Below are positions 1-64,000 of a stretch of 64,000 bases of DNA, piece by piece. Source of the DNA: Kutzneria buriramensis (lineage in GTDB: Bacteria > Actinomycetota > Actinomycetes > Mycobacteriales > Pseudonocardiaceae). The notes beneath the pieces are model-generated. The model was not told the origin of the DNA, made no database searches, and saw nothing but the letters and a program-made list of their open reading frames with translations. The position numbers and the translations under genes were made by a program. The DNA lies in contig NZ_QUNO01000012.1 in the NCBI RefSeq assembly GCF_003387475.1, positions 62,001-126,000 of the forward strand. Direction: 5' to 3'. Position 1 is the first letter of the stretch, and each line of letters opens with the position of its first letter.

Positions 1-67
1 TACCAACATCGAGTTCCTGATGCAGGTGGCCAAGACGACGCCGGGCAGCAACGGCACCGACGACTGA
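1..67 (+). CDS. rho: Transcription termination factor Rho, C-terminal end (partial)
   Basis: Only the last 21 codons are present, in the frame starting at base 2. They end in a short tail (TNIEFLMQVAKTTPG then GSNGTDD) and TGA at 65-67. Rho is the hexameric RNA-dependent ATPase that ends transcription. The fragment shows no Rho motif by itself. The assignment rests on its resemblance to actinobacterial Rho C-termini and on the conserved rho-rpmE-prfA-prmC order that follows. A strong hairpin lies 24 bp downstream. Inference from context is strong, but the bulk of the gene lies outside the window. Confidence 0.75.
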   Translation, partial: TNIEFLMQVAKTTPGSNGTDD

Positions 68-90
68 CCGGTCCGCGCGGCAAAAACACG

Positions 91-129
91 GAAGGGGCCC
101 CGTCCTGAAGTTCAGGACGGGGCCCCTTC
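91..129. terminator. Perfect 19-bp hairpin, bidirectional terminator
   Basis: Bases 91-109 and 111-129 are exact reverse complements around a single central base, giving a 19-bp GC-rich stem. There is no long U tract on either side. It lies after the rho stop codon and also 69 bp beyond the stop of the converging gene at 198-689, so it can end transcription from both sides. Confidence 0.85.
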
Positions 130-197
130 TCATGTGTGGGAACCCCCATGCGGGGGAGCGTGGGGTCCCCGGCGGCGGGACCGGCGGTCCCGCTGGC

Positions 198-689
198 TCA
201 CTGGTGCGGGCGGGCCGGCGGGGTCCAGCCCCGGTAGTTGTTGAAGTAGTTGTAGCCGCCCATGGCCTTGGTGACGTGGCCGATCCTGCCGTTGACGCTG
301 GTGGCCCAGAAGCCGCCGGCGCCGTCGGAGATGCCGACGTGGCCGTAGGCGCTGATGTTCCAGTACACGAAGGCGCCCAGCGGCGGGTTGTGGTCGCCAA
401 CGTGCTTGGGGGAGGCGCCCGCCCAGTGCGCGTCGGCCGAGGCCCACACGTAGTCCGTGCCGTACGCGAGCTCGGCGGCCTTCTCGCAGTGGCCCTGGTA
501 GGCGGTGCTGCCGTTGTGCGCCTTGTACCAGGCCACGGCGCCGGCGGCGGTGCCGTCGCCGGCCGACATCGGGGCGACGACGGCGGCCGGCGCGGCGGAG
601 GCCTCGGCCAGCGGGACGGCGCCCAGCGCCGTGACGGACAGGGTCACGGCCAACGCCGCCCTGGCCGCGGTGCGCAGAAAGGAATTCAC
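198..689 (-). CDS. Small secreted CHAP/amidase-like cell-wall protein
   Basis: A 163-residue protein with an N-terminal signal peptide (basic NSFLRTAARAA, hydrophobic stretch, cleavage probably near AEASAAP). The mature part contains a single Cys in GHCEKAAELAYG and, further on, PPLGAFVYW followed by GHVGISDG. This Cys-then-His layout resembles CHAP/NlpC-like peptidoglycan amidohydrolases, where Cys and His are catalytic. The GTG start at 689 is chosen because GAGGGG lies 9 nt upstream; a TTG at 704 is the in-frame alternative. Secretion is clear, but the hydrolase function is inferred from motif spacing. It converges on rho across the shared hairpin. Confidence 0.7.
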   Translation of the reverse strand: MNSFLRTAARAALAVTLSVTALGAVPLAEASAAPAAVVAPMSAGDGTAAGAVAWYKAHNGSTAYQGHCEKAAELAYGTDYVWASADAHWAGASPKHVGDHNPPLGAFVYWNISAYGHVGISDGAGGFWATSVNGRIGHVTKAMGGYNYFNNYRGWTPPARPHQ

Positions 690-797
690 GATGTGTCCCC
701 TCAACGAGTTGGGTCTTGACGACCTGGGGACAACGCTATGGGCGTGACCGAAGACACGTCATCGCTCGTTGCCGTGACCGGAAACGGGACCGGCAGG

Positions 798-1196
798 TCA
801 CGCCCCGTGATCAGACGAAAGTTGGTGCTCCCACACGCACGCGGTGACCGCGATGATCGCCGCCGGCGTGCCGACGGCCACCGCGACCAGGTCGGGAACC
901 GCCAGCCAGCTCAGCGCGACGCCGCCGGCCAGCACCAGCGCCGGGTAGCCGAGCGCGATCCGGCGCAGCCGCCGATGCCGGCCCCAGCGCGCCCCGGCGT
1001 GCAGCGCCGCCGTCACGGCCGCCGCCGCGCCGAACACCACCGCCGACACCGGCTCCGTGCCGTCCCCGACGCCCAGCAGCAGGCTCGCGCCGCCGAGCAG
1101 GCCCAGCACGGTCGCCGTGAACAGCAGGGGCACGGCCAGCCACAGCGCGACCGGCAGCGGTCGCGCCGGCGAGCAGGCCTCCAACGCGCACGGCAC
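798..1196 (-). CDS. Small multi-pass membrane protein, unknown function
   Basis: About 132 residues if started at GTG 1196 ([13 protein letters not shown]); an upstream start as far as 1343 is possible, but that extension looks non-membrane and low in information. Four hydrophobic segments are visible, for example [20 protein letters not shown], a second ending [13 protein letters not shown], a basic loop [10 protein letters not shown], then two more before a polar tail [11 protein letters not shown]. No catalytic motif or known family was recognised. It is divergent from rpmE, and the two promoters share the interval 1197-1434. Start position and function are uncertain. Confidence 0.5.
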
Positions 1197-1434
1197 GGGG
1201 CACAGTGTGGCGAATGGGCCATTCGGCGGGTGGGTGAGGTCGGCGGAAGGCCCATCGGCTGCGCTCAGTGGGCCGCGGCCAGCGGTGAGTGGTCGCCGGG
1301 AACAAACGAGCCCCCGGCCCTGTTCATGCAGGTGTCGGGCCATCTGGCAGAATGGATGGCCGAGTCAGGCTCCGGTTCACCCCACCGCACCAGCCACGGG
1401 GACCCGGCGGCCGCCGATGAGAGGAACAAGCACG

Positions 1435-1647
1435 ATGAAGGCCGGCATTCACCCGGAGTACGTGGAGACGTCCGTGACCTGCGGTTGCGGCAACACCTTC
1501 ACCACCCACAGCACCAAGACCTCCGGTGCGATCCACGTCGAGGTCTGCTCCAACTGCCACCCGTTCTACACGGGCAAGCAGAAGATCCTGGACACCGGTG
1601 GTCGCGTCGCCCGCTTCGAGGCTCGCTACGGCAAGCGCAAGAAGTGA
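1435..1647 (+). CDS. rpmE: 50S ribosomal protein L31, zinc-binding (C+) type
   Basis: A 70-residue protein, [12 protein letters not shown] at the N-terminus, typical of bL31, which helps bridge the 50S and 30S subunits. The zinc-site cysteines are present as CGC (residues 16-18) and CSNC (38-41), so this is the zinc-containing form rather than the zinc-starvation paralogue. ATG 1435 is preceded by GAGG at 1420-1423. A promoter-like CAGAAT hexamer lies at 1348-1353. It sits between rho and prfA as in most actinobacteria, although here a two-component system intervenes before prfA. A hairpin terminator follows at 1749-1787. Confidence 0.97.
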
Positions 1648-1748
1648 GCTGACCAAGAACGGACTCGGGTGGACCCATGTCCGCAGACCGCGCGGACATG
1701 ATCGCCCGTTCGTTGTTTCTGGGGGACGACCCCAGACCCCGCAAGCGT

Positions 1749-1787
1749 CGAGAGGGCCCCGCAGCCGCTGGCTGTGGGGCCCTCTCG
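1749..1787 (+). terminator. Hairpin terminator of rpmE
   Basis: CGAGAGGGCCCCGCAGC (1749-1765) pairs with GCTGTGGGGCCCTCTCG (1771-1787) with a single G-T wobble and a 5-nt loop. It begins about 100 bp after the rpmE stop. There is no U tract, as is common in high-GC actinobacteria. Confidence 0.8.
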
Positions 1788-2202
1788 CGTGTGGCCCGGT
1801 GAACTGGGGGTACACACCGGACCCTGCCCGCCCCGACACGGGCGCGTTCGTGCCACAGAGGTTCGTGCTGGGAATGTGGCGGTGCGCCGTGGCGGCGCAG
1901 GCTGGGGGCTACTTGCGCCGCCACGGTCTTGCATCGCCCCACCGGGGGCTCTCCCGGACCCCGGCGGGGTGCGACGCCACCAAGACTGCCCCTGGCGGCC
2001 CGGCCCGCTCATCGTCAAAATTGGGTATTCCCGCGCTAGTGGTTGCCGGGTAACGAGAAGCGCGACCTCTCGGTGACCGAGATTCATACCCGAAATCCGG
2101 ATAACACGTCCGGCCGGTCGGTCGATAGGCCGGTTGGTTGAATCATCACAAAGGCGGTCGCTCTCCCACGACCGCGCCGACGTTGTGGGCAGGGGGCTGC
2201 GC
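1788..2202. other. Intergenic stretch without a convincing gene
   Basis: About 415 bp between the rpmE terminator and the sensor kinase. Short open frames exist but have arginine/proline/glycine-rich low-complexity translations and no ribosome binding sites. The sequence from about 2020 to 2140 is relatively AT-rich (for example ATTCATACCC, CCGGATAACACG) and probably holds the promoter of the downstream two-component operon. No repeat or RNA gene was recognised. Confidence 0.6.
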
Positions 2203-3543
2203 ATGACAGGGCAGGGTTGGTTGACGCGAATACCGGCTGTCCGGATCCCGGTCGTGATAGCCGTGGTGGCCACGATCGCGGTCAACCTGTCGCCGGCCCG
2301 CGCCGTGATCCCGGACCAGCCGGGCCAGCTGATGCTGGTCGTGGCGGTCGCCGGTATCACCGCGTGTGGCGCCGTGATGGCGTTCGTGCTGGCCAGGATC
2401 GACGACAGCAGAGGTATCGCCGGACTGGCCGCCGCCGTAACGGTCTACGCGCTGGTCGCGCTCCCGTCGACGATCATCGCGTTCACCACCCCGGGCTCCC
2501 AGCACCTGACGGGCCTGCTGCGGCTCAGCGGCGGCCTGATCTTCCTCGTGCTGCTGGCCTGCGCGCTGGCGCCGCGCCAGCCGACGTGGACCACGGGCTG
2601 GCAGGGCGGCCTGCTCGGCATCGGCGTGAGCATCGCGATGGCGGTGACGATCAACGCCGTCCCACCGCTGGACGCGGCGGCCACCGCCGGCTGGCTCAAC
2701 TACTTCGTCGTGGTGGCGTGGGCCGTGATGACGCTGACCTACATCGCGTACGGCATCCGCAACCGCGTGCCGATGGCCTACGGCATCGGCTCCGGCATGG
2801 TGTTGGTCTTCGCCGCCCAGATCCTGCGCGAGACCGGCAACGTGGGCCTGGGCGGCGCGTGCTTGCGGCTGTGCGGCGCGATCATCATGTGCGCCGCGCT
2901 GGCCCGCCGGCTGCGTGAGCGCTGGCAGACCTCGCAGCTGCGGGTCGACCGCATCGCGGAGCTGGACCACGAGCTGCACAACGTGCTCGCCGGCCTGGAC
3001 GGCATGACCCACGTGCTCAGCAACGTCGGCAACGACGACCGCGAGATGCTCAGCGAGGCCGTCCGCGAGGAGATCGGCCGCCTGCGCAACCTGCTCGACC
3101 AGCGCGCCGAGCCGATGGGCTGCGCGGTCGACCCGGTGCTCACCCGGATCGTCACGCTGCGCCGCACCAACGGCCTGGACGTCGAGCTGGACGTCGAACC
3201 CGGCCTGCGCACGACCATGCCCGCCGACGCGTTCGCGCAGGTCGTGACCAACCTGCTGGCCAACTGCGAGCGGCACGCGCCCGGGGCGAAGGTGCTGGTC
3301 AAAGCCCGCTCGAACGGCCGCAGCGTGCAGGTCGAGGTGCGCGACGACGGCCCCGGCCTCGCGCCGGAGGTGCGCGGCAAGGTGTTCCGCCGCGGCGTGC
3401 ACGACCGCTCGCGCGGCGGCAGCGGGCTCGGGCTGCACCTGAGCCAGCAGCTGGTCGGCGCGTCCGGCGGCTCGCTGTCGCTGCGTCCGGCCGACGACGG
3501 GCACGGCACCGTCGCGGCGCTGGCCGTGCCCGCGGGACGCTGA
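2203..3543 (+). CDS. Membrane-bound sensor histidine kinase
   Basis: A 446-residue protein with about six to eight N-terminal membrane segments (residues 12-235), a coiled linker, then the dimerisation helix with ELDHELHN (254-260; His256 or His259 as phosphoacceptor). The ATPase domain has the N box (QVVTNLLANCERHA, 346-359), G1 box DDGPGL (381-386) and G2 box GGSGLGLH (405-412). ATG 2203 is preferred because AGGGGG lies 6 nt upstream; a longer frame to 2134 lacks a site. The 3' end overlaps the response regulator by one base (TGATG), so the pair is translationally coupled. The membrane part has no known sensor domain, so the stimulus is unknown. It lies between rpmE and prfA. Confidence 0.9.
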   Translation: MTGQGWLTRIPAVRIPVVIAVVATIAVNLSPARAVIPDQPGQLMLVVAVAGITACGAVMAFVLARIDDSRGIAGLAAAVTVYALVALPSTIIAFTTPGSQHLTGLLRLSGGLIFLVLLACALAPRQPTWTTGWQGGLLGIGVSIAMAVTINAVPPLDAAATAGWLNYFVVVAWAVMTLTYIAYGIRNRVPMAYGIGSGMVLVFAAQILRETGNVGLGGACLRLCGAIIMCAALARRLRERWQTSQLRVDRIAELDHELHNVLAGLDGMTHVLSNVGNDDREMLSEAVREEIGRLRNLLDQRAEPMGCAVDPVLTRIVTLRRTNGLDVELDVEPGLRTTMPADAFAQVVTNLLANCERHAPGAKVLVKARSNGRSVQVEVRDDGPGLAPEVRGKVFRRGVHDRSRGGSGLGLHLSQQLVGASGGSLSLRPADDGHGTVAALAVPAGR

Positions 3544-4181
3544 TGAAGCCACCCGTTCTGGTGATCGACGATCATGCGATCGTGGCCACCTCCCTGGTGT
3601 TGGCGCTGCGCGGACAGGGCTTCCCGGCCCGCCGCAGCCAGGTGACGTCCGAGGCGGTGATCCTGGCCGAGGCGGAGACCGGCGAGCGCGGCCTGGCGCT
3701 GCTGGACATGGACCTCGGCCTCGACGTGGACGGCGCCGATCTGGTGATGCCGCTGCGCGCCGCCGGCTGGCAGGTGCTGGTCGTGACGGGGTCGTCCAGC
3801 CGTAACCGCATCGCCGCCGCGATCGTGGCCGGGGCGATCGGCTGGGTGTCCAAGACCGCGCCGTTCGAGCAGCTCTTACAGGCCGCGGTCAACGCCGCCG
3901 CCGGCCGGTCGATGCTGTCCGAGCAGGAGCGCCGCGAGCTGGTCGAGCTCGCCCGCGGCGACCAGGACCGGACCCGGCTGCTGGACCGGCTGACCACCCG
4001 CGAGCGCGAGGTGCTGGACCGGCTCGCCGCAGGTCAGCGGGCCGCGAAGGTGGCCGAGGAGTTCGTCGTCTCGGTCGCCACGGTGCGCAGCCAGATCCGG
4101 TCCATCCTGGCCAAACTGGAGGTCGGCTCCCAGCTGGAGGCGGTCGCGCTGGCCCGATCGGGTGGGAGCTCGGGCCGTTAG
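3543..4181 (+). CDS. LuxR/NarL-type response regulator
   Basis: A 212-residue protein. The receiver domain is N-terminal with the acidic pair D9-D10, a candidate phosphoacceptor in LLDMDLG (D55 or D57), T82 and K104 (VSKTAP). A LuxR helix-turn-helix follows at about 148-205 ([15 protein letters not shown], then [13 protein letters not shown]). It is the obvious partner of the kinase whose stop codon it overlaps. It should bind DNA on phosphorylation; no target site was identified. The receiver has D-M-D around the acceptor position, so the exact acceptor needs alignment. prfA starts 14 bp downstream and may be cotranscribed. Confidence 0.93.
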
Positions 4182-4195
4182 GCAAACTAGACGGT

Positions 4196-5281
4196 GTGAC
4201 CAGACCCGTCGCTGAGGCCCTAGACGCGCTGCTTGCCGAGTACGACGACCTCGAGGTGAGGCTCGCCGACCCCTCGGTGCACGCGGACCAGGCGACGGCC
4301 CGCAAGCTCGGCCGCCGCTACGCCGAGCTGACGCCGGTCGCCCGCACCATCCGCGAGCTGGAGCAGGTGCACAACGACATCACCGCCGCCGACGAACTGG
4401 CCGGCGAGGACTCGGCGTTCGCCGCCGAGGCCGACGCGCTGCGAGCGCGGGTGCCCGAGCTCGAGCAGCGGCTGACCGAGCTGCTGCTGCCGCGCGACCC
4501 GCACGACTCGTCCGACGTCGTCATGGAGGTCAAGTCGGGCGAGGGCGGCGAGGAGTCGGCGCTGTTCGCCTCCGACCTGGTGCGGATGTACCTGCGCTAC
4601 GCCGAGAAGCACGGCTGGAAGGCCGAGATGCTCGACGCCACCGACTCCGACCTCGGCGGCTTCAAGGACGCCACGCTCGTGTTCAAGTCGAAGACCAACG
4701 ACCTCGACGGCGTCTGGTCGCGGCTGAAGTTCGAGGGCGGCGTGCACCGCGTGCAGCGCGTGCCGGTCACCGAGTCGCAGGGCCGCATCCACACCTCCGC
4801 GGCCGGCGTGCTGGTGTACCCGGAGGTCGAGGACGTCGAGATCGAGATCGACGAGAAGGACCTGCGGGTGGACGTGTTCCGCTCGTCCGGGCACGGCGGC
4901 CAGAGCGTCAACACCACCGACTCGGCGGTGCGCATCACGCACCTGCCCACCGGCATCGTGGTGTCCTGCCAGAACGAGCGGTCGCAGCTGCAGAACAAGG
5001 CCCGCGCCATGGAGGTGCTCCAGTCCCGGCTCCAGGCCCTGGCCGAGGAGAAGGCGCAGCTGGAGGCGTCGGCCAACCGCCGCAGCCAGGTCCGCACGGT
5101 CGACCGGTCGGAGCGGATCCGGACGTACAACTTCCCGGAGAACCGCATCTCCGACCACCGGATCAACTACAAGGCGCACAACCTGGACCAGGTGCTCACC
5201 GGCGAGCTCGACCCTCTGCTGGACGCGCTGGCCGAGGCCGACCGCGCGGAGCGGCTGGCCGGGGTGGGCGGCAATGGCTGA
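4196..5281 (+). CDS. prfA: Peptide chain release factor 1
   Basis: A 361-residue class I release factor that recognises UAA and UAG and triggers peptide release on the ribosome. The tripeptide anticodon PxT is PVT at 190-192 within [15 protein letters not shown], and the catalytic GGQ is at 234-236 within [11 protein letters not shown]; the Gln is the methylation target of PrmC. Length matches the family (about 360). It starts at GTG 4196, 14 bp after the response regulator, with no good Shine-Dalgarno. It overlaps prmC by 8 bases, so factor and modifying enzyme are coupled. Confidence 0.98.
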
Positions 5282-6149
5282 CGTGCGCCACCGGCAGCCG
5301 CTCCGGCTGGCCATCCTCGACGCGGAGCGGATCCTGGCCGGGGCCGGCATCGACAGCGCGCGGTACGAGGCCGAGGAGATCGCCGCGCACGTGGTCGGCG
5401 TGGAGCGGATGAAGCTGCCGCTGGTGCCGCTGGTGGACCCGCAGGTGGTCGACGGCATCGGCAAGCTCGTGCACCAGCGGGCGAAGCGGATTCCCTTGCA
5501 GCACCTGCTGGGTTGGGCCCCGCTGGGACCGATCACTGTGGACGTCGGCCCCGGCGTGTTCATCCCGCGGCCGGAGACCGAGCTGCTGCTCGACTGGGGA
5601 TTGCGTCACCTGCAAGGGAAATCTCGACCCTTGGTGGTCGACCTGTGCACCGGTTCGGCCGCGCTTGCCTTGGCCACGGCGCATTCCCGGCCCGACGCCG
5701 TCGTGCACGCCGTCGAGATGGACCGGTCCGCCCTCGCGTGGGCGCGCCGCAACGCCGACAAGCAGGTCACCGCCGGCGACACCCCGATCCGGCTGCACGC
5801 CGCGGACGTCACCGCCCCCGGCGTACTGTCCGAACTGGACGGTTCCGTCGACCTCGTGCTGTGCAATCCCCCTTACGTGCCAATGGGAACCGTGGTTCCA
5901 CCGGAGGTCGCCGACCACGATCCGGCGCAGGCGGTGTTCTCCGGCGGCGACGGCCTCGACGTCATCCGGCACGTGGTCGCGCTGGCGGCTCGCCTGCTGG
6001 TGCCCGGCGGGGGCGTCGCCATCGAGCACGACGACACCCAGGGCGAGTCCGTGCCGGCGCTGCTGGCGTCCCGGCGAGTGCTGACCGACGTCCAGGAGCA
6101 CCCGGACCTGGTCGGTCGCCCGAGGTTCGCTACCGCACTGCGGAGTTAG
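5274..6149 (+). CDS. prmC: Release factor glutamine methyltransferase
   Basis: A 291-residue SAM-dependent N5-glutamine methyltransferase (HemK family) that methylates the GGQ glutamine of release factors. The N-terminal helical substrate domain is followed by the Rossmann fold with motif I-like [13 protein letters not shown] (121-133; usual form is DLGTGSG) and the diagnostic NPPY at 198-201. FIPRPETE at 96-103 is also typical of the family. It overlaps prfA by 8 bases. Its 3' end overlaps the converging gene at 6130 by 20 bp, with no room for an intervening terminator. Confidence 0.96.
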
Positions 6150-6726
6150 CGACCATGGTGTCGAACAGTGGCGACGTCTGCGCCCAGTTGGCTGCGGGCG
6201 CGGAGGCGTAGACGTCGTACTGGGTGCCGTCGGCGTTCCAGTACAGGATCTTCACGTGCCGCGGCTGGCCGTTCAGGGTGTACGTGAACTCCCACAGCAC
6301 GGCCGGGTCGTCGCGGAACTTCTGCTGCGTCATCTGGACGCGCTGGTAACCCGGTTGGGTGGACCAGGACTGCTTCTCGTAGGCGGTGAGCCAGGTGAAC
6401 AGGTCGGCGTCGCCGGCCACGCCCTGGTAGCGCACGAAGCGGCCGCTGGCCCCGCCGTTGGCGGGGTCGTCGGCCTGGAAGCCGTTGCGGATGGAGCTGG
6501 TCTTCCATCCGTCGGGGATCACCGTGACCAGCCCGTTCGGGCCGCTGACCTGCTGGAATCCCGCCGGCGGCCCGGCCGGCGCGGAGGACGAGGGCGCGGG
6601 GACGGCCCCCGGCGTGCCGGCGATCGCCGTGCTGCCGTGCGCGGCCAGCAGGGCCACGCCGATCAGGCCGCCCGCGACGAGGTAGCCCACCGCCGCGACC
6701 AGCGCCAGCTGTAGTGGAGTGCGCAC
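6130..6726 (-). CDS. Membrane-anchored extracellular protein of unknown function
   Basis: A 198-residue protein with one N-terminal transmembrane segment (LALVAAVGYLVAGGLIGVALL, residues 7-27) and a Pro/Ser/Ala-rich stalk (VPAPSSSAPAGPP). The exported domain contains GLVTVIPDGWKTSS, resembling the domain often found in actinobacterial exported proteins and at the C-termini of Ser/Thr kinases. No catalytic motif is evident. Start GTG 6726 is taken because GGGGAGGG lies just upstream and the sequence before it looks non-coding. It converges on prmC with a 20-bp 3' overlap and diverges from the TPR protein 59 bp away. Confidence 0.7.
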   Translation of the reverse strand: MRTPLQLALVAAVGYLVAGGLIGVALLAAHGSTAIAGTPGAVPAPSSSAPAGPPAGFQQVSGPNGLVTVIPDGWKTSSIRNGFQADDPANGGASGRFVRYQGVAGDADLFTWLTAYEKQSWSTQPGYQRVQMTQQKFRDDPAVLWEFTYTLNGQPRHVKILYWNADGTQYDVYASAPAANWAQTSPLFDTMVANSAVR

Positions 6727-6785
6727 GGCCCTCCCCGTCCGGAAGAATGCGAGCCGTCGACAAGCGTACTGAGCGAGGGCCGCGG

Positions 6786-7589
6786 ATGGGCAACGAGTGG
6801 CAGGCCAGCCGGGAGTGGAAGGACATCTCCACCAAGTGGCGACTCGTGCCGACGGGCCTGCGGTCGTCACGGCCGGAGGACCCGTTCGCGCAGGGCTGGC
6901 AGGCCATGGAGGGCGGCGACCTGGCCGGGGCGCAGGGGTTGTTCGAGGAGGCCTGCCGGGTTCGCGGCGACGGCAACGACTACGTCGCGCTCGGGGACGT
7001 CTCCGTGGCGCGGCGGGACTGGCCCGCCGCCGAATCCCAGTTCCAGCGGGCCCTGCTGGTCGCCCCGCTGTCCATTCTGGCGGTGCTCGGGCTCGCGCTC
7101 GTACGGGCCGCGACGGGTCAGGCCGAGACCGCCGTCGCCGAACTGGACGTGCTGGCCCGCACCCGCAAGGGCGATCCGGTCATCGGCTACTACCTCGCCG
7201 TCGCGCTGCTGGCCCGGACCGTCGAGGTGCGGACCGAGACCGGCGACGGCCGGCTGCTCATCGGCGACGCCGACCAGCTGGCCCAGTGCGACGCCCTGGC
7301 GCGGCGGGTGGCGCTGTCCGGCACCGACGACGCCGAGCTGCTCGCCGCCGGCCGCGCGCTGCTGGAGGAGGTGCAGTCCGGGCAGACCTGGATCTGGACC
7401 GCGCCGCAGCCGGTCGCCTTCCTCGGCCTGGTCGCCGCACTGTTCGGCGTCGCCCCGATCATCGTCGGCGGCCTGCTCGGCAGCTGGCCCCTCGTCGTCG
7501 CCGGCCTGGTGATCGGCGCGGCGGCGGTGTTCTACGCGGTGTACCAGTACCGAAGGCAGCGCTGGCAACTCCGCGCCCTGAGCCGGTAA
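6786..7589 (+). CDS. TPR-repeat protein with C-terminal membrane hairpin
   Basis: A 267-residue protein. Residues 40-150 show tetratricopeptide-like helices (GWQAMEGGDLAGAQGLFEEA, then YVALGDVSVARRDWPAAESQFQRAL). The C-terminus has two adjacent hydrophobic segments (VAFLGLVAALFGVAPIIVGGL and LVVAGLVIGAAAVFYAVY) and a basic tail. It probably sits on the inner face of the membrane as a protein-interaction module; the partner is unknown. ATG 6786 has GAGGG about 7 nt upstream. It is followed by a palindromic repeat rather than an ordinary terminator. Confidence 0.8.
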   Translation: MGNEWQASREWKDISTKWRLVPTGLRSSRPEDPFAQGWQAMEGGDLAGAQGLFEEACRVRGDGNDYVALGDVSVARRDWPAAESQFQRALLVAPLSILAVLGLALVRAATGQAETAVAELDVLARTRKGDPVIGYYLAVALLARTVEVRTETGDGRLLIGDADQLAQCDALARRVALSGTDDAELLAAGRALLEEVQSGQTWIWTAPQPVAFLGLVAALFGVAPIIVGGLLGSWPLVVAGLVIGAAAVFYAVYQYRRQRWQLRALSR

Positions 7590-7626
7590 CCCGGCACGGC
7601 CCCCAACAGCCGGCAACCCGGGAATC

Positions 7627-7771
7627 GCTCGGCCGCGCCGGTGCTTCGCACGGTTGCTGGATTTCGATCGCCGCCACTCGACGCACCCACCACCAAGCCG
7701 ATGCGGCGGTCGAAATCCAGCAAGGGCGAGGCACCGGTCACGAGCGGCCGAGCTCCGCGCGGAACGCGCGG
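7627..7771. repeat. Family A palindromic repeat, copy 1 (145 bp)
   Basis: A long imperfect palindrome (7627-7753; outer arms GCTCGGCCG and CGGCCGAGC; inner arms TTGCTGGATTTCGA and TCGAAATCCAGCAA) followed by a separate 7-bp hairpin, CCGCGCG-GAA-CGCGCGG (7755-7771). The same arrangement and length recur at 17699-17843, and the right end recurs at 36354-36393. Arm changes between copies are partly compensatory. It abuts the promoter of sua5: TAAGAT begins 3 bp after it. No transposase or flanking direct repeat was seen. Confidence 0.88.
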
Positions 7772-7773
7772 CA

Positions 7774-7779
7774 TAAGAT
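7774..7779 (+). promoter_or_regulatory. -10 element of sua5, leaderless-type promoter
   Basis: TAAGAT ends 6 nt before GTG 7786, so transcription would start at or next to the start codon. There is no Shine-Dalgarno. The -35 region would fall inside the right end of the family A repeat. Confidence 0.6.
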
Positions 7780-7785
7780 CTGCGC

Positions 7786-8433
7786 GTGAGCACTGTCTAC
7801 GACTGCAGTCGCCAGGACAGCCGTGAAGCGGGGCTGGCCGCCGCGGCCGGCGCGGTCCGCTCAGGCCGCCTGGTGGTGCTGCCCACCGACACCCTGTACG
7901 GCATCGGTTGTGACGCTTTCGACCCGGCGGCGGTGCGGTCGCTGCTGGAGGCGAAGGGTCGCGGCCCGGACATGCCGATCCCGGTGCTGGTCGGCTCCTG
8001 GTCGACGATCGACGGCCTGGTCTTCTCGGTGCCCACGCAGGCCCGCCAGCTGATCGAGGCGTTCTGGCCGGGCGGCCTGTCGCTGGTGCTCAACCACGCC
8101 CCGTCGCTGAACTGGGACCTGGGCGAGACGCGCGGCACCGTGATGCTGCGAATGCCGCTGCACCCGGTGGCGATCGAGCTGCTGCGCGAAGTCGGCCCGA
8201 TGGCCGTCAGCAGCGCGAACCGCAGCGGCCACGCGCCGGCGACGACGGCCCAGGACGCGCAGGCGCAGCTGGCCGACTCGGTCGCTGTGTACCTGGACGG
8301 CGGCACCGCGGACAAGGGCGTGGCGTCGACGATCCTGGACCTCACCGGGGCGAAGCCGGTGGTGCTGCGGGAAGGCGCGGTCACCGTCGCGGAACTGAAC
8401 GAGGTGCTGGGCGAGGACGTCGTCACCAAGTGA
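7786..8433 (+). CDS. L-threonylcarbamoyladenylate synthase (Sua5/YrdC)
   Basis: A 215-residue protein that makes threonylcarbamoyl-AMP from threonine, bicarbonate and ATP, the first step of the universal t6A37 tRNA modification. Family signatures include PTDTLYGIGCDAF (residues 33-45), the KGRGPDMPIPVLVG region (61-74), PGGLSLVL and SSANRSGHAP. Length fits the YrdC/YwlC form without the extra Sua5 domain. GTG 7786 is chosen because a -10-like TAAGAT ends 6 nt upstream, predicting a leaderless transcript. The position between prmC and wecA is conserved in actinobacteria. Confidence 0.95.
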   Translation: MSTVYDCSRQDSREAGLAAAAGAVRSGRLVVLPTDTLYGIGCDAFDPAAVRSLLEAKGRGPDMPIPVLVGSWSTIDGLVFSVPTQARQLIEAFWPGGLSLVLNHAPSLNWDLGETRGTVMLRMPLHPVAIELLREVGPMAVSSANRSGHAPATTAQDAQAQLADSVAVYLDGGTADKGVASTILDLTGAKPVVLREGAVTVAELNEVLGEDVVTK

Positions 8434-8543
8434 CGACGTCAGTGATCAACTAGCCCCAGGGCGGGTTGCCACACGGTTGGCGGTAGCGTTGTAGACGCCT
8501 CTTCATTCCGTCGCCGCGAGCAAGCAAGGAGCGACAGCACGCC

Positions 8544-9722
8544 GTGGGTACCCAGTTGCCAACCCCGGCGGCCGGTCTGCTGCCCGTCCGGGAGTACCTC
8601 CTCGTCGGGCTCACCGCCGCCGCGGTGACGTTCCTGCTGACCGGACTGGTCCGCATGGTGGCGATCCGACTCGGGGCGGTGGCCAACCCGCGCGCCCGCG
8701 ACGTGCACGTCACGCCGATCCCGCGGATGGGCGGGCTGGCGATGTACGCCGGCGTGCTGGCGGCGATGCTTCTCGCGCACCAGCTCCCGGTGCTGCGTGT
8801 CGCGTACACGTACTCGCTGGCGCCGTGGGGCGTGGTGCTCGCCGGCCTGCTGATCACGCTGGTCGGCGCGATCGACGACCGGTTCGAGCTGGACTCGCTG
8901 ACCAAGCTGTCCGGCCAGGTCACCGCGGCCGGCATCCTGGTGCTGTTCGGCGTGCAGTGGCTGACGTTCTGGGTGCCGTGGGACGGCGCGAACAACAGCC
9001 TCGGCTCGGTGCTGATCCTGGGCCCGAGCCAGGGCGCGCTGCTGACCATGCTGCTGACCGTCACGATGGTCAACGCGATGAACTTCGTGGACGGCCTTGA
9101 CGGCCTGGCCGCGGGCATCGGCTTCATCGCGGCCGCGGCCACCTGCGCCTTCTCCCTGGGGCTGCTCAATCAGCGCGGCGGCGACGCGCACCTCTACCCG
9201 CCGGCGCTCATCTCGGCCGCGCTGGCCGGCGCGTGCCTGGGGTTCCTGCCGCACAACTTCAACCCGGCCAAGATCTTCATGGGCGACTCCGGCTCGATGC
9301 TGATCGGCCTGATGCTGGCCGCGGCCAGCACCGCCCAGGCCGGCGACCTGAACTACTCGGCCGCCGACCCGCGCGACCTGATCGCCCTGCTGACGCCGCT
9401 GATCGTGGTGGCGGCGGTGCTGTTCGTGCCGCTGCTGGACCTGATCATGGCGATCATCCGGCGAACCAGGAAGGGCCTGAGCATCGGGCACGCCGACAAG
9501 ATGCACCTGCACCACCGGTTCCTGGAGATCGGCCACTCGCAGCGCCGCGCGGTGCTGCTGATCTACCTGTGGGCCGGCCTGCTCGCGTTCGGCGCAGTGG
9601 CCCTGGCCTTCGCCCCGGTGGAGGTCGTGGTGTTCGGCGTCGCCGCAGGTCTGCTGCTCGCGCTGGGGGTGTCGGCGGTGCCCCGGCTGAAGGCGGCCCG
9701 CGCGGCCGCCCGCAGCAACTAG
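8544..9722 (+). CDS. wecA: Undecaprenyl-phosphate sugar-1-phosphate transferase (WecA/TagO family)
   Basis: A 392-residue polytopic membrane enzyme of the MraY/WecA superfamily. It transfers a sugar-1-phosphate, usually GlcNAc-1-P, from its UDP form to polyprenyl phosphate, starting arabinogalactan or other cell-wall glycan linkage in actinobacteria. Visible motifs are the DD pair in GAIDDRFELD, NFVDGLDGLAAG, the FMGDSGS loop and the HLHHRF histidine motif on the cytoplasmic side. About eleven hydrophobic segments are seen. GTG 8544 follows AAGGAGCG. The sugar specificity is inferred from family and location. Confidence 0.93.
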   Translation: MGTQLPTPAAGLLPVREYLLVGLTAAAVTFLLTGLVRMVAIRLGAVANPRARDVHVTPIPRMGGLAMYAGVLAAMLLAHQLPVLRVAYTYSLAPWGVVLAGLLITLVGAIDDRFELDSLTKLSGQVTAAGILVLFGVQWLTFWVPWDGANNSLGSVLILGPSQGALLTMLLTVTMVNAMNFVDGLDGLAAGIGFIAAAATCAFSLGLLNQRGGDAHLYPPALISAALAGACLGFLPHNFNPAKIFMGDSGSMLIGLMLAAASTAQAGDLNYSAADPRDLIALLTPLIVVAAVLFVPLLDLIMAIIRRTRKGLSIGHADKMHLHHRFLEIGHSQRRAVLLIYLWAGLLAFGAVALAFAPVEVVVFGVAAGLLLALGVSAVPRLKAARAAARSN

Positions 9723-10040
9723 GTCCATATCGGGCGAATTGTCAAGGCTGCCCAGGGATTTAACGAACCCGAACTTGCGTGCGCGCGTATAGTCCTTGGG
9801 GTTGCAGACTCGCTGGACGCACCACGAGCCCGTCTCTTAGGGCCCGTGGCAGTGGCGTCCGTACGCTGTGGTAGCGTTCGCCGTGTCTCCGAACGACGGG
9901 GACCTGCCGACCCAGTGACCGATCGGAAACCCGAGGTCACGGCCGACACAAAGCTCGGACGGCGCCGCTACGACGAGGAGCTGCCCTTGACTGATCATCG
10001 TCTCTCCGCGCGATTCGCCGGATAGCGACAGCCGTCCGTC
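9723..10040 (+). promoter_or_regulatory. Upstream region of the ATP synthase operon
   Basis: 318 bp without a gene. A TATAGT hexamer (9788-9793) is the best -10 candidate, within a locally AT-richer stretch, and GGTAGCGTTCGCC around 9868-9880 is a second. Pairable short arms occur near 9820-9850 (GAGCCCG...GGGCCCGTGG). No operator or riboswitch was recognised. Confidence 0.45.
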
Positions 10041-10259
10041 ATGTCCGCCAGACAGCCCAGTGATCGCCCGAGCGTGGCGAGCCTGATCGTTCTCGGCTCC
10101 ACGGTCGTGGTCCTGGTCGTCGGCGGAGTGGGACTCGGATGGTGGTTGGATTCCCTCCTGCACACCACTCCGGTCTTCGTTTTCATCGGCTTGGCCACGG
10201 GTATGGCCAGCGCATGGCTCTACGCGTACGCCAAGCTGCGCAAGTTCCTGAAACAATGA
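10041..10259 (+). CDS. AtpZ/AtpI-type small membrane protein
   Basis: A 72-residue protein with two membrane segments ([21 protein letters not shown] and [19 protein letters not shown]) and a basic tail. The layout fits the AtpZ family found at the start of atp operons, implicated in assembly or magnesium supply for the c-ring. It overlaps the start of a longer reading of the next gene (ATGA at 10256-10259), so the two are probably coupled. Function is inferred from position and topology. Confidence 0.8.
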
Positions 10260-10276
10260 GGTTCAAGGGGAAAAGC

Positions 10277-10690
10277 ATGTCAGCCGGGGAAGCTGCGTCG
10301 CCAACTCCCATCCACGTCCAGCGTGTCATCGACATGCGCCGCCCGTTCCTGATGGCGGCCGCGATGGGAGTCCTGGCACTTGTCGTGTCGGGTCTGCTGG
10401 GTCACATCCTGATGGGCGTCTTCGGCGTCGTCGGCCTCGGGCTCGGCCTGCTCAACACCCGCCTGGTCCAGCGTTCGGTCGGCAAGGTGACGGTCACCGA
10501 GAACCCGAGCAAGAAGGCGCTCGCCTTCTCCGCGCTCGGCCGGCTCGCCATCATCACCGCGATCGCGCTCGGCATCGGCCTGTTCATCCGGCCGGACGGC
10601 ATCGGAATCTTCCTCGGCCTCGCGGTCTTCCAGCTCATCATCATCGCCAGTACGTCGGCGTCGGCAGTGAAGGGGCTTCGCCAGCAATGA
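10277..10690 (+). CDS. atpI: ATP synthase accessory subunit I-like protein
   Basis: A 137-residue protein with four predicted membrane helices ([52 protein letters not shown] and [15 protein letters not shown]). This is the usual form of the actinobacterial protein upstream of atpB, thought to help c-ring assembly. ATG 10277 is chosen because AGGGG lies 6 nt upstream; ATG 10256 is in frame and overlaps the preceding stop. The 3' end overlaps atpB by four bases (ATGA). Confidence 0.82.
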
Positions 10691-11427
10691 CGCAGAATGT
10701 GGCCGCGTCTCAGATCGAGGTCGGGCAGCACCTGTACCGCTTCGAGCTGTTCGGCTTGACCTTCAACGGGGACACGTTGCTGGCCAGCGCGGTCGCCGCC
10801 CTGGTGATCATCGGCCTCGCGTTCATGCTGCGGGCCAAGATCACCGCTGGCGTGCCCGGCGGCGTCCAGCTGTTCTTCGAGACCATCACCAGCGCCGCCC
10901 GGCAGCAGGTGGAGAACCTGATCGGCCTGCGGGTCGCGCCCTTCGTGGTGCCGCTGGCCCTGGCGCTGTTCCTCTACATCCTGATCGCCAACTGGATCGC
11001 CGTGCTGCCGGTGCAGATCGGCGGGCACGACCTGCTGCCGCCGCCGGCCTCGGACACCAACTTCACCTACGCCCTCGCGATCCTGGTGTTCGTCTGGTAC
11101 CACGTCGCGGGCGCCCGGCGCCGCGGCGCCGGCAAGCACCTGGTGCAGCTGGCCAAGGGCCACGTCAGCGCGCTCGCGCCGCTGAACATCGTCGAGGAGC
11201 TCTCCAAGCCGATCTCGCTCTCGCTGCGACTTTTCGGCAACGTGTTCGGCGGCACCATCATGGTGGCGCTGATCATGGGGATGTTCCCGCCGTACATCCT
11301 GTGGGCGCCGAACGTGATCTGGAAGCTCTTCGACCTGTTCGTCGGTCTGATCCAGGCATTCATCTTCGCCCTGCTGACCATTCTCTACTTCAGTCAGTCC
11401 ATGGAGCTGGCGGAGGATCACCACTGA
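10687..11427 (+). CDS. atpB: ATP synthase Fo subunit a
   Basis: A 246-residue polytopic membrane protein that forms the proton half-channels against the c-ring. The essential Arg of helix aIV is in [13 protein letters not shown], followed by [23 protein letters not shown] and the conserved [12 protein letters not shown] helix. Length is typical. It overlaps atpI by 4 bases and is followed after 74 bp by atpE, whose longer upstream gap carries its own ribosome binding site (TAGGAGAG). Confidence 0.97.
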
Positions 11428-11453
11428 TCCGACCGGCTTCTCGCTTGGTTTAG

Positions 11454-11759
<306 letters not shown>

Positions 11760-11764
11760 TCTTC

Positions 11765-12286
11765 ATGCGGAACGAGGTTCTCGCGGCTGGAGACAACTTT
11801 CTCCTTCCCAACGGCACCCTCATTGGCGAGCTCATCATCTTCGTCATCGTTCTGCTGGTCATCTGGCGCCTCGTGCTGCCGCCCGTGCAGAAGGCGCTGA
11901 AGGACCGCGAGGACATGGTCCGCAAGGAGGCCGAGCAGTCGCGGCAGGCTGCGGAGACCTTCGAGCAGGCCGAGGCGAAGTACAACGAGGCGTTGGCCGA
12001 GGCCCGTGCCGAGTCCGCGGCCATCCGGGACACCGCGCGGGCCGAGGGCCAGCGCATCCTGGACGACATGCGGCAGCGGGCCCAGGCCGAGGCCGACCAG
12101 ATCGTGCAGCGCGGCGACGAGCAGCTCGCCGCGCAGCGCGCCCAGGTCGTCGCCGAGTTGCGCACGCATGTCGGCGAGCTGTCCACGGCGCTGGCCGGGC
12201 GGGTCGTCGGCGGCGAGCTCACCCCGGCGGCGCGGAGCAACGCCAACGTCGACCGCATTCTCGGCGAGCTGGAGGGGAACGGCTGA
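11765..12286 (+). CDS. atpF: ATP synthase Fo subunit b (first copy)
   Basis: A 173-residue stator subunit with an N-terminal membrane helix (GELIIFVIVLLVIWRLVLPPV, residues 21-41) and a long charged coiled coil to the C-terminus. It links subunit a to the delta/alpha head. It starts 5 bp after atpE. Its last base is the first base of the second b-type gene (TGATG overlap), so the two b subunits are coupled and may form a heterodimeric stalk. Confidence 0.96.
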   Translation: MRNEVLAAGDNFLLPNGTLIGELIIFVIVLLVIWRLVLPPVQKALKDREDMVRKEAEQSRQAAETFEQAEAKYNEALAEARAESAAIRDTARAEGQRILDDMRQRAQAEADQIVQRGDEQLAAQRAQVVAELRTHVGELSTALAGRVVGGELTPAARSNANVDRILGELEGNG

Positions 12287-12822
12287 TGGGCGTAATCGAG
12301 TACATCGCTGAGCTCGTCGCGTTCGCGATCATCGTCCTGTTCGTCGTGCGGTACATCGTGCCGCCGGCCAGCAAGGCGATGAAGGCTCAGCAGCAGGCCA
12401 TCAAGGCCCAGATCGAACGGGCCGAGGCGACCGAGAAGCGGCTCGCCGTCGCGAAGTCCAAGTACAGCGACGCGGTGGTGGAAGCACGCGAGGAAGCGGC
12501 GAAGATCCGCGACAACGCGCGTGCGGACGCGCAGCGGATCGTCGAGGAGATGCGCGCGCAGGCCGACCGCGAGGTCGAGCGCATCCGGCTGCGGGGCGAG
12601 GAGGAACTCGCCAACCGCCGCCAGCACCTGATGCGCGAGCTGCACGCCTACCTCGGTCAGCGGGCGGTCGAGGTGGCCAACCGCCTGGTCGAGGAGCACC
12701 TGGCCGACGCCGGCGCCCGCGGCGCCACCGTCGACCGGTTCCTGGACGAGCTGGACGCGATGTCCGCCCGTGACGCGGCGGCCGCCGAGCCGTCGCTGGT
12801 CGCGAGCAAGGGAGAGAGCTGA
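12286..12822 (+). CDS. Second ATP synthase b-type subunit (b-prime), homologous to the N-terminal part of mycobacterial AtpH
   Basis: A 178-residue protein with a membrane helix (ELVAFAIIVLFVVRYIVPP, residues 9-27) and a charged coiled coil (about 35-130). The end, RGATVDRFLDELDAM, corresponds closely to the part of mycobacterial AtpH just before its delta domain. In mycobacteria this b-like piece and delta are one polypeptide of about 446 residues; here the b-like gene ends at 12822 and the delta gene begins at the same base. It probably pairs with AtpF in the stator. Confidence 0.9.
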   Translation: MGVIEYIAELVAFAIIVLFVVRYIVPPASKAMKAQQQAIKAQIERAEATEKRLAVAKSKYSDAVVEAREEAAKIRDNARADAQRIVEEMRAQADREVERIRLRGEEELANRRQHLMRELHAYLGQRAVEVANRLVEEHLADAGARGATVDRFLDELDAMSARDAAAAEPSLVASKGES

Positions 12823-13640
12823 TGCACGCCGCAAGTCGTGAGGCGCTCGCGGCGGCCGAGCTGCGGCTGCTGGACGTCATCGACGGCGCCGACGACCAGG
12901 GTCTGGTGACGCTGGGCGAGGAGCTGTTCGCGGTCGTCCGGCTGCTGATCGACGAGCACGCGCTGCGCCGCGCCGTCTCCGACCCCTCGTCCGACCCGCA
13001 GGCCCGCGAGGGCCTGGTGCGCGGGCTGCTCGGGGCCAAGGTCGGCGAGGGCACGCTCAAGGTGCTGTCGGCGGCCGTCGCGGCCCGCTGGTCCAGCGCC
13101 CGCGAGCTGCTGGACGGCCTGGAGTCGCTGGCCCGGACCGCGCTGCTGGTGCGCGCCGAACGGGCCAACCGGCTGGACGCGGTCGAGGACGAGCTGTTCC
13201 GGCTGGGCCGGATCATCGCCGGCCAGACCGAGCTGGCCCAGGTGCTCGGAGCCAGCGGCGGCAACGCCGCCGGCAAGGCCGCGCTGGTCGACTCGCTGGT
13301 CGCCGGCAAGGTCGAGCCGGTCACCGAGATCCTGGTCCGCCAGCTGGTGACCGCCCCGCGGGGCCGCGACATCGTCGCCGGCCTCGAGGAGCTCACCGCG
13401 GTCGCCGCGCGGCGCCGCGAGCGGTCGGTCGCCTACGTGCGGTCCGCCGTCGAGCTGACCGCCGCCCAGGTGGACCGGCTGGCCGCCACGCTGCAGCGGA
13501 TCTACGGCCGCCAGGTCGTGCCGCACGTCGAGATCGACCCGACGGTGCGGGGCGGGCTCGTGGTCAAGGTCGGGGACGAGGTCATCGACGGCAGCGTCGC
13601 CGGCCAGCTCGACCTGCTGCGCCGAAACCTTGCCGGCTGA
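12822..13640 (+). CDS. atpH: ATP synthase F1 subunit delta
   Basis: A 272-residue peripheral stator subunit that holds alpha to the b stalk. The N-terminal six-helix domain is followed by the C-terminal signature [19 protein letters not shown] and then [16 protein letters not shown]. Its first residues, MHAASREAL, match the point where the delta portion of fused mycobacterial AtpH begins. The start overlaps the b-prime stop by one base (TGATG). Length is normal for a free actinobacterial delta (about 270). atpA starts 49 bp downstream. Confidence 0.95.
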
Positions 13641-13689
13641 GTCGGCTCCCAACGTTAGAGACCCAGAGCGAAGTGAGAGCAGGAACGAC

Positions 13690-15330
13690 ATGGCGGAGCT
13701 GACGATCTCGTCGGACGAGATCCGCAGTGCGATCGAGAACTACGTCTCCAGCTACTCCCCGGACGTCAACCGGGAAGAGGTCGGCACCGTCACCGCGACG
13801 GGTGATGGCATCGCCTTTGTCGAGGGCCTGCCTTCCGCTGTGACCAACGAGCTGCTGGAGTTCCCGGGCGGCATCCTCGGCGTCGCGCTCAACCTGGACG
13901 TGCGCGAGATCGGCGCGGTCATCCTCGGCGGCTACGAGTCGATCGAGGAGGGCCAGGAGGTCAAGCGGACCGGCAAGGTGCTGTCGGTGCCGGTCGGCGA
14001 CGGCTTCCTGGGCCGCGTGGTCAACCCGCTCGGCCAGCCCATCGACGGCCTCGGCGACATCGTGAACGACGACGAGCGCGTTCTCGAGCTCCAGGCCGCG
14101 ACGGTGATGCAGCGCCAGCCGGTGAAGGAGCCGCTGCAGACCGGCATCAAGGCGATCGACTCGCAGACGCCGATCGGCCGGGGCCAGCGGCAGCTGATCA
14201 TCGGCGACCGCAAGACCGGCAAGACCACGGTCTGCATCGACACGATCATCAACCAGAAGCAGGCCTGGGAGTCGGGCGACCCCAAGCAGCAGGTGCGCTG
14301 CGTGTACGTCGCCGTCGGCCAGAAGGGCTCCACCATCGCCGCCGTGAAGACGGCGCTGGAGGACGCGGGCGCGCTGGAGTACACCACCATCGTCGCCGCC
14401 CCGGCGTCCGACCCGGCCGGCTTCAAGTGGCTGGCCCCGTACACCGGCTCGGCCATCGGCCAGCACTGGATGTACCAGGGCAAGCACGTCCTGATCGTGT
14501 TCGACGACCTGACCAAGCAGGCGGAGGCCTACCGGGCCATCTCGCTGCTGCTGCGCCGCCCGCCGGGCCGCGAGGCGTACCCGGGCGACGTCTTCTACTT
14601 GCACTCCCGCCTGCTGGAGCGCTGCGCGAAGCTGTCCGACGACCTGGGCGCGGGCTCGATGACCGGTCTGCCGATCATCGAGACGAAGGCCAACGACATC
14701 TCGGCCTACATCCCGACCAACGTCATCTCCATCACCGACGGCCAGTGCTTCCTGGAGTCGGACCTGTTCAACCAGGGCCAGCGCCCGGCGGTCAACGTCG
14801 GTGTGTCGGTGTCCCGGGTCGGCGGCTCCGCCCAGATCAAGGCCATGCGCAAGGTCGCCGGCTCGCTGCGTCTGGACCTGTCCCAGTACCGGGAGCTGGA
14901 GGCGTTCGCCGCCTTCGCCTCCGACCTGGACGACGTGTCCAAGGCCCAGCTGGCCCGCGGCGCCCGGCTGTACGAGCTGCTCAAGCAGCCCGCCTACAAC
15001 CCGTTCCCGGTCGACGAGCAGGTCGCGTCCATCTTCCTGGGCACCCGCGGCCACCTGGACTCGGTGCCGGTGGAGGACATCCGCCGCTTCGAGTCCGAGT
15101 TCCTCGAGCACCTGCGGCACAACGAGGCCGGCATCCTGACCGAGATCCGCGACACCCGCGACCTGTCCGACGAGAACGAGGAGCGCCTGGTCAAGGCGAT
15201 CGCCGCGTTCAAGAAGGGCTTCCGCGCCTCCGACGGCTCCTCGGTCGTCGAGCACCCGGCGGACGCGATGGACGCGGACGAGGTCGGCCACGAGTCCGTG
15301 ACCGTCAACCGGCCCGCGCCGAAGAAGTGA
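13690..15330 (+). CDS. atpA: ATP synthase F1 subunit alpha
   Basis: A 546-residue non-catalytic nucleotide-binding subunit of F1. The Walker A motif is GDRKTGKT at 172-179; a Walker B-like HVLIVFDDL and [14 protein letters not shown] (arginine finger region) are present. A C-terminal tail of about 30 residues past the core ([21 protein letters not shown]) is acidic and is of the kind described in mycobacteria as limiting ATP hydrolysis. ATG 13690 follows AGGA. A start upstream in frame is not needed. Confidence 0.98.
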
Positions 15331-15339
15331 TGACGACCC

Positions 15340-17656
<2,317 letters not shown>

Positions 17657-17662
17657 GTTTCT

Positions 17663-17700
17663 GCGGTGGGGGTGCCGACTCCGGTCGGCACCCCCACCGC
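17663..17700 (+). terminator. Perfect 17-bp hairpin between atpD and atpC
   Basis: GCGGTGGGGGTGCCGAC (17663-17679) pairs perfectly with GTCGGCACCCCCACCGC (17684-17700) around a TCCG loop. It starts 6 bp after the atpD stop. No U tract follows. Its right arm runs directly into the family A repeat. It probably reduces or ends readthrough into atpC. Confidence 0.8.
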
Positions 17701-17843
17701 GAGGCCGCGCCGGTGCCTGGAGCGGTTGGCGGATTTCGAGCGCCGCCACCCGACGCACGCACCAGCCGAGCCGACGCGGCGCTCGAAATCCGGCAAGCGA
17801 AGGCACCGGGTCCGAGCGGCCTCGCCCCGCGCGGAACGCGCGG
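17699..17843. repeat. Family A palindromic repeat, copy 2 (145 bp), inside the atp operon
   Basis: Same length and layout as 7627-7771: outer arms GCGAGGCCG and CGGCCTCGC, inner arms GGATTTCGAGCGCCGC and GCGGCGCTCGAAATCC, then the identical mini-hairpin CCGCGCG-GAA-CGCGCGG at 17827-17843. Outer-arm substitutions relative to copy 1 are matched on both sides, so pairing is kept. It separates atpD from atpC. Confidence 0.88.
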
Positions 17844-17881
17844 CAAAGGCAGAGCGCGGCCCAAGCACACGCAGTAACCAG

Positions 17882-17887
17882 TAGAAT
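17882..17887 (+). promoter_or_regulatory. Candidate -10 element for atpC
   Basis: TAGAAT lies 30 bp before the atpC start GTG and would give a leader of about 24 nt carrying AAGGAG. No consensus -35 is obvious. The position downstream of the hairpin and repeat makes an independent atpC promoter plausible. Confidence 0.45.
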
Positions 17888-17917
17888 CGGTCCTCGAGGT
17901 CGACGAAGGAGATGAAC

Positions 17918-18283
17918 GTGGCCGAGATGTCCGTCGAGTTGGTCGCCGTCGAGCGTCGTCTGTGGTCGGGCCAGGCCACGATGGTGCTGGCGCGGACGAT
18001 CGAGGGCGAGATCGGCATCCTGCCTCGCCACATCCCGCTGCTCGGCCAGCTGGTCGACGGCCACGCCGTGGAGATCCGCACCACGGACGGCGAGACGGTA
18101 CGCGCCGCCGTGCACGGCGGCTTCATCTCGATCAGCGAGCGCGGGGTGAGCATCCTCGCCGAGTCCGCGGAGCTCGCCGACGAGATCGACGTCGACGCGG
18201 CCCGCGCGGGCCTGGACAGCGACGACGAATCGGAGCGGACCAGAGCAGCGGGCCAGCTGCGCGCCGCGGGCCAGACGGTCTGA
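17918..18283 (+). CDS. atpC: ATP synthase F1 subunit epsilon
   Basis: A 121-residue subunit ([16 protein letters not shown] start) with the N-terminal beta-sandwich motif [13 protein letters not shown] and [21 protein letters not shown]. The C-terminal regulatory helix is present but short (about 30 residues). GTG 17918 is chosen because AAGGAG sits 6 nt upstream; ATG 17912 would touch the ribosome binding site. It lies 261 bp from atpD, far more than is usual, because of the intervening hairpin and repeat. Confidence 0.95.
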
Positions 18284-18304
18284 GCCGGGCTGACGGGCGG
18301 GGCC

Positions 18305-18736
18305 GTGGACATGACTTGGATCGTGGCAGTGGTCCTGGTCGCCACGGCCGGGGGGCTGGGCCTGCTGGCCTGGCGCCGGCTGAGGTTGCTGCGCGCCGGC
18401 GGTGTGCACGTGGCCCTGCGGGGCCGCAAGGACGACAGCGGTCGGGGCTGGCAGCTCGGCGTCGGCCGCTATCGCGGTGACGAGTTCGTCTGGTACCGGG
18501 TGCTGTCCGTGCGCACCGGCCCGGACAAGGTGATCCGCCGTGACGGCCTGGAGATCGACGCCCGCCGCGAGCCCACCGGCCCGGAGACGTACTCGATGCC
18601 CCTGGGCTCCATGGTGATCAGCTGCCACGGACCGGACGGCACCGTCGAGATCGCCATGGGCGTCGACGCCATGACCGGCTTCCTGTCCTGGCTGGAGTCG
18701 AGCCCACCCGGCAGCGCCATCCCCTGGGCCAGCTGA
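18305..18736 (+). CDS. DUF2550 family single-pass membrane protein
   Basis: A 143-residue protein with an N-terminal membrane helix (WIVAVVLVATAGGLGLLAWRRL) and a cytoplasmic domain containing GWQLGVGRYRGDEFVWYRVLS, typical of DUF2550. The family is found directly after atpC in actinobacteria, as here (21 bp gap); its function is unknown. GTG 18305 is the start (ATG 18311 is an alternative). Its stop is followed immediately by a family B palindrome. Confidence 0.85.
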   Translation: MDMTWIVAVVLVATAGGLGLLAWRRLRLLRAGGVHVALRGRKDDSGRGWQLGVGRYRGDEFVWYRVLSVRTGPDKVIRRDGLEIDARREPTGPETYSMPLGSMVISCHGPDGTVEIAMGVDAMTGFLSWLESSPPGSAIPWAS

Positions 18737-18737
18737 C

Positions 18738-18837
18738 AACCCCCGCGAGTCGCGCTCTCAGACACATCGAATGTAGGTCTCGGGCACATGCCTGAGACCT
18801 ACATTCGGTGTGCTCCAGAGCGCGACTCGCCGGGTTC
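18738..18837. repeat. Family B palindromic repeat, copy 1 (about 100 bp)
   Basis: The two halves are near-perfect reverse complements: GCGAGTCGCGCTCT...CGAATGTAGGTCTC on the left and GAGACCTACATTCG...AGAGCGCGACTCGC on the right, meeting at GGCACATGCC. It fills the gap between the convergent DUF2550 and adenosyltransferase genes and reaches the latter's stop codon. Related elements lie at 24687-24816 and 31984-32153. A bidirectional terminator role is likely. Confidence 0.88.
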
Positions 18838-19408
18838 AGGCGTTGCCGCCGGGCTGCCAGAGGACGTCGCCGTCGGGGTTGGCGGTGCGGGCGAGGATGA
18901 ACAGCAGGTCCGACAGCCGGTTGAGGTACTTGGCGGCCAGCACGTTGGTGCGGTCCGGCTCGGCCTCGATCAGGGCCCAGGTGCCCCGCTCGGCCCGCCG
19001 GGCGACGGTGCGGGCCTGGTGCAGCAGCGCGGCGCCGGGAGTGCCGCCGTTGAGGATGAACGAGCTCAGTTTCTCCAGGTTCGCGTTGTACTGGTCGCAC
19101 CACCCCTCCAGCCGATCGATGTACGGCTGGGTGACGCGCAGCGGCGGGTACTTGGGATCCGGCACGACGGGCGCGCAGAGGTCCGCGCCGACGTCGAACA
19201 GATCGTTCTGGATCTTGCGGAGCAACCCGACGAGCTCCTCCGGCAACTGACCGAGTGCGATGGCCACGCCGATGCAGGCGTTGGTCTCGTCCACGTCGGC
19301 GTAGGCGGTGAGCCGGGGCGAGGTCTTGGGCACGCGGCTGCCGTCGCCGAGCGCGGTGGTGCCGTCGTCGCCGACGCGGGTGTAGATGCGGGTCAGGTGC
19401 ACGGACAT
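18836..19408 (-). CDS. Cob(I)alamin adenosyltransferase, PduO type
   Basis: A 190-residue enzyme that transfers the adenosyl group of ATP to cob(I)alamin or cob(I)yrinate. Family motifs are [19 protein letters not shown] at the N-terminus (ATP binding), [10 protein letters not shown], and [12 protein letters not shown] followed by [14 protein letters not shown] at the C-terminus. Genomically it lies between atpC and murA, as in mycobacteria. It would supply the cofactor for the ethylmalonyl-CoA mutase encoded 2 kb away. It converges on DUF2550 across the palindrome and diverges from murA. Confidence 0.93.
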
Positions 19409-19486
19409 ACCCGGACCCTAGAGCTTTTCGCGTTTCCGTACGATGGTCGGCGGCCCCGCCGGGTCGAAGACGCTAGGAGATACAGG

Positions 19487-20755
19487 TTGAGCGAGCACTT
19501 CAGGGTCGAGGGCGGGGCACGGCTGGTCGGCGAGGTGGACGTCGTCGGCGCCAAGAACAGCGTGCTCAAGCTGATGGCGGCGGCCCTGCTGGCCGAGGGC
19601 ACGACCACGCTCACCAACTGCCCGGAGATCCTGGACGTGCCGCTGATGGCGGACGTGCTGCGGGACCTGGGCTGCGACGTCGTGGTGTACGGCGGCACGG
19701 TCACGATCACCACGCCGGCCGAGCTGAACCACGAGGCGACCTCGCCGTCGGTGGGCAAGCTGCGGGCCTCGGTGTGTGTGCTGGGCCCGCTGGTGGGCCG
19801 CTGCAAGCGCGCGGTGGTCGCGCTGCCGGGCGGCGACGCGATCGGCCAGCGCCCGCTGGACATGCACCAGAGCGGCCTGCGCCAGCTCGGCGCGTCCAGC
19901 ACGATCGAGCACGGCTGTGTGGTGGCCGAGGCCGAGGACCTGCGTGGCGCGCAGATCTGGCTGGTCTTCCCGAGCGCGGCGGCCACCGAGAACATCCTGA
20001 TGGCCGCGGTGCTGGCCAACGGCACGACGGTGATCGACAACGCCGCCCGCGAGCCGGAGATGAGCGACCTCTGCACGATGCTGGTGCAGATGGGCGCCAA
20101 GATCGAGGGCGCCGGCACCTCCACGCTCACCGTGCACGGCGTGGACAAGCTGGAGCCGACCCAGCACCGCGTGATCGGCGACCGGATCGTCGGCGCGACC
20201 TGGGGCTTCGCCGCCGCGGTGACCCGCGGCGACATCACCGTGCGCGGCGTCGACCCGCATCACCTGGACCTCGTGCTGGAGAAGCTGCGGATGGCCGGCG
20301 CGGACGTGTCGCTGGTCGACAACGGCTTCCGCGTGGTGATGAGCCAGCGGCCCAAGGCGGTGGACTTCGTCACGCTGCCCTACCCCGGCTTCGCCACCGA
20401 CCTCCAGCCGTTCGCGATCGCCATGGCCGCCGTCGCCGACGGCACGTCGATGATCACGGAGAACCTGTTCGAGTCCCGCTTCCGGTTCATCGAGGAGATG
20501 ATCCGGATGGGCGCGGACGCCCGTACCGACGGCCACCACGCCGTCGTGCGCGGCCTGGAGCGGCTGTCCGGCGCGCCGGTATGGGCCTCCGACATCCGCG
20601 CCGGCGTGGGCCTCGTGCTGGGCGGCCTGTGCGCGGAGGGCGTCACCGACGTCTGGGACGTGTTCCACATCGACCGGGGCTACCCGCAGTTCGTGGAGAA
20701 CCTCCAGCGCCTGGGCGCCAACATCCAGCGGGTGACCGCGCCGCCGGAGCACTGA
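19487..20755 (+). CDS. murA: UDP-N-acetylglucosamine 1-carboxyvinyltransferase
   Basis: A 422-residue enzyme catalysing the first committed step of peptidoglycan synthesis (enolpyruvyl transfer from PEP to UDP-GlcNAc). The family [15 protein letters not shown] is at 21-35, and the active-site loop is [15 protein letters not shown]. The residue at the position of E. coli Cys115 is Asp117, as in mycobacteria, which is known to give intrinsic fosfomycin insensitivity. TTG 19487 is chosen because AGGAGA is 6 nt upstream and the protein aligns with the family from [10 protein letters not shown]. Longer upstream reading is antisense to the adenosyltransferase. Confidence 0.97.
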
Positions 20756-20778
20756 GTCCCGGCGGCGCGGCCGCGCCG

Positions 20779-21384
20779 TCAGATCTGGTACGCCTTGTCG
20801 CGCACCAGGGTCAGCAGCTGGTCGACGGTCAGCGGGAAGGTGCCGCGGATCGCGCCGTCCGGCTCGCCGCCGTCGCGCTGGGGCAGGTAGTTGTGGTCCT
20901 GCGCCAGCACCAGGGTGCCGTCGGCCCGCAGGTTCTCGGCGAACCTGGTGGTGGCGACGCCGCCCGGGGTCTGCTCGTCGTCCTCCAGGACGTAGGTGTG
21001 CGAGCCGTTCTTCTCGTGCACCAGGGAGCAGCGGGTGGCCTTGGCGCAGCCCTTCTCCAGCGCGTCGACGGTGGTCGGGCCGGAGACCTGGAGGTACACG
21101 TTCTCGCCGCCGTTGGTGTCGGTGAACCAGACCTGGCCGCCGAGGTAGCTCTGCCCGCCGAACTGGCTGACCCGGTCGTTGCCGAAGTCGGACAGGTCGA
21201 CGTCCCGGGCGTTCGGGTCCAGCTTCGGGAAGACCTTCGCGGTGTGCTCCCGGTTGAGCGTCTGCTGGGCGTACAGCTGGTCCCAGGTCGGCTGGCCGGT
21301 GGCCGTGGTCGTCGACGCCAGCGCGACGGGGGCGCTGAGCAGGGTGAACGCGGCCGCGAGCGCGGCGGCGGTGCGGAGTGCCAT
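20779..21384 (-). CDS. Secreted protein of unknown function
   Basis: A 201-residue protein with a clear signal peptide (MALRTAAALAAAFTLLSAPVALA, cleavage near LAS-TTT). The mature domain has two Cys (GCAKATRC) that may form a disulfide and no recognised catalytic motif. ATG 21384 follows GAGGGGGAT. It converges on murA, with a short GC palindrome (20762-20777) between them. No family assignment can be made from the sequence. Confidence 0.75.
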   Translation of the reverse strand: MALRTAAALAAAFTLLSAPVALASTTTATGQPTWDQLYAQQTLNREHTAKVFPKLDPNARDVDLSDFGNDRVSQFGGQSYLGGQVWFTDTNGGENVYLQVSGPTTVDALEKGCAKATRCSLVHEKNGSHTYVLEDDEQTPGGVATTRFAENLRADGTLVLAQDHNYLPQRDGGEPDGAIRGTFPLTVDQLLTLVRDKAYQI

Positions 21385-21586
21385 GGTGATCCCCCTCGGA
21401 TCGTTGATCATTACGTCGGGGGAGACGCCGGCGTTTTCGCCCCGGTTGTCGGCCGGAACGTGACTTGTGCGGGTTGCACGGATCGCCGTGACCCTTCTAA
21501 ACCGATCGTGTGAGGAACTCCACCGGGTAGGACAAGTTACCCGCCAGTACCCTGACTGGACACGACGCCGTGACCGGAGGTGGGCT

Positions 21587-23578
21587 GTGCCGTACCCGAC
21601 CGACCGCGACCGCGATCGCCCGTGGGTGATGCGCACGTATGCCGGGCACTCGTCGGCGGCCGCGTCCAACGCGCTGTACCGCCGCAACCTGGCCAAGGGG
21701 CAGACGGGCCTGTCGGTGGCCTTCGACCTGCCCACCCAGACCGGCTACGACTCCGACCATGAGCTGGCCAAGGGCGAGGTCGGCAAGGTGGGCGTGCCGA
21801 TCGCGCACATCGGCGACATGCGGCAGCTGTTCGACCAGATCGAGCTGGCCGACGCCAACACCTCGATGACCATCAACGCCACCGCGATGTGGCTGCTCGC
21901 GCTGTACGTGAGCACGGCCCAGGAGCACGGCGCCGACATCGCCAAGCTGGCCGGCACCACCCAGAACGACATCATCAAGGAGTACCTGTCCCGCGGCACG
22001 TACGTGTTCCCGCCGGGACCCAGCCTGCGGCTGATCACCGACATGGTCGCCTGGACCGTCGCCAACGTGCCGAAGTGGAACCCGATCAACGTCTGCTCGT
22101 ACCACCTCCAGGAGGCCGGCGCGACGCCGGTGCAGGAGATCGCGTACGCGATGTGCACGGCGATCGCGGTGCTGGACGCGGTGCGCGACTCGGGCCAGGT
22201 GCCGGCCGAGCGGATGGGCGACGTGGTCGCCCGCATCTCCTTCTTCGTCAACGCCGGCGTGCGTTTCGTCGAGGAGATGTGCAAGATGCGGGCCTTCGCG
22301 CAGCTGTGGGACGAGATCACTCGCGACCGCTACGGCATCGCCGACCCCAAGCAGCGCCGCTTCCGCTACGGCGTGCAGGTCAACTCGCTGGGGCTGACCG
22401 AGGCGCAGCCGGAGAACAACGTGCAGCGCATCGTGCTGGAGATGCTGGCGGTGTCGCTGTCCCGTGACGCCCGCGCGCGGGCGATCCAGCTGCCGGCGTG
22501 GAACGAGGCCCTGGGTCTGCCCCGGCCGTGGGACCAGCAGTGGGCGCTGCGCATGCAGCAGGTGCTGGCGTACGAGACGGATCTGCTGGAGTACGAGGAC
22601 ATCTTCGACGGCTCGCACGTGGTGCAGGCCAAGGTGGACGAGCTGCTGGCCGGCGCCCGCGAGGAGATCGACCGGGTGCAGGCGATGGGCGGCGCGGTCG
22701 CGGCCGTGGAGAGCGGGTACATGAAGTCGGCGCTGGTGAGCTCGCTGGCCGAGCGCCGGCGGCGGCTGGAGGCCGGCGAGGACGTCATCGTCGGCGTGAA
22801 CAAGTTCGACACCAGCGAGCCGTCGCCGTTGCAGGCCGAGGGGGCCAAGGCGATCGAGACGATCGACCCGGCGGTGGAGAAGCAGGCGATCGAGGCGTTG
22901 CAGCGGTGGCGCGCGTCGCGGGATTCCGCGGCGGCCGAGGCGGCGCTGGTGGCGCTGCGGGACGCCGCGAAGACCGACGAGAACCTGATGGAGGCCAGCC
23001 TGGCGTGCGCCCGCGCCGGCGTGACGACCGGCGAGTGGGCGGCCGCGCTGCGCGAGGCGTTCGGCGAATACCGTGCCCCGACCGGGGTTTCCGCCGCGGC
23101 GGCGGTCGGCGAGGCCGGCTCGGCGATCGCCGCGGTGCGGGAACGTGTGCAGGAGACCGGAAAGCAGCTCGGCGAGCGGCTGCGGATCCTGGTCGGCAAG
23201 CCCGGTCTGGACGGCCATTCCAACGGCGCCGAGCAGATCGCGGTGCGCGCCCGGGACGTCGGCTTCGAGGTGATCTACCAGGGGATCCGGCTGACGCCGG
23301 CGCAGATCGTGGCCGCCGCGGTGCAGGAGGACGTGCACATCGTGGGCCTGTCCGTGCTGTCCGGCTCGCACCTGGAGGTCGTGCCGGCGGTCGTGGAGGG
23401 CCTGCGGGTGGCCGGGGCCGGCGACGTGCCGGTGATCGTCGGCGGCATCATCCCGCCGGACGACGCCGCCGCGCTGGCCGAGCGGGGCGTGGCCCGGGTC
23501 TTCACGCCCAAGGACTACGAGCTGACCCAGATCATGGACGAGATCGTGAACGTCATCCGCGAGGCGCAGGGTCTCTGA
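21587..23578 (+). CDS. ecm: Ethylmalonyl-CoA mutase (MeaA-like, B12-dependent)
   Basis: A 663-residue single-chain adenosylcobalamin mutase converting (2R)-ethylmalonyl-CoA to methylsuccinyl-CoA. The N-terminal acyl-CoA barrel starts RPWVMRTYAGHSSAAASNALYR, with FDLPTQTGYDSDHELAKGEVGKVGV. The C-terminal B12 domain has GLDGHSNGAEQ; His544 is the lower cobalt ligand in DxHxxG. The GHSNG form and single-subunit length favour Ecm over methylmalonyl-CoA mutase. GTG 21587 has GGAGG 6 nt upstream. Ccr, the preceding enzyme, is at 59304-60635. Substrate assignment is family-based. Confidence 0.9.
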   Translation: MPYPTDRDRDRPWVMRTYAGHSSAAASNALYRRNLAKGQTGLSVAFDLPTQTGYDSDHELAKGEVGKVGVPIAHIGDMRQLFDQIELADANTSMTINATAMWLLALYVSTAQEHGADIAKLAGTTQNDIIKEYLSRGTYVFPPGPSLRLITDMVAWTVANVPKWNPINVCSYHLQEAGATPVQEIAYAMCTAIAVLDAVRDSGQVPAERMGDVVARISFFVNAGVRFVEEMCKMRAFAQLWDEITRDRYGIADPKQRRFRYGVQVNSLGLTEAQPENNVQRIVLEMLAVSLSRDARARAIQLPAWNEALGLPRPWDQQWALRMQQVLAYETDLLEYEDIFDGSHVVQAKVDELLAGAREEIDRVQAMGGAVAAVESGYMKSALVSSLAERRRRLEAGEDVIVGVNKFDTSEPSPLQAEGAKAIETIDPAVEKQAIEALQRWRASRDSAAAEAALVALRDAAKTDENLMEASLACARAGVTTGEWAAALREAFGEYRAPTGVSAAAAVGEAGSAIAAVRERVQETGKQLGERLRILVGKPGLDGHSNGAEQIAVRARDVGFEVIYQGIRLTPAQIVAAAVQEDVHIVGLSVLSGSHLEVVPAVVEGLRVAGAGDVPVIVGGIIPPDDAAALAERGVARVFTPKDYELTQIMDEIVNVIREAQGL

Positions 23579-23583
23579 ACGTG

Positions 23584-23622
23584 CGAAAAGCCCCGGAAGG
23601 CGTTGCCTTCCGGGGCTTTTCG
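23584..23622. terminator. Perfect 18-bp hairpin terminator
   Basis: CGAAAAGCCCCGGAAGGC (23584-23601) and GCCTTCCGGGGCTTTTCG (23605-23622) pair perfectly around GTT. The stem flanks are A/T-rich on both sides (AAAA/TTTT), so it can work as an intrinsic terminator for both the mutase gene and the converging hydrolase. Confidence 0.92.
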
Positions 23623-23631
23623 CGTCGGTGG

Positions 23632-24453
23632 TCAGCGCGCGGCGGACTCGATGAGCTTGGTGACGGCGTGCGGCTGGGAGACCAGCACGGCGTGCGAGGC
23701 GCCCTTGATCTCGACGGTGTGCGCGTGGGCGCGCTGCGACATGAACTCCTGGGCCTTGGCCGGGATGTTCTTGTCACCGGTCGGGATCAGCGACCAGGAC
23801 GGGATGGTGTGCCAGGCGGGCTCGCCCGAGGGCTCGTCCAGCGCGGTGGCGGCGATCGGGCGCTGGGTGGCGGCCATCAGCTTGGCCTGCGACAGCGGCA
23901 CGTCGGCGGCGAACTGCTGGGGGAAGAGGTCCTGCTTCACGTACAGGTCGGTCACGCCGTCGGGCGTCGACACCTGCTGGAGCGTGGCGCCGAGGGTGCT
24001 GCCCGGGAACTTGCCGGCCAGCTGACCGGCGGACTCGCCCTTCTCGGGGATGAAGGCGGCGATGTAGACCAGCGCCTTCACGTTCTTCTCGCCGAGGGCG
24101 GCGTTGCTGATGACCTGGCCGCCGTAGGAGTGGCCGACCAGCACGACCGGGCCCTGGACGCTCTCGATCAGCGACTTGAGGTACGCCGCGTCGGAGGCGA
24201 CGCCGCGCAGCGGGTTGGCCGGGGCGATGACCTTGTAGCCGTCGCGTAGGAGCTCGCCGATCTCCCCGTTCCAGCTGGAGGCGTCCGCGAACGCGCCGTG
24301 CACCAGGATCACGGTGGGCTTGGGGCCCTTGGTGTCCGGCGCGGCCGCCGTGCCGGTGGTGGCCGAGGACGACGGGGCGAGGGACAGCGCCGCGGTGGCG
24401 GCGAGGGCGACGCCGACGGCCAGGGTGCGGGCGATGGTGGCCTTGATACGCAT
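23632..24453 (-). CDS. Secreted alpha/beta hydrolase
   Basis: A 273-residue protein with a signal peptide (MRIKATIARTLAVGVALAATAAL...SSSATT). The alpha/beta-hydrolase core begins PTVILVHGAFADASSWN; the nucleophile elbow is GHSYGG, the acid is probably in the ALDEPSGEPAW/IPTGDKNIP region, and the catalytic His is in GASHAVLVS. It resembles salicylate-esterase/AB-hydrolase proteins of streptomycetes, whose substrates are mostly unknown. ATG 24453 has a GGAG about 9 nt upstream. Monocistronic. Confidence 0.85.
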   Translation of the reverse strand: MRIKATIARTLAVGVALAATAALSLAPSSSATTGTAAAPDTKGPKPTVILVHGAFADASSWNGEIGELLRDGYKVIAPANPLRGVASDAAYLKSLIESVQGPVVLVGHSYGGQVISNAALGEKNVKALVYIAAFIPEKGESAGQLAGKFPGSTLGATLQQVSTPDGVTDLYVKQDLFPQQFAADVPLSQAKLMAATQRPIAATALDEPSGEPAWHTIPSWSLIPTGDKNIPAKAQEFMSQRAHAHTVEIKGASHAVLVSQPHAVTKLIESAAR

Positions 24454-24686
24454 CTCGGGTGCTCCTTCGGTGGTCTCGCTGACAGGAAGAACCGTATGCG
24501 ATTACATCGTGCACAATCAAGTTGCTAACGATGTGCTCGCGGTCACACGTGGACGGGTTCTTGGCTGTAGGCGACACCATATGTGCAGGTCAGCGTGGTC
24601 CTGATGCGCTCGGCTCAACCGTGCCGAACCTGACCGACCACCGTCCGAACGGGCAACCCCCGCCCGTCCTCACATACCCCGACACG
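24454..24686. other. Intergenic region upstream of the secreted hydrolase
   Basis: About 230 bp, comparatively AT-rich around 24490-24600 (for example ATGCGATTACATCGTGCACAATCAAG). It must hold the promoter of the hydrolase at 23632-24453. The sequence GCACAATCAAGTTGC contains short inverted segments. No gene or RNA was recognised. Confidence 0.5.
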
Positions 24687-24816
24687 CCAAAACCCCCGCG
24701 AGTCGCGCTCTGGGACAGACCGAATGTAAGAACCAGGCAGATCTGAGCCTTGAGGCTCGTTTCTGCCCCAGACCTACATTCGGTGTGTCTGTGAGCGCGA
24801 CTCGCGGGGGTTTGGC
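24687..24816. repeat. Family B palindromic repeat, copy 2 (about 130 bp)
   Basis: Outer arms CCCCCGCGAGTCGCGCTC (left) and GAGCGCGACTCGCGGGGG (right) pair perfectly, as do ACCGAATGTA and TACATTCGGT further in. The middle holds a second palindrome, GGCAGATCTGAGCC...GGCTCGTTTCTGCC, absent from copy 1. It ends 10 bp from the stop of the ABC transporter gene at 24826 and probably terminates that operon. Confidence 0.88.
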
Positions 24817-24825
24817 TGGGGGGGG

Positions 24826-25854
24826 TTACTCGGCGGTGGCGGTGGCCTTGTCCGGGGTCGCCGCCGGGGCGTTCTCCGGGAAGTGGCAGGCGACCTGCTG
24901 GCCGGGGGCCAGCTCCACCAGGGGTGGCTCCACGGTCTTGCACTTGTCCTGGGCCTTCCAGCACCGGGTGTGGAACCGGCAGGCCGGCGGCGGGTTGATC
25001 GGGCTGGGCACGTCGCCGAACAGCCGGATGCGCTCCCGCTTGCCCTTGTTGTCCGGGTCCGGCACCGGCACCGCCGACAGCAGCGCCACCGTGTACGGGT
25101 GCATCGGCCGCTCGTACAGGGCGTTGCGGTCGGCGACCTCCATGATCTTGCCGAGGTACATCACCGCGACCCGGTCGGACACGTGCCGCACCACCGACAG
25201 GTCGTGCGCGATCATCACGTACGTCAGGTCGAGCTCGCTCTGGAGGTCCTCCAGCAGGTTGATCACCTGCGCCTGGATGGACACGTCCAGCGCGGACACC
25301 GGCTCGTCGGCCACGATCAGCTTTGGCTTGAGCGCGAGCGTGCGGGCGATGCCGATGCGCTGGCGCTGGCCGCCGGAGAACTCGTGCGGGTACCGGTTGT
25401 AGTGCTCCGGGTTGAGTCCGACCAGCTCCAGCAGCTCCTGCACGGCCTTCTTGACGCCCTGCGGGGTGGCCACCTTCTGGAGCTTGAACGGGGCGCCGAT
25501 GATGGTGCCCACGTTGTGCCGGGGGTTCAGCGACGAGTACGGGTCCTGGAAGATCATCTGCACGTCGCGGCGCAACGGCCGCATCGCCGAGTTGGACAGG
25601 TGCGTGATGTCCCGTCCCTCGAAGACGATCTTGCCCTCGGTCGGCTCGAGCAGCCGGGTGAGCAGCCGGCCGGTGGTGGTCTTGCCACAGCCGGACTCGC
25701 CGACCAGGGACAGCGTCTCGCCGGTCCGCACCGAGAAGTCGAGCCCGTCGACGGCCTTGACCGCGCCGACCTGCCGGCGCAGCAGTCCCCGGCGGATCGG
25801 GAAGTGCTTGCGCAGTCCCGAAACCGTCAACAGACTGTCCACAGTGGTCTCCAT
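24826..25854 (-). CDS. Peptide ABC transporter ATP-binding protein (OppF/DppF type)
   Basis: A 342-residue ABC ATPase, last gene of the operon. Walker [10 protein letters not shown], signature [13 protein letters not shown], Walker [14 protein letters not shown] and the H-loop [11 protein letters not shown] are visible. The C-terminal oligopeptide-ABC extension has a Cys cluster beginning [14 protein letters not shown] typical of the OppD/OppF iron-sulfur-like motif. It starts 4 bp after oppD-like 25859-26905, so the two are coupled. It ends 10 bp before the family B palindrome. Confidence 0.93.
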
Positions 25855-25858
25855 CTTC

Positions 25859-26905
25859 CTAGAGTTTCGGCTGGATCTCGTTGGTCCAGATCCGGAGCCG
25901 CTGGTCGACGCTCATGTGACAGGCCACCTTGTGGCCGCCACCGATGTCCACCAGTTCGGGTACCACCGACGTGGTGGCGTCGCCGGGCAGGTCCTTGTAC
26001 GCGCACCGCGGGTGGAACGCGCACCCGCTGGGCACGTTGATCAGGCTGGGCGGGGTGCCCTTGATCGGCAGCAGCCGCTCGGAGCGGTCCCGGTCCAGCC
26101 GCGGCATCGAGCCGAGCAGGCCCCAGGTGTACGGATGCTGCGGCCCGTGGAACACCTCGCGCGCGCTGCCCTGCTCCACCGAGCGCCCGGCGTACATCAC
26201 CATGATGTCGTCGGCCAGCTCGGCGACCACGCCCAGGTCGTGCGTGATGATGATGACCGCGGAGCCGAACTCCTGCTGGAGGTCCTTGATCAGATCCAGG
26301 ATCTGGGCCTGCACCGTGACGTCCAGCGCGGTGGTCGGCTCGTCGGCGATCAAGAGCTCCGGGTCGCAGCACAGCGCCATGGCGATCATCGCGCGCTGCC
26401 GCATGCCGCCGGAGAACTGGTGCGGGTAGTCGTCCACCCGCGAGTTCGGCTGCGGGATGCCGACCCGGTCCAGCATCTCGATGGCGTGCTTGCGGGCCAC
26501 CGCCTTGGTCACCTTGTGGTGGATCCGGTACGCCTCGATGATCTGCTGCCCGACCGTGTAGAACGGGTGCATCGCCGACAGCGGGTCCTGGAAGATCATC
26601 GCCATCTTCTTGCCGCGCAGCGAGCGCACGTGCTCGTCGTCGGCCGACAGCAGCTCCTCGCCGTCCAGCCAGATCTCGCCGGACATCTTGGCCTTGGCGT
26701 AGCGCTGCAGGCCCATCAGGGCCATGCTGCTCACGCTCTTGCCGGAGCCGGACTCGCCGACGATGCCCAGCGTCTTGCCGCGCTCCAGCTTGAACGACAG
26801 CCCGTCCACCGACTTGACCAGGCCGTCGTCGGTGGGGAAGTGCACCCGGAGGTCGTTGACCTCCAGGAAGCTGCGCTGCTGCGGCGGATCCCAATGCTCG
26901 GTCAC
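25859..26905 (-). CDS. Peptide ABC transporter ATP-binding protein (OppD/DppD type)
   Basis: A 348-residue ABC ATPase with Walker [10 protein letters not shown], signature [15 protein letters not shown], Walker [14 protein letters not shown] and [12 protein letters not shown]. The C-terminal peptide-transporter extension includes [15 protein letters not shown] 26905 overlaps the permease stop codon by one base (TAGTG). It forms a heterodimer with the following ATPase. Confidence 0.93.
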
Positions 26906-27915
26906 TAGATACGCACCCTCGGGTCGATGACCACGTACAGAATGTCCACGACCAGGTTGGCAATGATGACGAAGGTGGCGGCGAGAATGGTCACGCCGAG
27001 CACCTTCGGCAGGTCGTTCTGGGTGATCGCCTGCAACGCGTACGCGCCGAGGCCGTTGAGCGAGTAGGTTTTCTCGGTCAGGATCGAGCTGCCCAGCAGG
27101 ATGCCGATGTCCAGGCCGAAGATGGTGGTGATCGGGGTCAGCGCGGCGCGCAGGCCGTGCCGGACCACGACGGTCCGCTCCGGCAGGCCCTTGGCCCGCG
27201 CGGTGCGGATGAAGTCCTCGCCCATCGTCTCCAGCATGCCGGCCCGGGTCAGCCGGGCGTAGGCCGCGGCGTTGAGGAACGCCAGCGTCAGCCAGGGCAG
27301 CACCAGGTCGTAGGCCCACAGCGCCGGGTTCTGGGTGAACGGCGTGTAGCTGCTGCCGGACGGGAACCAGCCCAGCGTGTAGCTGAAGATGTTCAGCGCC
27401 AGCAGACCGGTGAAGAAGATCGGCAGCGAGACGCCGGCCAGCGCGATGCCCATCGCGGTCCGGTCGAAGACGCTGCCCTTGCGCAGCGCGGAGACCACGC
27501 CGGCGGAGACGCCGAAGGCCAGCCAGACGATCGCGCCGCCGACGGCCAGCGACAGCGTCACCGGGAAGCGGTCGATCAGGTCCGGCAGCACCGGCTGCTG
27601 CTGGAGGAACGAGTAGCCCAGGCAGGGCGCCGGGCAGTGCACCGTGGTCGGACCGGTGTTGTAGTCCGCGCCGACGAAGATGCCCGACAGGAACCGTCCG
27701 TACTGGACGTAGAGCGGGTCGGTGAAGCCGAGCTTGACCGCCAGCGCGTGGATCTGCGCCACGTCCGCGGACTTGCCGACGTAGCGGGACGCGAGGTCGT
27801 CCGCGGTCGCGCCGCCGATGCGGGGCAGCAGGAAGAAGATCAGGAACACCGCGATGCTGACGATGAACAGCATCACGACGGCGCCGATCAGGCGACGAAT
27901 CAGATATGCGAACAC
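26905..27915 (-). CDS. Peptide ABC transporter permease (DppB type)
   Basis: A 336-residue membrane permease with six predicted helices. The first, LIRRLIGAVVMLFIVSIAVFLIFFLLP, is typical of DppB, and the cytoplasmic EAA-like loop is RLTRAGMLETMGEDFIRTARAKGLPERTVV. It pairs with the DppC-type permease at 29811-30809. A 15-bp hairpin (27932-27965) lies just upstream, between it and the binding-protein gene. Confidence 0.92.
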   Translation of the reverse strand: MFAYLIRRLIGAVVMLFIVSIAVFLIFFLLPRIGGATADDLASRYVGKSADVAQIHALAVKLGFTDPLYVQYGRFLSGIFVGADYNTGPTTVHCPAPCLGYSFLQQQPVLPDLIDRFPVTLSLAVGGAIVWLAFGVSAGVVSALRKGSVFDRTAMGIALAGVSLPIFFTGLLALNIFSYTLGWFPSGSSYTPFTQNPALWAYDLVLPWLTLAFLNAAAYARLTRAGMLETMGEDFIRTARAKGLPERTVVVRHGLRAALTPITTIFGLDIGILLGSSILTEKTYSLNGLGAYALQAITQNDLPKVLGVTILAATFVIIANLVVDILYVVIDPRVRI

Positions 27916-27931
27916 CGGTACGGCTGACGGC

Positions 27932-27965
27932 CGCCCGGCCGCCGTCTCGCGACGGCGGCCGGGCG
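27932..27965 (-). terminator. Intra-operon hairpin between binding-protein and permease genes
   Basis: CGCCCGGCCGCCGTC (27932-27946) pairs perfectly with GACGGCGGCCGGGCG (27951-27965), loop TCGC, stem 15 bp, no U tract. It follows the binding-protein gene by 25 bp and precedes the permease start by 16 bp on the minus strand. It may stabilise the upstream mRNA or limit readthrough. Confidence 0.75.
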
Positions 27966-27990
27966 CCCTACGCCTTCACCTACCTTCCGG

Positions 27991-29748
27991 CTACTTCTTC
28001 ACGCCGAGCGCGAGGTAGTCGTACATGCCGAACGCGTCGTTGACGAACACGTTGGTCAGGTTCGCCGGGCGGTACAGCAGACCCTTGGCGAAGATGCCCG
28101 GCAGGATGTACGCGTCGGACATGACCTTCTTGTCCACGTCCACCCACGCCTTGTTGCGGGCGTCGGTGTCGGACGTCGTGGTCGCCTTGTCCACCAGCGC
28201 GTCGACGGCCGGGTCCTTGACCGTCAGGTTGGTGTTGCCGCCGGAGGCGTGGATGACGCGGCTGTCGACGATCTGCTTGAGGAAGCCGAAGCCGTCCGTC
28301 CAGTCGCCCTGCCAGCCGGTGAGCATGATGCCCAGGCCGTTGGCCTTGGCGTAGTCCGGCTTGCCCGCGTACAGCTTGAAGTAGTCGCTGGTCGGGTACG
28401 GCTTGATGGTCAGCTTGATGCCGACCTTGCCCAGCGACTGCTGGAGCGCCTCGGCCGCGTTCTTCTCCTTCGGACGCTCGGCCCGGTAGGAGATGTTGGT
28501 GCTGAAGCCGTTGGGCTGGCCGCAGGCCTGGAGCTCCTGCTTGGCCTTGTCGGCGTCGCCGGCGTGGTTGGGCGACGGGAACGGGTCGAAGTTCTCCGAG
28601 CCCTGGGTGGGCGGCGGCAGCAGGTGCGTGGCGATGTCGCCGCCGCTGGTCGGGCCGCCGTACGCGGCCTGGTAGGACGTCTTGTCCGCGGCGTACTCGA
28701 TGGCGTTGCGGCAGTGGACGTTGTCCAGCGGCGCGACGTCGCCGTTGATGCCGGCGTACCAGAGCCGGTCGCTGACCGGGTTGTCGGCGTTCTGCTTCTG
28801 CGCCGGGTTGCCCAGGATCTTGCCCTGGGCAGCGGCCTGCACACCGGTGCCGGCGATGTCGATGTCGAGGTCGCCGGCCTGCAGCCGCGAGTCGATGTCA
28901 TCGGCGTTGACGTTGAGCTGGACCGTGATCTGGTCCGGCAGCGGCTTGCGGTTCGGGTCCGTGCTCTGGTCCCACTGGTCGTTGCGGACCAGCGTGAAGT
29001 TCTTGCTGAGGTTGTTCTCGGAGAACTTGTACGGACCGGTGGACACGACGTGCTTCTTGTAGTCGGCGCCCTTGTCCGCGGCCACCGGGACCGGCTGGGT
29101 CGAGGGCAGCGCCGCGAAGTAGTCGAAGCCGGAGAACGCCGTCTTCAGGTGGAAGACGATCGTCGAGTCGTCCGGCGTCTCGATGGCCTTGAGGCCCAGC
29201 TTGTCCGGCGACGGGTCGCTGTAGGGCGTGGTGTAGCCCTGGAGGTCCAGGAAGTCGTTGAAGTACGTGGGGCCGTCGGGGAAGACGGTCTTGTCGAGCG
29301 AGCGCTCGACGGCGTACTTGACGTCCTTGGAGGTGACCTTGGTGCCGTCCTCGAACTTCACGCCCGAGCGCAGCTTGTAGGTCCAGGTCTTGCCGCCGTC
29401 GCTGGACTGGCCGAGCGACTGCGCGAGGTCCGGCACCAGCTTGGTGCCCTCCTGACCGGGGGCGGAGGCGAACATGACCAGGCCGCGGCCGGTCAGGCGG
29501 GCGAAGTTCCACTCGTAGCCGTAGTACATGTCGGCCGGGTCCAGCGAGTCCCAGTCGCCCGAGTTGGCGAACCTGAGGGTGCCGCCCTTGGTCTCAGAGG
29601 GGTTGAACACCTTGCCGATGGCGGCGTTGAACGCCGCGCCACCGCCGCCGCTGGTGCTCGACGAACCGGAGCCGCCGCCGCAGGCGGTCAGGCCCACGGC
29701 GAGCGCGGAGGCGACGGCGACCGCCGCCATGACCCGCTTTCTCTTCAT
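27991..29748 (-). CDS. Peptide-binding lipoprotein of ABC transporter (SBP family 5)
   Basis: A 585-residue extracellular solute-binding protein. The lipoprotein signal ends in LTACGGG (lipid-modified Cys at about residue 23), followed by a Ser/Gly linker. SBP_bac_5 features include the LAQSLGQSSDGGKTWTYKLRSGVKFEDG block. It delivers peptides to the permease pair. It is the second gene in transcription order (C-A-B-D-F), an arrangement less common than A-first. GAGGGG precedes ATG 29748. Confidence 0.93.
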   Translation of the reverse strand: MKRKRVMAAVAVASALAVGLTACGGGSGSSSTSGGGGAAFNAAIGKVFNPSETKGGTLRFANSGDWDSLDPADMYYGYEWNFARLTGRGLVMFASAPGQEGTKLVPDLAQSLGQSSDGGKTWTYKLRSGVKFEDGTKVTSKDVKYAVERSLDKTVFPDGPTYFNDFLDLQGYTTPYSDPSPDKLGLKAIETPDDSTIVFHLKTAFSGFDYFAALPSTQPVPVAADKGADYKKHVVSTGPYKFSENNLSKNFTLVRNDQWDQSTDPNRKPLPDQITVQLNVNADDIDSRLQAGDLDIDIAGTGVQAAAQGKILGNPAQKQNADNPVSDRLWYAGINGDVAPLDNVHCRNAIEYAADKTSYQAAYGGPTSGGDIATHLLPPPTQGSENFDPFPSPNHAGDADKAKQELQACGQPNGFSTNISYRAERPKEKNAAEALQQSLGKVGIKLTIKPYPTSDYFKLYAGKPDYAKANGLGIMLTGWQGDWTDGFGFLKQIVDSRVIHASGGNTNLTVKDPAVDALVDKATTTSDTDARNKAWVDVDKKVMSDAYILPGIFAKGLLYRPANLTNVFVNDAFGMYDYLALGVKK

Positions 29749-29810
29749 GATCTGGTCAACCCCTCATCTTCTCGAACCTGCATTCCAGACTGGGTGCAGA
29801 ACTTGGCCCG

Positions 29811-30809
29811 TCACCGGGCACGTGGGTCGAGCGCGTCGCGCAGACCGTCACCGAACAGGTTGAACGCCAACACGGTGATGAAGATCGCCAGACCGGGCAC
29901 GAGCATGAACTCGGGGTCGATCTGGTAGTACTGCGTCGCGTCGGACAGCATGCCGCCCCAGGTGGGGGTCGGCGGTCGCACGCCGACCCCGAGGAAGGAC
30001 AGCGCCGACTCGAACAGCACGTTCGTCGGGATCAGCAGCGTGGAGTACACCAGGATCGGCGCGGCCAGGTTGGGCAGCAGCTCGCGGAACAGGATGTGCG
30101 GCGCCCGGGCGCCGAGGCTGCGCGCGGCGTCCACGAACTCGCGCTCGCGCAGCGACAGCGTCTGACCGCGGATGATCCGGCCGATGTACGACCAGTTGAA
30201 GAAGCCGATGATGAAGATCAGCAGGGCGATGCGCAGCGCGTCGCCCGAGAGGCCGAAGGCGTTGTCCGGCACCACGCCGGCCAGCGCGAGGGCGAACAGC
30301 AGCAGCGGGAACGCCAGGAAGACGTCCATCAGCCGGCTGATCAGCGTGTCGACCCAGCCGCCGAAGAAGCCGGCGACGACGCCCAGCACGGTGCCGATGA
30401 CCACCGACATCACCGTGGACAGGAAGGCGATCAGCAGCGACACCCAGGAGCCGGCGAAGATGCGGGCCAGCAGATCGCGGCCGTTGACCGGCTCGACGCC
30501 CAGCGGGTGGTCGGCGCTGATGCCACCGAGCGGGCCCTTGGGGATCTGGAGGTCGGGGTCGATCAGCGACTGGTTGAAGGTGGCGGTGGGGATGATGCCG
30601 AACACCCGGTCCAGCACGAAGGCCACGGCCGCGGTCACCACCAGGATCGCCACGACGATGCCGCCGACCATCGCGACCCGGTCCCGCCGCAGCCGCATCC
30701 AGGCGATCTGCCGCAGCGACCGGCCCTCGATCGCCTTGCCCATACCGGCCAGCACGGCCTCAGGCTCTGCCTGGACCGCGTCGCCCGGAACATCCATGGG
30801 CGCCGTCAT
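29811..30809 (-). CDS. Peptide ABC transporter permease (DppC type)
   Basis: A 332-residue membrane permease, first gene of the operon. It has an N-terminal cytoplasmic segment with RSLRQIAWMRLRRDR, a periplasmic loop with HPLGVEPVNGRDLLARI typical of DppC, and six helices. The EAA loop is REREFVDAARSLGARAPHILFRELLPNL. ATG 30809 is preceded by AGAGGTGA. Its start being first fixes the promoter in 30810-31210. Confidence 0.93.
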   Translation of the reverse strand: MTAPMDVPGDAVQAEPEAVLAGMGKAIEGRSLRQIAWMRLRRDRVAMVGGIVVAILVVTAAVAFVLDRVFGIIPTATFNQSLIDPDLQIPKGPLGGISADHPLGVEPVNGRDLLARIFAGSWVSLLIAFLSTVMSVVIGTVLGVVAGFFGGWVDTLISRLMDVFLAFPLLLFALALAGVVPDNAFGLSGDALRIALLIFIIGFFNWSYIGRIIRGQTLSLREREFVDAARSLGARAPHILFRELLPNLAAPILVYSTLLIPTNVLFESALSFLGVGVRPPTPTWGGMLSDATQYYQIDPEFMLVPGLAIFITVLAFNLFGDGLRDALDPRAR

Positions 30810-31210
30810 CGTCTCACCTCTGCCTTCGGCGACCGCACAACCAATTGCACCGTTGGGAACTCACCAGTTCCCGTGAGTTCAGCAGACTCTCTTACCTATG
30901 GCCGAGTGGCGCCAGATTCATCGCCCGTCCGTGGCGCGATTGTGATTGAAATGGCGGTGAGGTGGCCGCCGAGCTACCCTGTCCGGCCTAAGCGAGGCTA
31001 CGGCATACGGACGTACCGGCTTTGGTGCTCGGTCCAACATGTCGACGGAGGGTGACGACCGTCGCGGTCACGCCCTGATGTGGCGGCAATCGTCCGAACG
31101 AACTCCGGAATTCACCTACCAATGGTGCTTGTGTGATTTCGCCGGAATGCGCAGCGCATTCGGCGGGTGACACGCTGTGAATGCTTGTCGGGTGTGGCAG
31201 CGTGGGGAGC
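30810..31210. promoter_or_regulatory. Divergent promoter region with short inverted repeats
   Basis: About 400 bp between the divergent transporter operon and enoyl-CoA hydratase. It contains GGGAACT-CACC-AGTTCCC (30855-30872), with a competing pairing AACTCAC/GTGAGTT (30858-30879), and CGCCGGAATGCGC/GCGCATTCGGCG (31140-31165). These may be operators or a leader hairpin. A TACCCT hexamer occurs at about 30978. No gene is evident. Confidence 0.5.
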
Positions 31211-31984
31211 ATGGCCACCTACCAGCACATCCTGCTCGACCGTGCCGGGGCGACGGCACGGATCACCATGAACCGCCCGTCGCGGCGCAATTCGCTGTCC
31301 GCCGACCATCTGGGCGAGCTGCTCGACGCCGTCCGGACGGTGGCCGCGACCGACGCCACCGGTCTCGTCCTGGCCGCCGCCGGGCCGGTCTTCTCCGCCG
31401 GCCACGACTTCGGCGACGTCGCCTCCCGCGACCTGCTCGGCGTCCGTGAGCTGCTGACCACCTGCACGGCGCTGATGCAGGCCTTGCAGTCGGCGCCGCA
31501 GGTCGTCGTCGCTCGCGTGCATGGCCTGGCTACTGCCGCCGGCTGTCAGCTCGTGGCGTCCTGCGACCTGGCCGTAGCGGCGTCGTCGGCGGCGTTCGCA
31601 CTGCCCGGTGGGCACGGGGGCTGGTTCTGCCACACGCCGTCCGTGCCGGTGGCGAGGGCGATCGGGCGTAAGCGGCTGATGGAGATGGCGCTCACCGGTG
31701 ATCCGATCCCGGCGCAGACGGCGTTGGAGTGGGGGTTGGTGAACCGGGTCGTGCCGGACGCCGAGCTGGACGCCGCCGTCGACGAGCTGCTGGCCCGTGC
31801 GACGCGGGGCAGCCGGGCCAGTAAGGCGCTGGGCAAGCGCACCTTGTACGCGCAGTTGGACCGCCCGGAGGCCGACGCCTACACCTTGGCCCTGGAGGTC
31901 ATGGCCGCCGCCTCCCAGCTCCCCGACGCCCGCGAAGGCATGGCCGCCTTCCTGGAGAAACGCCACCCCACCTGGTCCGCCTGA
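31211..31984 (+). CDS. Enoyl-CoA hydratase/isomerase family protein
   Basis: A 257-residue crotonase-fold protein. It has the oxyanion-hole segments SAGHDFGDV and GLATAAGCQLVASCDLAVA and the C-terminal LEWGLVNRVVP. The acidic residues that serve as catalytic acid/base in true hydratases are not both obvious (the second segment has GGHGGWFCHTPS rather than the usual ExGLxP), so it resembles ECHDC3-like or atypical members. ATG 31211 has GGGGAG immediately upstream. The acyl-CoA substrate is unknown. Confidence 0.85.
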   Translation: MATYQHILLDRAGATARITMNRPSRRNSLSADHLGELLDAVRTVAATDATGLVLAAAGPVFSAGHDFGDVASRDLLGVRELLTTCTALMQALQSAPQVVVARVHGLATAAGCQLVASCDLAVAASSAAFALPGGHGGWFCHTPSVPVARAIGRKRLMEMALTGDPIPAQTALEWGLVNRVVPDAELDAAVDELLARATRGSRASKALGKRTLYAQLDRPEADAYTLALEVMAAASQLPDAREGMAAFLEKRHPTWSA

Positions 31985-32153
31985 CCCCCGCGAGTCGCGC
32001 TCTCGAGCACACCGAATGCAGGCCTCGAGCACACCCCCGCGCGTCCCGCTCAGCGACGTACCGAATGTCGGTTTCGTGCAGATCTGAGACCTGAGGCTTG
32101 TTTCTGCCTGAAACCGTATTTCGGTGTGTCTGTGAGCGCGACTCGCGGGGGTT
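31984..32153. repeat. Family B palindromic repeat, copy 3 (half copy plus full copy)
   Basis: A half element (31984-32031: CCCCCGCGAGTCGCGCTCTC...CACCGAATGCAGG) is followed by a full one (32032-32153) whose outer arms are more degenerate on the left (CGCGCGTCCCGCTC) than on the right (GAGCGCGACTCGCGGGGG). The core GCAGATCTGAGACCTGAGG...TTTCTGCC matches that of copy 2. It starts within 3 bases of the hydratase stop. Confidence 0.85.
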
Positions 32154-32229
32154 TGCGGGGTTGCGTTGGTTGTTGCGGGGGTGGAGCGTGGGGGTGGCGG
32201 CCGGGTGGCCGCCCGGTGGTGCACGTTTG

Positions 32230-32278
32230 CGCAAGAGTTGTATACTTGCGTTGATCGATAGAAAGTTTTCAACTTTCT
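32230..32278. promoter_or_regulatory. Two inverted repeats upstream of the secreted glycosidase
   Basis: CGCAAG-N9-CTTGCG (32230-32250) and AGAAAGTT-TTC-AACTTTCT (32260-32278) lie in an unusually AT-rich stretch about 80-130 bp before the start of the glycosidase. Their symmetry suggests sites for dimeric regulators controlling polysaccharide use. No specific regulator can be named. Confidence 0.55.
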
Positions 32279-32358
32279 GATACAGATATTGCAGTCAGTC
32301 GTCCCGTCTTTCTAGGGTGGCCGTCACACCGGCATCCTGAGCCGAAGTGGAGACGACG

Positions 32359-34656
32359 ATGTCTGCGCTATCCCTGCGTTCCTCATCCCTGCGACTAGCC
32401 GCGGCGGGCCTGAGCGTCGCGACGCTCGTCGGACTCGCCCTCGCCGCCCCGCACGGCACGCCGTCCGCGGCGGCGGCCACCGGCGGTCGGGGTGCGACCG
32501 TCCCGTTCACCGAGTACGAGGCCGAGGCGGCCGGCACCAACGGCACCGTGATCGGCCCCTCCCGCACCGCCGGCACCCTGGCCGGCGAGGCGTCCGGCCG
32601 CAAGGCGGTGACCCTGTCCGGCAACGGCAAGTACGTCGAGTTCACCCTCACCACGGCCGCGAACGCGGTGACCCTGCACTACTCCGTGCCCGACGCGGCG
32701 GGCGGCGCGGCCTACACGACGCCGATCGAGGTCTACGTCAACGGGTCCAAGGACCGCGACCTGACGCTGACCAACAAGTACAGCTGGTACTACGGCGGCT
32801 ATCCCTTCACCAACGACCCCGGCGCCGGCAACCAGCACCACCTGTACGACGACGTGCGCACGATGTTCGGCAGCACGCTTCCCGCCGGCGCCAAGGTGAA
32901 GTTCCAACTCGACGCCGCCTCGGTGGCGGTCACCCTGGACACCGCCGACTTCGAGAACGTAGGCGCGCCCATCGGGCAGCCGGCCAACTCGCTGTCGGTC
33001 ACCTCGTACGGCGCCGACCCGAGCGGAGCCGCCGACTCCGGCGGCGCGTTCGTCAACGCGATCGCGGCGGCACAGTCCCAGGGCAAGGTCCTCTATGTGC
33101 CGCAAGGCACCTACACCGTCAACCAGCACCTGACCGTCAACAACGTGACGATGCAGGGCGCGGGGCCGTGGTACAGCGTGCTGCACGGCAACCGGGTCGG
33201 CGTCTTCGGCCTCGGCGAGCCCAACAGTTGCGGCCAGGGCGGCAATTCCGGCGTCAGCAGCAACGTCAAGCTCTACGACTTCGCGATCATGGGCGAGGTG
33301 ACCGAGCGCAACGACTGCGACCAGGTCAACGGCATCGGCGGCGCGCTCGGCGGCGGCTCGGTGGTCTCCGACCTGTGGATCCAGCACGTGAAGGTCGGCC
33401 TCTGGCTGGACGGCCCGTTCGACGGCCTCACCGTCTCGAACAACCGGATCCTCGACACCACCGCGGACGGGCTGAACCTGCACGACGGCATCAGCCACGT
33501 CACCGTCACCAACAACTTCCTGCGCAACCTCGGCGACGACGGGCTGGCCATGTGGTCGGAGATCAACGCCGACCACGACAACACCTTCTCGTTCAACACG
33601 GTCGAGTTGCCCATGCTGGCCAACAACATCGCCATCTACGGCGGCCACGACAACAGCGTCACCGACAACGTCGTGACCGACACGCAGACCCAGGGCGGCG
33701 GCATCCACGTCGCCAACCGGTTCAACGCCGTGCACGTCTCCGGCACGACCACGTTGGCGCGCAACACAACCCTGCGCGCCGGCGTGCTCGATCCCAACTG
33801 GCAGTTCGGCGTCGGCGCGATCTGGTTCGACGCCCAGCAGGGCGCCCTCGACGGCACGGTCAACGTCACCGACTCCAACCTCCTGGACAGCTCGTACGAG
33901 GCGATCCAGACCGTCGAGGGCTCGACGGTGAGCAACGTGCACTTCAGCAACGACACCATCGACGGCACCGGCACGTTCGTGCTGCAACTCCAGGCCGGCG
34001 GCTCGGCGAGCTTCGCCAACGTCACCGCCGCGCACGTCGGCGCGCCCAACCCGATCTACAGCTGCCTCGGCAACGGCTTCACCATCACCGACAACGGCGG
34101 CAATGCCGGCTGGTACCCGTCGACGCCGTACTGCGGCGGCTGGCCGCCGCCGGTCTACACCTACCCGGGCGGCGGCAACCCGCCGCCGACCACGACCACC
34201 ACGACGACAACCACCACCACGACCACCGCGCCGCCGAGCGGGAACCTGGCGCTGGGCAAGGCGATGAGCGCCAGCAGCTACACCCAGGTCTACGGGCCGG
34301 GAAACGCCAACGACAACAACACCGGCAGCTACTGGGAAAGCGCCAACAACGCGTTCCCGCAGTGGTTGCAGGTGGACCTCGGGTCGTCGACGTCCGTGCG
34401 GCGGATCGTGCTCACCCTGCCGCCGTCCTCCGCGTGGGGCGCCCGCACGCAGACCCTGTCCGTGCTCGGTTCCAACGACGGCGGCTCGTTCAGCACCCTC
34501 GTCGGCTCCGCCGGCTACCGGTTCGACCCCAACACCGGCAACACGGTGACGATCTCCGTTCCGCAGACGAGCCAGCGCTTCCTGCGGCTCAACTTCACCG
34601 GCAACGACGGCTGGCCGGCCGGCCAGGTGTCGGAGTTCCAGGTCTACTCCTCCTGA
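32359..34656 (+). CDS. Secreted beta-helix glycosidase with CBM-like domains, probable GH87 alpha-1,3-glucanase
   Basis: A 765-residue secreted enzyme. A signal peptide (residues 1-40) is followed by a CBM6/35-like beta-sandwich (about 50-205), a right-handed beta-helix starting SLSVTSYGADPSG (about 215-600), a Thr-rich linker (Pro then 13 Thr, about 610-624) and a C-terminal F5/8-type (discoidin/CBM32-like) domain. The helix contains TTADGLNLHDG and LGDDGLAMWSE, consistent with the D-DD acid pattern of GH87 (mycodextranase/mutanase), though GH55 or another pectate-lyase-fold family cannot be excluded. ATG 32359 follows GGAG. Probably degrades fungal cell wall or alpha-glucan. Confidence 0.75.
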   Translation: MSALSLRSSSLRLAAAGLSVATLVGLALAAPHGTPSAAAATGGRGATVPFTEYEAEAAGTNGTVIGPSRTAGTLAGEASGRKAVTLSGNGKYVEFTLTTAANAVTLHYSVPDAAGGAAYTTPIEVYVNGSKDRDLTLTNKYSWYYGGYPFTNDPGAGNQHHLYDDVRTMFGSTLPAGAKVKFQLDAASVAVTLDTADFENVGAPIGQPANSLSVTSYGADPSGAADSGGAFVNAIAAAQSQGKVLYVPQGTYTVNQHLTVNNVTMQGAGPWYSVLHGNRVGVFGLGEPNSCGQGGNSGVSSNVKLYDFAIMGEVTERNDCDQVNGIGGALGGGSVVSDLWIQHVKVGLWLDGPFDGLTVSNNRILDTTADGLNLHDGISHVTVTNNFLRNLGDDGLAMWSEINADHDNTFSFNTVELPMLANNIAIYGGHDNSVTDNVVTDTQTQGGGIHVANRFNAVHVSGTTTLARNTTLRAGVLDPNWQFGVGAIWFDAQQGALDGTVNVTDSNLLDSSYEAIQTVEGSTVSNVHFSNDTIDGTGTFVLQLQAGGSASFANVTAAHVGAPNPIYSCLGNGFTITDNGGNAGWYPSTPYCGGWPPPVYTYPGGGNPPPTTTTTTTTTTTTTAPPSGNLALGKAMSASSYTQVYGPGNANDNNTGSYWESANNAFPQWLQVDLGSSTSVRRIVLTLPPSSAWGARTQTLSVLGSNDGGSFSTLVGSAGYRFDPNTGNTVTISVPQTSQRFLRLNFTGNDGWPAGQVSEFQVYSS

Positions 34657-34663
34657 CCTGGAA

Positions 34664-34701
34664 GGGCGGGATCCCCGCTGTGGCGGCTCGGGATCCCGCC
34701 C
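34664..34701. terminator. Perfect 12-bp hairpin terminator between convergent genes
   Basis: GGGCGGGATCCC (34664-34675) pairs with GGGATCCCGCCC (34690-34701), with a 14-nt loop. It lies 7 bp after the glycosidase stop and next to the end of the convergent methyltransferase gene. Confidence 0.8.
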
Positions 34702-34703
34702 GC

Positions 34704-35348
34704 TCAGGTCAGTCCGGCGGCCTGCAGCTCGGCGAAGCCGACAAAGCGGAACATGCTGGTGTTCTCCTCGAGCGGCAACGGTTCGCCGCGATACCGGTGC
34801 ACGCCGACGCCGTAGTCGACGTCCGGTTCGGACACCCACGCCCGGTCGAACTCCTTGGCCTCGAACCATTCGCAGATCTGCGGCACGCGATCGGGCGCGG
34901 TGCGGCCACGGGTCCAGATCACCGTGCCGCCGGTCGCGGCGAGCCGGCGGCAGGCGTCGACGGTTCGTTCGATGTCGGGCAGCGTGATGTTGCCGAAAAC
35001 CCCGCACATCAACACGAGATCCGCCGGCGCGAGGCCGCGGTAGTGGTCGGTCAGCGACGCGTCGCCGGTGATCACTTCCACGTCGAGCCCGGCCGCCGCC
35101 GCTGCCGCCATTGCGGTGTTACGTGCGTCCAGCTCCACGAGACGTGCTTTCACGTCACCTCGGCGCGGATGGTCGGCAAGCACCTCCAGCAGGTCGTGGC
35201 CCTGCCCGGCGCACACGCTCAGCACCCGCACGGGCCCGGCGGGCGCGCCGTCGAGCGTCCTGCGGATCTGCGCCTGCACGGCGCGAAGCCGTTGTGACAG
35301 TGAGGAATCCGGTCGGTGGTAGGCGTCGTGCCAATCGAGCCAGTCCAT
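34704..35348 (-). CDS. SAM-dependent methyltransferase, unknown substrate
   Basis: A 214-residue class I methyltransferase-like protein. Motif I appears as VLSVCAGQGHDLLEVL, motif II acid in LVELDARN, and motif III/IV as DLVLMCGVFGNI. ATG 35348 (MDWLDWHDAYHRPDSS) is preferred because TAGCTT ends 7 nt upstream, a leaderless-type promoter, rather than TTG 35357. The family is common in actinobacteria with no assigned role. Its stop is 2 bp from the terminator at 34664-34701. Confidence 0.78.
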   Translation of the reverse strand: MDWLDWHDAYHRPDSSLSQRLRAVQAQIRRTLDGAPAGPVRVLSVCAGQGHDLLEVLADHPRRGDVKARLVELDARNTAMAAAAAAGLDVEVITGDASLTDHYRGLAPADLVLMCGVFGNITLPDIERTVDACRRLAATGGTVIWTRGRTAPDRVPQICEWFEAKEFDRAWVSEPDVDYGVGVHRYRGEPLPLEENTSMFRFVGFAELQAAGLT

Positions 35349-35358
35349 GGCCGGCAAG

Positions 35359-36237
35359 CTACAGATCCGCCAGCGTCCGCAGGGCCGCTTCGATCACCGG
35401 CTGCCGTTCGGTGCCCGCGCGGACCACGACTTCGATCTTCCGGTGCAGCTCGGACGCCGGCACCAGGGCCAGCCCCGGCGGCGCGGTGCGGGTGGCCATC
35501 GCCGGCATCATCGTCACGCCCAGGCCGGCGACGACCATGTCCAGCGCCGGCTGGATGCTCGCGCAGGTGTGCGTCAGCCGCGGCGTGAATCCGGCGGTCC
35601 GGCAGGCGTGCACGGTCGCCTCCCGGCAGCTGCCGCAGGGGAACACCACCCAGGGCTGGTCCCGCAGCGCCGCCAGCCCGTCCGCCTCGACCGCCTCGCG
35701 CAGCGGTTCCGGCACGCAGATCAGGAACGGGTCCTCGCCCAGCGGCAGGCTGATCAGGCCCGGTTGCAGCTCCGTGCCCAGGTGCCGGTACCGGTAGGCC
35801 AGCACGAGGTCGAGCCGCCGCTGCCGCAGCATGGGGATGGTTTCCTCCGGCTCGGCCTCGATGAACCGGAACGTCAGCTGCGGGTGCCGCGCGAGCAGCG
35901 TCTCCGCCATCGGGATCGCCACGGCCGGAAAACCGCTGCTGAAGCAGCCGACCGCCAGCTCGCCGTCGATCGTGCCGGCCAGCTGGTCGACCTCTGCCTC
36001 GGCCCGCTCCAGCGCCGCGAGCACGTCCTCGCAGCGTCGCGCAAGCGCTTGCCCCGCAGTGGTCAGCCGCACCGTCCGGCCCTCGCGCAGCAGCAACGGC
36101 TTGCCGACCTCGGCCTCCAGCGCCCGCAGCTGCTGCGACACCGCGGAGGCGGTCACGTGGTGCACGTCGGCCACCGCCGTGACCGTCTGGTACTCGGCCA
36201 GGTCCCGCAGCAGCACCAGCCGACGCACGTCCATCAT
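35359..36237 (-). CDS. LysR-family transcriptional regulator
   Basis: A 292-residue regulator with an N-terminal winged helix-turn-helix (LRDLAEYQTVTAVADVHHVTASAVSQQLRALEAEVG region, residues 8-45) and a substrate-binding-type effector domain (from about residue 90). TAAGCT ends 7 nt before the start ATG 36237, suggesting leaderless transcription. LysR genes usually divergently face a target gene; here the facing region only holds a 55-codon frame (36300-36467) interrupted by a repeat fragment. The effector is unknown. Confidence 0.9.
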   Translation of the reverse strand: MMDVRRLVLLRDLAEYQTVTAVADVHHVTASAVSQQLRALEAEVGKPLLLREGRTVRLTTAGQALARRCEDVLAALERAEAEVDQLAGTIDGELAVGCFSSGFPAVAIPMAETLLARHPQLTFRFIEAEPEETIPMLRQRRLDLVLAYRYRHLGTELQPGLISLPLGEDPFLICVPEPLREAVEADGLAALRDQPWVVFPCGSCREATVHACRTAGFTPRLTHTCASIQPALDMVVAGLGVTMMPAMATRTAPPGLALVPASELHRKIEVVVRAGTERQPVIEAALRTLADL

Positions 36238-36299
36238 GAAGCCCAGCTTAAAACAATCCCCAGCACATGTAGCTGGACTCGACTGAGACGCTCAGCGGC

Positions 36300-36467
36300 A
36301 TGAAAGTCCTGCTGGTCAGAGCGCCTTGTCAGTGGGGCGGTCGAGCCGCCAGTGGAGGCACCGGCGCGACCTCGCCCCGCGCGGAACGCGCGGCGAACGC
36401 ACAGCGCTCGGCCAGGTCGAGGTCGTTCGCCGGGGCGTCGACCGCGTCTCGGGCTCGTTCACGCTGA
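36300..36467 (+). pseudogene. Possible remnant of the LysR-divergent target gene
   Basis: A frame starting MKVLLVRAPCQWGG faces the LysR gene at the normal distance of a regulated target, but after about 15 residues it runs into the family A repeat fragment (36354-36393) and continues as low-complexity Ala/Arg/Ser before stopping at 36467. The simplest reading is a gene destroyed by deletion or repeat insertion. It may also be chance. Confidence 0.3.
36354..36393. repeat. Family A repeat, partial copy 3
   Basis: GGAGGCACCGG at 36354-36364, then ACCTCGCCCCGCGCGGAACG and the complete mini-hairpin CCGCGCG-GAA-CGCGCGG (36377-36393). This equals the right end of copies 1 and 2; the long left arm is missing. 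No gene-like sequence overlaps it convincingly. Confidence 0.8.
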
Positions 36468-36505
36468 TCAGCGGCATCCTGGCGCGCGAGCCGATCCGGG
36501 CAGGT

Positions 36506-37048
36506 CTACCGGTTGGGCTGACGGGATTCGTGGAGGAGCAACAGCATGTAGGCGGCGACCGTCTGCGCGTCGCTGATCTCGCCGCGGGCGATCATCGCCT
36601 CGACCTCGGCGCGGTGGAACCACGCCGTGCGCATGTCCTGCTCCTCCACCTCCCGCTCGTGCGGGCCCTCGGTCAGGCCGGTCGCCAGGAACACCGTGCC
36701 GCGCTGGCTGGACATGCCCGGCGCCACGTCCAGCACGCCCAGCTCCACCAGCTCGCTCGCCACCAGCCCCGTCTCCTCGCGCAGCTCACGGGCGGCCAGC
36801 TCCTTGGCCTCTACGCTGGCCAGGTCGGGGGCGGTGCCCTGGCAGAACTCCCAGCGGCGCAGACCTACCGGGTAGCGGAACTGCTCCACCAGGTGCAGGC
36901 GCTCCCCGTCGAGCGGGATGATCAGGGCGTAGTGCGGCTTGTCCACCACGCCGTAGATCCCGGTCGAGCCGTCGGCGCGGCGGATGTCGTCCTCCCGGAC
37001 CGTCATCCACGCGTTGCGGTACACCTCACGAGTTTCAAGCATCTCCAC
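36506..37048 (-). CDS. Nudix hydrolase, ADP-ribose pyrophosphatase-like
   Basis: A 180-residue Nudix protein. The Nudix box is seen as G(TAPDL)...[15 protein letters not shown] (residues 70-90), preceded by the substrate strand [15 protein letters not shown] typical of ADP-sugar pyrophosphatases of the NudF type. Start GTG 37048 is supported by CAAAAT ending 7 nt upstream (leaderless type). It is divergent from nucS, 56 bp apart, so promoters overlap. The substrate is inferred only from family. Confidence 0.88.
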
Positions 37049-37104
37049 GGTGTCGATTTTGCCCCGCGCGAGCGCCGCCGAACCGCCCCGGTACCTTCGT
37101 CCGG

Positions 37105-37764
37105 GTGCGTCTCGTGATCGCCCGGTGCCAGGTCGACTACGTCGGCCGGCTGACCGCCCACCTGCCGATGGCCAACCGCCTGCTGCTCATCAAGGCCGAC
37201 GGCTCGGTGTCGGTGCACTCCGACGACCGCGCCTACAAGCCGCTGAACTGGATGAGCCCGCCGTGCTGGCTGATCGAGGACCCGGGCGTGTGGACCGTGC
37301 AGAACAAGGCCGGCGAGAAGCTGGTGATCTCCCTGGAGGAGGTCATGCACGACTCCAAACACGAGCTGGGCGTCGAGCCGGGCCTGGTCAAGGACGGCGT
37401 GGAGGCGCACCTCCAGGTGCTGCTGGCCGAGCACGTCACCACATTGGGTGATGGCTGGTCGCTGGTGCGGCGGGAGTTCCCGACCGCGATCGGGCCGGTG
37501 GACCTGATGTGCCGCGACAACGACGGCGTGTCGGTCGCGGTGGAGATCAAGCGGCGCGGCGAGATCGACGGCGTCGAGCAGCTGACCCGGTACCTGGAGC
37601 TGCTCAACCGGGACCCGCTGCTCGCGCCGGTGAAGGGCGTGTTCGCGGCGCAGCAGATCAAGCCGCAGGCCCGCACGCTGGCCGAGGACCGCGGCATCCG
37701 CTGCGTGACGCTGGACTACGAGGCGCTCAAGGGCACCGACTCCGACGAGTTCCGCCTGTTCTGA
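37105..37764 (+). CDS. nucS: Mismatch-specific endonuclease NucS/EndoMS
   Basis: A 219-residue nuclease that replaces MutSL mismatch repair in most actinobacteria by cutting both strands at G-T, G-G and T-T mismatches. The PD-(D/E)XK-like catalytic residues are D133 (GPVDLMC), E147 and K149 (VAVEIKRRG). The C-terminal DSDEFRLF looks like the beta-clamp-binding tail described for the family. GTG 37105 is 7 nt after a TACCTT -10, so it is probably leaderless. It ends 4 bp from the convergent lysozyme gene. Confidence 0.96.
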
Positions 37765-37768
37765 GCGG

Positions 37769-38662
37769 TCAGCTCGACGGCGGCGTCGGTGGCGGCGGGT
37801 TGTCGATCAGGTTGGCCAGTGTGGCGAGGTCCTTGTCGCGGCGCATCCGCATGTCCTCCCACACGGGCTGCGGCACGTCGAGCTTGGGTATCCCGTTGGC
37901 GCGGATGACGTCGGCCCAGTTGCTGCCGGTGATGCCGACGAAGTCGCCGTTGGGGTAGAGCAGCGCGATCGCGTCGGGATTCTCGGTGTTGCCGATGAAC
38001 CAGAAGCCGGCCATGTCCTTGTCCTCTCGAATGGTCAGGCTCGCGGCGTCGAACGCGCCGACGGTCACGCTGCGGTCGGTCGGCGCCGCCGAACCCGGCG
38101 TCGACGCCCTGTTGGTGTACTGGTGCACGGCCAACCGCGGATGCGACCAGCCGACGTCGCCGGGAGCCACCTGGTACCGGGCCGCGCAGAGGAAGACGTC
38201 GCCGTCGGCCCAGTCGTCGGGCCGCAGCATGCCGCTGGCCCACCAGCTCTGGGACGCGTACACGCACAGCTTCCGCTGGCCGGTCGCCGCGCGCAGGCCG
38301 TCCCGGAACGCCGCGACGAAGCCGTTGGCGCTGCCGGCGGTCCAGGTGATGCCGTCGCCCGGGTCGTTCTCCAGGTCCAGCATCGGCGCGAAGGCCCCGT
38401 CGTGGAACGCGCCGAGCGGGCCCGCCACCGACACGAAGTGGTCCACGTTCGCGGCGACCGACACGTTCGGGTCGGGGAAGTGGTACGCGCCGATCAGCAG
38501 TCCCGCCGCCGACGCCCCGGCGTACTGCCCGCCGAACAGGGGATTGGTGTAGCCGCCGCCCTGCGTCGCCTTGGCCCAGGCCCACGCGTTGCCGCCGGCG
38601 CGGACCGCGGACCAGCTGGTGATGGTGTTGTAGCCGCTGACGTCGATGCCGTAGTCGGGCAT
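37769..38662 (-). CDS. GH25-type lysozyme (muramidase), no signal peptide
   Basis: A 297-residue protein with a GH25 domain over the first 190 residues: YGIDVSGYN, KATQGGGYTNPLF, GAYHFPDP and the catalytic acidic pair in APMLDLEND (D96 and E98), then AVHQYTN. The remaining third is unrelated, perhaps a binding region, ending in a Pro-rich tail. It starts directly with the catalytic domain and lacks a signal peptide, as in phage endolysins. GAGGAG precedes ATG 38662. It is convergent with nucS. Confidence 0.85.
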   Translation of the reverse strand: MPDYGIDVSGYNTITSWSAVRAGGNAWAWAKATQGGGYTNPLFGGQYAGASAAGLLIGAYHFPDPNVSVAANVDHFVSVAGPLGAFHDGAFAPMLDLENDPGDGITWTAGSANGFVAAFRDGLRAATGQRKLCVYASQSWWASGMLRPDDWADGDVFLCAARYQVAPGDVGWSHPRLAVHQYTNRASTPGSAAPTDRSVTVGAFDAASLTIREDKDMAGFWFIGNTENPDAIALLYPNGDFVGITGSNWADVIRANGIPKLDVPQPVWEDMRMRRDKDLATLANLIDNPPPPTPPSS

Positions 38663-39105
38663 GGGCTCCTCGCCGTGTCGGGACCCCGGGTGATACGCGC
38701 TCCGCCCCCGTACGGATCAGTACCCGGCCACCGCGCGTCTGAAAACCCCTGCGCCGCAGGGGTAGCCGGATGGAGCCACGCCGGTCTACGGGCGGCACGC
38801 GTCGCGTCCGCCGTGCGGCCCGTTCGGCCGAACCCGCTGCTCCGCCGGGGTGGTCCGGGCCCGAGAGCAGTGAGTGCGCCGGAAGTGCCGTCGGTTTCGA
38901 GCGGTTCGCGCAGAACACGAGCGGCGGGTCGGCATGATCCCTGACCTGACGTGATGTTCGGGTTGTGCAACAATTGCGCGACGGGGCAACCACAGCGTTC
39001 GCACTAGGTGGTTCAGCGTTTTTGGTTGCGCCCCAAGCGATTTCCGTCCGGATCGGGACAGATTCCTGGCGTGGCCGTCGAATCGCTGGTTCAGATGGAG
39101 CCGTG
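38663..39105. other. Intergenic region upstream of two divergent hydrolase genes
   Basis: About 440 bp. Open frames here have proline/arginine-rich translations and are not credible genes. A related pair of segments occurs: GGGGCAACC (38983 region) and GGTTGCGCCCC (39024 region), which could form a stem in the 5' leader of the gene at 39106. Nothing else is visible; a c-di-AMP riboswitch consensus was looked for and not found. Confidence 0.45.
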
Positions 39106-39585
39106 ATGCATGCGGTGTCCCGATTCGTGGCGGTTGCGGCGGCCTCGGTGCTGGCCGGCCTGGTGCCCGGCGCGATGCCGGCGGCGGTCCAGGCGGTGGC
39201 CGACGAGAAGACCTGTCAGCTGCGCACCGAGTCCGACGGCGACCAGCTGTCGGCGAGCCAATTGGCGAGACTGGCCATGGACACCGGGTTCACCGGCGAC
39301 GGTCTGGTCGACGCGGTCGCGGTGGCGCTGGCCGAGAGCAAGGGCTACACGAAGGCGGTGCTGGTCAACAAGAACTGCACCCGCGACCGGGGCCTGTGGC
39401 AGATCAACGACTACTGGCACCCGGAGGTGAGCGAACAGCAGGCGTTCGACCCCGTGCAGAACGCCAAGGCGGCCTTCGAGATCTCGGACCAGGGCGCGAG
39501 CTGGCACCAGTGGTCGACGTACGAGAACGGGCTGTACAAGGACTATCTGCCGGACGCCGAGCAGGCGGTGCGCAATCCCGCCTGA
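39106..39585 (+). CDS. Secreted lysozyme-like protein
   Basis: A 159-residue protein with signal peptide (MHAVSRFVAVAAASVLAGLVPGAMPAAVQA). The mature part contains LARLAMDTGFTGDGLVDAVAVALAESKGYT, DRGLWQIND, and FDPVQNAKAAFEISDQGASWHQWSTYENGLY, the pattern of transglycosylase/lysozyme-like domains (Glu in the AESKG helix as probable acid). ATG 39106 is preceded by GGAG. Probably acts on peptidoglycan. It is followed by a terminator at 39588-39645. Confidence 0.78.
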   Translation: MHAVSRFVAVAAASVLAGLVPGAMPAAVQAVADEKTCQLRTESDGDQLSASQLARLAMDTGFTGDGLVDAVAVALAESKGYTKAVLVNKNCTRDRGLWQINDYWHPEVSEQQAFDPVQNAKAAFEISDQGASWHQWSTYENGLYKDYLPDAEQAVRNPA

Positions 39586-39587
39586 CC

Positions 39588-39645
39588 GGCGCGCGCGGGG
39601 TTCCCGCCCCCATTGACCCCTCGTCGGGCGGGAACTCCGTGCGCC
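39588..39645. terminator. Hairpin terminator after the lysozyme-like gene
   Basis: GGCGCGCGCGGGGTTCCCGCC (39588-39608 region) pairs with GGCGGGAACTCCGTGCGCC (39627-39645) with one mismatch and a small bulge. It starts 2 bp after the lysozyme-like stop. Confidence 0.72.
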
Positions 39646-39735
39646 CGAAGGGAAACGAGGGAGATCAGCGGCAGTGCGCGGGAAGCTCCGGGCGGGGCAG
39701 CGCGGTGACAGCGGAAGGGCAGCGTCCGGCGAGGC

Positions 39736-40650
39736 TCAGCGGCGGCGGAAGCGTTCCGACAGCGTGGGATCCGACTCCCACCACGGCCGGTCGGTGTCCT
39801 CGCCGGCGGCCTCCCGCTCGTCCAGCACCTGGTCGATCTCCTCGGCCTGCTTGGCGTCCTCCTTGGTCATCCGGTTCACCAGCGCCCCGAGGAACGGCAG
39901 GCCGGCCAGGTCGCCGACGATCCACAGCACGCCGGCGCCGAAGGTCTGGTCCAGCCGCAGGTCGGGGCCCCAGCCGCGGCCGAGCGCCTGATAGTAGTCC
40001 TGCGCCACGATGTGGCCGGAGAACCACAGGGTCAGGCCCAGCGCGGCGTCGCCGACGACCTCGGCGAGGGTGATCCACACGGACACCAGGTGGTGGAAGC
40101 GCCGGGGCACGGGGTCGAGCTGCAAACGGGACCAAAAGTAAACAAGACCGATCAGGAGCAGGGTCAGGCGGGTCAGCTCGTCGATCACCGACGAGCGGAG
40201 CACGGCCGGGTACCAGCCGGTGAAGTACAGCGCCCACGGCGTGCCGATGAGCAGCGCGGAGGCGGTGGCGGGGAAGGCGATCACCTTGCCGAACGGGCTG
40301 TGCAGCACCGACCGTAGCCGTGCCACCACCGGCGTCGGCGCGGTGTCTCGGAGCAGGGTGAACGGGGCGCCGAGGGCGAGGCCCAGGGGAGTGACCATCA
40401 GCAGCAGGATGATCTGGGCGGCCCGCATCGAAAACAAGGTGTCGGCGTACGCGCCGATGCTGGACAGTGTGGCGATGACGTACGACCCGAGCCCGGCGGC
40501 GTAGAAGGCGACGACGCGGGCCCGCGGCCACGCCCCGACCCGGCGCACGGCCCACCCGTACCACCCACCCAACACCACGATGACCAGCAGGGACACGGGA
40601 TCGGCCGTCCACGACGTGACGGCGGTGACCAGCGTGAGAGGCTCCGACAC
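39736..40650 (-). CDS. Cytochrome c oxidase assembly protein, CtaG-like membrane protein
   Basis: A 304-residue membrane protein with about seven helices (DPVSLLVIVVLGGWYGW onward), His pairs in RRFHHLVSVW and GHIVAQDYY, and an acidic C-terminal tail. It matches the CtaG/Caa3 family, whose members help insert copper into heme-copper oxidases. GTG 40650 (MSEPLTLVTAVTSW) is the start; GGAGG is just upstream (2-nt spacing, closer than usual). Longer upstream reading is antisense to the HIT gene and rejected. Confidence 0.82.
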   Translation of the reverse strand: MSEPLTLVTAVTSWTADPVSLLVIVVLGGWYGWAVRRVGAWPRARVVAFYAAGLGSYVIATLSSIGAYADTLFSMRAAQIILLLMVTPLGLALGAPFTLLRDTAPTPVVARLRSVLHSPFGKVIAFPATASALLIGTPWALYFTGWYPAVLRSSVIDELTRLTLLLIGLVYFWSRLQLDPVPRRFHHLVSVWITLAEVVGDAALGLTLWFSGHIVAQDYYQALGRGWGPDLRLDQTFGAGVLWIVGDLAGLPFLGALVNRMTKEDAKQAEEIDQVLDEREAAGEDTDRPWWESDPTLSERFRRR

Positions 40651-40686
40651 GGCCTCCAGTGTGTCACTGCGGGAAAGGCGTCCACT

Positions 40687-41109
40687 GTGGAGCTGAATTG
40701 CGTGTTCTGTGCCATCGTGTCCGGAACGGCCCCGGCCAGCGTGGTGCACGAGGACGAGCAGCTGATCGCGTTCTGCGACCTGATGCCGATCAATCCCGGC
40801 CATCTGCTCGTGGTGCCCAAGAAGCACGCCGCGAACCTCGCGGAGCTACCGGAGGAAACCGGCGCGCTGATGTTTCCGCTGGCGCAGCGGTTGGCGGCCC
40901 GGATCCGACGCAGCCCGCTGCCCTGCGACGGCATCAACCTGTCGGTCTGCGACGGCCGCGCGGCCGGGCAGAGCGTGTTCCACTCCCATCTGCACGTGGT
41001 CCCGCGCGTGGCCGGCGACGGCCTCGGCTTCCCCCTGCACGTCGACGTGCGGGTGGCTACCCGGAGTGATCTTGACCAGGTCGCGGGACTGCTCCGCGCC
41101 GAGCCGTGA
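40687..41109 (+). CDS. HIT-family nucleotide-binding protein
   Basis: A 140-residue histidine-triad protein. The N-terminal CVFCAIVSGTAPA is the family start, PINPGHLLVVPKKHA is the beta-core and HSHLHVVPR is the HxHxH catalytic triad. It hydrolyses adenosine mono- or dinucleotide derivatives; the natural substrate is unknown. Divergent from the CtaG-like gene, 36 bp apart. Confidence 0.93.
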   Translation: MELNCVFCAIVSGTAPASVVHEDEQLIAFCDLMPINPGHLLVVPKKHAANLAELPEETGALMFPLAQRLAARIRRSPLPCDGINLSVCDGRAAGQSVFHSHLHVVPRVAGDGLGFPLHVDVRVATRSDLDQVAGLLRAEP

Positions 41110-41198
41110 TCGACTCGTGACCGCTCGTCACCGTGCGGGTCCACCCATGGTCATTTAGTGTGACTTTCCAACAAAAACTACAGCGCGCCGCTGGCCTG

Positions 41199-41227
41199 TT
41201 CACCGCTGCTTGACCGTGCGGTAACGT
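41199..41227 (+). promoter_or_regulatory. Promoter of the sodium:solute symporter
   Basis: TTCACC (41199-41204), a 17-bp spacer and TAACGT (41222-41227) form a clear -35/-10 pair. Transcription would begin near 41234, leaving about 56 nt before the symporter start. Confidence 0.6.
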
Positions 41228-41289
41228 TCGCTCCTGCCACATGGTGGTGAATGCTGTTCGGTGCTGTTCGATGTGTGGAGGTGGGGCCG

Positions 41290-42984
41290 GTGACCGTCCT
41301 CGCGGACGCGAACCTCCGGCTGGACGCCGGACCCATGGACTACGTCCTTCTCGGCTTCTACTTCGTGCTGGTACTGGGCATCGGCGCGCTGGCCCGCCGC
41401 TCGGTGTCCTCCAGCCTCGACTTCTTCCTGTCCGGCCGGTCGATGCCGGCCTGGGTGACGGGCCTGGCCTTCATCTCGGCGAACCTGGGCGCGGTCGAGA
41501 TCTTCGGCATGACCGCGAACGGCGCGCAGTACGGCGTGCCGACCGTGCACTACTACTGGATCGGCGCCATCCCGGCCATGGTCTTCCTCGGCCTGGTGAT
41601 GATGCCCTTCTACTACGGCTCCAAGGTCCGCAGCGTCCCCGAGTTCCTGCTGCGCCGCTTCGGCCGGTTCGCGCACCTGGTCAACAGCCTCAGCTTCGCG
41701 CTGGCGCAGGTGCTGATCGCGGGCGTCAACCTCTTCGCGCTGGCCACCGTGATCAACCTGCTGCTGGGCTGGCCGACCTGGGTCGCGATCATCGTCTCGG
41801 CGGCGATCGTGCTGGCGTACACCACGCTGGGCGGCCTGTCCGCCGCCATCTACAACGAGGTCATGCAGTTCTTCGTGATCGTCGCGATGCTGCTGCCGCT
41901 GACCATTGTCGGCATGGTCAAGGTGGGCGGCTGGAGCGGCCTGGTGGCCAAGATCACCGCGGCCAACTCCGACGCCGCCGCCCAGCTGCACTCCTGGCCC
42001 GGCTCCAATCTGACCGGCATCGCCAACCCGGTGCTCTCGGTCATAGGCCTGGTGTTCGGCCTCGGCTTCGTGCTGTCCTTCGGCTACTGGACCACCAACT
42101 TCGCCGAGGTGCAGCGCGCGCTGTCGGCCAAGAGCATGTCCGCGGCCCGGCGCACGCCGCTGATCGGCGCGTACCCGAAGACGCTGATCGTGCTGCTGAT
42201 CTTCATCCCGGGCATGATCGCCGCGGTGGTGTCGCCGGAATTGGCGGCGTACAAGGCCGCCGGCGCACCCAAGGGTTCTGCCATCACCTACAACAACACC
42301 ATCGAGCTGCTGATCCGCGACCTGCTGCCGAACGGCATGCTGGGCATCGCGATCACCGGCCTGGTGGCGGCGTTCATGGCCGGCATGGCGGCCAGTGTCA
42401 GCTCCTTCAACACGGTCTTCACCTACGACCTGTGGCAGACCTACGTCGTCAAGAACAAGCCCGACGACTACTACCTGCGGGTCGGCCGGCTGATCACGAT
42501 CGTCGGCTGCGTCATCGCGATCGGCACCGCGTTCATCGCCGGCCAGTTCGGCAACATCATGGACTATCTGCAGACGCTGTTCGGCTTCTTCAACGCGCCG
42601 CTGTTCGCGACCTTCCTGCTGGGCATGTTCTGGAAGCGCATGACGCCGATGGCCGGTGGCATCGGCCTGATCGTCGGCACCGCGTCCGCGGTCACGGTCG
42701 ACGTCCTCAACCGCTACGGCGCGCTGTCGCTGTCCAACCAGGGCAGCGCCTTCGTGGCGGCCAGCGTCGCGTTCATCATGGACATCGTGATCAGCGTGAT
42801 CGTCACGCTGGTGACCGCGCCCAAGCCCGAGTCGGAGCTGGTCGGGCTGGTGTGGTCGCTGACGCCACGGGACAGCCTCAAGCACTCCGACACCGGCGAG
42901 AACGCCGGCTGGTACCGCAAGCCGGTGGTGCTCGGCGTGGGCGTGCTGGTGCTGGCGGCCGCCCTGAACATCGTCTTCTGGTGA
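41290..42984 (+). CDS. Sodium:solute symporter family transporter
   Basis: A 564-residue SSS-family permease with about 14 hydrophobic segments. The N-terminus is YVLLGFYFVLVLGIGALARRSVSSSLDFFLSGRSMPAW, and the sodium site region is TTLGGLSAAIYNEVMQFF. The substrate may be a sugar, as with SglT-like members, but cannot be deduced. GTG 41290 is preceded by GGAGG; a longer start at 41251 lacks such a site. It is followed after 16 bp by a small membrane partner. Confidence 0.9.
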   Translation: MTVLADANLRLDAGPMDYVLLGFYFVLVLGIGALARRSVSSSLDFFLSGRSMPAWVTGLAFISANLGAVEIFGMTANGAQYGVPTVHYYWIGAIPAMVFLGLVMMPFYYGSKVRSVPEFLLRRFGRFAHLVNSLSFALAQVLIAGVNLFALATVINLLLGWPTWVAIIVSAAIVLAYTTLGGLSAAIYNEVMQFFVIVAMLLPLTIVGMVKVGGWSGLVAKITAANSDAAAQLHSWPGSNLTGIANPVLSVIGLVFGLGFVLSFGYWTTNFAEVQRALSAKSMSAARRTPLIGAYPKTLIVLLIFIPGMIAAVVSPELAAYKAAGAPKGSAITYNNTIELLIRDLLPNGMLGIAITGLVAAFMAGMAASVSSFNTVFTYDLWQTYVVKNKPDDYYLRVGRLITIVGCVIAIGTAFIAGQFGNIMDYLQTLFGFFNAPLFATFLLGMFWKRMTPMAGGIGLIVGTASAVTVDVLNRYGALSLSNQGSAFVAASVAFIMDIVISVIVTLVTAPKPESELVGLVWSLTPRDSLKHSDTGENAGWYRKPVVLGVGVLVLAAALNIVFW

Positions 42985-43000
42985 GGGAGGACAGACTTCG

Positions 43001-43297
43001 ATGAGCGAGCCTGTGAAGAAGCAGCGTGCGGGGCTGTTCGACCTCCGCTACGTGCTGGCCCTGCTGTTCCTCGTCTACGGCGTCGTGCTGACCGTGATGG
43101 GGCTGGGCTTCACCAGCCAGGCCGGCCTGGACAAGGCGGCCGGCATCAACATCAACCTGTGGGGCGGGGTGGTGATGCTCCTGGTGGGCATCGCCTTCGC
43201 CCTGTGGGCCCGGTTGCGGCCCATCGTGGTCCCCGTCACCACCGAGGGGGACGGGACCGAGCCCGCCGACGACGCCACTGGCGCCGGCGAGAGCTGA
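43001..43297 (+). CDS. Small two-helix membrane protein paired with the symporter
   Basis: A 98-residue protein with two membrane helices (YVLALLFLVYGVVLTVMGLGF and LWGGVVMLLVGIAFALWARL) and an acidic tail. It lies 16 bp downstream of the symporter, and GGGAGG precedes ATG 43001. It may be a transporter subunit or stabiliser, by analogy with small proteins encoded beside SSS transporters. No family was recognised. Confidence 0.75.
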   Translation: MSEPVKKQRAGLFDLRYVLALLFLVYGVVLTVMGLGFTSQAGLDKAAGININLWGGVVMLLVGIAFALWARLRPIVVPVTTEGDGTEPADDATGAGES

Positions 43298-43309
43298 TCC
43301 ACCTACCCG

Positions 43310-43341
43310 GCGGCCGGTGCTGAGCGGTCAGCGCCGGCCGC
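43310..43341. terminator. 14-bp hairpin terminator
   Basis: GCGGCCGGTGCTGA (43310-43323) pairs with TCAGCGCCGGCCGC (43328-43341) with one wobble and a GCGG loop. It ends the symporter operon, and its right arm covers the stop of the convergent 35-residue gene. Confidence 0.75.
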
Positions 43342-43435
43342 TGCGGTGCGGGTACACCGGGTTGAACGCCTCCACGGTCCAGGTGTCGAACCGGCGGACG
43401 GCCTTGCGGGCCTGCTTGCGCAGAACCTTGATCAC
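43328..43435 (-). CDS. 35-residue basic peptide, unknown
   Basis: A frame encoding MIKVLRKQARKAVRRF followed by DTWTVEAFNPVYPHRSGRR. It begins at GTG 43435. An excellent AAGGGG lies 8 nt upstream, and the stop lies at the terminator hairpin. Composition is about one-third Arg/Lys with an amphipathic N-terminal helix. The good ribosome binding site, the low chance of a site/terminator match, and the uniform codon use suggest a real gene. No homologue can be asserted. Confidence 0.55.
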   Translation of the reverse strand: MIKVLRKQARKAVRRFDTWTVEAFNPVYPHRSGRR

Positions 43436-43573
43436 TTTCAGTTCCCCTTCCGGGTTTCGTTTCCTTGCACCTGGTATGACGCGTTGATCTTCTGAATCGT
43501 TCCCGAAACTCTCGGTGAGACCGATCACGGGATTTGGGTCACACGCGTCGCCGCTGGTCGATACCGTGCACGC

Positions 43574-44521
43574 GTGCTCCGCCTCGCCTGCGCCGCGCTC
43601 GTGGCCGCCGCCCTGCTCACGGCCTGTTCCGGCCCGGACCTGACCCGGTCGGTGTCCGCGCGCGCCACCGTCGACGCGACGGCCGGTGGCGACGACTCGG
43701 GGCCGGTCGACCCGGCGTTCGCCGAGGACAAGCTGCGCGCCGCCGACCCGTGCGGGCTGCTCGACGCCAAGCTGCTGGGCAACGTCGGCACGCCCGGCGG
43801 CACACCTGCCGGCGACCCGTTCCAGGGCTGCCGGGCGGACGTGACCGTCGGCGGGCAGAAGATGACCGTGCAGGTCAGGCTCGGCGACGCGGTGCCGGAG
43901 GCCGACCGGGACGCGATCGCCCTCGCCGGCCTGCGGGTGATCGAGTCCAAAGAGGACACTTCCTGCACCGACAAGGCCGTCACGCAGAGTTCGCCCAGCC
44001 GGGCGATCGTGCTGCGTACGGAGGCCAAGACCGGCGGCGACCCGTGTGCCGTCGGCAAGCAGGTGTTGGCCGCGGTGATCGCCCGCATGCGCACCGCGCC
44101 GCCGGCGATCCGGGCCGGCAGCAGCGTGATGGCCGGCAAGGATCCGTGCACGCTGGTCGACCAGGCGACCGTGACGTCCATCGTCGGCGCGAAGCCCCGC
44201 CTGGACAGCGAGTCCCTGTACGACTGCGCGTGGCGGCTGAGCGGCGTCTCGCTGGATGTGTCGGCCCGGATCGGCATCGACCCGGCCGTGCCGGGCTTCG
44301 GCGACCCGCCGACGCCGGTCGACCTCGGCGGCGTGAAGGCGTACCGGAGCACGACGGCCACGGGGTGTGAGGTCGCCTGGGCCGACATGCCGCTCCGGGA
44401 CGACAGCGGCGAGATCGTCACCGTGAAGGTGCTGAACTCGCCGGGCGGCTCGGGCGTCGATGTGTGCGACCGGGCCGTCGCGGCGGGCAAGATCGTCGCG
44501 TCCAAGCTGCCTCGATCCTGA
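43574..44521 (+). CDS. Lipoprotein with two DUF3558-like segments
   Basis: A 315-residue lipoprotein. The signal MLRLACAALVAAALLTACSG has a lipobox ending at Cys18. The mature part shows repeated pattern DPCGLLD...LLGNVG (residues about 58-73) and DPCTLVDQATVTSIVG (about 195-210), each with later Cys residues, consistent with a duplicated domain. GTG 43574 follows TACCGT with a 6-nt gap (leaderless type). Its function is unknown. Confidence 0.78.
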   Translation: MLRLACAALVAAALLTACSGPDLTRSVSARATVDATAGGDDSGPVDPAFAEDKLRAADPCGLLDAKLLGNVGTPGGTPAGDPFQGCRADVTVGGQKMTVQVRLGDAVPEADRDAIALAGLRVIESKEDTSCTDKAVTQSSPSRAIVLRTEAKTGGDPCAVGKQVLAAVIARMRTAPPAIRAGSSVMAGKDPCTLVDQATVTSIVGAKPRLDSESLYDCAWRLSGVSLDVSARIGIDPAVPGFGDPPTPVDLGGVKAYRSTTATGCEVAWADMPLRDDSGEIVTVKVLNSPGGSGVDVCDRAVAAGKIVASKLPRS

Positions 44522-44630
44522 TTCACCCGCACGGCGCGGCGACACGACCGGGAGAATGGGTGCTGACGAGTGCGGGTCGGGTTGCGTACTCTTCAGTAAC
44601 AAGTGGGGTTGACCAATGCCGGGAGGGTCG

Positions 44631-46139
44631 ATGACTCAGACAGCGCCGGAGAGCAGTGCGGTGACCACGTCGGGTGACGGGCGGTTCGCCTCACTGGATC
44701 CGCGCACCGGCGAGGTCGTCGCCCACCACCCGATCCACGACGCCAAGCAGGTGGCGGACGCGGTCGCGCAGGCCCGCCGGGCCGGCAAGTGGTGGCAGGA
44801 ACTGGGTTTCGCCGGGCGCAAGGAGCGGCTGGACGCGTGGCGCCGGCTGCTGGTCAAGCGGCTGGACGAGGCCGCCGGCCTGATCAGCGCCGAGACCGGC
44901 AAGCCGGCCGCGGACGCCAAGCTGGAGATGGTGATCGTCATCGATCACCTGCACTGGGCCGCCCGCAACGCCGAACGCGTGCTGCGCAAGCGCCGCGTGT
45001 CGGCCGGCCTGCTGATGTCCAACCAGGCCGCCACCCTGGAGTACCTGCCGGTGGGCGTGGTCGGCGTGATCGGGCCATGGAACTACCCGGCGTTCACGCC
45101 GATGGGCTCCATCGCGTACGCGCTCGCGGCCGGCAACACGGTCGTGTTCAAGCCGTCCGAGCTGACGCCCGGCGTCGGCACCTGGCTGGCCGACACGCTG
45201 GCGGAGATCGTCCCCGAGCACCCGGTGCTGAGCGTGGTCACCGGCTTCGGTGAGACCGGCGCGGCGCTGTGCCGCTCCGGCGTGGACAAGCTTGCGTTCA
45301 CCGGCTCCACGGCAACCGGCAAGCGCGTGATGGCGGCGTGCGCCGAGTCGCTGACCCCGGTACTGGTGGAGTGCGGCGGCAAGGACGCCCTGATCGTCGA
45401 CTTCGACGCCGACGTGCAGCTGGCCGCGGACGCCGCGGTATGGGGCGCGATGTCCAACGCCGGCCAGACGTGCATCGGTGTCGAGCGCGTGTACGTCCAC
45501 GAGGACGTCGCCGACGAGTTCACCGGCGCGGTGAAGAAGCTGGCGCAGAAGCTGCGGCCGGGCGGCGAGCCCGGGGCCGACCTCGGGCCGATCACCATGC
45601 CGTCGCAGGTGGACATCATCCGCCGCCACGTCCAGGACGCCCTCGACAAGGGCGCGACGGCGCTGGTCGGCGGGGTCGAGTCGGTGCGGCCGCCGTTCGT
45701 GGAGCCGGTGGTGCTCGCGGACGTGCCGGAGGACTCGACGGCGATCACCGAGGAGACCTTCGGCCCGACCATCACCATCAACCGGGTGCGCGACGTGGAC
45801 GAGGCGATCAGGCTGGCCAACGCCGGCCGGTACGGCCTCGGCGGCACCATCTTCTCCAAGGCCCGCGGCGAGGAACTGGCCCGGCGGCTCAAGGCCGGCA
45901 TGGTGTCCGTCAACGGCGTGGTGGCGTTCGCGGCGATCCCGTCGCTGCCGTTCGGCGGCATCGGCGACTCCGGCTTCGGCCGCATCCACGGCGAGGACGG
46001 CCTGCGCGAGTTCGCCCGCCCGCAGGCGGTGGCCCGGCGCAAGTTCAAGCCGCTGCTCAACCCCATGTCGTTCACCCGCGGCGCCGGCACCGTCCGCCAG
46101 CTGCTGGCCATCGTCAAGCTCCGCTACGGCCGCAAGTGA
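44631..46139 (+). CDS. NAD(P)-dependent aldehyde dehydrogenase
   Basis: A 502-residue ALDH-superfamily enzyme oxidising an aldehyde to the acid. The Rossmann segment is GVIGPWNYPAF, with the general base Glu in LVECGGKD, catalytic Cys in NAGQTCIGVER, and the EETFGP motif. ATG 44631 is preferred because GGGAGG is 4 nt upstream; ATG 44616 is in frame. The C-terminus extends past the core with RKFKPLLNPMSF, typical of the succinate-semialdehyde-like group in actinobacteria. The substrate is unknown. Confidence 0.9.
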   Translation: MTQTAPESSAVTTSGDGRFASLDPRTGEVVAHHPIHDAKQVADAVAQARRAGKWWQELGFAGRKERLDAWRRLLVKRLDEAAGLISAETGKPAADAKLEMVIVIDHLHWAARNAERVLRKRRVSAGLLMSNQAATLEYLPVGVVGVIGPWNYPAFTPMGSIAYALAAGNTVVFKPSELTPGVGTWLADTLAEIVPEHPVLSVVTGFGETGAALCRSGVDKLAFTGSTATGKRVMAACAESLTPVLVECGGKDALIVDFDADVQLAADAAVWGAMSNAGQTCIGVERVYVHEDVADEFTGAVKKLAQKLRPGGEPGADLGPITMPSQVDIIRRHVQDALDKGATALVGGVESVRPPFVEPVVLADVPEDSTAITEETFGPTITINRVRDVDEAIRLANAGRYGLGGTIFSKARGEELARRLKAGMVSVNGVVAFAAIPSLPFGGIGDSGFGRIHGEDGLREFARPQAVARRKFKPLLNPMSFTRGAGTVRQLLAIVKLRYGRK

Positions 46140-46145
46140 CCTGAT

Positions 46146-46196
46146 GCAGGGAGGGGGCTTTCCCTGCGTTCGATGCAGGGAGAGCCCCCTCCCTGC
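46146..46196. terminator. Long hairpin terminator with internal direct repeat
   Basis: GCAGGGAGGGGGCTTTCCCTGC (46146-46167) pairs with the segment at 46175-46196 over 22 bp with one mismatch. The 8-base word GCAGGGAG opens both arms, and each arm is also itself partly palindromic (GCAGGGA/TCCCTGC). It separates the convergent aldehyde dehydrogenase and siderophore-binding genes. Confidence 0.8.
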
Positions 46197-46200
46197 GTGA

Positions 46201-47205
46201 TCAGGCCCCCAGGGTGGCGCGCAGGTCGGTGAGGACCGAGTTGGCGGCCAGCACGCCCAGGCCCAGGTACCAGGTCTCGTCGGACACGGCCTTGGCGTGG
46301 CCGGACTTCACCGCGCCCAGGGTCGACCAGAGCGGACCGCCGAGCACCCCGGCCTGCTGCGTCTTGCCGGGGTCGCCGTACGTGCCGTAGAGGATCCAGT
46401 CGGCGTCGGCCCTGCCGATCTGCTCGGCGCTGATCTCCACCGCCAGGTCGTCGACCTTGCCGGACTCGGTGACCGGCAGGCCGGTGTCGGCCAGCACCGT
46501 GCCGACGAAGGACTTCGCCGCGTACAGCCGGATCCGGCCGGGCATGAACCGCAGCATGGAGATCACCGGCAGCTTGCCCAGCTTGGCCTGTGCGTCCTGG
46601 CCGAGTTTCCTCGCCGACGCCTCGTAGTCGGCGAGCATCCGGTCGGCCTGCTCGGTCTTGTCCAGCGCCGCCGAGTTGAGCCGGAAGTCGCTCTTCCAGG
46701 GGTAGCCGGGGCGCTCGGAGAACACCGTCGGGGCGATCTTGGCCAGCAGCGGGTAGAACTTCTCGGCGCGCAGCTTGGAGCCGAGGATCAGGTCCGGCTT
46801 GAGCGCGGAGATGGCCTCCAGATTGGGCGCGTTCTGGGTGCCGGCGGTGGCCGGCTTGCCGGCCTTGTCGCCGATGTAGGAGGGCATCGCCGGCGAGCCA
46901 TCCGGGAAGGCGACGCCGGCCGGCTGCACGCCGAGCGCGACGACGTTGTCCAGCTCGCCGGTGTCGAGCACGACCACCCGGGTCGGCTTCTTCGACAGCG
47001 TGGTCTTGCCCATCGCGTGCGTGATGGTGCGCGGGAAGACGCCGGGCAGCGCGTCGGTGCCGTACTTGGCGGTGCGGGCGCCGGCGTCGAGGAAACCGGG
47101 GCCGCCCTGCGCCACCTCGGAGCGACCGTCGGTCGACGGGGCCTGCCCGCAGGCGGTCAGCGCGAGCGCGGCCGCGATCAGCACGGCGAGTCCCTGGGTT
47201 CTCAT
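46201..47205 (-). CDS. Iron-siderophore ABC transporter binding lipoprotein
   Basis: A 334-residue FecCD/FhuD-type binding protein. The lipoprotein signal ends LTACGQ (Cys20). Mature part: VVVLDTGELDNVVALGVQPAGVAFPDG, LEAISALKPDLILGS and FPDG/PGYPW elements usual for the fold. Start ATG 47205 is directly adjacent to an iron box (47207-47225) with no ribosome binding site in between, so transcription is probably leaderless and repressed by DmdR/IdeR plus Fe(II). The permease genes are not adjacent. Confidence 0.92.
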   Translation of the reverse strand: MRTQGLAVLIAAALALTACGQAPSTDGRSEVAQGGPGFLDAGARTAKYGTDALPGVFPRTITHAMGKTTLSKKPTRVVVLDTGELDNVVALGVQPAGVAFPDGSPAMPSYIGDKAGKPATAGTQNAPNLEAISALKPDLILGSKLRAEKFYPLLAKIAPTVFSERPGYPWKSDFRLNSAALDKTEQADRMLADYEASARKLGQDAQAKLGKLPVISMLRFMPGRIRLYAAKSFVGTVLADTGLPVTESGKVDDLAVEISAEQIGRADADWILYGTYGDPGKTQQAGVLGGPLWSTLGAVKSGHAKAVSDETWYLGLGVLAANSVLTDLRATLGA

Positions 47206-47206
47206 G

Positions 47207-47225
47207 TTAGGTGAGCCTACCCTTT
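47207..47225 (-). promoter_or_regulatory. Iron box (DmdR1/IdeR operator)
   Basis: Minus-strand AAAGGGTAGGCTCACCTAA matches the actinobacterial iron-box consensus TTAGGTTAGGCTCACCTAA at 16 of 19 positions by eye. It lies one base before the start codon of the siderophore-binding lipoprotein. Confidence 0.88.
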
Positions 47226-47306
47226 GCATTTCGCCGCTGGCGGTGGGCGTGTTCGCGGGGGTAGGAAGGTCGGGCCGGATTGTTGCCGTGGCGAGGGGAC
47301 AGTGCG

Positions 47307-48308
47307 ATGAAGAAGATCATCAATGACCCGTCCACAGTGGTCGACGAGGCCCTCCAGGGCATGGCGCTGGCCCATCCGGACCTGCTGCGCGTGCAGCGCG
47401 ACCCGGCCGTGATCGCCCGGGCCGACGCGCCCGTGCGGGGCAAGGTGGCGATCATCTCCGGCGGCGGCTCCGGTCACGAGCCGATGCACGGCGGCTTCGT
47501 CGGCGCGGGCATGCTCGACGCCGCGTGCCCGGGCGCGGTCTTCACCTCGCCGACGCCCGATCAGGTGCAGGCCGCGGTCGAACAGGTCAACGGCGGCGCG
47601 GGTGTGCTGCTGGTCGTCAAGAACTACACCGGTGACGTGCTGAACTTCGAGACGGCGGCGGAGCTCGTCGCGATGGACGACGTCGAGGTGCGCACGGTCG
47701 TGATCGACGACGACGTGGCCGTGAAGGACTCGCTCTACACAGCCGGCCGTCGCGGCGTTGCCGGCACCGTGCTGCTGGAGAAGATCGTCGGCGCGGCGGC
47801 GGAGCAGGGCGCGGACCTCGACCGCTGCGAGGCGTTGGCACGCAAGGTGATCGCCAACGTGCGGTCGCTCGGGCTGGCGCTGACCGCCTGCACGGTGCCG
47901 CACGTGGGGCAGCCGAGTTTCGAGCTGGCCGACGACGAGTACGAGCTCGGCATCGGCATCCACGGCGAGCCTGGCCGCGAGCGCCGGCAGATGGAACCCG
48001 CCGACGACCTGGTGCGGCGGCTGCTAGACCCCGTGCTGGAGGACCTGCCCTTCGCCGCGGGCGACCGCGTGCTGCTGTTCACCAACTCGATGGGCGGCAC
48101 GCCGCTGGTCGAGCTGTACCTGGCGCACGGCATCGCGGAGAAGTTGTTGGCGGAGCGGGGAATCGTGGTGGAGCGCCGACTGGTCGGCCCGTACGTGACA
48201 AGTCTGGAGATGCAGGGCATGAGCCTGACGCTGCTGAAGCTGGACGACGAGTTGACGGAGCTGTGGGACGCGCCGGTGCGCACCGCGGCGCTGCGCTGGG
48301 GGATGTGA
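47307..48308 (+). CDS. dhaK: Dihydroxyacetone kinase subunit DhaK
   Basis: A 333-residue subunit that binds dihydroxyacetone covalently. It has ISGGGSGHEPMHGGFVG (residues 48-64) and the hemiaminal His in ELGIGIHGEPG. ATG 47307 is preceded by GAGGGG. It is followed after 1 bp by dhaL and dhaM, so the complete PTS-dependent kinase is encoded as K-L-M. Confidence 0.96.
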   Translation: MKKIINDPSTVVDEALQGMALAHPDLLRVQRDPAVIARADAPVRGKVAIISGGGSGHEPMHGGFVGAGMLDAACPGAVFTSPTPDQVQAAVEQVNGGAGVLLVVKNYTGDVLNFETAAELVAMDDVEVRTVVIDDDVAVKDSLYTAGRRGVAGTVLLEKIVGAAAEQGADLDRCEALARKVIANVRSLGLALTACTVPHVGQPSFELADDEYELGIGIHGEPGRERRQMEPADDLVRRLLDPVLEDLPFAAGDRVLLFTNSMGGTPLVELYLAHGIAEKLLAERGIVVERRLVGPYVTSLEMQGMSLTLLKLDDELTELWDAPVRTAALRWGM

Positions 48309-48309
48309 C

Positions 48310-48930
48310 ATGGGCTGTACCGCAACGGATGTGGCGTCGGCGGTGCGTGCGATGGCGACGGTCGTCGCGGCGCACCGGGACGAGCTGGTCGACCTGGACC
48401 GGATGATCGGCGACGGCGACCACGGCGAGAACCTCAAGCGGGGCTTCGATGCCGTGGTGTCCGCATTGGACTCATCCGAAGTGGACACTCCGGCGAATGT
48501 GTTGAAACTGGTGGCGAAGACGCTGATCTCCAAGGTTGGCGGCGCGTCGGGACCGTTGCTGGGCACCGCATTCCTGCGTGCCGCCTCGGGGCTGGACGAG
48601 GTCGACGGCGCCTCGGTCGCCGCCGCGCTGCGGGCGGCGTTGGACGGCGTCGTCGCGCGGGGCAAGGCCGAGGTCGGCGACAAGACGATGGTCGACGCCT
48701 TGCAGCCGGCGGTGGAGGCAGCCGAGGCCGTCAAGGACAAGTCGGTGGCGGAGGTCCTGGCGGCCGCGGCGGCCGCGGCCGAAACCGGTGCCGAGTCGAC
48801 GATTCCGTTGGTGGCGCGCAAGGGCCGGGCGTCGTACCTGGGCGAGCGGTCGGCCGGCCACCTCGACCCGGGCGCCCGCTCCACGTCCCTGCTGCTGCGG
48901 TCGCTGGCCGACTCGGCGGCCGCCTCATGA
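48310..48930 (+). CDS. dhaL: Dihydroxyacetone kinase subunit DhaL (ADP-binding)
   Basis: A 206-residue all-helical subunit that carries ADP as a prosthetic group phosphorylated by DhaM. The metal/nucleotide motif is LDRMIGDGDHGENLKRGF, and the C-terminal GAEST...YLGERSAGHLDPGARS is standard. It overlaps dhaM by 4 bases (ATGA). Confidence 0.95.
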   Translation: MGCTATDVASAVRAMATVVAAHRDELVDLDRMIGDGDHGENLKRGFDAVVSALDSSEVDTPANVLKLVAKTLISKVGGASGPLLGTAFLRAASGLDEVDGASVAAALRAALDGVVARGKAEVGDKTMVDALQPAVEAAEAVKDKSVAEVLAAAAAAAETGAESTIPLVARKGRASYLGERSAGHLDPGARSTSLLLRSLADSAAAS

Positions 48931-49592
48931 CCGTCGGACTCGTGATCGTCTCCCACAGCGCCAAGTTGGCGCAGGGCGTGGCCGAGTTGACCGCGCAGAT
49001 GGCCCCGGACGTGACCATCCGGCCGGCCGGCGGGATGAGCGACGGCACGCTCGGCACCGATTTCGACCTCGTGCTCACCGCGCTGGAGCAGGCCGACACC
49101 GGCCAGGGCGCGGTGCTGCTCTACGACCTCGGCAGCGCGCGGATGATCGCCGACCTGGTCGTCGAGTCGCACAGCGACCCGCTGCACGCGGTGGTGGTGG
49201 ACGCCCCGGTGGTCGAGGGCGCGGTCGCGGCGGCCGTGGCCGCGCAGGGCGGGGCCGACCTCGCCGGCGTGGCCCGCGCGGCCGGCGAGCGGCCGCCGGA
49301 GTTCGGCGCCGAGAAGCCCAAGACCGAGGGCGAGGGGGTGGACCTGGTGTTGCGCAACGAGGTCGGCCTGCACGCCCGGCCGGCGGCGCTGCTGGTCCGC
49401 ACGATCGCCAGCCTCAAGGCCGACGTGACCGTCTACCACGACGGCCAGCGGGCCGACGCCCGCAGCGTGCTGGCCCTGATGGGGCTGTCCGCGCGCGGCG
49501 GCGACACCATCAAGGTCGTGGCCGATGGGCCGGACGCGGCCGAGGCGCTGCGCCGGATCGGCAAGCTGGTGGAGATCAACTTCGAGGAGTAG
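48927..49592 (+). CDS. dhaM: DhaM: EIIA-Man domain fused to HPr
   Basis: A 221-residue phosphotransfer protein. The EIIA domain (1-120) has its phosphorylatable His10 in VIVSHSAKL; a Pro/Glu-rich linker leads to an HPr domain with His149 in NEVGLHARPAA. In E. coli a third partial EI domain is fused; it is absent here, so cellular Enzyme I must be the phosphate source. It starts inside the dhaL stop. Confidence 0.95.
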   Translation: MTVGLVIVSHSAKLAQGVAELTAQMAPDVTIRPAGGMSDGTLGTDFDLVLTALEQADTGQGAVLLYDLGSARMIADLVVESHSDPLHAVVVDAPVVEGAVAAAVAAQGGADLAGVARAAGERPPEFGAEKPKTEGEGVDLVLRNEVGLHARPAALLVRTIASLKADVTVYHDGQRADARSVLALMGLSARGGDTIKVVADGPDAAEALRRIGKLVEINFEE

Positions 49593-49701
49593 TCCGAAAC
49601 GCACTGAACCGGTCGGGCGGCTGTCGGCGTAGTTGGCGGCGATCGTCACTTGCGAGCACGACCGACCGGGCCGGCTCAGTGCTTTTCAGGAAGGACTGCT
49701 C

Positions 49702-50319
49702 ATGGTTGTCACTCGGGTGGTCGCCGCGGGCGCGGCGCTCGCCGCGCTCACGATCGTCGCGGTGGCGCCGGTCGCGTACGCCGACACCAGCAACAACCGC
49801 AACAACGGCGACGCGTCGCTGCGGATCGAGCCGTCGCAGCGCTCGTACCACGGCGGCGATGTGATCAAGCTCGACGCCAAATGCGACTCCAACCGCGCCG
49901 ACATCGCCATCTCCGCCGCCCTCGACAACGTCAAGGAATGGATCAAGACCGGCCGCAGGGACTTCAACCTCCAGGCCACCGCCCGGGTCCGCAACGACGT
50001 GAAGTCCGGCAACTTCGAGATCTCCTTCCGCTGCGGCGACCAGAAGATCTCCGTCACCATCAACGTGGACAACGGCAACCGCGGCGGTGGCAACGGCGGC
50101 ACCACGACCACCACCAACACCACCACGTCGACCACTGTGGACACCTCGACCACCATGGTGATGCCCGTCGGCGCGCCGCAGACCGGCGGCTTCGGCCCGT
50201 CCGACACCGGTCCCGGGCTGGTCGGCCTGGCCGAACTCGGCGGCGTCGTGCTCGTCGCCGGCGCGGGTGTCGGCGTCGCGGTGACCCGCAGGCGCAGGCT
50301 CGCCGTCCAGCGCGGCTGA
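49702..50319 (+). CDS. Secreted surface protein with C-terminal membrane anchor, likely sortase substrate
   Basis: A 205-residue protein: signal peptide (MVVTRVVAAGAALAALTIVAVAPVAYA), an Ig-like/beta domain (DASLRIEPSQRSYHGGDVIKLDAKC...FRCGDQKISVT), a Thr-rich stalk of about 25 residues (NTTTSTTVDTSTT), then APQTGG, a hydrophobic helix and RRRR. This is the layout of a sorted cell-wall protein, with APQTG replacing LPxTG. It lies 9 bp before a sortase gene. ATG 49702 has AGGAAGG upstream. Confidence 0.75.
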   Translation: MVVTRVVAAGAALAALTIVAVAPVAYADTSNNRNNGDASLRIEPSQRSYHGGDVIKLDAKCDSNRADIAISAALDNVKEWIKTGRRDFNLQATARVRNDVKSGNFEISFRCGDQKISVTINVDNGNRGGGNGGTTTTTNTTTSTTVDTSTTMVMPVGAPQTGGFGPSDTGPGLVGLAELGGVVLVAGAGVGVAVTRRRRLAVQRG

Positions 50320-50328
50320 GGGCGGGGC

Positions 50329-51036
50329 ATGGAGCCGACACTGCACATCCCCAACCCCGGCCAGGGCGGGAAGCCGTCGGGCCGGCGCACCACGATGGTC
50401 GTCGTCGGAGCGCTGGTCGCGGTGTTCGCGCTGGTCGGGGTGGCGATCGGGATCTTCCGCCAGGGCACGCCGGAGAACACGGCGCTGACCAGTTCGGTGC
50501 CCGCCACCCAGCCGACCTCGGCCGCCGGCGCGCCGACGTCGGCCGGGCAGCAGCAGGCCGCCCCGCCGGCCGACAACGGGACCCGGTCGGGCCTGCCGGT
50601 GCGGGTGGACGTGGACGCGATCAACGCCCACTCCTCGTTGGTCCAACTTGGACTGAACGCGGACAGGACGGTGCAGGTGCCGCCGGTCGACGAGCCGCTG
50701 CAGGCCGGCTGGTACAAGTTCGGCGTGCGGCCCGGCGAGGTGGGCAAGGCGGTCATCCTCGGGCACGTGGACGGCGGCGGCCAACTCGGCGTGTTCAACC
50801 GGCTGCGCGACCTCAAGCCCGGCGACGTGGCCAAGGTGACCGAGCAGGGCGGCCAGGTGCTGAACTTCGTGGTGCGCCAGGTGCAGGAGGTGCCCAAGTC
50901 GCAGTTCCCGACGCAGGCCGTCTACGGCCCGTCCAACCAGCGCGAGCTGCGACTGATCACCTGCGGCGGGGCGTTCGACAAGTCCAGCGGCAACTACGTG
51001 GACAACATCATCGTCTCCGCGGTGCTGACCGCCTGA
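50329..51036 (+). CDS. Class F-like sortase
   Basis: A 235-residue transpeptidase with a short cytoplasmic N-terminus, one membrane helix (22-42) and a linker, then the beta-barrel. Catalytic His is in VILGHVDGGG (H146) and Cys in LRLITCGGAFD (C212). The pattern ITCGG is usual for class F (actinobacterial) sortases. The catalytic Arg expected after the Cys is not obvious (NYVDNII); alignment is needed. It follows its probable substrate by 9 bp. Confidence 0.85.
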   Translation: MEPTLHIPNPGQGGKPSGRRTTMVVVGALVAVFALVGVAIGIFRQGTPENTALTSSVPATQPTSAAGAPTSAGQQQAAPPADNGTRSGLPVRVDVDAINAHSSLVQLGLNADRTVQVPPVDEPLQAGWYKFGVRPGEVGKAVILGHVDGGGQLGVFNRLRDLKPGDVAKVTEQGGQVLNFVVRQVQEVPKSQFPTQAVYGPSNQRELRLITCGGAFDKSSGNYVDNIIVSAVLTA

Positions 51037-51045
51037 CAAGTCGTC

Positions 51046-51087
51046 GGCGCCGGAACGTGTCGATCCTGGGTGACGCGTTCCGGCGCC
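51046..51087 (+). terminator. Intrinsic terminator of the sortase operon
   Basis: GGCGCCGGAACG (51046-51057) pairs perfectly with CGTTCCGGCGCC (51076-51087), with an 18-nt loop. It is followed shortly by TCCTTTTTCC, one of few T-rich tracts in the window. Confidence 0.88.
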
Positions 51088-51250
51088 GGCTCCTTTTTCC
51101 GGTGACTTCCTGTCAGCGGAACTTGCACGATTCGGTGGCGAAGCTCACCCGGTCGAGCGGTCGCGGCATGGCAGTATCTCCGCCAAGCTCGGATGTTACT
51201 GACGCGTAGCAAGCCAGTGACGCCGCTTCGACGAGCGCCGGAGGTCCGCC

Positions 51251-53023
51251 GTGACGCGCGAAATCACCACCGTTGGAATCGTGGGACTGGGCACCATGGG
51301 TGCCGGCATCGCGGAGGTGTGCGCGCGTAACGGCCTACGGGTCGTAGCGGTCGAAGTGGACGAGGCCGCGATCGCCAAGGGGCGCGGGCACATCGAGCAC
51401 TCCACCGCGCGTGCGGTCAGCGGCGGCAAGCTGGACGAGGCCGGCCGGGCCGAGCTGCTCGAGCGGATCTCCTGCGCCACAAGCCTTTCCGCGCTGGCCG
51501 AGGCCGACCTGGTGATCGAGGCCGTGCCGGAGAACCTGGCGCTGAAGGCGGAGATCTTCGCCGAGCTGGACAAGATCGTGCGGCCGGACGTGATCCTGGC
51601 GTCCAACACGTCGTCGCTGTCGATCACCGAGATCAGCGTGCACACCGGGCGGCCCGGCAAGGTGCTGGGGCTGCACTTCTTCAACCCCACGCCGGTGCTC
51701 AAGCTGGTGGAGGTCGTGCGCACCGTCGTCACCGAGCATGACGTCGTCGAGGACGCCGTGGCTTTCCTCGGCGGGCTGGGCAAGACGCCGGTCGTGATCG
51801 GCGACCGGGCCGGCTTCATCGCCAACGCGCTGCTGTTCGGTTACCTCAACCACGCCGTCCGGATGTACGAGAGCCGTTACGCCACAAGGGAAGACCTGGA
51901 CGCGGCGATGCGGTACGGCTGCGGCTACCCGATGGGACCGTTGGCGCTGCTGGATCTGATCGGTCTCGACACCGCGTACGAGATCCTCGACACGATGTAC
52001 CACCAGTCCCGCAACAGGTTGCACGCGCCGGCGCCGATCCTCAAGCAGATGATCACCGCCGGGCTGCTGGGCCGGAAGTCCGGGCGTGGCTTCTACACCT
52101 ACGAGGCGCCGGACTCGCCGGTGGTCGTCGCCGACGGGGCCGTGGCCGGTACCGTCGCCGGCACCCCGCGTGAGGTGCACCGGGTCGGCGTGATCGGCAC
52201 CGGCACCATGGCCACCGGCATCGTCGAGGTGTTCGCCAAGGCCGGCAACGATGTCGTGCTGCGGGCTCGCGGCGTGGACAAGGCCGAGGCCGCCGTCGCC
52301 AAGATCCGGAAGTCCCTCGACAAGGCCGTCGTGCGCGGCAAGCTGGCCGAGGCCGACCGGGACGCCGCCCTGGCCCGGATCCACACCGCCGTCGAGTTCG
52401 AGGCGCTCGCCGACTGCGACCTGGTGATCGAGGCCGTCGCCGAGGAACTGTCCGTCAAGCAGGCGGTTTTCGCCGCGCTGGACGAGGTGTGCAAGCCCGG
52501 GGCCGTGCTCGCCACCACCACGTCCTCGCTGCCCGTGATCGAGTGCGCCGCCGCCACGTCGCGGCCCGGCGACGTCGTCGGCCTGCACTTCTTCAACCCC
52601 GCGCAGGTGATGAAGTTGGTGGAGATCGTCTCCACCATCGCGACGTCGCCCGACGTCGTCGCCACCGCCCACGCCGTCTGCAAGCGCCTGCGCAAGGAGC
52701 CCGTGCACTGCGGCGACCGGGCCGGCTTCATCGTCAACGCGCTGCTGTTCCCGTACCTCAACGACGCCGTGAAGATGCTCGAGGCCCACTATGCGGAGGC
52801 CGACGACATCGACACCGCCATGAAGGTCGGCTGCGGCCTGCCCATGGGCCCCTTCGAGCTGCTGGACGTGGTCGGCCTCGACGTCTCCCTGGCCATCGAG
52901 CGCACCCTCTACCTGGAGTTCCGCGAGGCCGGCTTCGCCCCCGCGCCGCTGCTCGAGCACCTCGTCACCGCCGGTCGGCTCGGCCGCAAGACCGGCCAGG
53001 GGTTCCGCGACTACACGGGGTGA
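51251..53023 (+). CDS. Tandem 3-hydroxyacyl-CoA dehydrogenase (two fused copies)
   Basis: A 590-residue protein made of two complete 3-hydroxybutyryl-CoA dehydrogenase units. Unit 1 (1-290) begins VGIVGLGTMGAGIAEV and has LGLHFFNPTPVLKLVEVV; unit 2 (from about 302) begins VGVIGTGTMATGIVEVF and has VGLHFFNPAQVMKLVEIV. Each has its own NAD-binding and dimer domain with the NxxxPxG-like helix. Both active-site regions look intact. GTG 51251 is chosen by ORF start; sites upstream include GGAGG at 51240-51244. It converts acetoacetyl-CoA to 3-hydroxybutyryl-CoA or the reverse, upstream of crotonyl-CoA. Confidence 0.93.
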   Translation: MTREITTVGIVGLGTMGAGIAEVCARNGLRVVAVEVDEAAIAKGRGHIEHSTARAVSGGKLDEAGRAELLERISCATSLSALAEADLVIEAVPENLALKAEIFAELDKIVRPDVILASNTSSLSITEISVHTGRPGKVLGLHFFNPTPVLKLVEVVRTVVTEHDVVEDAVAFLGGLGKTPVVIGDRAGFIANALLFGYLNHAVRMYESRYATREDLDAAMRYGCGYPMGPLALLDLIGLDTAYEILDTMYHQSRNRLHAPAPILKQMITAGLLGRKSGRGFYTYEAPDSPVVVADGAVAGTVAGTPREVHRVGVIGTGTMATGIVEVFAKAGNDVVLRARGVDKAEAAVAKIRKSLDKAVVRGKLAEADRDAALARIHTAVEFEALADCDLVIEAVAEELSVKQAVFAALDEVCKPGAVLATTTSSLPVIECAAATSRPGDVVGLHFFNPAQVMKLVEIVSTIATSPDVVATAHAVCKRLRKEPVHCGDRAGFIVNALLFPYLNDAVKMLEAHYAEADDIDTAMKVGCGLPMGPFELLDVVGLDVSLAIERTLYLEFREAGFAPAPLLEHLVTAGRLGRKTGQGFRDYTG

Positions 53024-53043
53024 CCGTCCGCTACCCTGTGCGC

Positions 53044-53304
53044 GTGACGATCATGAAGATCTCGGGATTGCCACCTCGAACCCTGGACACCATCGCCGCG
53101 CGCGCCCGCATCGCGGGCCAGTCGGTCGAGGACTACGTGCGAGGGCACCTGATCGCGCTGGCGTCACACCGGACACCGGACGAGATGTTGAATGAGATCG
53201 AGGCCAGGCTGGCCCGACCACTCTCACGGCTGTCCTCGACCTCCGAGGAAACGAGCCATGAACACGACCGCGAGCTCGGTAGCGCTAAATCAGCGCTACC
53301 CTGA
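53044..53304 (+). CDS. Orphan VapB/FitA-like antitoxin
   Basis: An 86-residue ribbon-helix-helix/FitA-like protein. Its MTIMKISGLPPRTLDTIAAR...AGQSVEDYVRGHLIALASHR parallels the next protein (VPTIQIRDIPEDAYLTIRLR...AGQSIQAYMRDQVIAMAARR) in the spacing and order of most positions, so the two are duplicates. GTG 53044 is chosen because TACCCT ends 6 nt before (leaderless type). Unlike the next copy it lacks an adjacent toxin. Its 3' end spans the operator of the following gene. Confidence 0.72.
   Translation: MTIMKISGLPPRTLDTIAARARIAGQSVEDYVRGHLIALASHRTPDEMLNEIEARLARPLSRLSSTSEETSHEHDRELGSAKSALP
53278..53300. promoter_or_regulatory. Palindromic operator of the VapBC operon
   Basis: GGTAGCGCT (53278-53286), spacer AAATC, AGCGCTACC (53292-53300): a perfect 9-bp inverted repeat. 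Its right arm supplies TACC of the -10 sequence TACCCT (53297-53302), placing the operator over the promoter, as in autoregulated antitoxin systems. Confidence 0.82.
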
Positions 53305-53308
53305 CGAT

Positions 53309-53539
53309 GTGCCGACCATTCAGATCCGAGACATCCCGGAAGACGCGTACCTGACCATCCGACTGCGGGCTGAGGAGGCCGGCCAGTCGATCCAGGCGTA
53401 CATGCGGGATCAGGTGATCGCGATGGCGGCCAGGAGGACCAAGCAGGAAGTGATCGCGGTGATCGAGGCGGGCCTCGCCGAATCCGGCGGCGCCGACCCT
53501 GACAAGATCCTGACGTACCGGGACGAGGAACGCCGATGA
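53309..53539 (+). CDS. VapB/FitA-like antitoxin
   Basis: A 76-residue antitoxin: N-terminal DNA-binding VPTIQIRDIPEDAYLTIRLRAEE, then GQSIQAYMRDQVIAMAARR and a C-terminal toxin-inhibiting segment with KILTYRDEERR. GTG 53309 is taken because TACCCT of the overlapping operator ends 6 nt upstream; ATG 53258 is in frame but lies inside the upstream gene. It overlaps the toxin gene by 4 bases. Confidence 0.85.
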   Translation: MPTIQIRDIPEDAYLTIRLRAEEAGQSIQAYMRDQVIAMAARRTKQEVIAVIEAGLAESGGADPDKILTYRDEERR

Positions 53540-53943
53540 CCGACATCGTGTTGGATTCCTCGGCATTCGTCTACGCGACCACGGTGTTCACGGAGGAAGC
53601 CCGAGAACTCCGCAAGCGGATCGCCGCATCGACCTGCCATGTCCCGCATCTGGCCGATGCCGAGGTGGGCAGTGTGCTCCGCCGTCAGGAACTTGCTGGC
53701 GACCTTTCGGCTGATGACTGCCTGACGGCCCTGCATTCGCTCAAGTACCTGGTGGACAACCGATATCCAGCGGTCAGGCCGCTGTCGGACGCGGCCTGGC
53801 AACTGCGCGGTGCCATCACGTACTACGACGCGCTCCATGTCGCACTGGCGGCGAGCCTCGGCGCGCCGCTGGTGACCATGGACGCCCGGCTCAGTCGGGC
53901 ACCCGGGCTCACCTGTGAGGTCGAGCTGGTCGGGCAGCCCTAA
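53536..53943 (+). CDS. VapC-type PIN-domain toxin
   Basis: A 135-residue PIN RNase. The four acidic metal ligands are D7 (VLDSSAF), E43 (ADAEVGSVLR), D98 (YYDALHVALA) and D116 (VTMDAR). The family cleaves RNA, commonly tRNA or rRNA, when freed from the antitoxin; the target is unknown. It starts in the last 4 bases of the antitoxin gene, consistent with cotranslation. Convergent with the fmdB-like gene, overlapping it by 4 bases. Confidence 0.92.
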   Translation: MTDIVLDSSAFVYATTVFTEEARELRKRIAASTCHVPHLADAEVGSVLRRQELAGDLSADDCLTALHSLKYLVDNRYPAVRPLSDAAWQLRGAITYYDALHVALAASLGAPLVTMDARLSRAPGLTCEVELVGQP

Positions 53944-54137
53944 CCGCAGCAGCCTCCGCCGCAGCAGCCGCCGCCGGCGGGGGCGGCCGCGCCGGTGTTC
54001 ACGCCGACGGTGGTCAGCAGCTTGACGGTGTCGTCGTGTCCGGCCGGGCAGCTGGCCGGGTCGGCGGCGCTGCTCATCGGCCGGTTCACCTCGAAGGTGT
54101 CGCCGCACTGGCGGCACCGGAAGTCGTAGATCGGCAT
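53940..54137 (-). CDS. FmdB-family zinc-ribbon protein
   Basis: A 65-residue protein MPIYDFRCRQCGDTFEV with one CxxC and another CPAGH; the C-terminus GGGCCGGGCCG adds four further Cys. FmdB proteins are putative regulators of unknown mechanism. ATG 54137 has GACAAT ending 6 nt upstream (leaderless type). Divergent from 54186. Confidence 0.85.
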   Translation of the reverse strand: MPIYDFRCRQCGDTFEVNRPMSSAADPASCPAGHDDTVKLLTTVGVNTGAAAPAGGGCCGGGCCG

Positions 54138-54185
54138 GGGGCCATTGTCCGGCACCGGACCCGCGCCCGGATAGCCTGGTCACCC

Positions 54186-54482
54186 GTGCCACGCCGTAAC
54201 CGACCGCACCGCCCCGGACCGAGGGACGCCGACGAGCCGCGACCGTCGACGTTCGGGTGGGCGAGAACCGAGTCGGGGCCGGACGGGGACTGGAACGTCC
54301 GGCCGGTGGGCGGAGCGGAGAAGAAGTACCGGTGCCCGGGCTGCGACCACGAGATCCGGCCGGGCACGCCGCACATGGTGGCCTGGCCGGCGGACGACTA
54401 CGGCGGCGTGGACGACCGCCGGCACTGGCACACGGGGTGCTGGAACAGCCGAGGCCGGCGCAGGCCGACCCGCAGGCACTAG
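54186..54482 (+). CDS. Conserved actinobacterial small protein with putative zinc site
   Basis: A 98-residue protein; basic N-terminus (VPRRNRPHRPGPRDADEP), a middle RTESGPDGDWNVRPVGGAEKKYRCPGCDHEIRPGTPHMVAW and end RRHWHTGCWNSRGRRR. CPGC...H...HWHxxCW is a likely zinc-binding arrangement. The family is sometimes annotated as ATP/GTP-binding, for which no P-loop is seen here. GTG 54186 follows TAGCCT at 7 nt. Confidence 0.75.
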   Translation: MPRRNRPHRPGPRDADEPRPSTFGWARTESGPDGDWNVRPVGGAEKKYRCPGCDHEIRPGTPHMVAWPADDYGGVDDRRHWHTGCWNSRGRRRPTRRH

Positions 54483-54483
54483 C

Positions 54484-54825
54484 TCACCGGAACTCGTGCA
54501 CGACCTCGATCTCGCCGACGAGGTTGTCGTTGAAGTCCTCGAGCTCCTCGGCGGGGACCCAGTACTCGAGAATGGTCTGCCCGCCGACCTGGTGCACCTC
54601 GTACCGGTCGAGGAACTCGGTGCGAACCGCGAACCGGGTCACGAAGCCGACGCCGGAGTGCGGCACGTTCCACTCCCGGGCGATCCGCACGGCGTAGTCC
54701 TCGTTCAGCACCGGGTAGAAGATCGGCTGGTCCGGGAGCCGCGGCGGCCAGCGGCGCCAGCCGGCGGCGCGGACCAGCTCCAGCTCCTCCGGGCCGGTGG
54801 GCCGCCACAGGGTGGTCGAGGTCAT
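54484..54825 (-). CDS. Conserved hypothetical protein (crystallin J1-labelled family)
   Basis: A 113-residue acidic/aromatic protein, TTLWRPTGPEELELVRAAGWRRWPPRLPDQPIFYPVLNED at the N-terminus, ending HEFR. Related proteins are frequently labelled ADP-ribosylation/crystallin J1, but no ADP-ribosylglycohydrolase motif is visible. CACAAT ends 6 nt before ATG 54825. Divergent from the hydrolase at 54875. Confidence 0.7.
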   Translation of the reverse strand: MTSTTLWRPTGPEELELVRAAGWRRWPPRLPDQPIFYPVLNEDYAVRIAREWNVPHSGVGFVTRFAVRTEFLDRYEVHQVGGQTILEYWVPAEELEDFNDNLVGEIEVVHEFR

Positions 54826-54874
54826 GCCGGCATTGTGCCGTCGCGAACGCCCTGACCTGGCACGATTTTCGGTA

Positions 54875-55618
54875 ATGAGCACCGACATCCGCGCCAACAC
54901 GATGCTGCCGGCCCGCCGCGAGCCGGTGAGCCTGACGACGGCCGACGGCCTGAAACTGGTGGGGGAGCTGGCGTCGCCGGCGGACCACAGGCCGAGGGCG
55001 ACGCTGGTCTGCCTGCATCCGCTGCCGACCCACGGCGGCATGATGGACTCGCACCTGTACCGGAAGGCGGCGTTCCGCCTGCCGGCGCTGGCGGACATCG
55101 CGGTGCTGCGCTTCAACACCCGCGGCACGGCGAGCGAGGCGGGGCGCAGCGAGGGGGCGTTCGACAACGGGGACGGCGAGCGGCTGGACGTGGCGGCGGC
55201 GCTGAACCTCGCGAAGGACCGGAACCTGCCGAACGTGTGGCTGGTGGGCTGGTCCTTCGGCACGGACCTGGCCCTGCGGCACGGCTGCGTCGACGACGTC
55301 GCGGGAGCGGTGTTGATCGCACCGCCGCTGCGCTACAGCTCTCCCTCGGACCTGACGGCGTGGGCGGGCACGGACAAGCCGGTGGTGTGCCTGGTCCCGG
55401 AGTTCGACGACTACCTGCGGCCGGCGCAGGCCCGCGACCGGTTCGCGCCGATCCCGCAGGCCCGGATCGAGGAGTTCGCCGGCGCGAAGCACCTGTTCGT
55501 CGGCTACGCCGAAGCGGTGCTGGACGCGATCGTGGCCACGGTCGCGCCGGACGTCGAGGTGCCGCTGCCGCGACACTGGGACGGCCCGGCGGAGGACCGC
55601 AAGGTCACCATCGTCTGA
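54875..55618 (+). CDS. Alpha/beta hydrolase
   Basis: A 247-residue cytoplasmic hydrolase of the dienelactone/AB-hydrolase type. Strand VCLHPLPTHGGMMDS, then RFNTRGTASEAGRSEG; nucleophile elbow GWSFGTD (Ser), acid in PEFDDYLRP and His in GAKHLFVG. The GxSxGxD elbow is non-standard but normal for this subfamily. Substrate unknown. Confidence 0.82.
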   Translation: MSTDIRANTMLPARREPVSLTTADGLKLVGELASPADHRPRATLVCLHPLPTHGGMMDSHLYRKAAFRLPALADIAVLRFNTRGTASEAGRSEGAFDNGDGERLDVAAALNLAKDRNLPNVWLVGWSFGTDLALRHGCVDDVAGAVLIAPPLRYSSPSDLTAWAGTDKPVVCLVPEFDDYLRPAQARDRFAPIPQARIEEFAGAKHLFVGYAEAVLDAIVATVAPDVEVPLPRHWDGPAEDRKVTIV

Positions 55619-56099
55619 ACTCCAGCCAGTACGGGTCGCGCCCGGCCTCCCGGAAGCCCAGCCGCTCGGCCAGGCGAATGGACGGCAGGTTGTCCCGCGT
55701 GGTGATCACGACGACCGGCACGCCGGGGTCCCGGCGCTCGGCCCACCCGACGGCGGCCCGCGCCATCTCCAGCGCCAGCCCGCGCCCCCACGCGGCCGGC
55801 CGGAACCGGTAGAACAGGTTCAGCGCCGGCTCCCCGTCGTGCTCGATCCGGCGCAGGCCGCCGATGCCGACGGCCCCCTCGGACGCGGCGTCGACCACCA
55901 GCCAGTAGCCGATGCCGTGCTCGGCCCAGTCGGCGACCCAGCACCGCAGCTGCTGGGCGATCCGCGCCGGGCTGGCGGTGCCCAGCGGGTTGTGCCGGTT
56001 CGCCTCCCGGTCGCCCTGGATCTCGGTCACGGTGGGCAGGTCCTCGGCCCGTAACCGACGCAGCAGCAACCGCTCGGTGCGCAGTTCGGCTGTCCGCAT
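55605..56099 (-). CDS. GNAT-family N-acetyltransferase (RimJ/RimL type)
   Basis: A 164-residue acetyltransferase. It begins LRTERLLLRRLRAEDL, the RimJ/L-type start, with acetyl-CoA motif WGRGLALEMARAAVGWA and the C-terminal NLPSIRLAERLGFREAG. CAGAAT ends 7 nt before ATG 56099. It overlaps the end of the convergent hydrolase by 14 bp. Substrate unknown. Confidence 0.88.
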   Translation of the reverse strand: MRTAELRTERLLLRRLRAEDLPTVTEIQGDREANRHNPLGTASPARIAQQLRCWVADWAEHGIGYWLVVDAASEGAVGIGGLRRIEHDGEPALNLFYRFRPAAWGRGLALEMARAAVGWAERRDPGVPVVVITTRDNLPSIRLAERLGFREAGRDPYWLEFRRW

Positions 56100-56126
56100 G
56101 ACCCCGATTCTGCGCCCGCAGGGTCG

Positions 56127-56669
56127 CTACAGGTGCTCGATGAGGCTCTCCGGGAGCCGATTCAGTACCTGTTCGACCGTCTGCTCGGCGGTCTGGGTGG
56201 AACTGTCCAGCCACAGCCCGATCCGCGGGGTGTCCCGGTGCACGACGGCGTTGAGCGCGGCGGGCGTCCACACGTCGTCGTAGGCGATCTTGCTGCGCTC
56301 GGCCTCACGGCGGCGGACGGTCTCCTCGTCGGGCACCAGGACGATCACGTGCAGCGGCCGGGCCCTCAGCGAGCGCACGAACTCGACCAGGTGGCGGCCG
56401 ATGATCACGTCCTCGACGACGGTGGCGAAGCCGGCCTCGTGGAAGGAGTCGGCGAGCAGCGCGGTCTGGCGGTAGCGCAGCCCGAGCTGGCGCAGCGCCT
56501 CCGGCGACGGCTCCGGGGCCATGTCGGCGCGGCCGTTGCGGATCATCGTGCGCACGGCGTCGCCCTCGACGAACGCGCTCGTGGGCAGCGCGTCGGCGAG
56601 CAGCCGGCCGACGGTGGTCTTGCCGGCGGCGGAGGTACCGGTCAGCAGGATGAGCGGATGGTCAGGCAC
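56127..56669 (-). CDS. P-loop kinase, chloramphenicol-phosphotransferase-like
   Basis: A 180-residue protein with Walker A GTSAAGKTTV (11-20) and an acidic Walker B region VVEDVIIG. The RR-rich middle (VPDEETVRRREAERS) resembles the small AAA_33/Cpt group, which phosphorylate small hydroxylated molecules or nucleotides. Substrate unknown. GTG 56669 has TACTGT 8 nt upstream. Its promoter overlaps that of the divergent hydrolase. Confidence 0.82.
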   Translation of the reverse strand: MPDHPLILLTGTSAAGKTTVGRLLADALPTSAFVEGDAVRTMIRNGRADMAPEPSPEALRQLGLRYRQTALLADSFHEAGFATVVEDVIIGRHLVEFVRSLRARPLHVIVLVPDEETVRRREAERSKIAYDDVWTPAALNAVVHRDTPRIGLWLDSSTQTAEQTVEQVLNRLPESLIEHL

Positions 56670-56677
56670 GACCGTGC

Positions 56678-56687
56678 ACAGTAGCGT
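56678..56687. promoter_or_regulatory. Overlapping divergent -10 elements
   Basis: In the 26-bp gap, ACAGTAGCGT contains both TAGCGT (plus strand, 8 nt before ATG 56696) and TACTGT (minus strand, 8 nt before GTG 56669). The two hexamers share the central TA, so polymerase can occupy only one promoter at a time. Confidence 0.55.
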
Positions 56688-56695
56688 CGGCGCAC

Positions 56696-57388
56696 ATGAT
56701 GTTGGTCCTCTTGCACGCCTTCCCGTTGGACTCCCGTATGTGGGACGGCGTCCGCGAGCCGTTTGCCAAACGTTTGCGGATGGTCACCCCGGACCTCGGC
56801 GACGGCCCGCCGAGCCTGGACGACGCCGCCGACACCGTGCTGGCCGGCCTGGGCGACGAGCCGTTCGTGCTCGGCGGCTGCTCGATGGGCGGCTACCTGG
56901 CGATGTCCATCCTGCGCAAGGCCCCGGAGCGGGTGGCCGGCCTGCTGTTCGTCGACACGAAGTCGGCCGCCGACGCCCCGGAGGCCCGGGAGAACCGGCT
57001 GGCGATGGCCGCCCGCGCCGAGGCCGAGGGCGTGAGCGGCTGGTTGGCGGACGCCCTGCTGCCGAACCTGGTCGGCTCCGCGCCCAAGCCGGAGGTGCTG
57101 GCCACGCTGCGTTCGATCATCGAGTCGCAGGCGGGGTCGGTGGTGGCGCGGGCGCAGCGGGCCATGGCGGCGCGGCCGGACTCGACGGAGCTGCTGGCCC
57201 AGGTCACTGTGCCGACGCTGGTCGTACGGGGCGCGGAGGACGCCCTGATGGCGCCGGGCGCGGTGCAGGTGCCCGGGGCGCGGGTGGTGGAGCTGGCCGG
57301 CTGCGGCCATCTGCCGCCGGTCGAGGACCCCGAGGCGTTCGCGGCGGTGGTCCAGGAGTGGCTCGACGAACACGGGTTCGCGGACTGA
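56696..57388 (+). CDS. Alpha/beta hydrolase (BioH/RutD-like size)
   Basis: A 230-residue hydrolase. Oxyanion strand LVLLHAFPLDSRMWD, nucleophile GGCSMGGYLAM (Ser), acid in VVRGAEDALM and His in AGCGHLPPVED. Start MMLVLLHA; short N-terminus is typical. Substrate unknown. A terminator follows at 57395-57428. Confidence 0.87.
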   Translation: MMLVLLHAFPLDSRMWDGVREPFAKRLRMVTPDLGDGPPSLDDAADTVLAGLGDEPFVLGGCSMGGYLAMSILRKAPERVAGLLFVDTKSAADAPEARENRLAMAARAEAEGVSGWLADALLPNLVGSAPKPEVLATLRSIIESQAGSVVARAQRAMAARPDSTELLAQVTVPTLVVRGAEDALMAPGAVQVPGARVVELAGCGHLPPVEDPEAFAAVVQEWLDEHGFAD

Positions 57389-57394
57389 GAACGG

Positions 57395-57428
57395 CCGGTC
57401 GGGGGCCGCGTTGGCGGTCCCCGACCGG
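57395..57428. terminator. 10-bp hairpin terminator between convergent genes
   Basis: CCGGTCGGGG (57395-57404) pairs perfectly with CCCCGACCGG (57419-57428). It lies between the hydrolase stop and the convergent DivIVA-like gene. Confidence 0.75.
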
Positions 57429-57440
57429 TTCGAGGCTGGG

Positions 57441-59246
57441 TCAGCGCTTCGCGGACTGCCGCGGGTTGGGACGCTGGATCTTCTTGGTCTGCTCGGCGTC
57501 CTTGGCGGCGGCCGGCTGCTGACCACCCTGCTGGGGCTGCTGCTGCGCGGCGCCGGCGGCGCGGGGCTGCTGCTTGGCCGGGGGACGACCGGTGCGCGGC
57601 GTGCCGGGCTTGCCGCCCTTCAGGGGCACCTGCTGCACCGGCTGCGTGACCTGGTTGGGCGTCGCGGCGGGGTTGGTCGTGGTCAGCGGCTGCGCGGCCT
57701 GCGGCTGCGACAGTGCCTGGGTCGCCTGGGGTGCGGATAACGGCGTCGGGGCGGCCTGCGTGTTCGCGGGCTGACCGGCCGGAGCCTGCGGCCGGGAAGC
57801 AGCGGCAGGGGCCTGGGGGCGGTTGGCGGGAGCCTGACCCTGTGGGGCGGCCGTCGGAGCGCCGGCCTGACTCGGCACGGCTGACGGAGCCGCGCCGGCC
57901 TGCGTCGGGGCCTGACCGGACTGGCCTTGCGGGGCCGCCGGCGTGCCGGACTGGCCCTGCGCCGCAGCCGCGCCGGCCTGCGTCGGGGCCTGACCGGACT
58001 GGCCTTGCGGGGCCGCCGGCGTGCCGGACTGGCCCTGCGCCGCAGCCGCGCCGGCCTGCGTCGGAGCCTGACCGGTCTGGCCTTGCGGGGCCGCCGGCGT
58101 GCCGGACTGGCCCTGCGCCGCAGCCGCGCCGGCCGGCGTCGGAGCCTGACCGGTCTGGCCCTGCGGCACTGCCGCCGAGGCCTGCCCCTGGGCCGCCGGA
58201 CCACTGGCCTGCGCCGGGGCGCCGGCCTGCTGGGTGCCCGGCTTTGCCTCGCCACCCTCCGGCACGTTGACCTGCACGGTCGGCGACTCGTCGGCGACCT
58301 TCTCCTCCGGCAGCCGCTCCAGCATCGGCGCCGCGGCGATGATCAAGCCGCGGGCCTCGGTGAGCTGACCGGCGATCCGGTTGCGCAGCCCGCGCAGGTG
58401 CTCGACGCGCCGCGTGGCGTCGCCGACCCGGCGGGCGGACTCGTCGGTGGCCTCCCGCACCCGGCGGTGCGCCTCGTCGGTGGCCTCCTGCAACCGGGCG
58501 GTCGCCTCGGCGATGGAGTCGTGCCGCCGCCGGTTGGCCTCCTCGGTCGCCTCCCGGACCCGCTTCTCGGCCTCGGCCTTGCTGGACGCCTCCTGCTCGG
58601 CCAGCGCCCGCATGGCGTCGGTGCGCCGCGCGGACATGGCGATCTCGAAGTCCTCCTCGACCTGGGTCCGCTTGGCCAGGGAGTCGGCGTCGGCCTTGGT
58701 GCGGACGGCCGCCGCCGCCGCGTCGGCCTCGTCCCGCTTCTGCGCCGACTCGTCCGTGATGCGCTTGGCCTCGGCGTGCGCGGCCTCCATCACGTTCTTG
58801 TGCTCGGTCTCCATGGCCGCGCGCCGCGCGTCCACGTCGCGCATCATCTGCTCGTACCGGGCGCGCAGCGCGGCGCCCTCCTCCTCGGCCCGGGCCCGGA
58901 TGTGCCCGGCCTCGGCCTCGGCCCGCGCCTTGGTCTCGTTGGCCTCCTCCTGAGCGAGCTTCAGCATCCGTTGCAGACGCTCGCTCAGGCCCTCCAGCGT
59001 GGTGGGCGGCAGCGACAGCCGCTCGACCTGGCCGCGCAGGTCGTCGATCTCCGACCGGGCCTTCTCCAGCTGCCTGGCCAGGTCGTTCGCCTGGGACACC
59101 GCGGCGTCCCGATCGGCGGCCAGCAGCTTGAGGTCGGCGTCCAGCCGTTCCAGGTGGTCCTCCACCTGGGCTTTGTCGTAACCGCGCTTGACGACGTCGA
59201 AGCCGGTTCCCAACGGGACGAGATCACGGTCGCTGCCAAGGGCCAT
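57441..59246 (-). CDS. DivIVA-like coiled-coil protein with Pro/Gln/Ala-rich repeat tail
   Basis: A 601-residue protein. Residues 15-36 (FDVVKRGYDKAQVEDHLERLDA) form a DivIVA-type N-terminal motif; long coiled coils extend to about residue 330, with many Glu/Arg/Ala heptads. The remainder is a low-complexity region rich in Gln, Ala and Pro, containing three and a half 26-residue repeats of the type APTQAGAAAAQGQSG...PAAPQGQ. It is likely a scaffold at membranes of negative curvature or the pole. No signal peptide. Probably monocistronic. Confidence 0.85.
   Translation of the reverse strand: MALGSDRDLVPLGTGFDVVKRGYDKAQVEDHLERLDADLKLLAADRDAAVSQANDLARQLEKARSEIDDLRGQVERLSLPPTTLEGLSERLQRMLKLAQEEANETKARAEAEAGHIRARAEEEGAALRARYEQMMRDVDARRAAMETEHKNVMEAAHAEAKRITDESAQKRDEADAAAAAVRTKADADSLAKRTQVEEDFEIAMSARRTDAMRALAEQEASSKAEAEKRVREATEEANRRRHDSIAEATARLQEATDEAHRRVREATDESARRVGDATRRVEHLRGLRNRIAGQLTEARGLIIAAAPMLERLPEEKVADESPTVQVNVPEGGEAKPGTQQAGAPAQASGPAAQGQASAAVPQGQTGQAPTPAGAAAAQGQSGTPAAPQGQTGQAPTQAGAAAAQGQSGTPAAPQGQSGQAPTQAGAAAAQGQSGTPAAPQGQSGQAPTQAGAAPSAVPSQAGAPTAAPQGQAPANRPQAPAAASRPQAPAGQPANTQAAPTPLSAPQATQALSQPQAAQPLTTTNPAATPNQVTQPVQQVPLKGGKPGTPRTGRPPAKQQPRAAGAAQQQPQQGGQQPAAAKDAEQTKKIQRPNPRQSAKR
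57894..58166. repeat. 78-bp tandem repeat (minisatellite) within the DivIVA-like gene
   Basis: Three full units (57894-57971, 57972-58049, 58050-58127) plus a half unit (58128-58166), each 78 bp = 26 codons, starting GCCGGCCTGCGTCGG. Units differ at only a few bases. Being an exact multiple of 3, gain or loss of units keeps the frame. Confidence 0.95.
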
Positions 59247-59303
59247 GTGCCCACGCTACCGGTACGGGTGACGCCGGTGTGCACGACGCATGGCGGAATC
59301 GCC

Positions 59304-60635
59304 TCACACGCCCCGGAACCGGTTGATGTCGGACAGATGCCGCGCGCGCAGCTCGGGATCGCGCACGCCGAGACCCTCCTCGGGGGCCAGGCACAGCACG
59401 CCGACCTTGCCCTGGTGCGCGTTGCTCTGCACGTCCCGCGCGGCCTGGCCGGTCTCCGACAATGAGTACACCTTGGACAGTGTGGGGTGGATCTTCCCCT
59501 TGGCGATCAAGCGGTTCGCCTCCCACGCCTCGCGGTAGTTGGCGAAGTGCGAGCCGATGATCCGCTTGAGGTTCATCCACAGGTACCGGTTGTCGTAGCT
59601 GTGCATGTAGCCGCTGGTGGACGCGCAGGTGACGATGGTGCCGCCCTTGCGCGCCACGTAGACGCTGGCGCCGAAGGTCTCCCGGCCCGGGTGCTCGAAC
59701 ACGATGTCCGGGTCGTCGCCGCCGGTCAGCTCGCGGATCTTGGCGCCGAACCGCTTCCACTCCCGCGGATCCTGCTCGTGCTCGTCCTTCCAGAACCTGT
59801 AGCCCTCGGCATTGCGGTTGATGATCAGTTCCGCGCCCATGCGGCGGCAGATCTCCGCCTTCTCCTCGCTGGACACCACGCACACCGGGATCGCGCCGCC
59901 GTTGAGGGCGAACTGCGTGGCGTACGAGCCGAGGCCGCCGGAGGCGCCCCAGATCAGGACGGTGTCGCCCTGCTTCATGTTGGCGCCGTTGGTGGACACC
60001 AGCTGCCGGTACGCGGTGGAGTTGACCAGACCGGGGGAGGCGGCCTCCTCCCAGGTGAGGTGCTTCGGCTTGGGCATCAGCTGGTTGGTCTTGACCAGCG
60101 CCAGCTCGGCCAGGCCGCCGAAGTTGGTCTCGAAGCCCCAGATCCGCTGCTCCGGGTCGAGCATGGTGTCGTTGTGCCCGTCCGGGCTCTCCAGCTCGAC
60201 GGACAGGCAGTGCGCGACCACCTCGTCGCCGGGCTTCCACGCCTGCACGCCCGGGCCGGTGCGCAGCACGACGCCGGCCAGGTCGGAGCCGACCACGTGG
60301 TAGGGCTGGTCGTGCCGGGAGGCCAGCGGCGAGGTCTTTCCGTACCGCTTGAGGAAGCCGAAGGTCGACAGCGGCTCGAAGATCGAGGTCCAGACGGTGT
60401 TGTAGTTGATGGCGCTGGCCATCACCGCGACCAGGGCCTCGCCCGGGCCGAGCTCGGGGGTGGGCACCTCGTCCAGGTGTAGCGACCGGCGCGGGTCCTT
60501 GTCCGCGGTGGCCATGCCGTCGAAGAGGTTCACCTCGTCGGCGTGCACGGTCATGCCCTTGTAGGTCTCGGGAACGGGCAGGTGCGCGAGCGCGTCCCGC
60601 TCGTCGGCGAGGATCGCGTCGAGGATCTTCTGCAC
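59304..60635 (-). CDS. ccr: Crotonyl-CoA carboxylase/reductase
   Basis: A 443-residue NADPH-dependent enzyme that reductively carboxylates crotonyl-CoA to ethylmalonyl-CoA. The residues forming the CO2 pocket in characterised Ccr are present: Asn in INYNTVWTS, Phe-Glu in GFETNFGGLAE and His in GSHFANYREA. The Rossmann motif is WGASGGLGSYATQ. GTG 60635 is chosen with GGAGG 7 nt upstream; length matches the family. With Ecm it gives two successive ethylmalonyl-CoA steps; it may also supply ethylmalonyl-CoA as a polyketide extender. Confidence 0.96.
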   Translation of the reverse strand: MQKILDAILADERDALAHLPVPETYKGMTVHADEVNLFDGMATADKDPRRSLHLDEVPTPELGPGEALVAVMASAINYNTVWTSIFEPLSTFGFLKRYGKTSPLASRHDQPYHVVGSDLAGVVLRTGPGVQAWKPGDEVVAHCLSVELESPDGHNDTMLDPEQRIWGFETNFGGLAELALVKTNQLMPKPKHLTWEEAASPGLVNSTAYRQLVSTNGANMKQGDTVLIWGASGGLGSYATQFALNGGAIPVCVVSSEEKAEICRRMGAELIINRNAEGYRFWKDEHEQDPREWKRFGAKIRELTGGDDPDIVFEHPGRETFGASVYVARKGGTIVTCASTSGYMHSYDNRYLWMNLKRIIGSHFANYREAWEANRLIAKGKIHPTLSKVYSLSETGQAARDVQSNAHQGKVGVLCLAPEEGLGVRDPELRARHLSDINRFRGV

Positions 60636-60736
60636 GGCGTTGCCTCCGGGGCCTCTAGCTGGGGTCCGATCGCAGGTTGGACGGAGGTTACCCACGAGTA
60701 ACGATCCAGAACTACCGATGTGGCCGGGTTCACCCG

Positions 60737-61294
60737 TCAGCGGGCGTAGTGCTGCAGTGTCACCCCGTTCCCGAACCGCCGCAGGTCGACGAGCCGCAGG
60801 TCGGCGCGGGCGTCGACCGGGGCGAACAGGGGACGTCCGCGGCCGATGAGCACCGGGTACGTGTACACGCGGTACTCGTCGACCAGGTCCAGCTCGCGGA
60901 AGGTCCGGGCCAGGTCGGGGCCGCCGACGGACATGTACTCGCCCGGCTCCTGCTGGAGTCGGCGGATCTCCTCGACGTCCACCTCGCGGTGGATGGTGGT
61001 GTTCCAGTCGGTGCTCTGCCAGGTCGTCGAGAAGACGTGCTTCGGCTTGGCGCACCAGATCGCGGCGAAGTCGGCCATCGTCGCGGTCGCGTCCGGGTCG
61101 GCGGCCACCGCCGGCCAGGCCTTGGCCATCAGCTCGTGGGTGATCCGGCCGGTCAGGAACGCGCTCACGTCCCGGTACAGGTCGTTCATGTGTTGGTGCA
61201 GCTCGTCGTCGACCTGGTGCCAGTCGATCTCACGGTCGGGCCCCTCGAAGAACCCGTCCAGCGAGGCCGTCAGGGAGTACACGATTTTCCGCAT
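60737..61294 (-). CDS. DHFR/RibD-fold reductase-like protein
   Basis: A 185-residue protein, MRKIVYSLTASLDGFFEGPDREIDWH at the N-terminus and PVLIGRGRPLF near the C-terminus, the signatures of the RibD C-terminal/DHFR-like family. The NADPH segment is MSVGGPDLARTF. Function in this family is mostly unknown. TACCGT lies 5 nt upstream of ATG 61294. Confidence 0.85.
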   Translation of the reverse strand: MRKIVYSLTASLDGFFEGPDREIDWHQVDDELHQHMNDLYRDVSAFLTGRITHELMAKAWPAVAADPDATATMADFAAIWCAKPKHVFSTTWQSTDWNTTIHREVDVEEIRRLQQEPGEYMSVGGPDLARTFRELDLVDEYRVYTYPVLIGRGRPLFAPVDARADLRLVDLRRFGNGVTLQHYAR

Positions 61295-61436
61295 ACGGCA
61301 CGGTACGACCCGGCCCCGACAATTCCCGGATAACGCCAGGTCAGGCCGCAGATGTCTAGCCGGTCACAAGTCTTGACCGGCCGGCCAACCAAGGCGCATG
61401 ATCGGGGGATCCCACGAGGATGTGGAGGGGTTGGAA

Positions 61437-61796
61437 ATGGCCAAGTCATGGACTAGGTGGCAGGACTGGACCGAGGTCGTGATCGGTGCGCTGGTCGCGC
61501 TCTCGCCGATCGTGGTGGCGACCTCCACGGCCGCTGCGTGGACGATGATCGTCCTGGGTGTGCTCGTCGTGCTCGACGGGCTGTGGTCGCTGGCCTCGCC
61601 CAGCATGGTTGCCGGCGAGTGGGTGCAGATCGTTCTCGGCGTGCTGCTGTTCGTGGCACCCTGGGTGATGAGCTACACCGCGATGTCCGGCGCCTCCTGG
61701 GTGTCCTGGGTCGGCGGCGTGCTGACCGTGCTCGCGGGCGCCGTCGCGGTGCCGGTCGCGAACTCGGCGCACCGGGGACTGGCCGGTTCCCACTGA
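61437..61796 (+). CDS. SPW-repeat membrane protein
   Basis: A 119-residue membrane protein with four helices. The SPW-type motif appears as ALSPIVV and in the second half as APWVMSYTAMSGASW, indicating a duplicated two-helix unit. The family often occurs in stress-related loci. ATG 61437 has GGAGGGG 7 nt upstream. A TetR regulator follows after 17 bp, possibly cotranscribed. Confidence 0.82.
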   Translation: MAKSWTRWQDWTEVVIGALVALSPIVVATSTAAAWTMIVLGVLVVLDGLWSLASPSMVAGEWVQIVLGVLLFVAPWVMSYTAMSGASWVSWVGGVLTVLAGAVAVPVANSAHRGLAGSH

Positions 61797-61813
61797 CGAT
61801 TGGCGAGGTGAGG

Positions 61814-62392
61814 GTGGAGGAGATCCCGGCACGGGAGCGAATCCTGACGGCGGCGGAGGAACTGTTCGCCGAGACCGGGTTCGAGGCCACCCCCACCTCC
61901 AAGATCGCCGAACGGGCCGGGGTGCCCAAGGGTCTCGTGCACTACTACTTCAAGCGCAAGCCGGATCTCCTCGTTGCGCTCGTCGAGCGGCTGCCCGACG
62001 AGCGCATCGACCTGTCCGGGGTGGTCGTCGACGGCGACGTCGCCGGCAGCCTGCGCGGCCTGCTCGCCGAGCTGGACCGGCGGCGGCAGGAGTCGCTGGT
62101 GCTGAGCAGCCTGCTCTACCGCGAGGCCGACACCCACCACACCGTGCGCGACGCGTTGCAGAGCCGGTTCCGCAAGCTGGTGGGCCTGATCCGCAAGGTG
62201 ATCATGGCGGCGGGCAGCGAGGTGCAGTGCAAGGCCGACGTCGACAGCGCCGCCGAGCTGCTCGCGCTGGCCGTCAGCTACCAGCACTCGGTGGCCCGTC
62301 ACGCCGCCGAGCCGGAGCTCGGCAGCGTGACGATGGAGCGGGAGCTGGCCTTCATCTCCGACGCCCTGGCCCTGGGAGCCGGGGCGCCCTAG
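61814..62392 (+). CDS. TetR-family transcriptional regulator
   Basis: A 192-residue regulator with the N-terminal helix-turn-helix RILTAAEELFAETGFEATPTSKIAERAGVPKGLVHYYF. The ligand domain has no close match. GTG 61814 is chosen for the GAGG before it; GTG 61808 is an alternative. It ends 4 bp after the convergent epimerase stop begins. Natural ligand and targets unknown. Confidence 0.9.
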   Translation: MEEIPARERILTAAEELFAETGFEATPTSKIAERAGVPKGLVHYYFKRKPDLLVALVERLPDERIDLSGVVVDGDVAGSLRGLLAELDRRRQESLVLSSLLYREADTHHTVRDALQSRFRKLVGLIRKVIMAAGSEVQCKADVDSAAELLALAVSYQHSVARHAAEPELGSVTMERELAFISDALALGAGAP

Positions 62393-63363
62393 GCGGCGGC
62401 GCGGTCCCGCCGCGTGGCGAGGAACCAGGCCACCGTGTCGGCCAGGCCGTCCGTCAGCGGGCGGGGCGTGAAGTCGACGATCTCGTTCATCCGCCGCAGG
62501 TCCAGCCGCCGGGCGGCCGACCCGGCCGGCTTGTCCCGGTCCAGCCGGATCCGCTCGGGCCGTCCGAGCAGCGCGGCGAGGCGGCGGGCCAGGTCCACAA
62601 TGGACACCGACTCGTCCCCGCCGACGTTGACCGCGGCGTGGCGGCTCGTGGCGATCATCGCCAGCGTGGTCCGGACCAGGTCCTCGACGTGCACGAAGCT
62701 GCGGGTCTGGCGGCCGTCGCCCCAGATCACCACCTCCTCGCCGGCGGCAAGCCGGCCGAGCATCGCCGGGATCACCCGCCCGCCACCGTCCCGCGGCCCG
62801 TACACGTTGGTCGGCCGGGGCACGTGGATGGTCATGTCGAACTGCTTGCGGTGCAGGTCGGCGAGGATCTCGGTGTACATCTTCGACAGCGCGTAGCCGT
62901 TGTCGGTGAAGTGCGCGTGCCGGCGGAAGTCGTCCTCCTCGGTGGCCGGATCCGGCGCGTCCGGCGCGTAGACCTCGGCCGAGCTCATCAGCACCACTTG
63001 GTCCACCTGCTGGCGCCGGGCGGCGCCGAGCACGTGGGAGGCGATCCGCATGTTCTCGTCGAGGATCCGCGCCGAGTGCCGCCGCTTGAACTCGGCGTTG
63101 CCGTCCAGCGCGGCGCAGTGCACCACCGCGTCGACCCGCCGGGCGGCGTACCGGCAGGCCGCCCGCAGCTCGTTCTCGTCGAGCAGGTCGAGTTGGATCA
63201 GCCGGAGCCGCGCGGTGTGGTCCAACTCGGCGATCACCTCGGGTCTTTCCGTGCGGTAGAGGCAGATGACCTCCGCGCCGCGCACGAGCAGCTGCTGCAC
63301 GAAGTGCGAGCCGACGAAGCCGAGGCCGCCGGTCACCACGGCGGTGCGTCCCACCCAGTTCAC
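62389..63363 (-). CDS. NAD-dependent nucleotide-sugar epimerase/dehydratase
   Basis: A 324-residue extended SDR enzyme. The Rossmann motif is VVTGGLGFVGSHFV, with the catalytic Tyr-x3-Lys in DNGYALSKMYTEI and Ser in MSSAEVYAPD. The C-terminal part binds an NDP-sugar (VYGPRDGGGRVIPAML). It overlaps the upstream glycosyltransferase gene by 4 bases (GTGA), so sugar formation and transfer are probably coupled. The specific sugar is unknown. Confidence 0.88.
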   Translation of the reverse strand: MNWVGRTAVVTGGLGFVGSHFVQQLLVRGAEVICLYRTERPEVIAELDHTARLRLIQLDLLDENELRAACRYAARRVDAVVHCAALDGNAEFKRRHSARILDENMRIASHVLGAARRQQVDQVVLMSSAEVYAPDAPDPATEEDDFRRHAHFTDNGYALSKMYTEILADLHRKQFDMTIHVPRPTNVYGPRDGGGRVIPAMLGRLAAGEEVVIWGDGRQTRSFVHVEDLVRTTLAMIATSRHAAVNVGGDESVSIVDLARRLAALLGRPERIRLDRDKPAGSAARRLDLRRMNEIVDFTPRPLTDGLADTVAWFLATRRDRAAA

Positions 63364-64000
63364 GACCGCACCTCCGCCAGGCACACGAGATCGTGGAGGC
63401 TGTCGGCGACCAGATCCGGCGACGGCCGGTGGCGGATCTCCGCCCGCAGCGCGCGTGCGGCCGCGCGGTGGCTGCCGTCGGCCAGCAGCGCGGTGACCGC
63501 CCCGCGGACGGTCTCGGCGTCGACCTGCCCCGGCAGGTACTGGATGCCGCCGCCGGCGGCGGCCAGCCGCTCGGCGTGCCGGTACTGGTCGCACATCTGC
63601 GGCAACGCCAGCTGCGGCAGCCCGAACGCGGTCGACGTCATGGTGGTGCCCGACCCGCCGTGGTGCACGATCACGTCGCAGGTCGGCAGCGCGTGGCTCA
63701 ACGGCAGACCGGTGACGGCGCGGATGTGCGGTGGCAGGTCGTCGAGCGGCGCGAGGTTGCCGCCGGTGACGAGCACGACGTCGGCGGCGACGTCGGACAG
63801 TCCGTCCAGCACGACGTCCAGCACGGACGCGTGGTCGCCGGGGATCGGGATGCTGCCCAGCGTCACGCAGATCCGCGGGCGGTCCGACTGCTCCAGCAGC
63901 CACGACGGCACCGGGCCCGAGCCGTTGTACGGGACGTACGTCATCGGCAGCGCCGCCGGCGGCTCGCCGGGGTATTGCAGGCTGGGCGGACACACGTCGA
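63360..64000 (-). CDS. Glycosyltransferase, GT1/EryCIII-like, C-terminal part (partial)
   Basis: The last 212 or so residues of a GT-B glycosyltransferase; the 5' end lies beyond the window. It contains ICVTLGSIPIPGDH, then the nucleotide-sugar loop VIVHHGGSGTTMTSTAFGLPQLALPQMCDQYRHAERLAAAGGG. This HHGGSGTT...PQ..DQ pattern is typical of antibiotic glycosyltransferases. The frame is open to base 64000, so no start is given. Confidence 0.88.
   Translation of the reverse strand, partial: DVCPPSLQYPGEPPAALPMTYVPYNGSGPVPSWLLEQSDRPRICVTLGSIPIPGDHASVLDVVLDGLSDVAADVVLVTGGNLAPLDDLPPHIRAVTGLPLSHALPTCDVIVHHGGSGTTMTSTAFGLPQLALPQMCDQYRHAERLAAAGGGIQYLPGQVDAETVRGAVTALLADGSHRAAARALRAEIRHRPSPDLVADSLHDLVCLAEVRS

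Follow-up and report, generated by a model that had tools for sequence, protein, structure and literature searches.

REP and REPIN elements with their RAYT transposases are non-coding, palindromic and intergenic, occur in many copies and occupy species-specific sites (available sections of PMC3733652), and the repeats considered here share all of these properties. No dedicated transposase is known for the CGTC class of REPs according to the same sections (PMC3733652), which provides a precedent for a palindromic family of this kind. The REP hairpin is 20–40 bp long, whereas the elements described below have a multi-stem frame of 115–165 nt; the GTAG/CGTC tag at the hairpin foot, a REP feature, was not seen at the foot of their 3' hairpin (P4), and no Y1 transposase was found in the genome containing the window. 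Both tested marks of the RAYT–REP class are missing here. In the Bacillus cereus group, the repeats bcr1–bcr3 are MITE-like and bcr10 and bcr18 have conserved structures, and the repeats are often parts of UTRs and operon gaps (accessible parts of PMC3446304). The bcr repeats are likewise intergenic, structured and mobile, but they belong to other bacteria, and no target duplication is seen in the present case. MITEs of DDE transposons are similarly small, non-autonomous, inverted-repeat elements, from which the present repeats differ in the missing target duplication and in carrying P4 and a tail at one end only. No description of the repeat was found among the papers listed by searches of the open-licence PMC literature, and none is mentioned in the available portion of the Kutzneria albida genome paper (PMC4210621). 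An earlier finding in this DNA was confirmed by the analysis and now extends to a class of mobile repeats, conserved in their fold, in several Actinomycetes.

The window, i.e., the whole analysed stretch of 64,000 nucleotides of Kutzneria buriramensis, contains two full-length copies and one decayed copy (Table 1). The preliminary description had reported two copies of equal length, each combining a palindrome with a separate 3' hairpin, a third site (36354–36393) that keeps the right end, and a set of named differences between copies 1 and 2; all of these proved correct, the third site being a decayed copy that has kept P4 and some of the 3' arm. It had also placed the copies against sua5 and within the atp operon, in agreement with the Pfam matches of the flanking genes, Sua5_yciO_yrdC for copy 1 and ATP-synt_ab (atpD) and ATP-synt_DE_N (atpC) for copy 2; the other neighbour of copy 1, the TPR-like gene, gave a weak match under the Pfam cut-off. 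Each of the two copies folds into one long hairpin followed by the 3' hairpin, at −104.8 kcal/mol (z −9.4) for copy 1 and −96.8 kcal/mol (z −5.4) for copy 2, and 0 of 200 shuffles equalled either fold. In P1 of copy 1, CTCG faces CGAG. The TAAGAT in the tail of this copy, located six bases upstream of the sua5 GTG (7786), is presumably a candidate −10-like box. A hairpin whose 16-bp stem is perfectly paired lies directly past atpD (17664–17699), and like hairpins with some letters changed are located past atpD in three other genomes of the genus (G001, G003, and G004).

Table 1. Elements and their parts in the window.
Feature	Position	Strand	Remarks
Family A1 element, copy 1	7627..7771	+	145 bp; between TPR-like gene and sua5
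Copy 1, P1 5' arm GCTCGGCCGC	7627..7636	+	pairs with 7744-7753; from fold and column statistics
Copy 1, P2 5' arm	7637..7649	+	pairs with 7726-7738; from fold
Copy 1, P3 central hairpin	7654..7723	+	arms 7654-7674 / 7703-7723, C-rich loop
Copy 1, P4, 3' hairpin CCGCGCG-GAA-CGCGCGG	7755..7771	+	
Copy 1, tail after P4	7772..7785	+	contains TAAGAT (7774-7779)
Family A1 element, copy 2	17699..17843	+	145 bp; between atpD and atpC
Copy 2, P4 CCGCGCG-GAA-CGCGCGG	17827..17843	+	
Decayed copy: 3' arm remnant and intact P4 (36377-36393)	36332..36393	+	covariance model match 36365-36407, E 0.0023; repeat search

Alignments of 30 copies and then of the 146 full-length ones collected in five genomes (197 placed profile matches, 156 of them unique) revealed a shared frame, which in the 5' to 3' order includes the outer stem P1 (GCGAGGYC...), stem P2, an internal loop, the variable central hairpin P3, the returning arms P2' and P1', the 3' hairpin P4, which follows GAGCC or TCGCC, and a tail that is rich in A and ends close to CACAG. 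The letters of P4 vary while its pairing is kept: CCGCGCG-GAA-CGCGCGG was found in 54 of the 100 copies located by the P4 finder, other forms being CCGCCCG/CGGGCGG, CGCCGCG/CGCGGCG, and GCGCCGCC/GGCGGCGC, among others, and most of the 46/146 copies that the finder left unscored have GCGACGCCGAAGGCGGCGC or a near variant. The tail logo reads C-A-W-A-R-R-C-A-C-N-G (100/146 copies), with conservation fading approximately 11 nt past P4. P4 was locatable in 132 of the 146 copies, and 125 were left once similar 3' flanks had been removed; in this set, CACAG occurs 2–14 nt past P4 in 27 copies, compared with 3 at 18–30 nt. Two P1/P2 subtypes, CCGC (44/125) and CCCC (77/125), were distinguished, and a weak motif CCNCC-AA-CCC-A-GGRRA, belonging either to the target or to the element, precedes the P1 5' arm chiefly in the CCCC subtype.

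The outermost positions of the frame (columns 4–5 vs. 131–132) are occupied by GA/GA in 82 of the 146 copies, GA/TC in 39, TC/GA in 19, and other combinations in 6, and the clashing combination TC/TC did not occur in any copy (p 0.0018 by Fisher test for the four main classes). GA opposite GA is not a Watson–Crick pairing; in the CGAG/CGAG context we take it to be a stable tandem sheared G.A motif. Columns 20/109 carry T.G in 95 copies, C-G in 50, and T-A in 1. The compensatory changes that the preliminary description had pointed out between the two window copies thus fared differently by position: the inner covariation was retained and grew with more copies, whereas the covariation of the outermost pair is real, yet a minority state, since Watson–Crick pairs are present in just 58/146 copies.

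Sister subfamilies have the same frame and another P3: P1, P2, the loop GGACCG/CAAGGGAAGG, P4, and the tail are shared, and P3 is the part exchanged. In the A2 subfamily (alignment A3, with 25 of 29 references, 8 of 37 copies having already been left out before), the P3 arms are wholly changed and their pairing is kept, with double changes in 22/36 pairs; alignment A2 has such changes in 13/40 pairs. The three further alignments comprise related sequences and were made with a model already containing the structure. Among them, A4 (19 distinct sequences) is 99.1% paired with double changes in 14/36 pairs, one of five measures, that of further pair types, not exceeding the shuffles (358/500), and A5 (22 distinct) is 97.2% paired with double changes in 28/36 pairs. 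The largest, A6, contains 66 aligned matches (65 distinct), including two A1-type matches, one reverse-strand match, and sequences from a genome of another order (G471) with P3 columns consisting mostly of gaps; 98.5% of its 2181 pair cells are paired, compared with 68.5% in shuffles and 32.5–42.7% in slid alignments, double changes affect 33/36 pairs, and the covariation is 0.642 vs. 0.160 shuffled and 0.044–0.109 slid. RNAalifold applied to the MAFFT alignments A2 and A3, which were not fitted to a model, yielded the same stems, as did single folds in other genera. Double changes accompany the conserved fold in three genera of the family as well as in the genome from another order, and selection on the fold is strongly supported; the selection on structure proposed in the preliminary description persists with more copies and in several alignments. 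A regular-expression search for more subfamilies returned mostly coding noise, and a profile search was used instead.

The search for further copies envisaged at the outset was productive, and covariation was kept as copies were added. The genome containing the window (G000; 11.97 Mb, 65 contigs) has the element in at least 40 places: of 216 first-look candidates, the 40 that were scored gave a place each. The 5'-end pattern is present there in 79 places among the matches listed (one mismatch at most) and, with two mismatches allowed, in 116 vs. 29 for the reversed control; the 3'-end pattern was found in 74 places vs. 0 in the control, and model R2, built for subfamily A2, matched at least 23 places. 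Best-match identity among 52 copies of this genome has a median of 0.90 and a maximum of 0.96, so no very recent burst occurred in it. Many A1 copies are present in five of the seven genus genomes. Model R1, for A1, matched 7 of 150 family genomes, namely five Kutzneria with 19 scored copies each, and G006 and G112 with one match each. Model R2 matched 9 of the 150 genomes and 3 of 46 genera, i.e., six Kutzneria genomes, G112 and G128 of one genus, and G121 of another; the frame hence occurs also in two additional genera of this family. G112 has copies of its own with the same fold (by blastn, 8 strong places and weaker ones), and G005, grouped in the genus, had no match to R1 or R2. Class-wide, 2 of 394 genomes matched, G000 and G471. 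Tandem head-to-tail arrays with a period of 114–115 bp characterize G471, and near-identical copies together with tandem arrays characterize G006. Since these searches were sampled and filtered, the true range of the elements may be wider than the matched one.

Among genome contigs at large, the 5'-end pattern was found in 39 stretches, of which 30 are from Kutzneria sp. 744 or CA-103260. The remaining nine, from unrelated taxa, were dismissed as chance matches, as profiles and models gave nothing better than E 0.0093 and this best match falls away from the pattern match. A phage origin was rejected on the basis of 0 pattern matches in viral contigs. The region of the element yielded 13 Rfam 15 matches, mostly to miRNA hairpins, all under the gathering score.

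Comparison of the syntenic stretches in five Kutzneria species demonstrated that the sites often differ. The sua5 copy is present in G000 alone among the five compared. The atpD–atpC gap contains an element in G000 and in G002, the two differing in subtype and 3' junction, and is without one in G001, G003, G004, G005, and G006. The NUDIX–nucS gap is filled in G003 and G004, with a possible hairpin remnant in G000. One gene end has the element in G000, G004, and, in an internally deleted form, G002, but is empty in the other two species, G001 and G003, the empty joint of G001 being CCCGGGGT-TTAGCTGTCC and the filled site of G004 being GGGGTT-[element]-ATGTTAACTGTCC; one convergent gap contains an A element in G000 and G004, a family B-like palindrome in G002, and other palindromes in G001 and G003. 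Some sites are therefore common to two or three species, and, as the comparisons are between species, any single empty site may reflect a loss.

Traces of insertion were sought at the element ends. The arrays of G471 join the tail directly to the next 5' end (ATGAACACA-GCGAGG and ATGAGCCC-GCGAGG), which suggests that the unit ends at this joint. At the gene end filled in G000, G004, and G002, the bases past P4 match the gene sequence in the empty alleles too, suggesting that the tail motif can in part belong to the target. Target-site duplication was rejected: the match between 5' and 3' flanks of 125 copies (4.35) was not copy-specific when compared with re-paired controls (4.25, sd 0.08), 26 of 200 of which were as high. 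An upstream hairpin target, as in class C group II introns, was likewise rejected, the 40 nt upstream of 146 copies having a mean z of −0.03 vs. −0.13 and −0.17 in the controls (single-base shuffles), although the atpD–atpC site and one array (L400) do happen to follow hairpins.

Many copies per genome, a conserved fold, differing sites, tandem arrays, enrichment at convergent gene ends, and no target duplication were all observed, and we consider it probable that the repeats constitute a family of small mobile elements (~115–165 bp), palindromic and non-autonomous, and that their folded single strand is recognised by a putative enzyme. The proposed unit would comprise the P1 5' arm (GCGAGG or equivalent), P2, an exchangeable P3, the P1 3' arm, P4, and a tail ending near ACACAG. 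Its folded plus strand, either RNA or ssDNA, would be recognised and inserted by the enzyme, and such recognition may explain why the letters of the stems drift whereas fold, wobble, GA/GA mismatch, and tail are retained. Copies would survive mainly at gene ends, where a strong hairpin is presumably least harmful. An influence on the expression of sua5 or atp is hypothetical and would be secondary.

The location of copies relative to genes bears on a different reading, in which the repeat is a host-beneficial structured RNA serving its neighbour genes as a 3'-UTR, terminator, stability element, or sRNA, and which we regard as doubtful. Gene context was assigned, from the calls of a codon-usage caller rather than annotation, to 148 of the 156 unique copies (4 are inside called genes and 4 are without one neighbour): convergent gaps contain 48 of them, co-directional gaps 85, and divergent gaps 15, compared with 67, 207, and 135 of 409 control gaps, which come from one syntenic region in five genomes, the copies coming from many places. 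The convergent enrichment (p 1.2e-6) would suit such an RNA, as would the very strong folds, the covariation, and the antisense downstream genes: among the 83 copies (of 91) with a usable distance, 54 have the stop codon of such a gene 0–15 nt past P4. On the other hand, the co-directional copies are divided into 42 sense and 43 antisense, the same genes in sister species are often without the element, the logo past P4 is A-rich, without the T-run of a terminator, and several copies are internally deleted relics. The context pattern fits tolerance at gene ends and is at odds with an RNA co-expressed with its neighbour, and the convergent enrichment without a sense/antisense bias points to self-propagation rather than host use. 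A palindrome acting at the DNA level, i.e., a cruciform or protein-binding site as for REP/BIME, maintained by DNA function or by arm-to-arm correction, is unlikely. In alignments A3 and A4, the arms do change block by block, one-sided intermediates being few, and there is no excess of G.T over A.C (5 vs. 7 and 2 vs. 2, respectively), nor is there one by columns in A6 (10 vs. 7). However, G.T cells outnumber A.C cells in A1 (265 vs. 28 in 146 copies; 99 vs. 24 without the three wobble columns; 24 vs. 5 by columns, p 2.7e-4) and in A5 (35 vs. 5; 12 vs. 2 by columns), and a DNA palindrome accounts poorly for the conserved T.G at columns 20/109, the GA/GA opposition without TC/TC, and the internal loop GGACCG/CAAGGGAA, which is unequal and conserved. 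On balance, a single-stranded fold of the plus strand, with which RNA and ssDNA fit alike, is favoured over a plain cruciform, and some subfamilies may still have a DNA role. Hence, of the two options in the preliminary description, RNA or cruciform, the plain double-stranded cruciform is the less favoured, and its suggestion that the palindrome is copied as a whole, if taken as arm-to-arm correction alone, is at odds with the conserved wobble and internal loop.

Movement by a Y1 (RAYT-like) transposase, which would make the repeats REP/REPIN-type or IS200/IS605-derived elements, is disfavoured and in our estimate very unlikely. The intergenic location, palindromic nature, kept fold, lack of target duplication, and a 3' hairpin followed by a short motif are all shared with such elements, but the transposase is missing from most carriers. 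Y1_Tnp (PF01797) had 0 matches in G000 and is absent from five of the six tested Kutzneria genomes carrying elements, the only match in the seven genus genomes being one 33-position fragment in G002; among G006, G112, G121, and G128, it was found in G128 alone (two matches, one of them beside a putative tnpB). A Y1/RAYT transposase was accordingly rejected as the common partner. The bias expected from insertion into lagging-strand ssDNA was not seen either, as the listed copies do not segregate by replication strand in G003 (p 0.70, n = 34) or G004 (p 0.28, n = 39). A reverse transcriptase or group II intron-like mover was rejected since PF00078 (RVT_1), with 9 matches in G000, 18 in G003, and 2 in G006, is absent from G001, G002, and G004, all three of which carry elements; nine of the G003 matches (L261, L263, L265, L267, and L269) have the same score and ORF length and are probably one multi-copy intron-type element. 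Inspection by eye of 20 regions with unpaired ends, among the matches listed, revealed no ORF-bearing or autonomous copy; these regions proved to contain members of additional subfamilies, copies either complete or deleted, and coding DNA matched by chance. The ten proteins beside the G471 and G006 copies are ordinary or without assignment and include no transposase recognised by protein-family libraries, which are blind to an enzyme of a new type.

As a tentative extension of the mobile-element reading, the repeats may represent a structure-defined mobile class, distributed over two or more orders of Actinomycetes and spreading by a route other than Y1, reverse transcriptase, or target duplication, which we consider possible, at somewhat less than even chances. 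A putative enzyme of this class would read the three-part fold, the GA-rich internal loops, and the ACACAG-type tail, with P3 as an exchangeable module. It is a covariation model, and not sequence similarity, that reveals one class of mobile repeats across genera and orders, and the question posed is which enzyme copies the folded element in carriers that share neither a RAYT nor a reverse transcriptase and show no target duplication. Systems for testing it are G006, with near-identical copies and arrays, and G471, with its arrays.

Other palindromic repeats accompany the elements. Family B palindromes resemble family A in being intergenic and repeated, several of them at convergent gene ends, and differ in being near-symmetric and without P4. 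Those of the window (18738–18834, 24675–24828, and 31978–32157; ACCCCCGCGAGTCGCGCTCT...) are terminator-like; the first is located between convergent genes, and more copies occur elsewhere in the genome, some of them enclosing an A2 element. Family B-like palindromes enclose A2-type copies at the same place in 13 of the 19 cases listed (window relic excluded), which may reflect either repeated targeting or the spread of one composite. The syntenic sua5 gap in G001, G003, and G004 (L150, L136, and L141, respectively) contains a third type of palindromic repeat, with CACATGTGG motifs in G003 and G004 and a CACGTGCGG variant in G001, and a similar repeat is found in G001 and G003 in the convergent gap where G000 and G004 have an A element. 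In G006 (L356–L373), 14 of 18 aligned copies have another short palindrome downstream, such as GGGAGAGCCCGCATCAGTCCAGCGGGCGACCC, the loop of which resembles the P3 loop of A-type elements. With respect to other features of the window, the only Rfam 15 match at the gathering score is the L31-Actinobacteria ribosomal protein leader (RF03158, 48.7 bits) at 1366–1412, and positions 57807–58177 comprise four in-register copies of a 137-nt repeat with a spacing of 78 bp, 66–98% like the reference copy.
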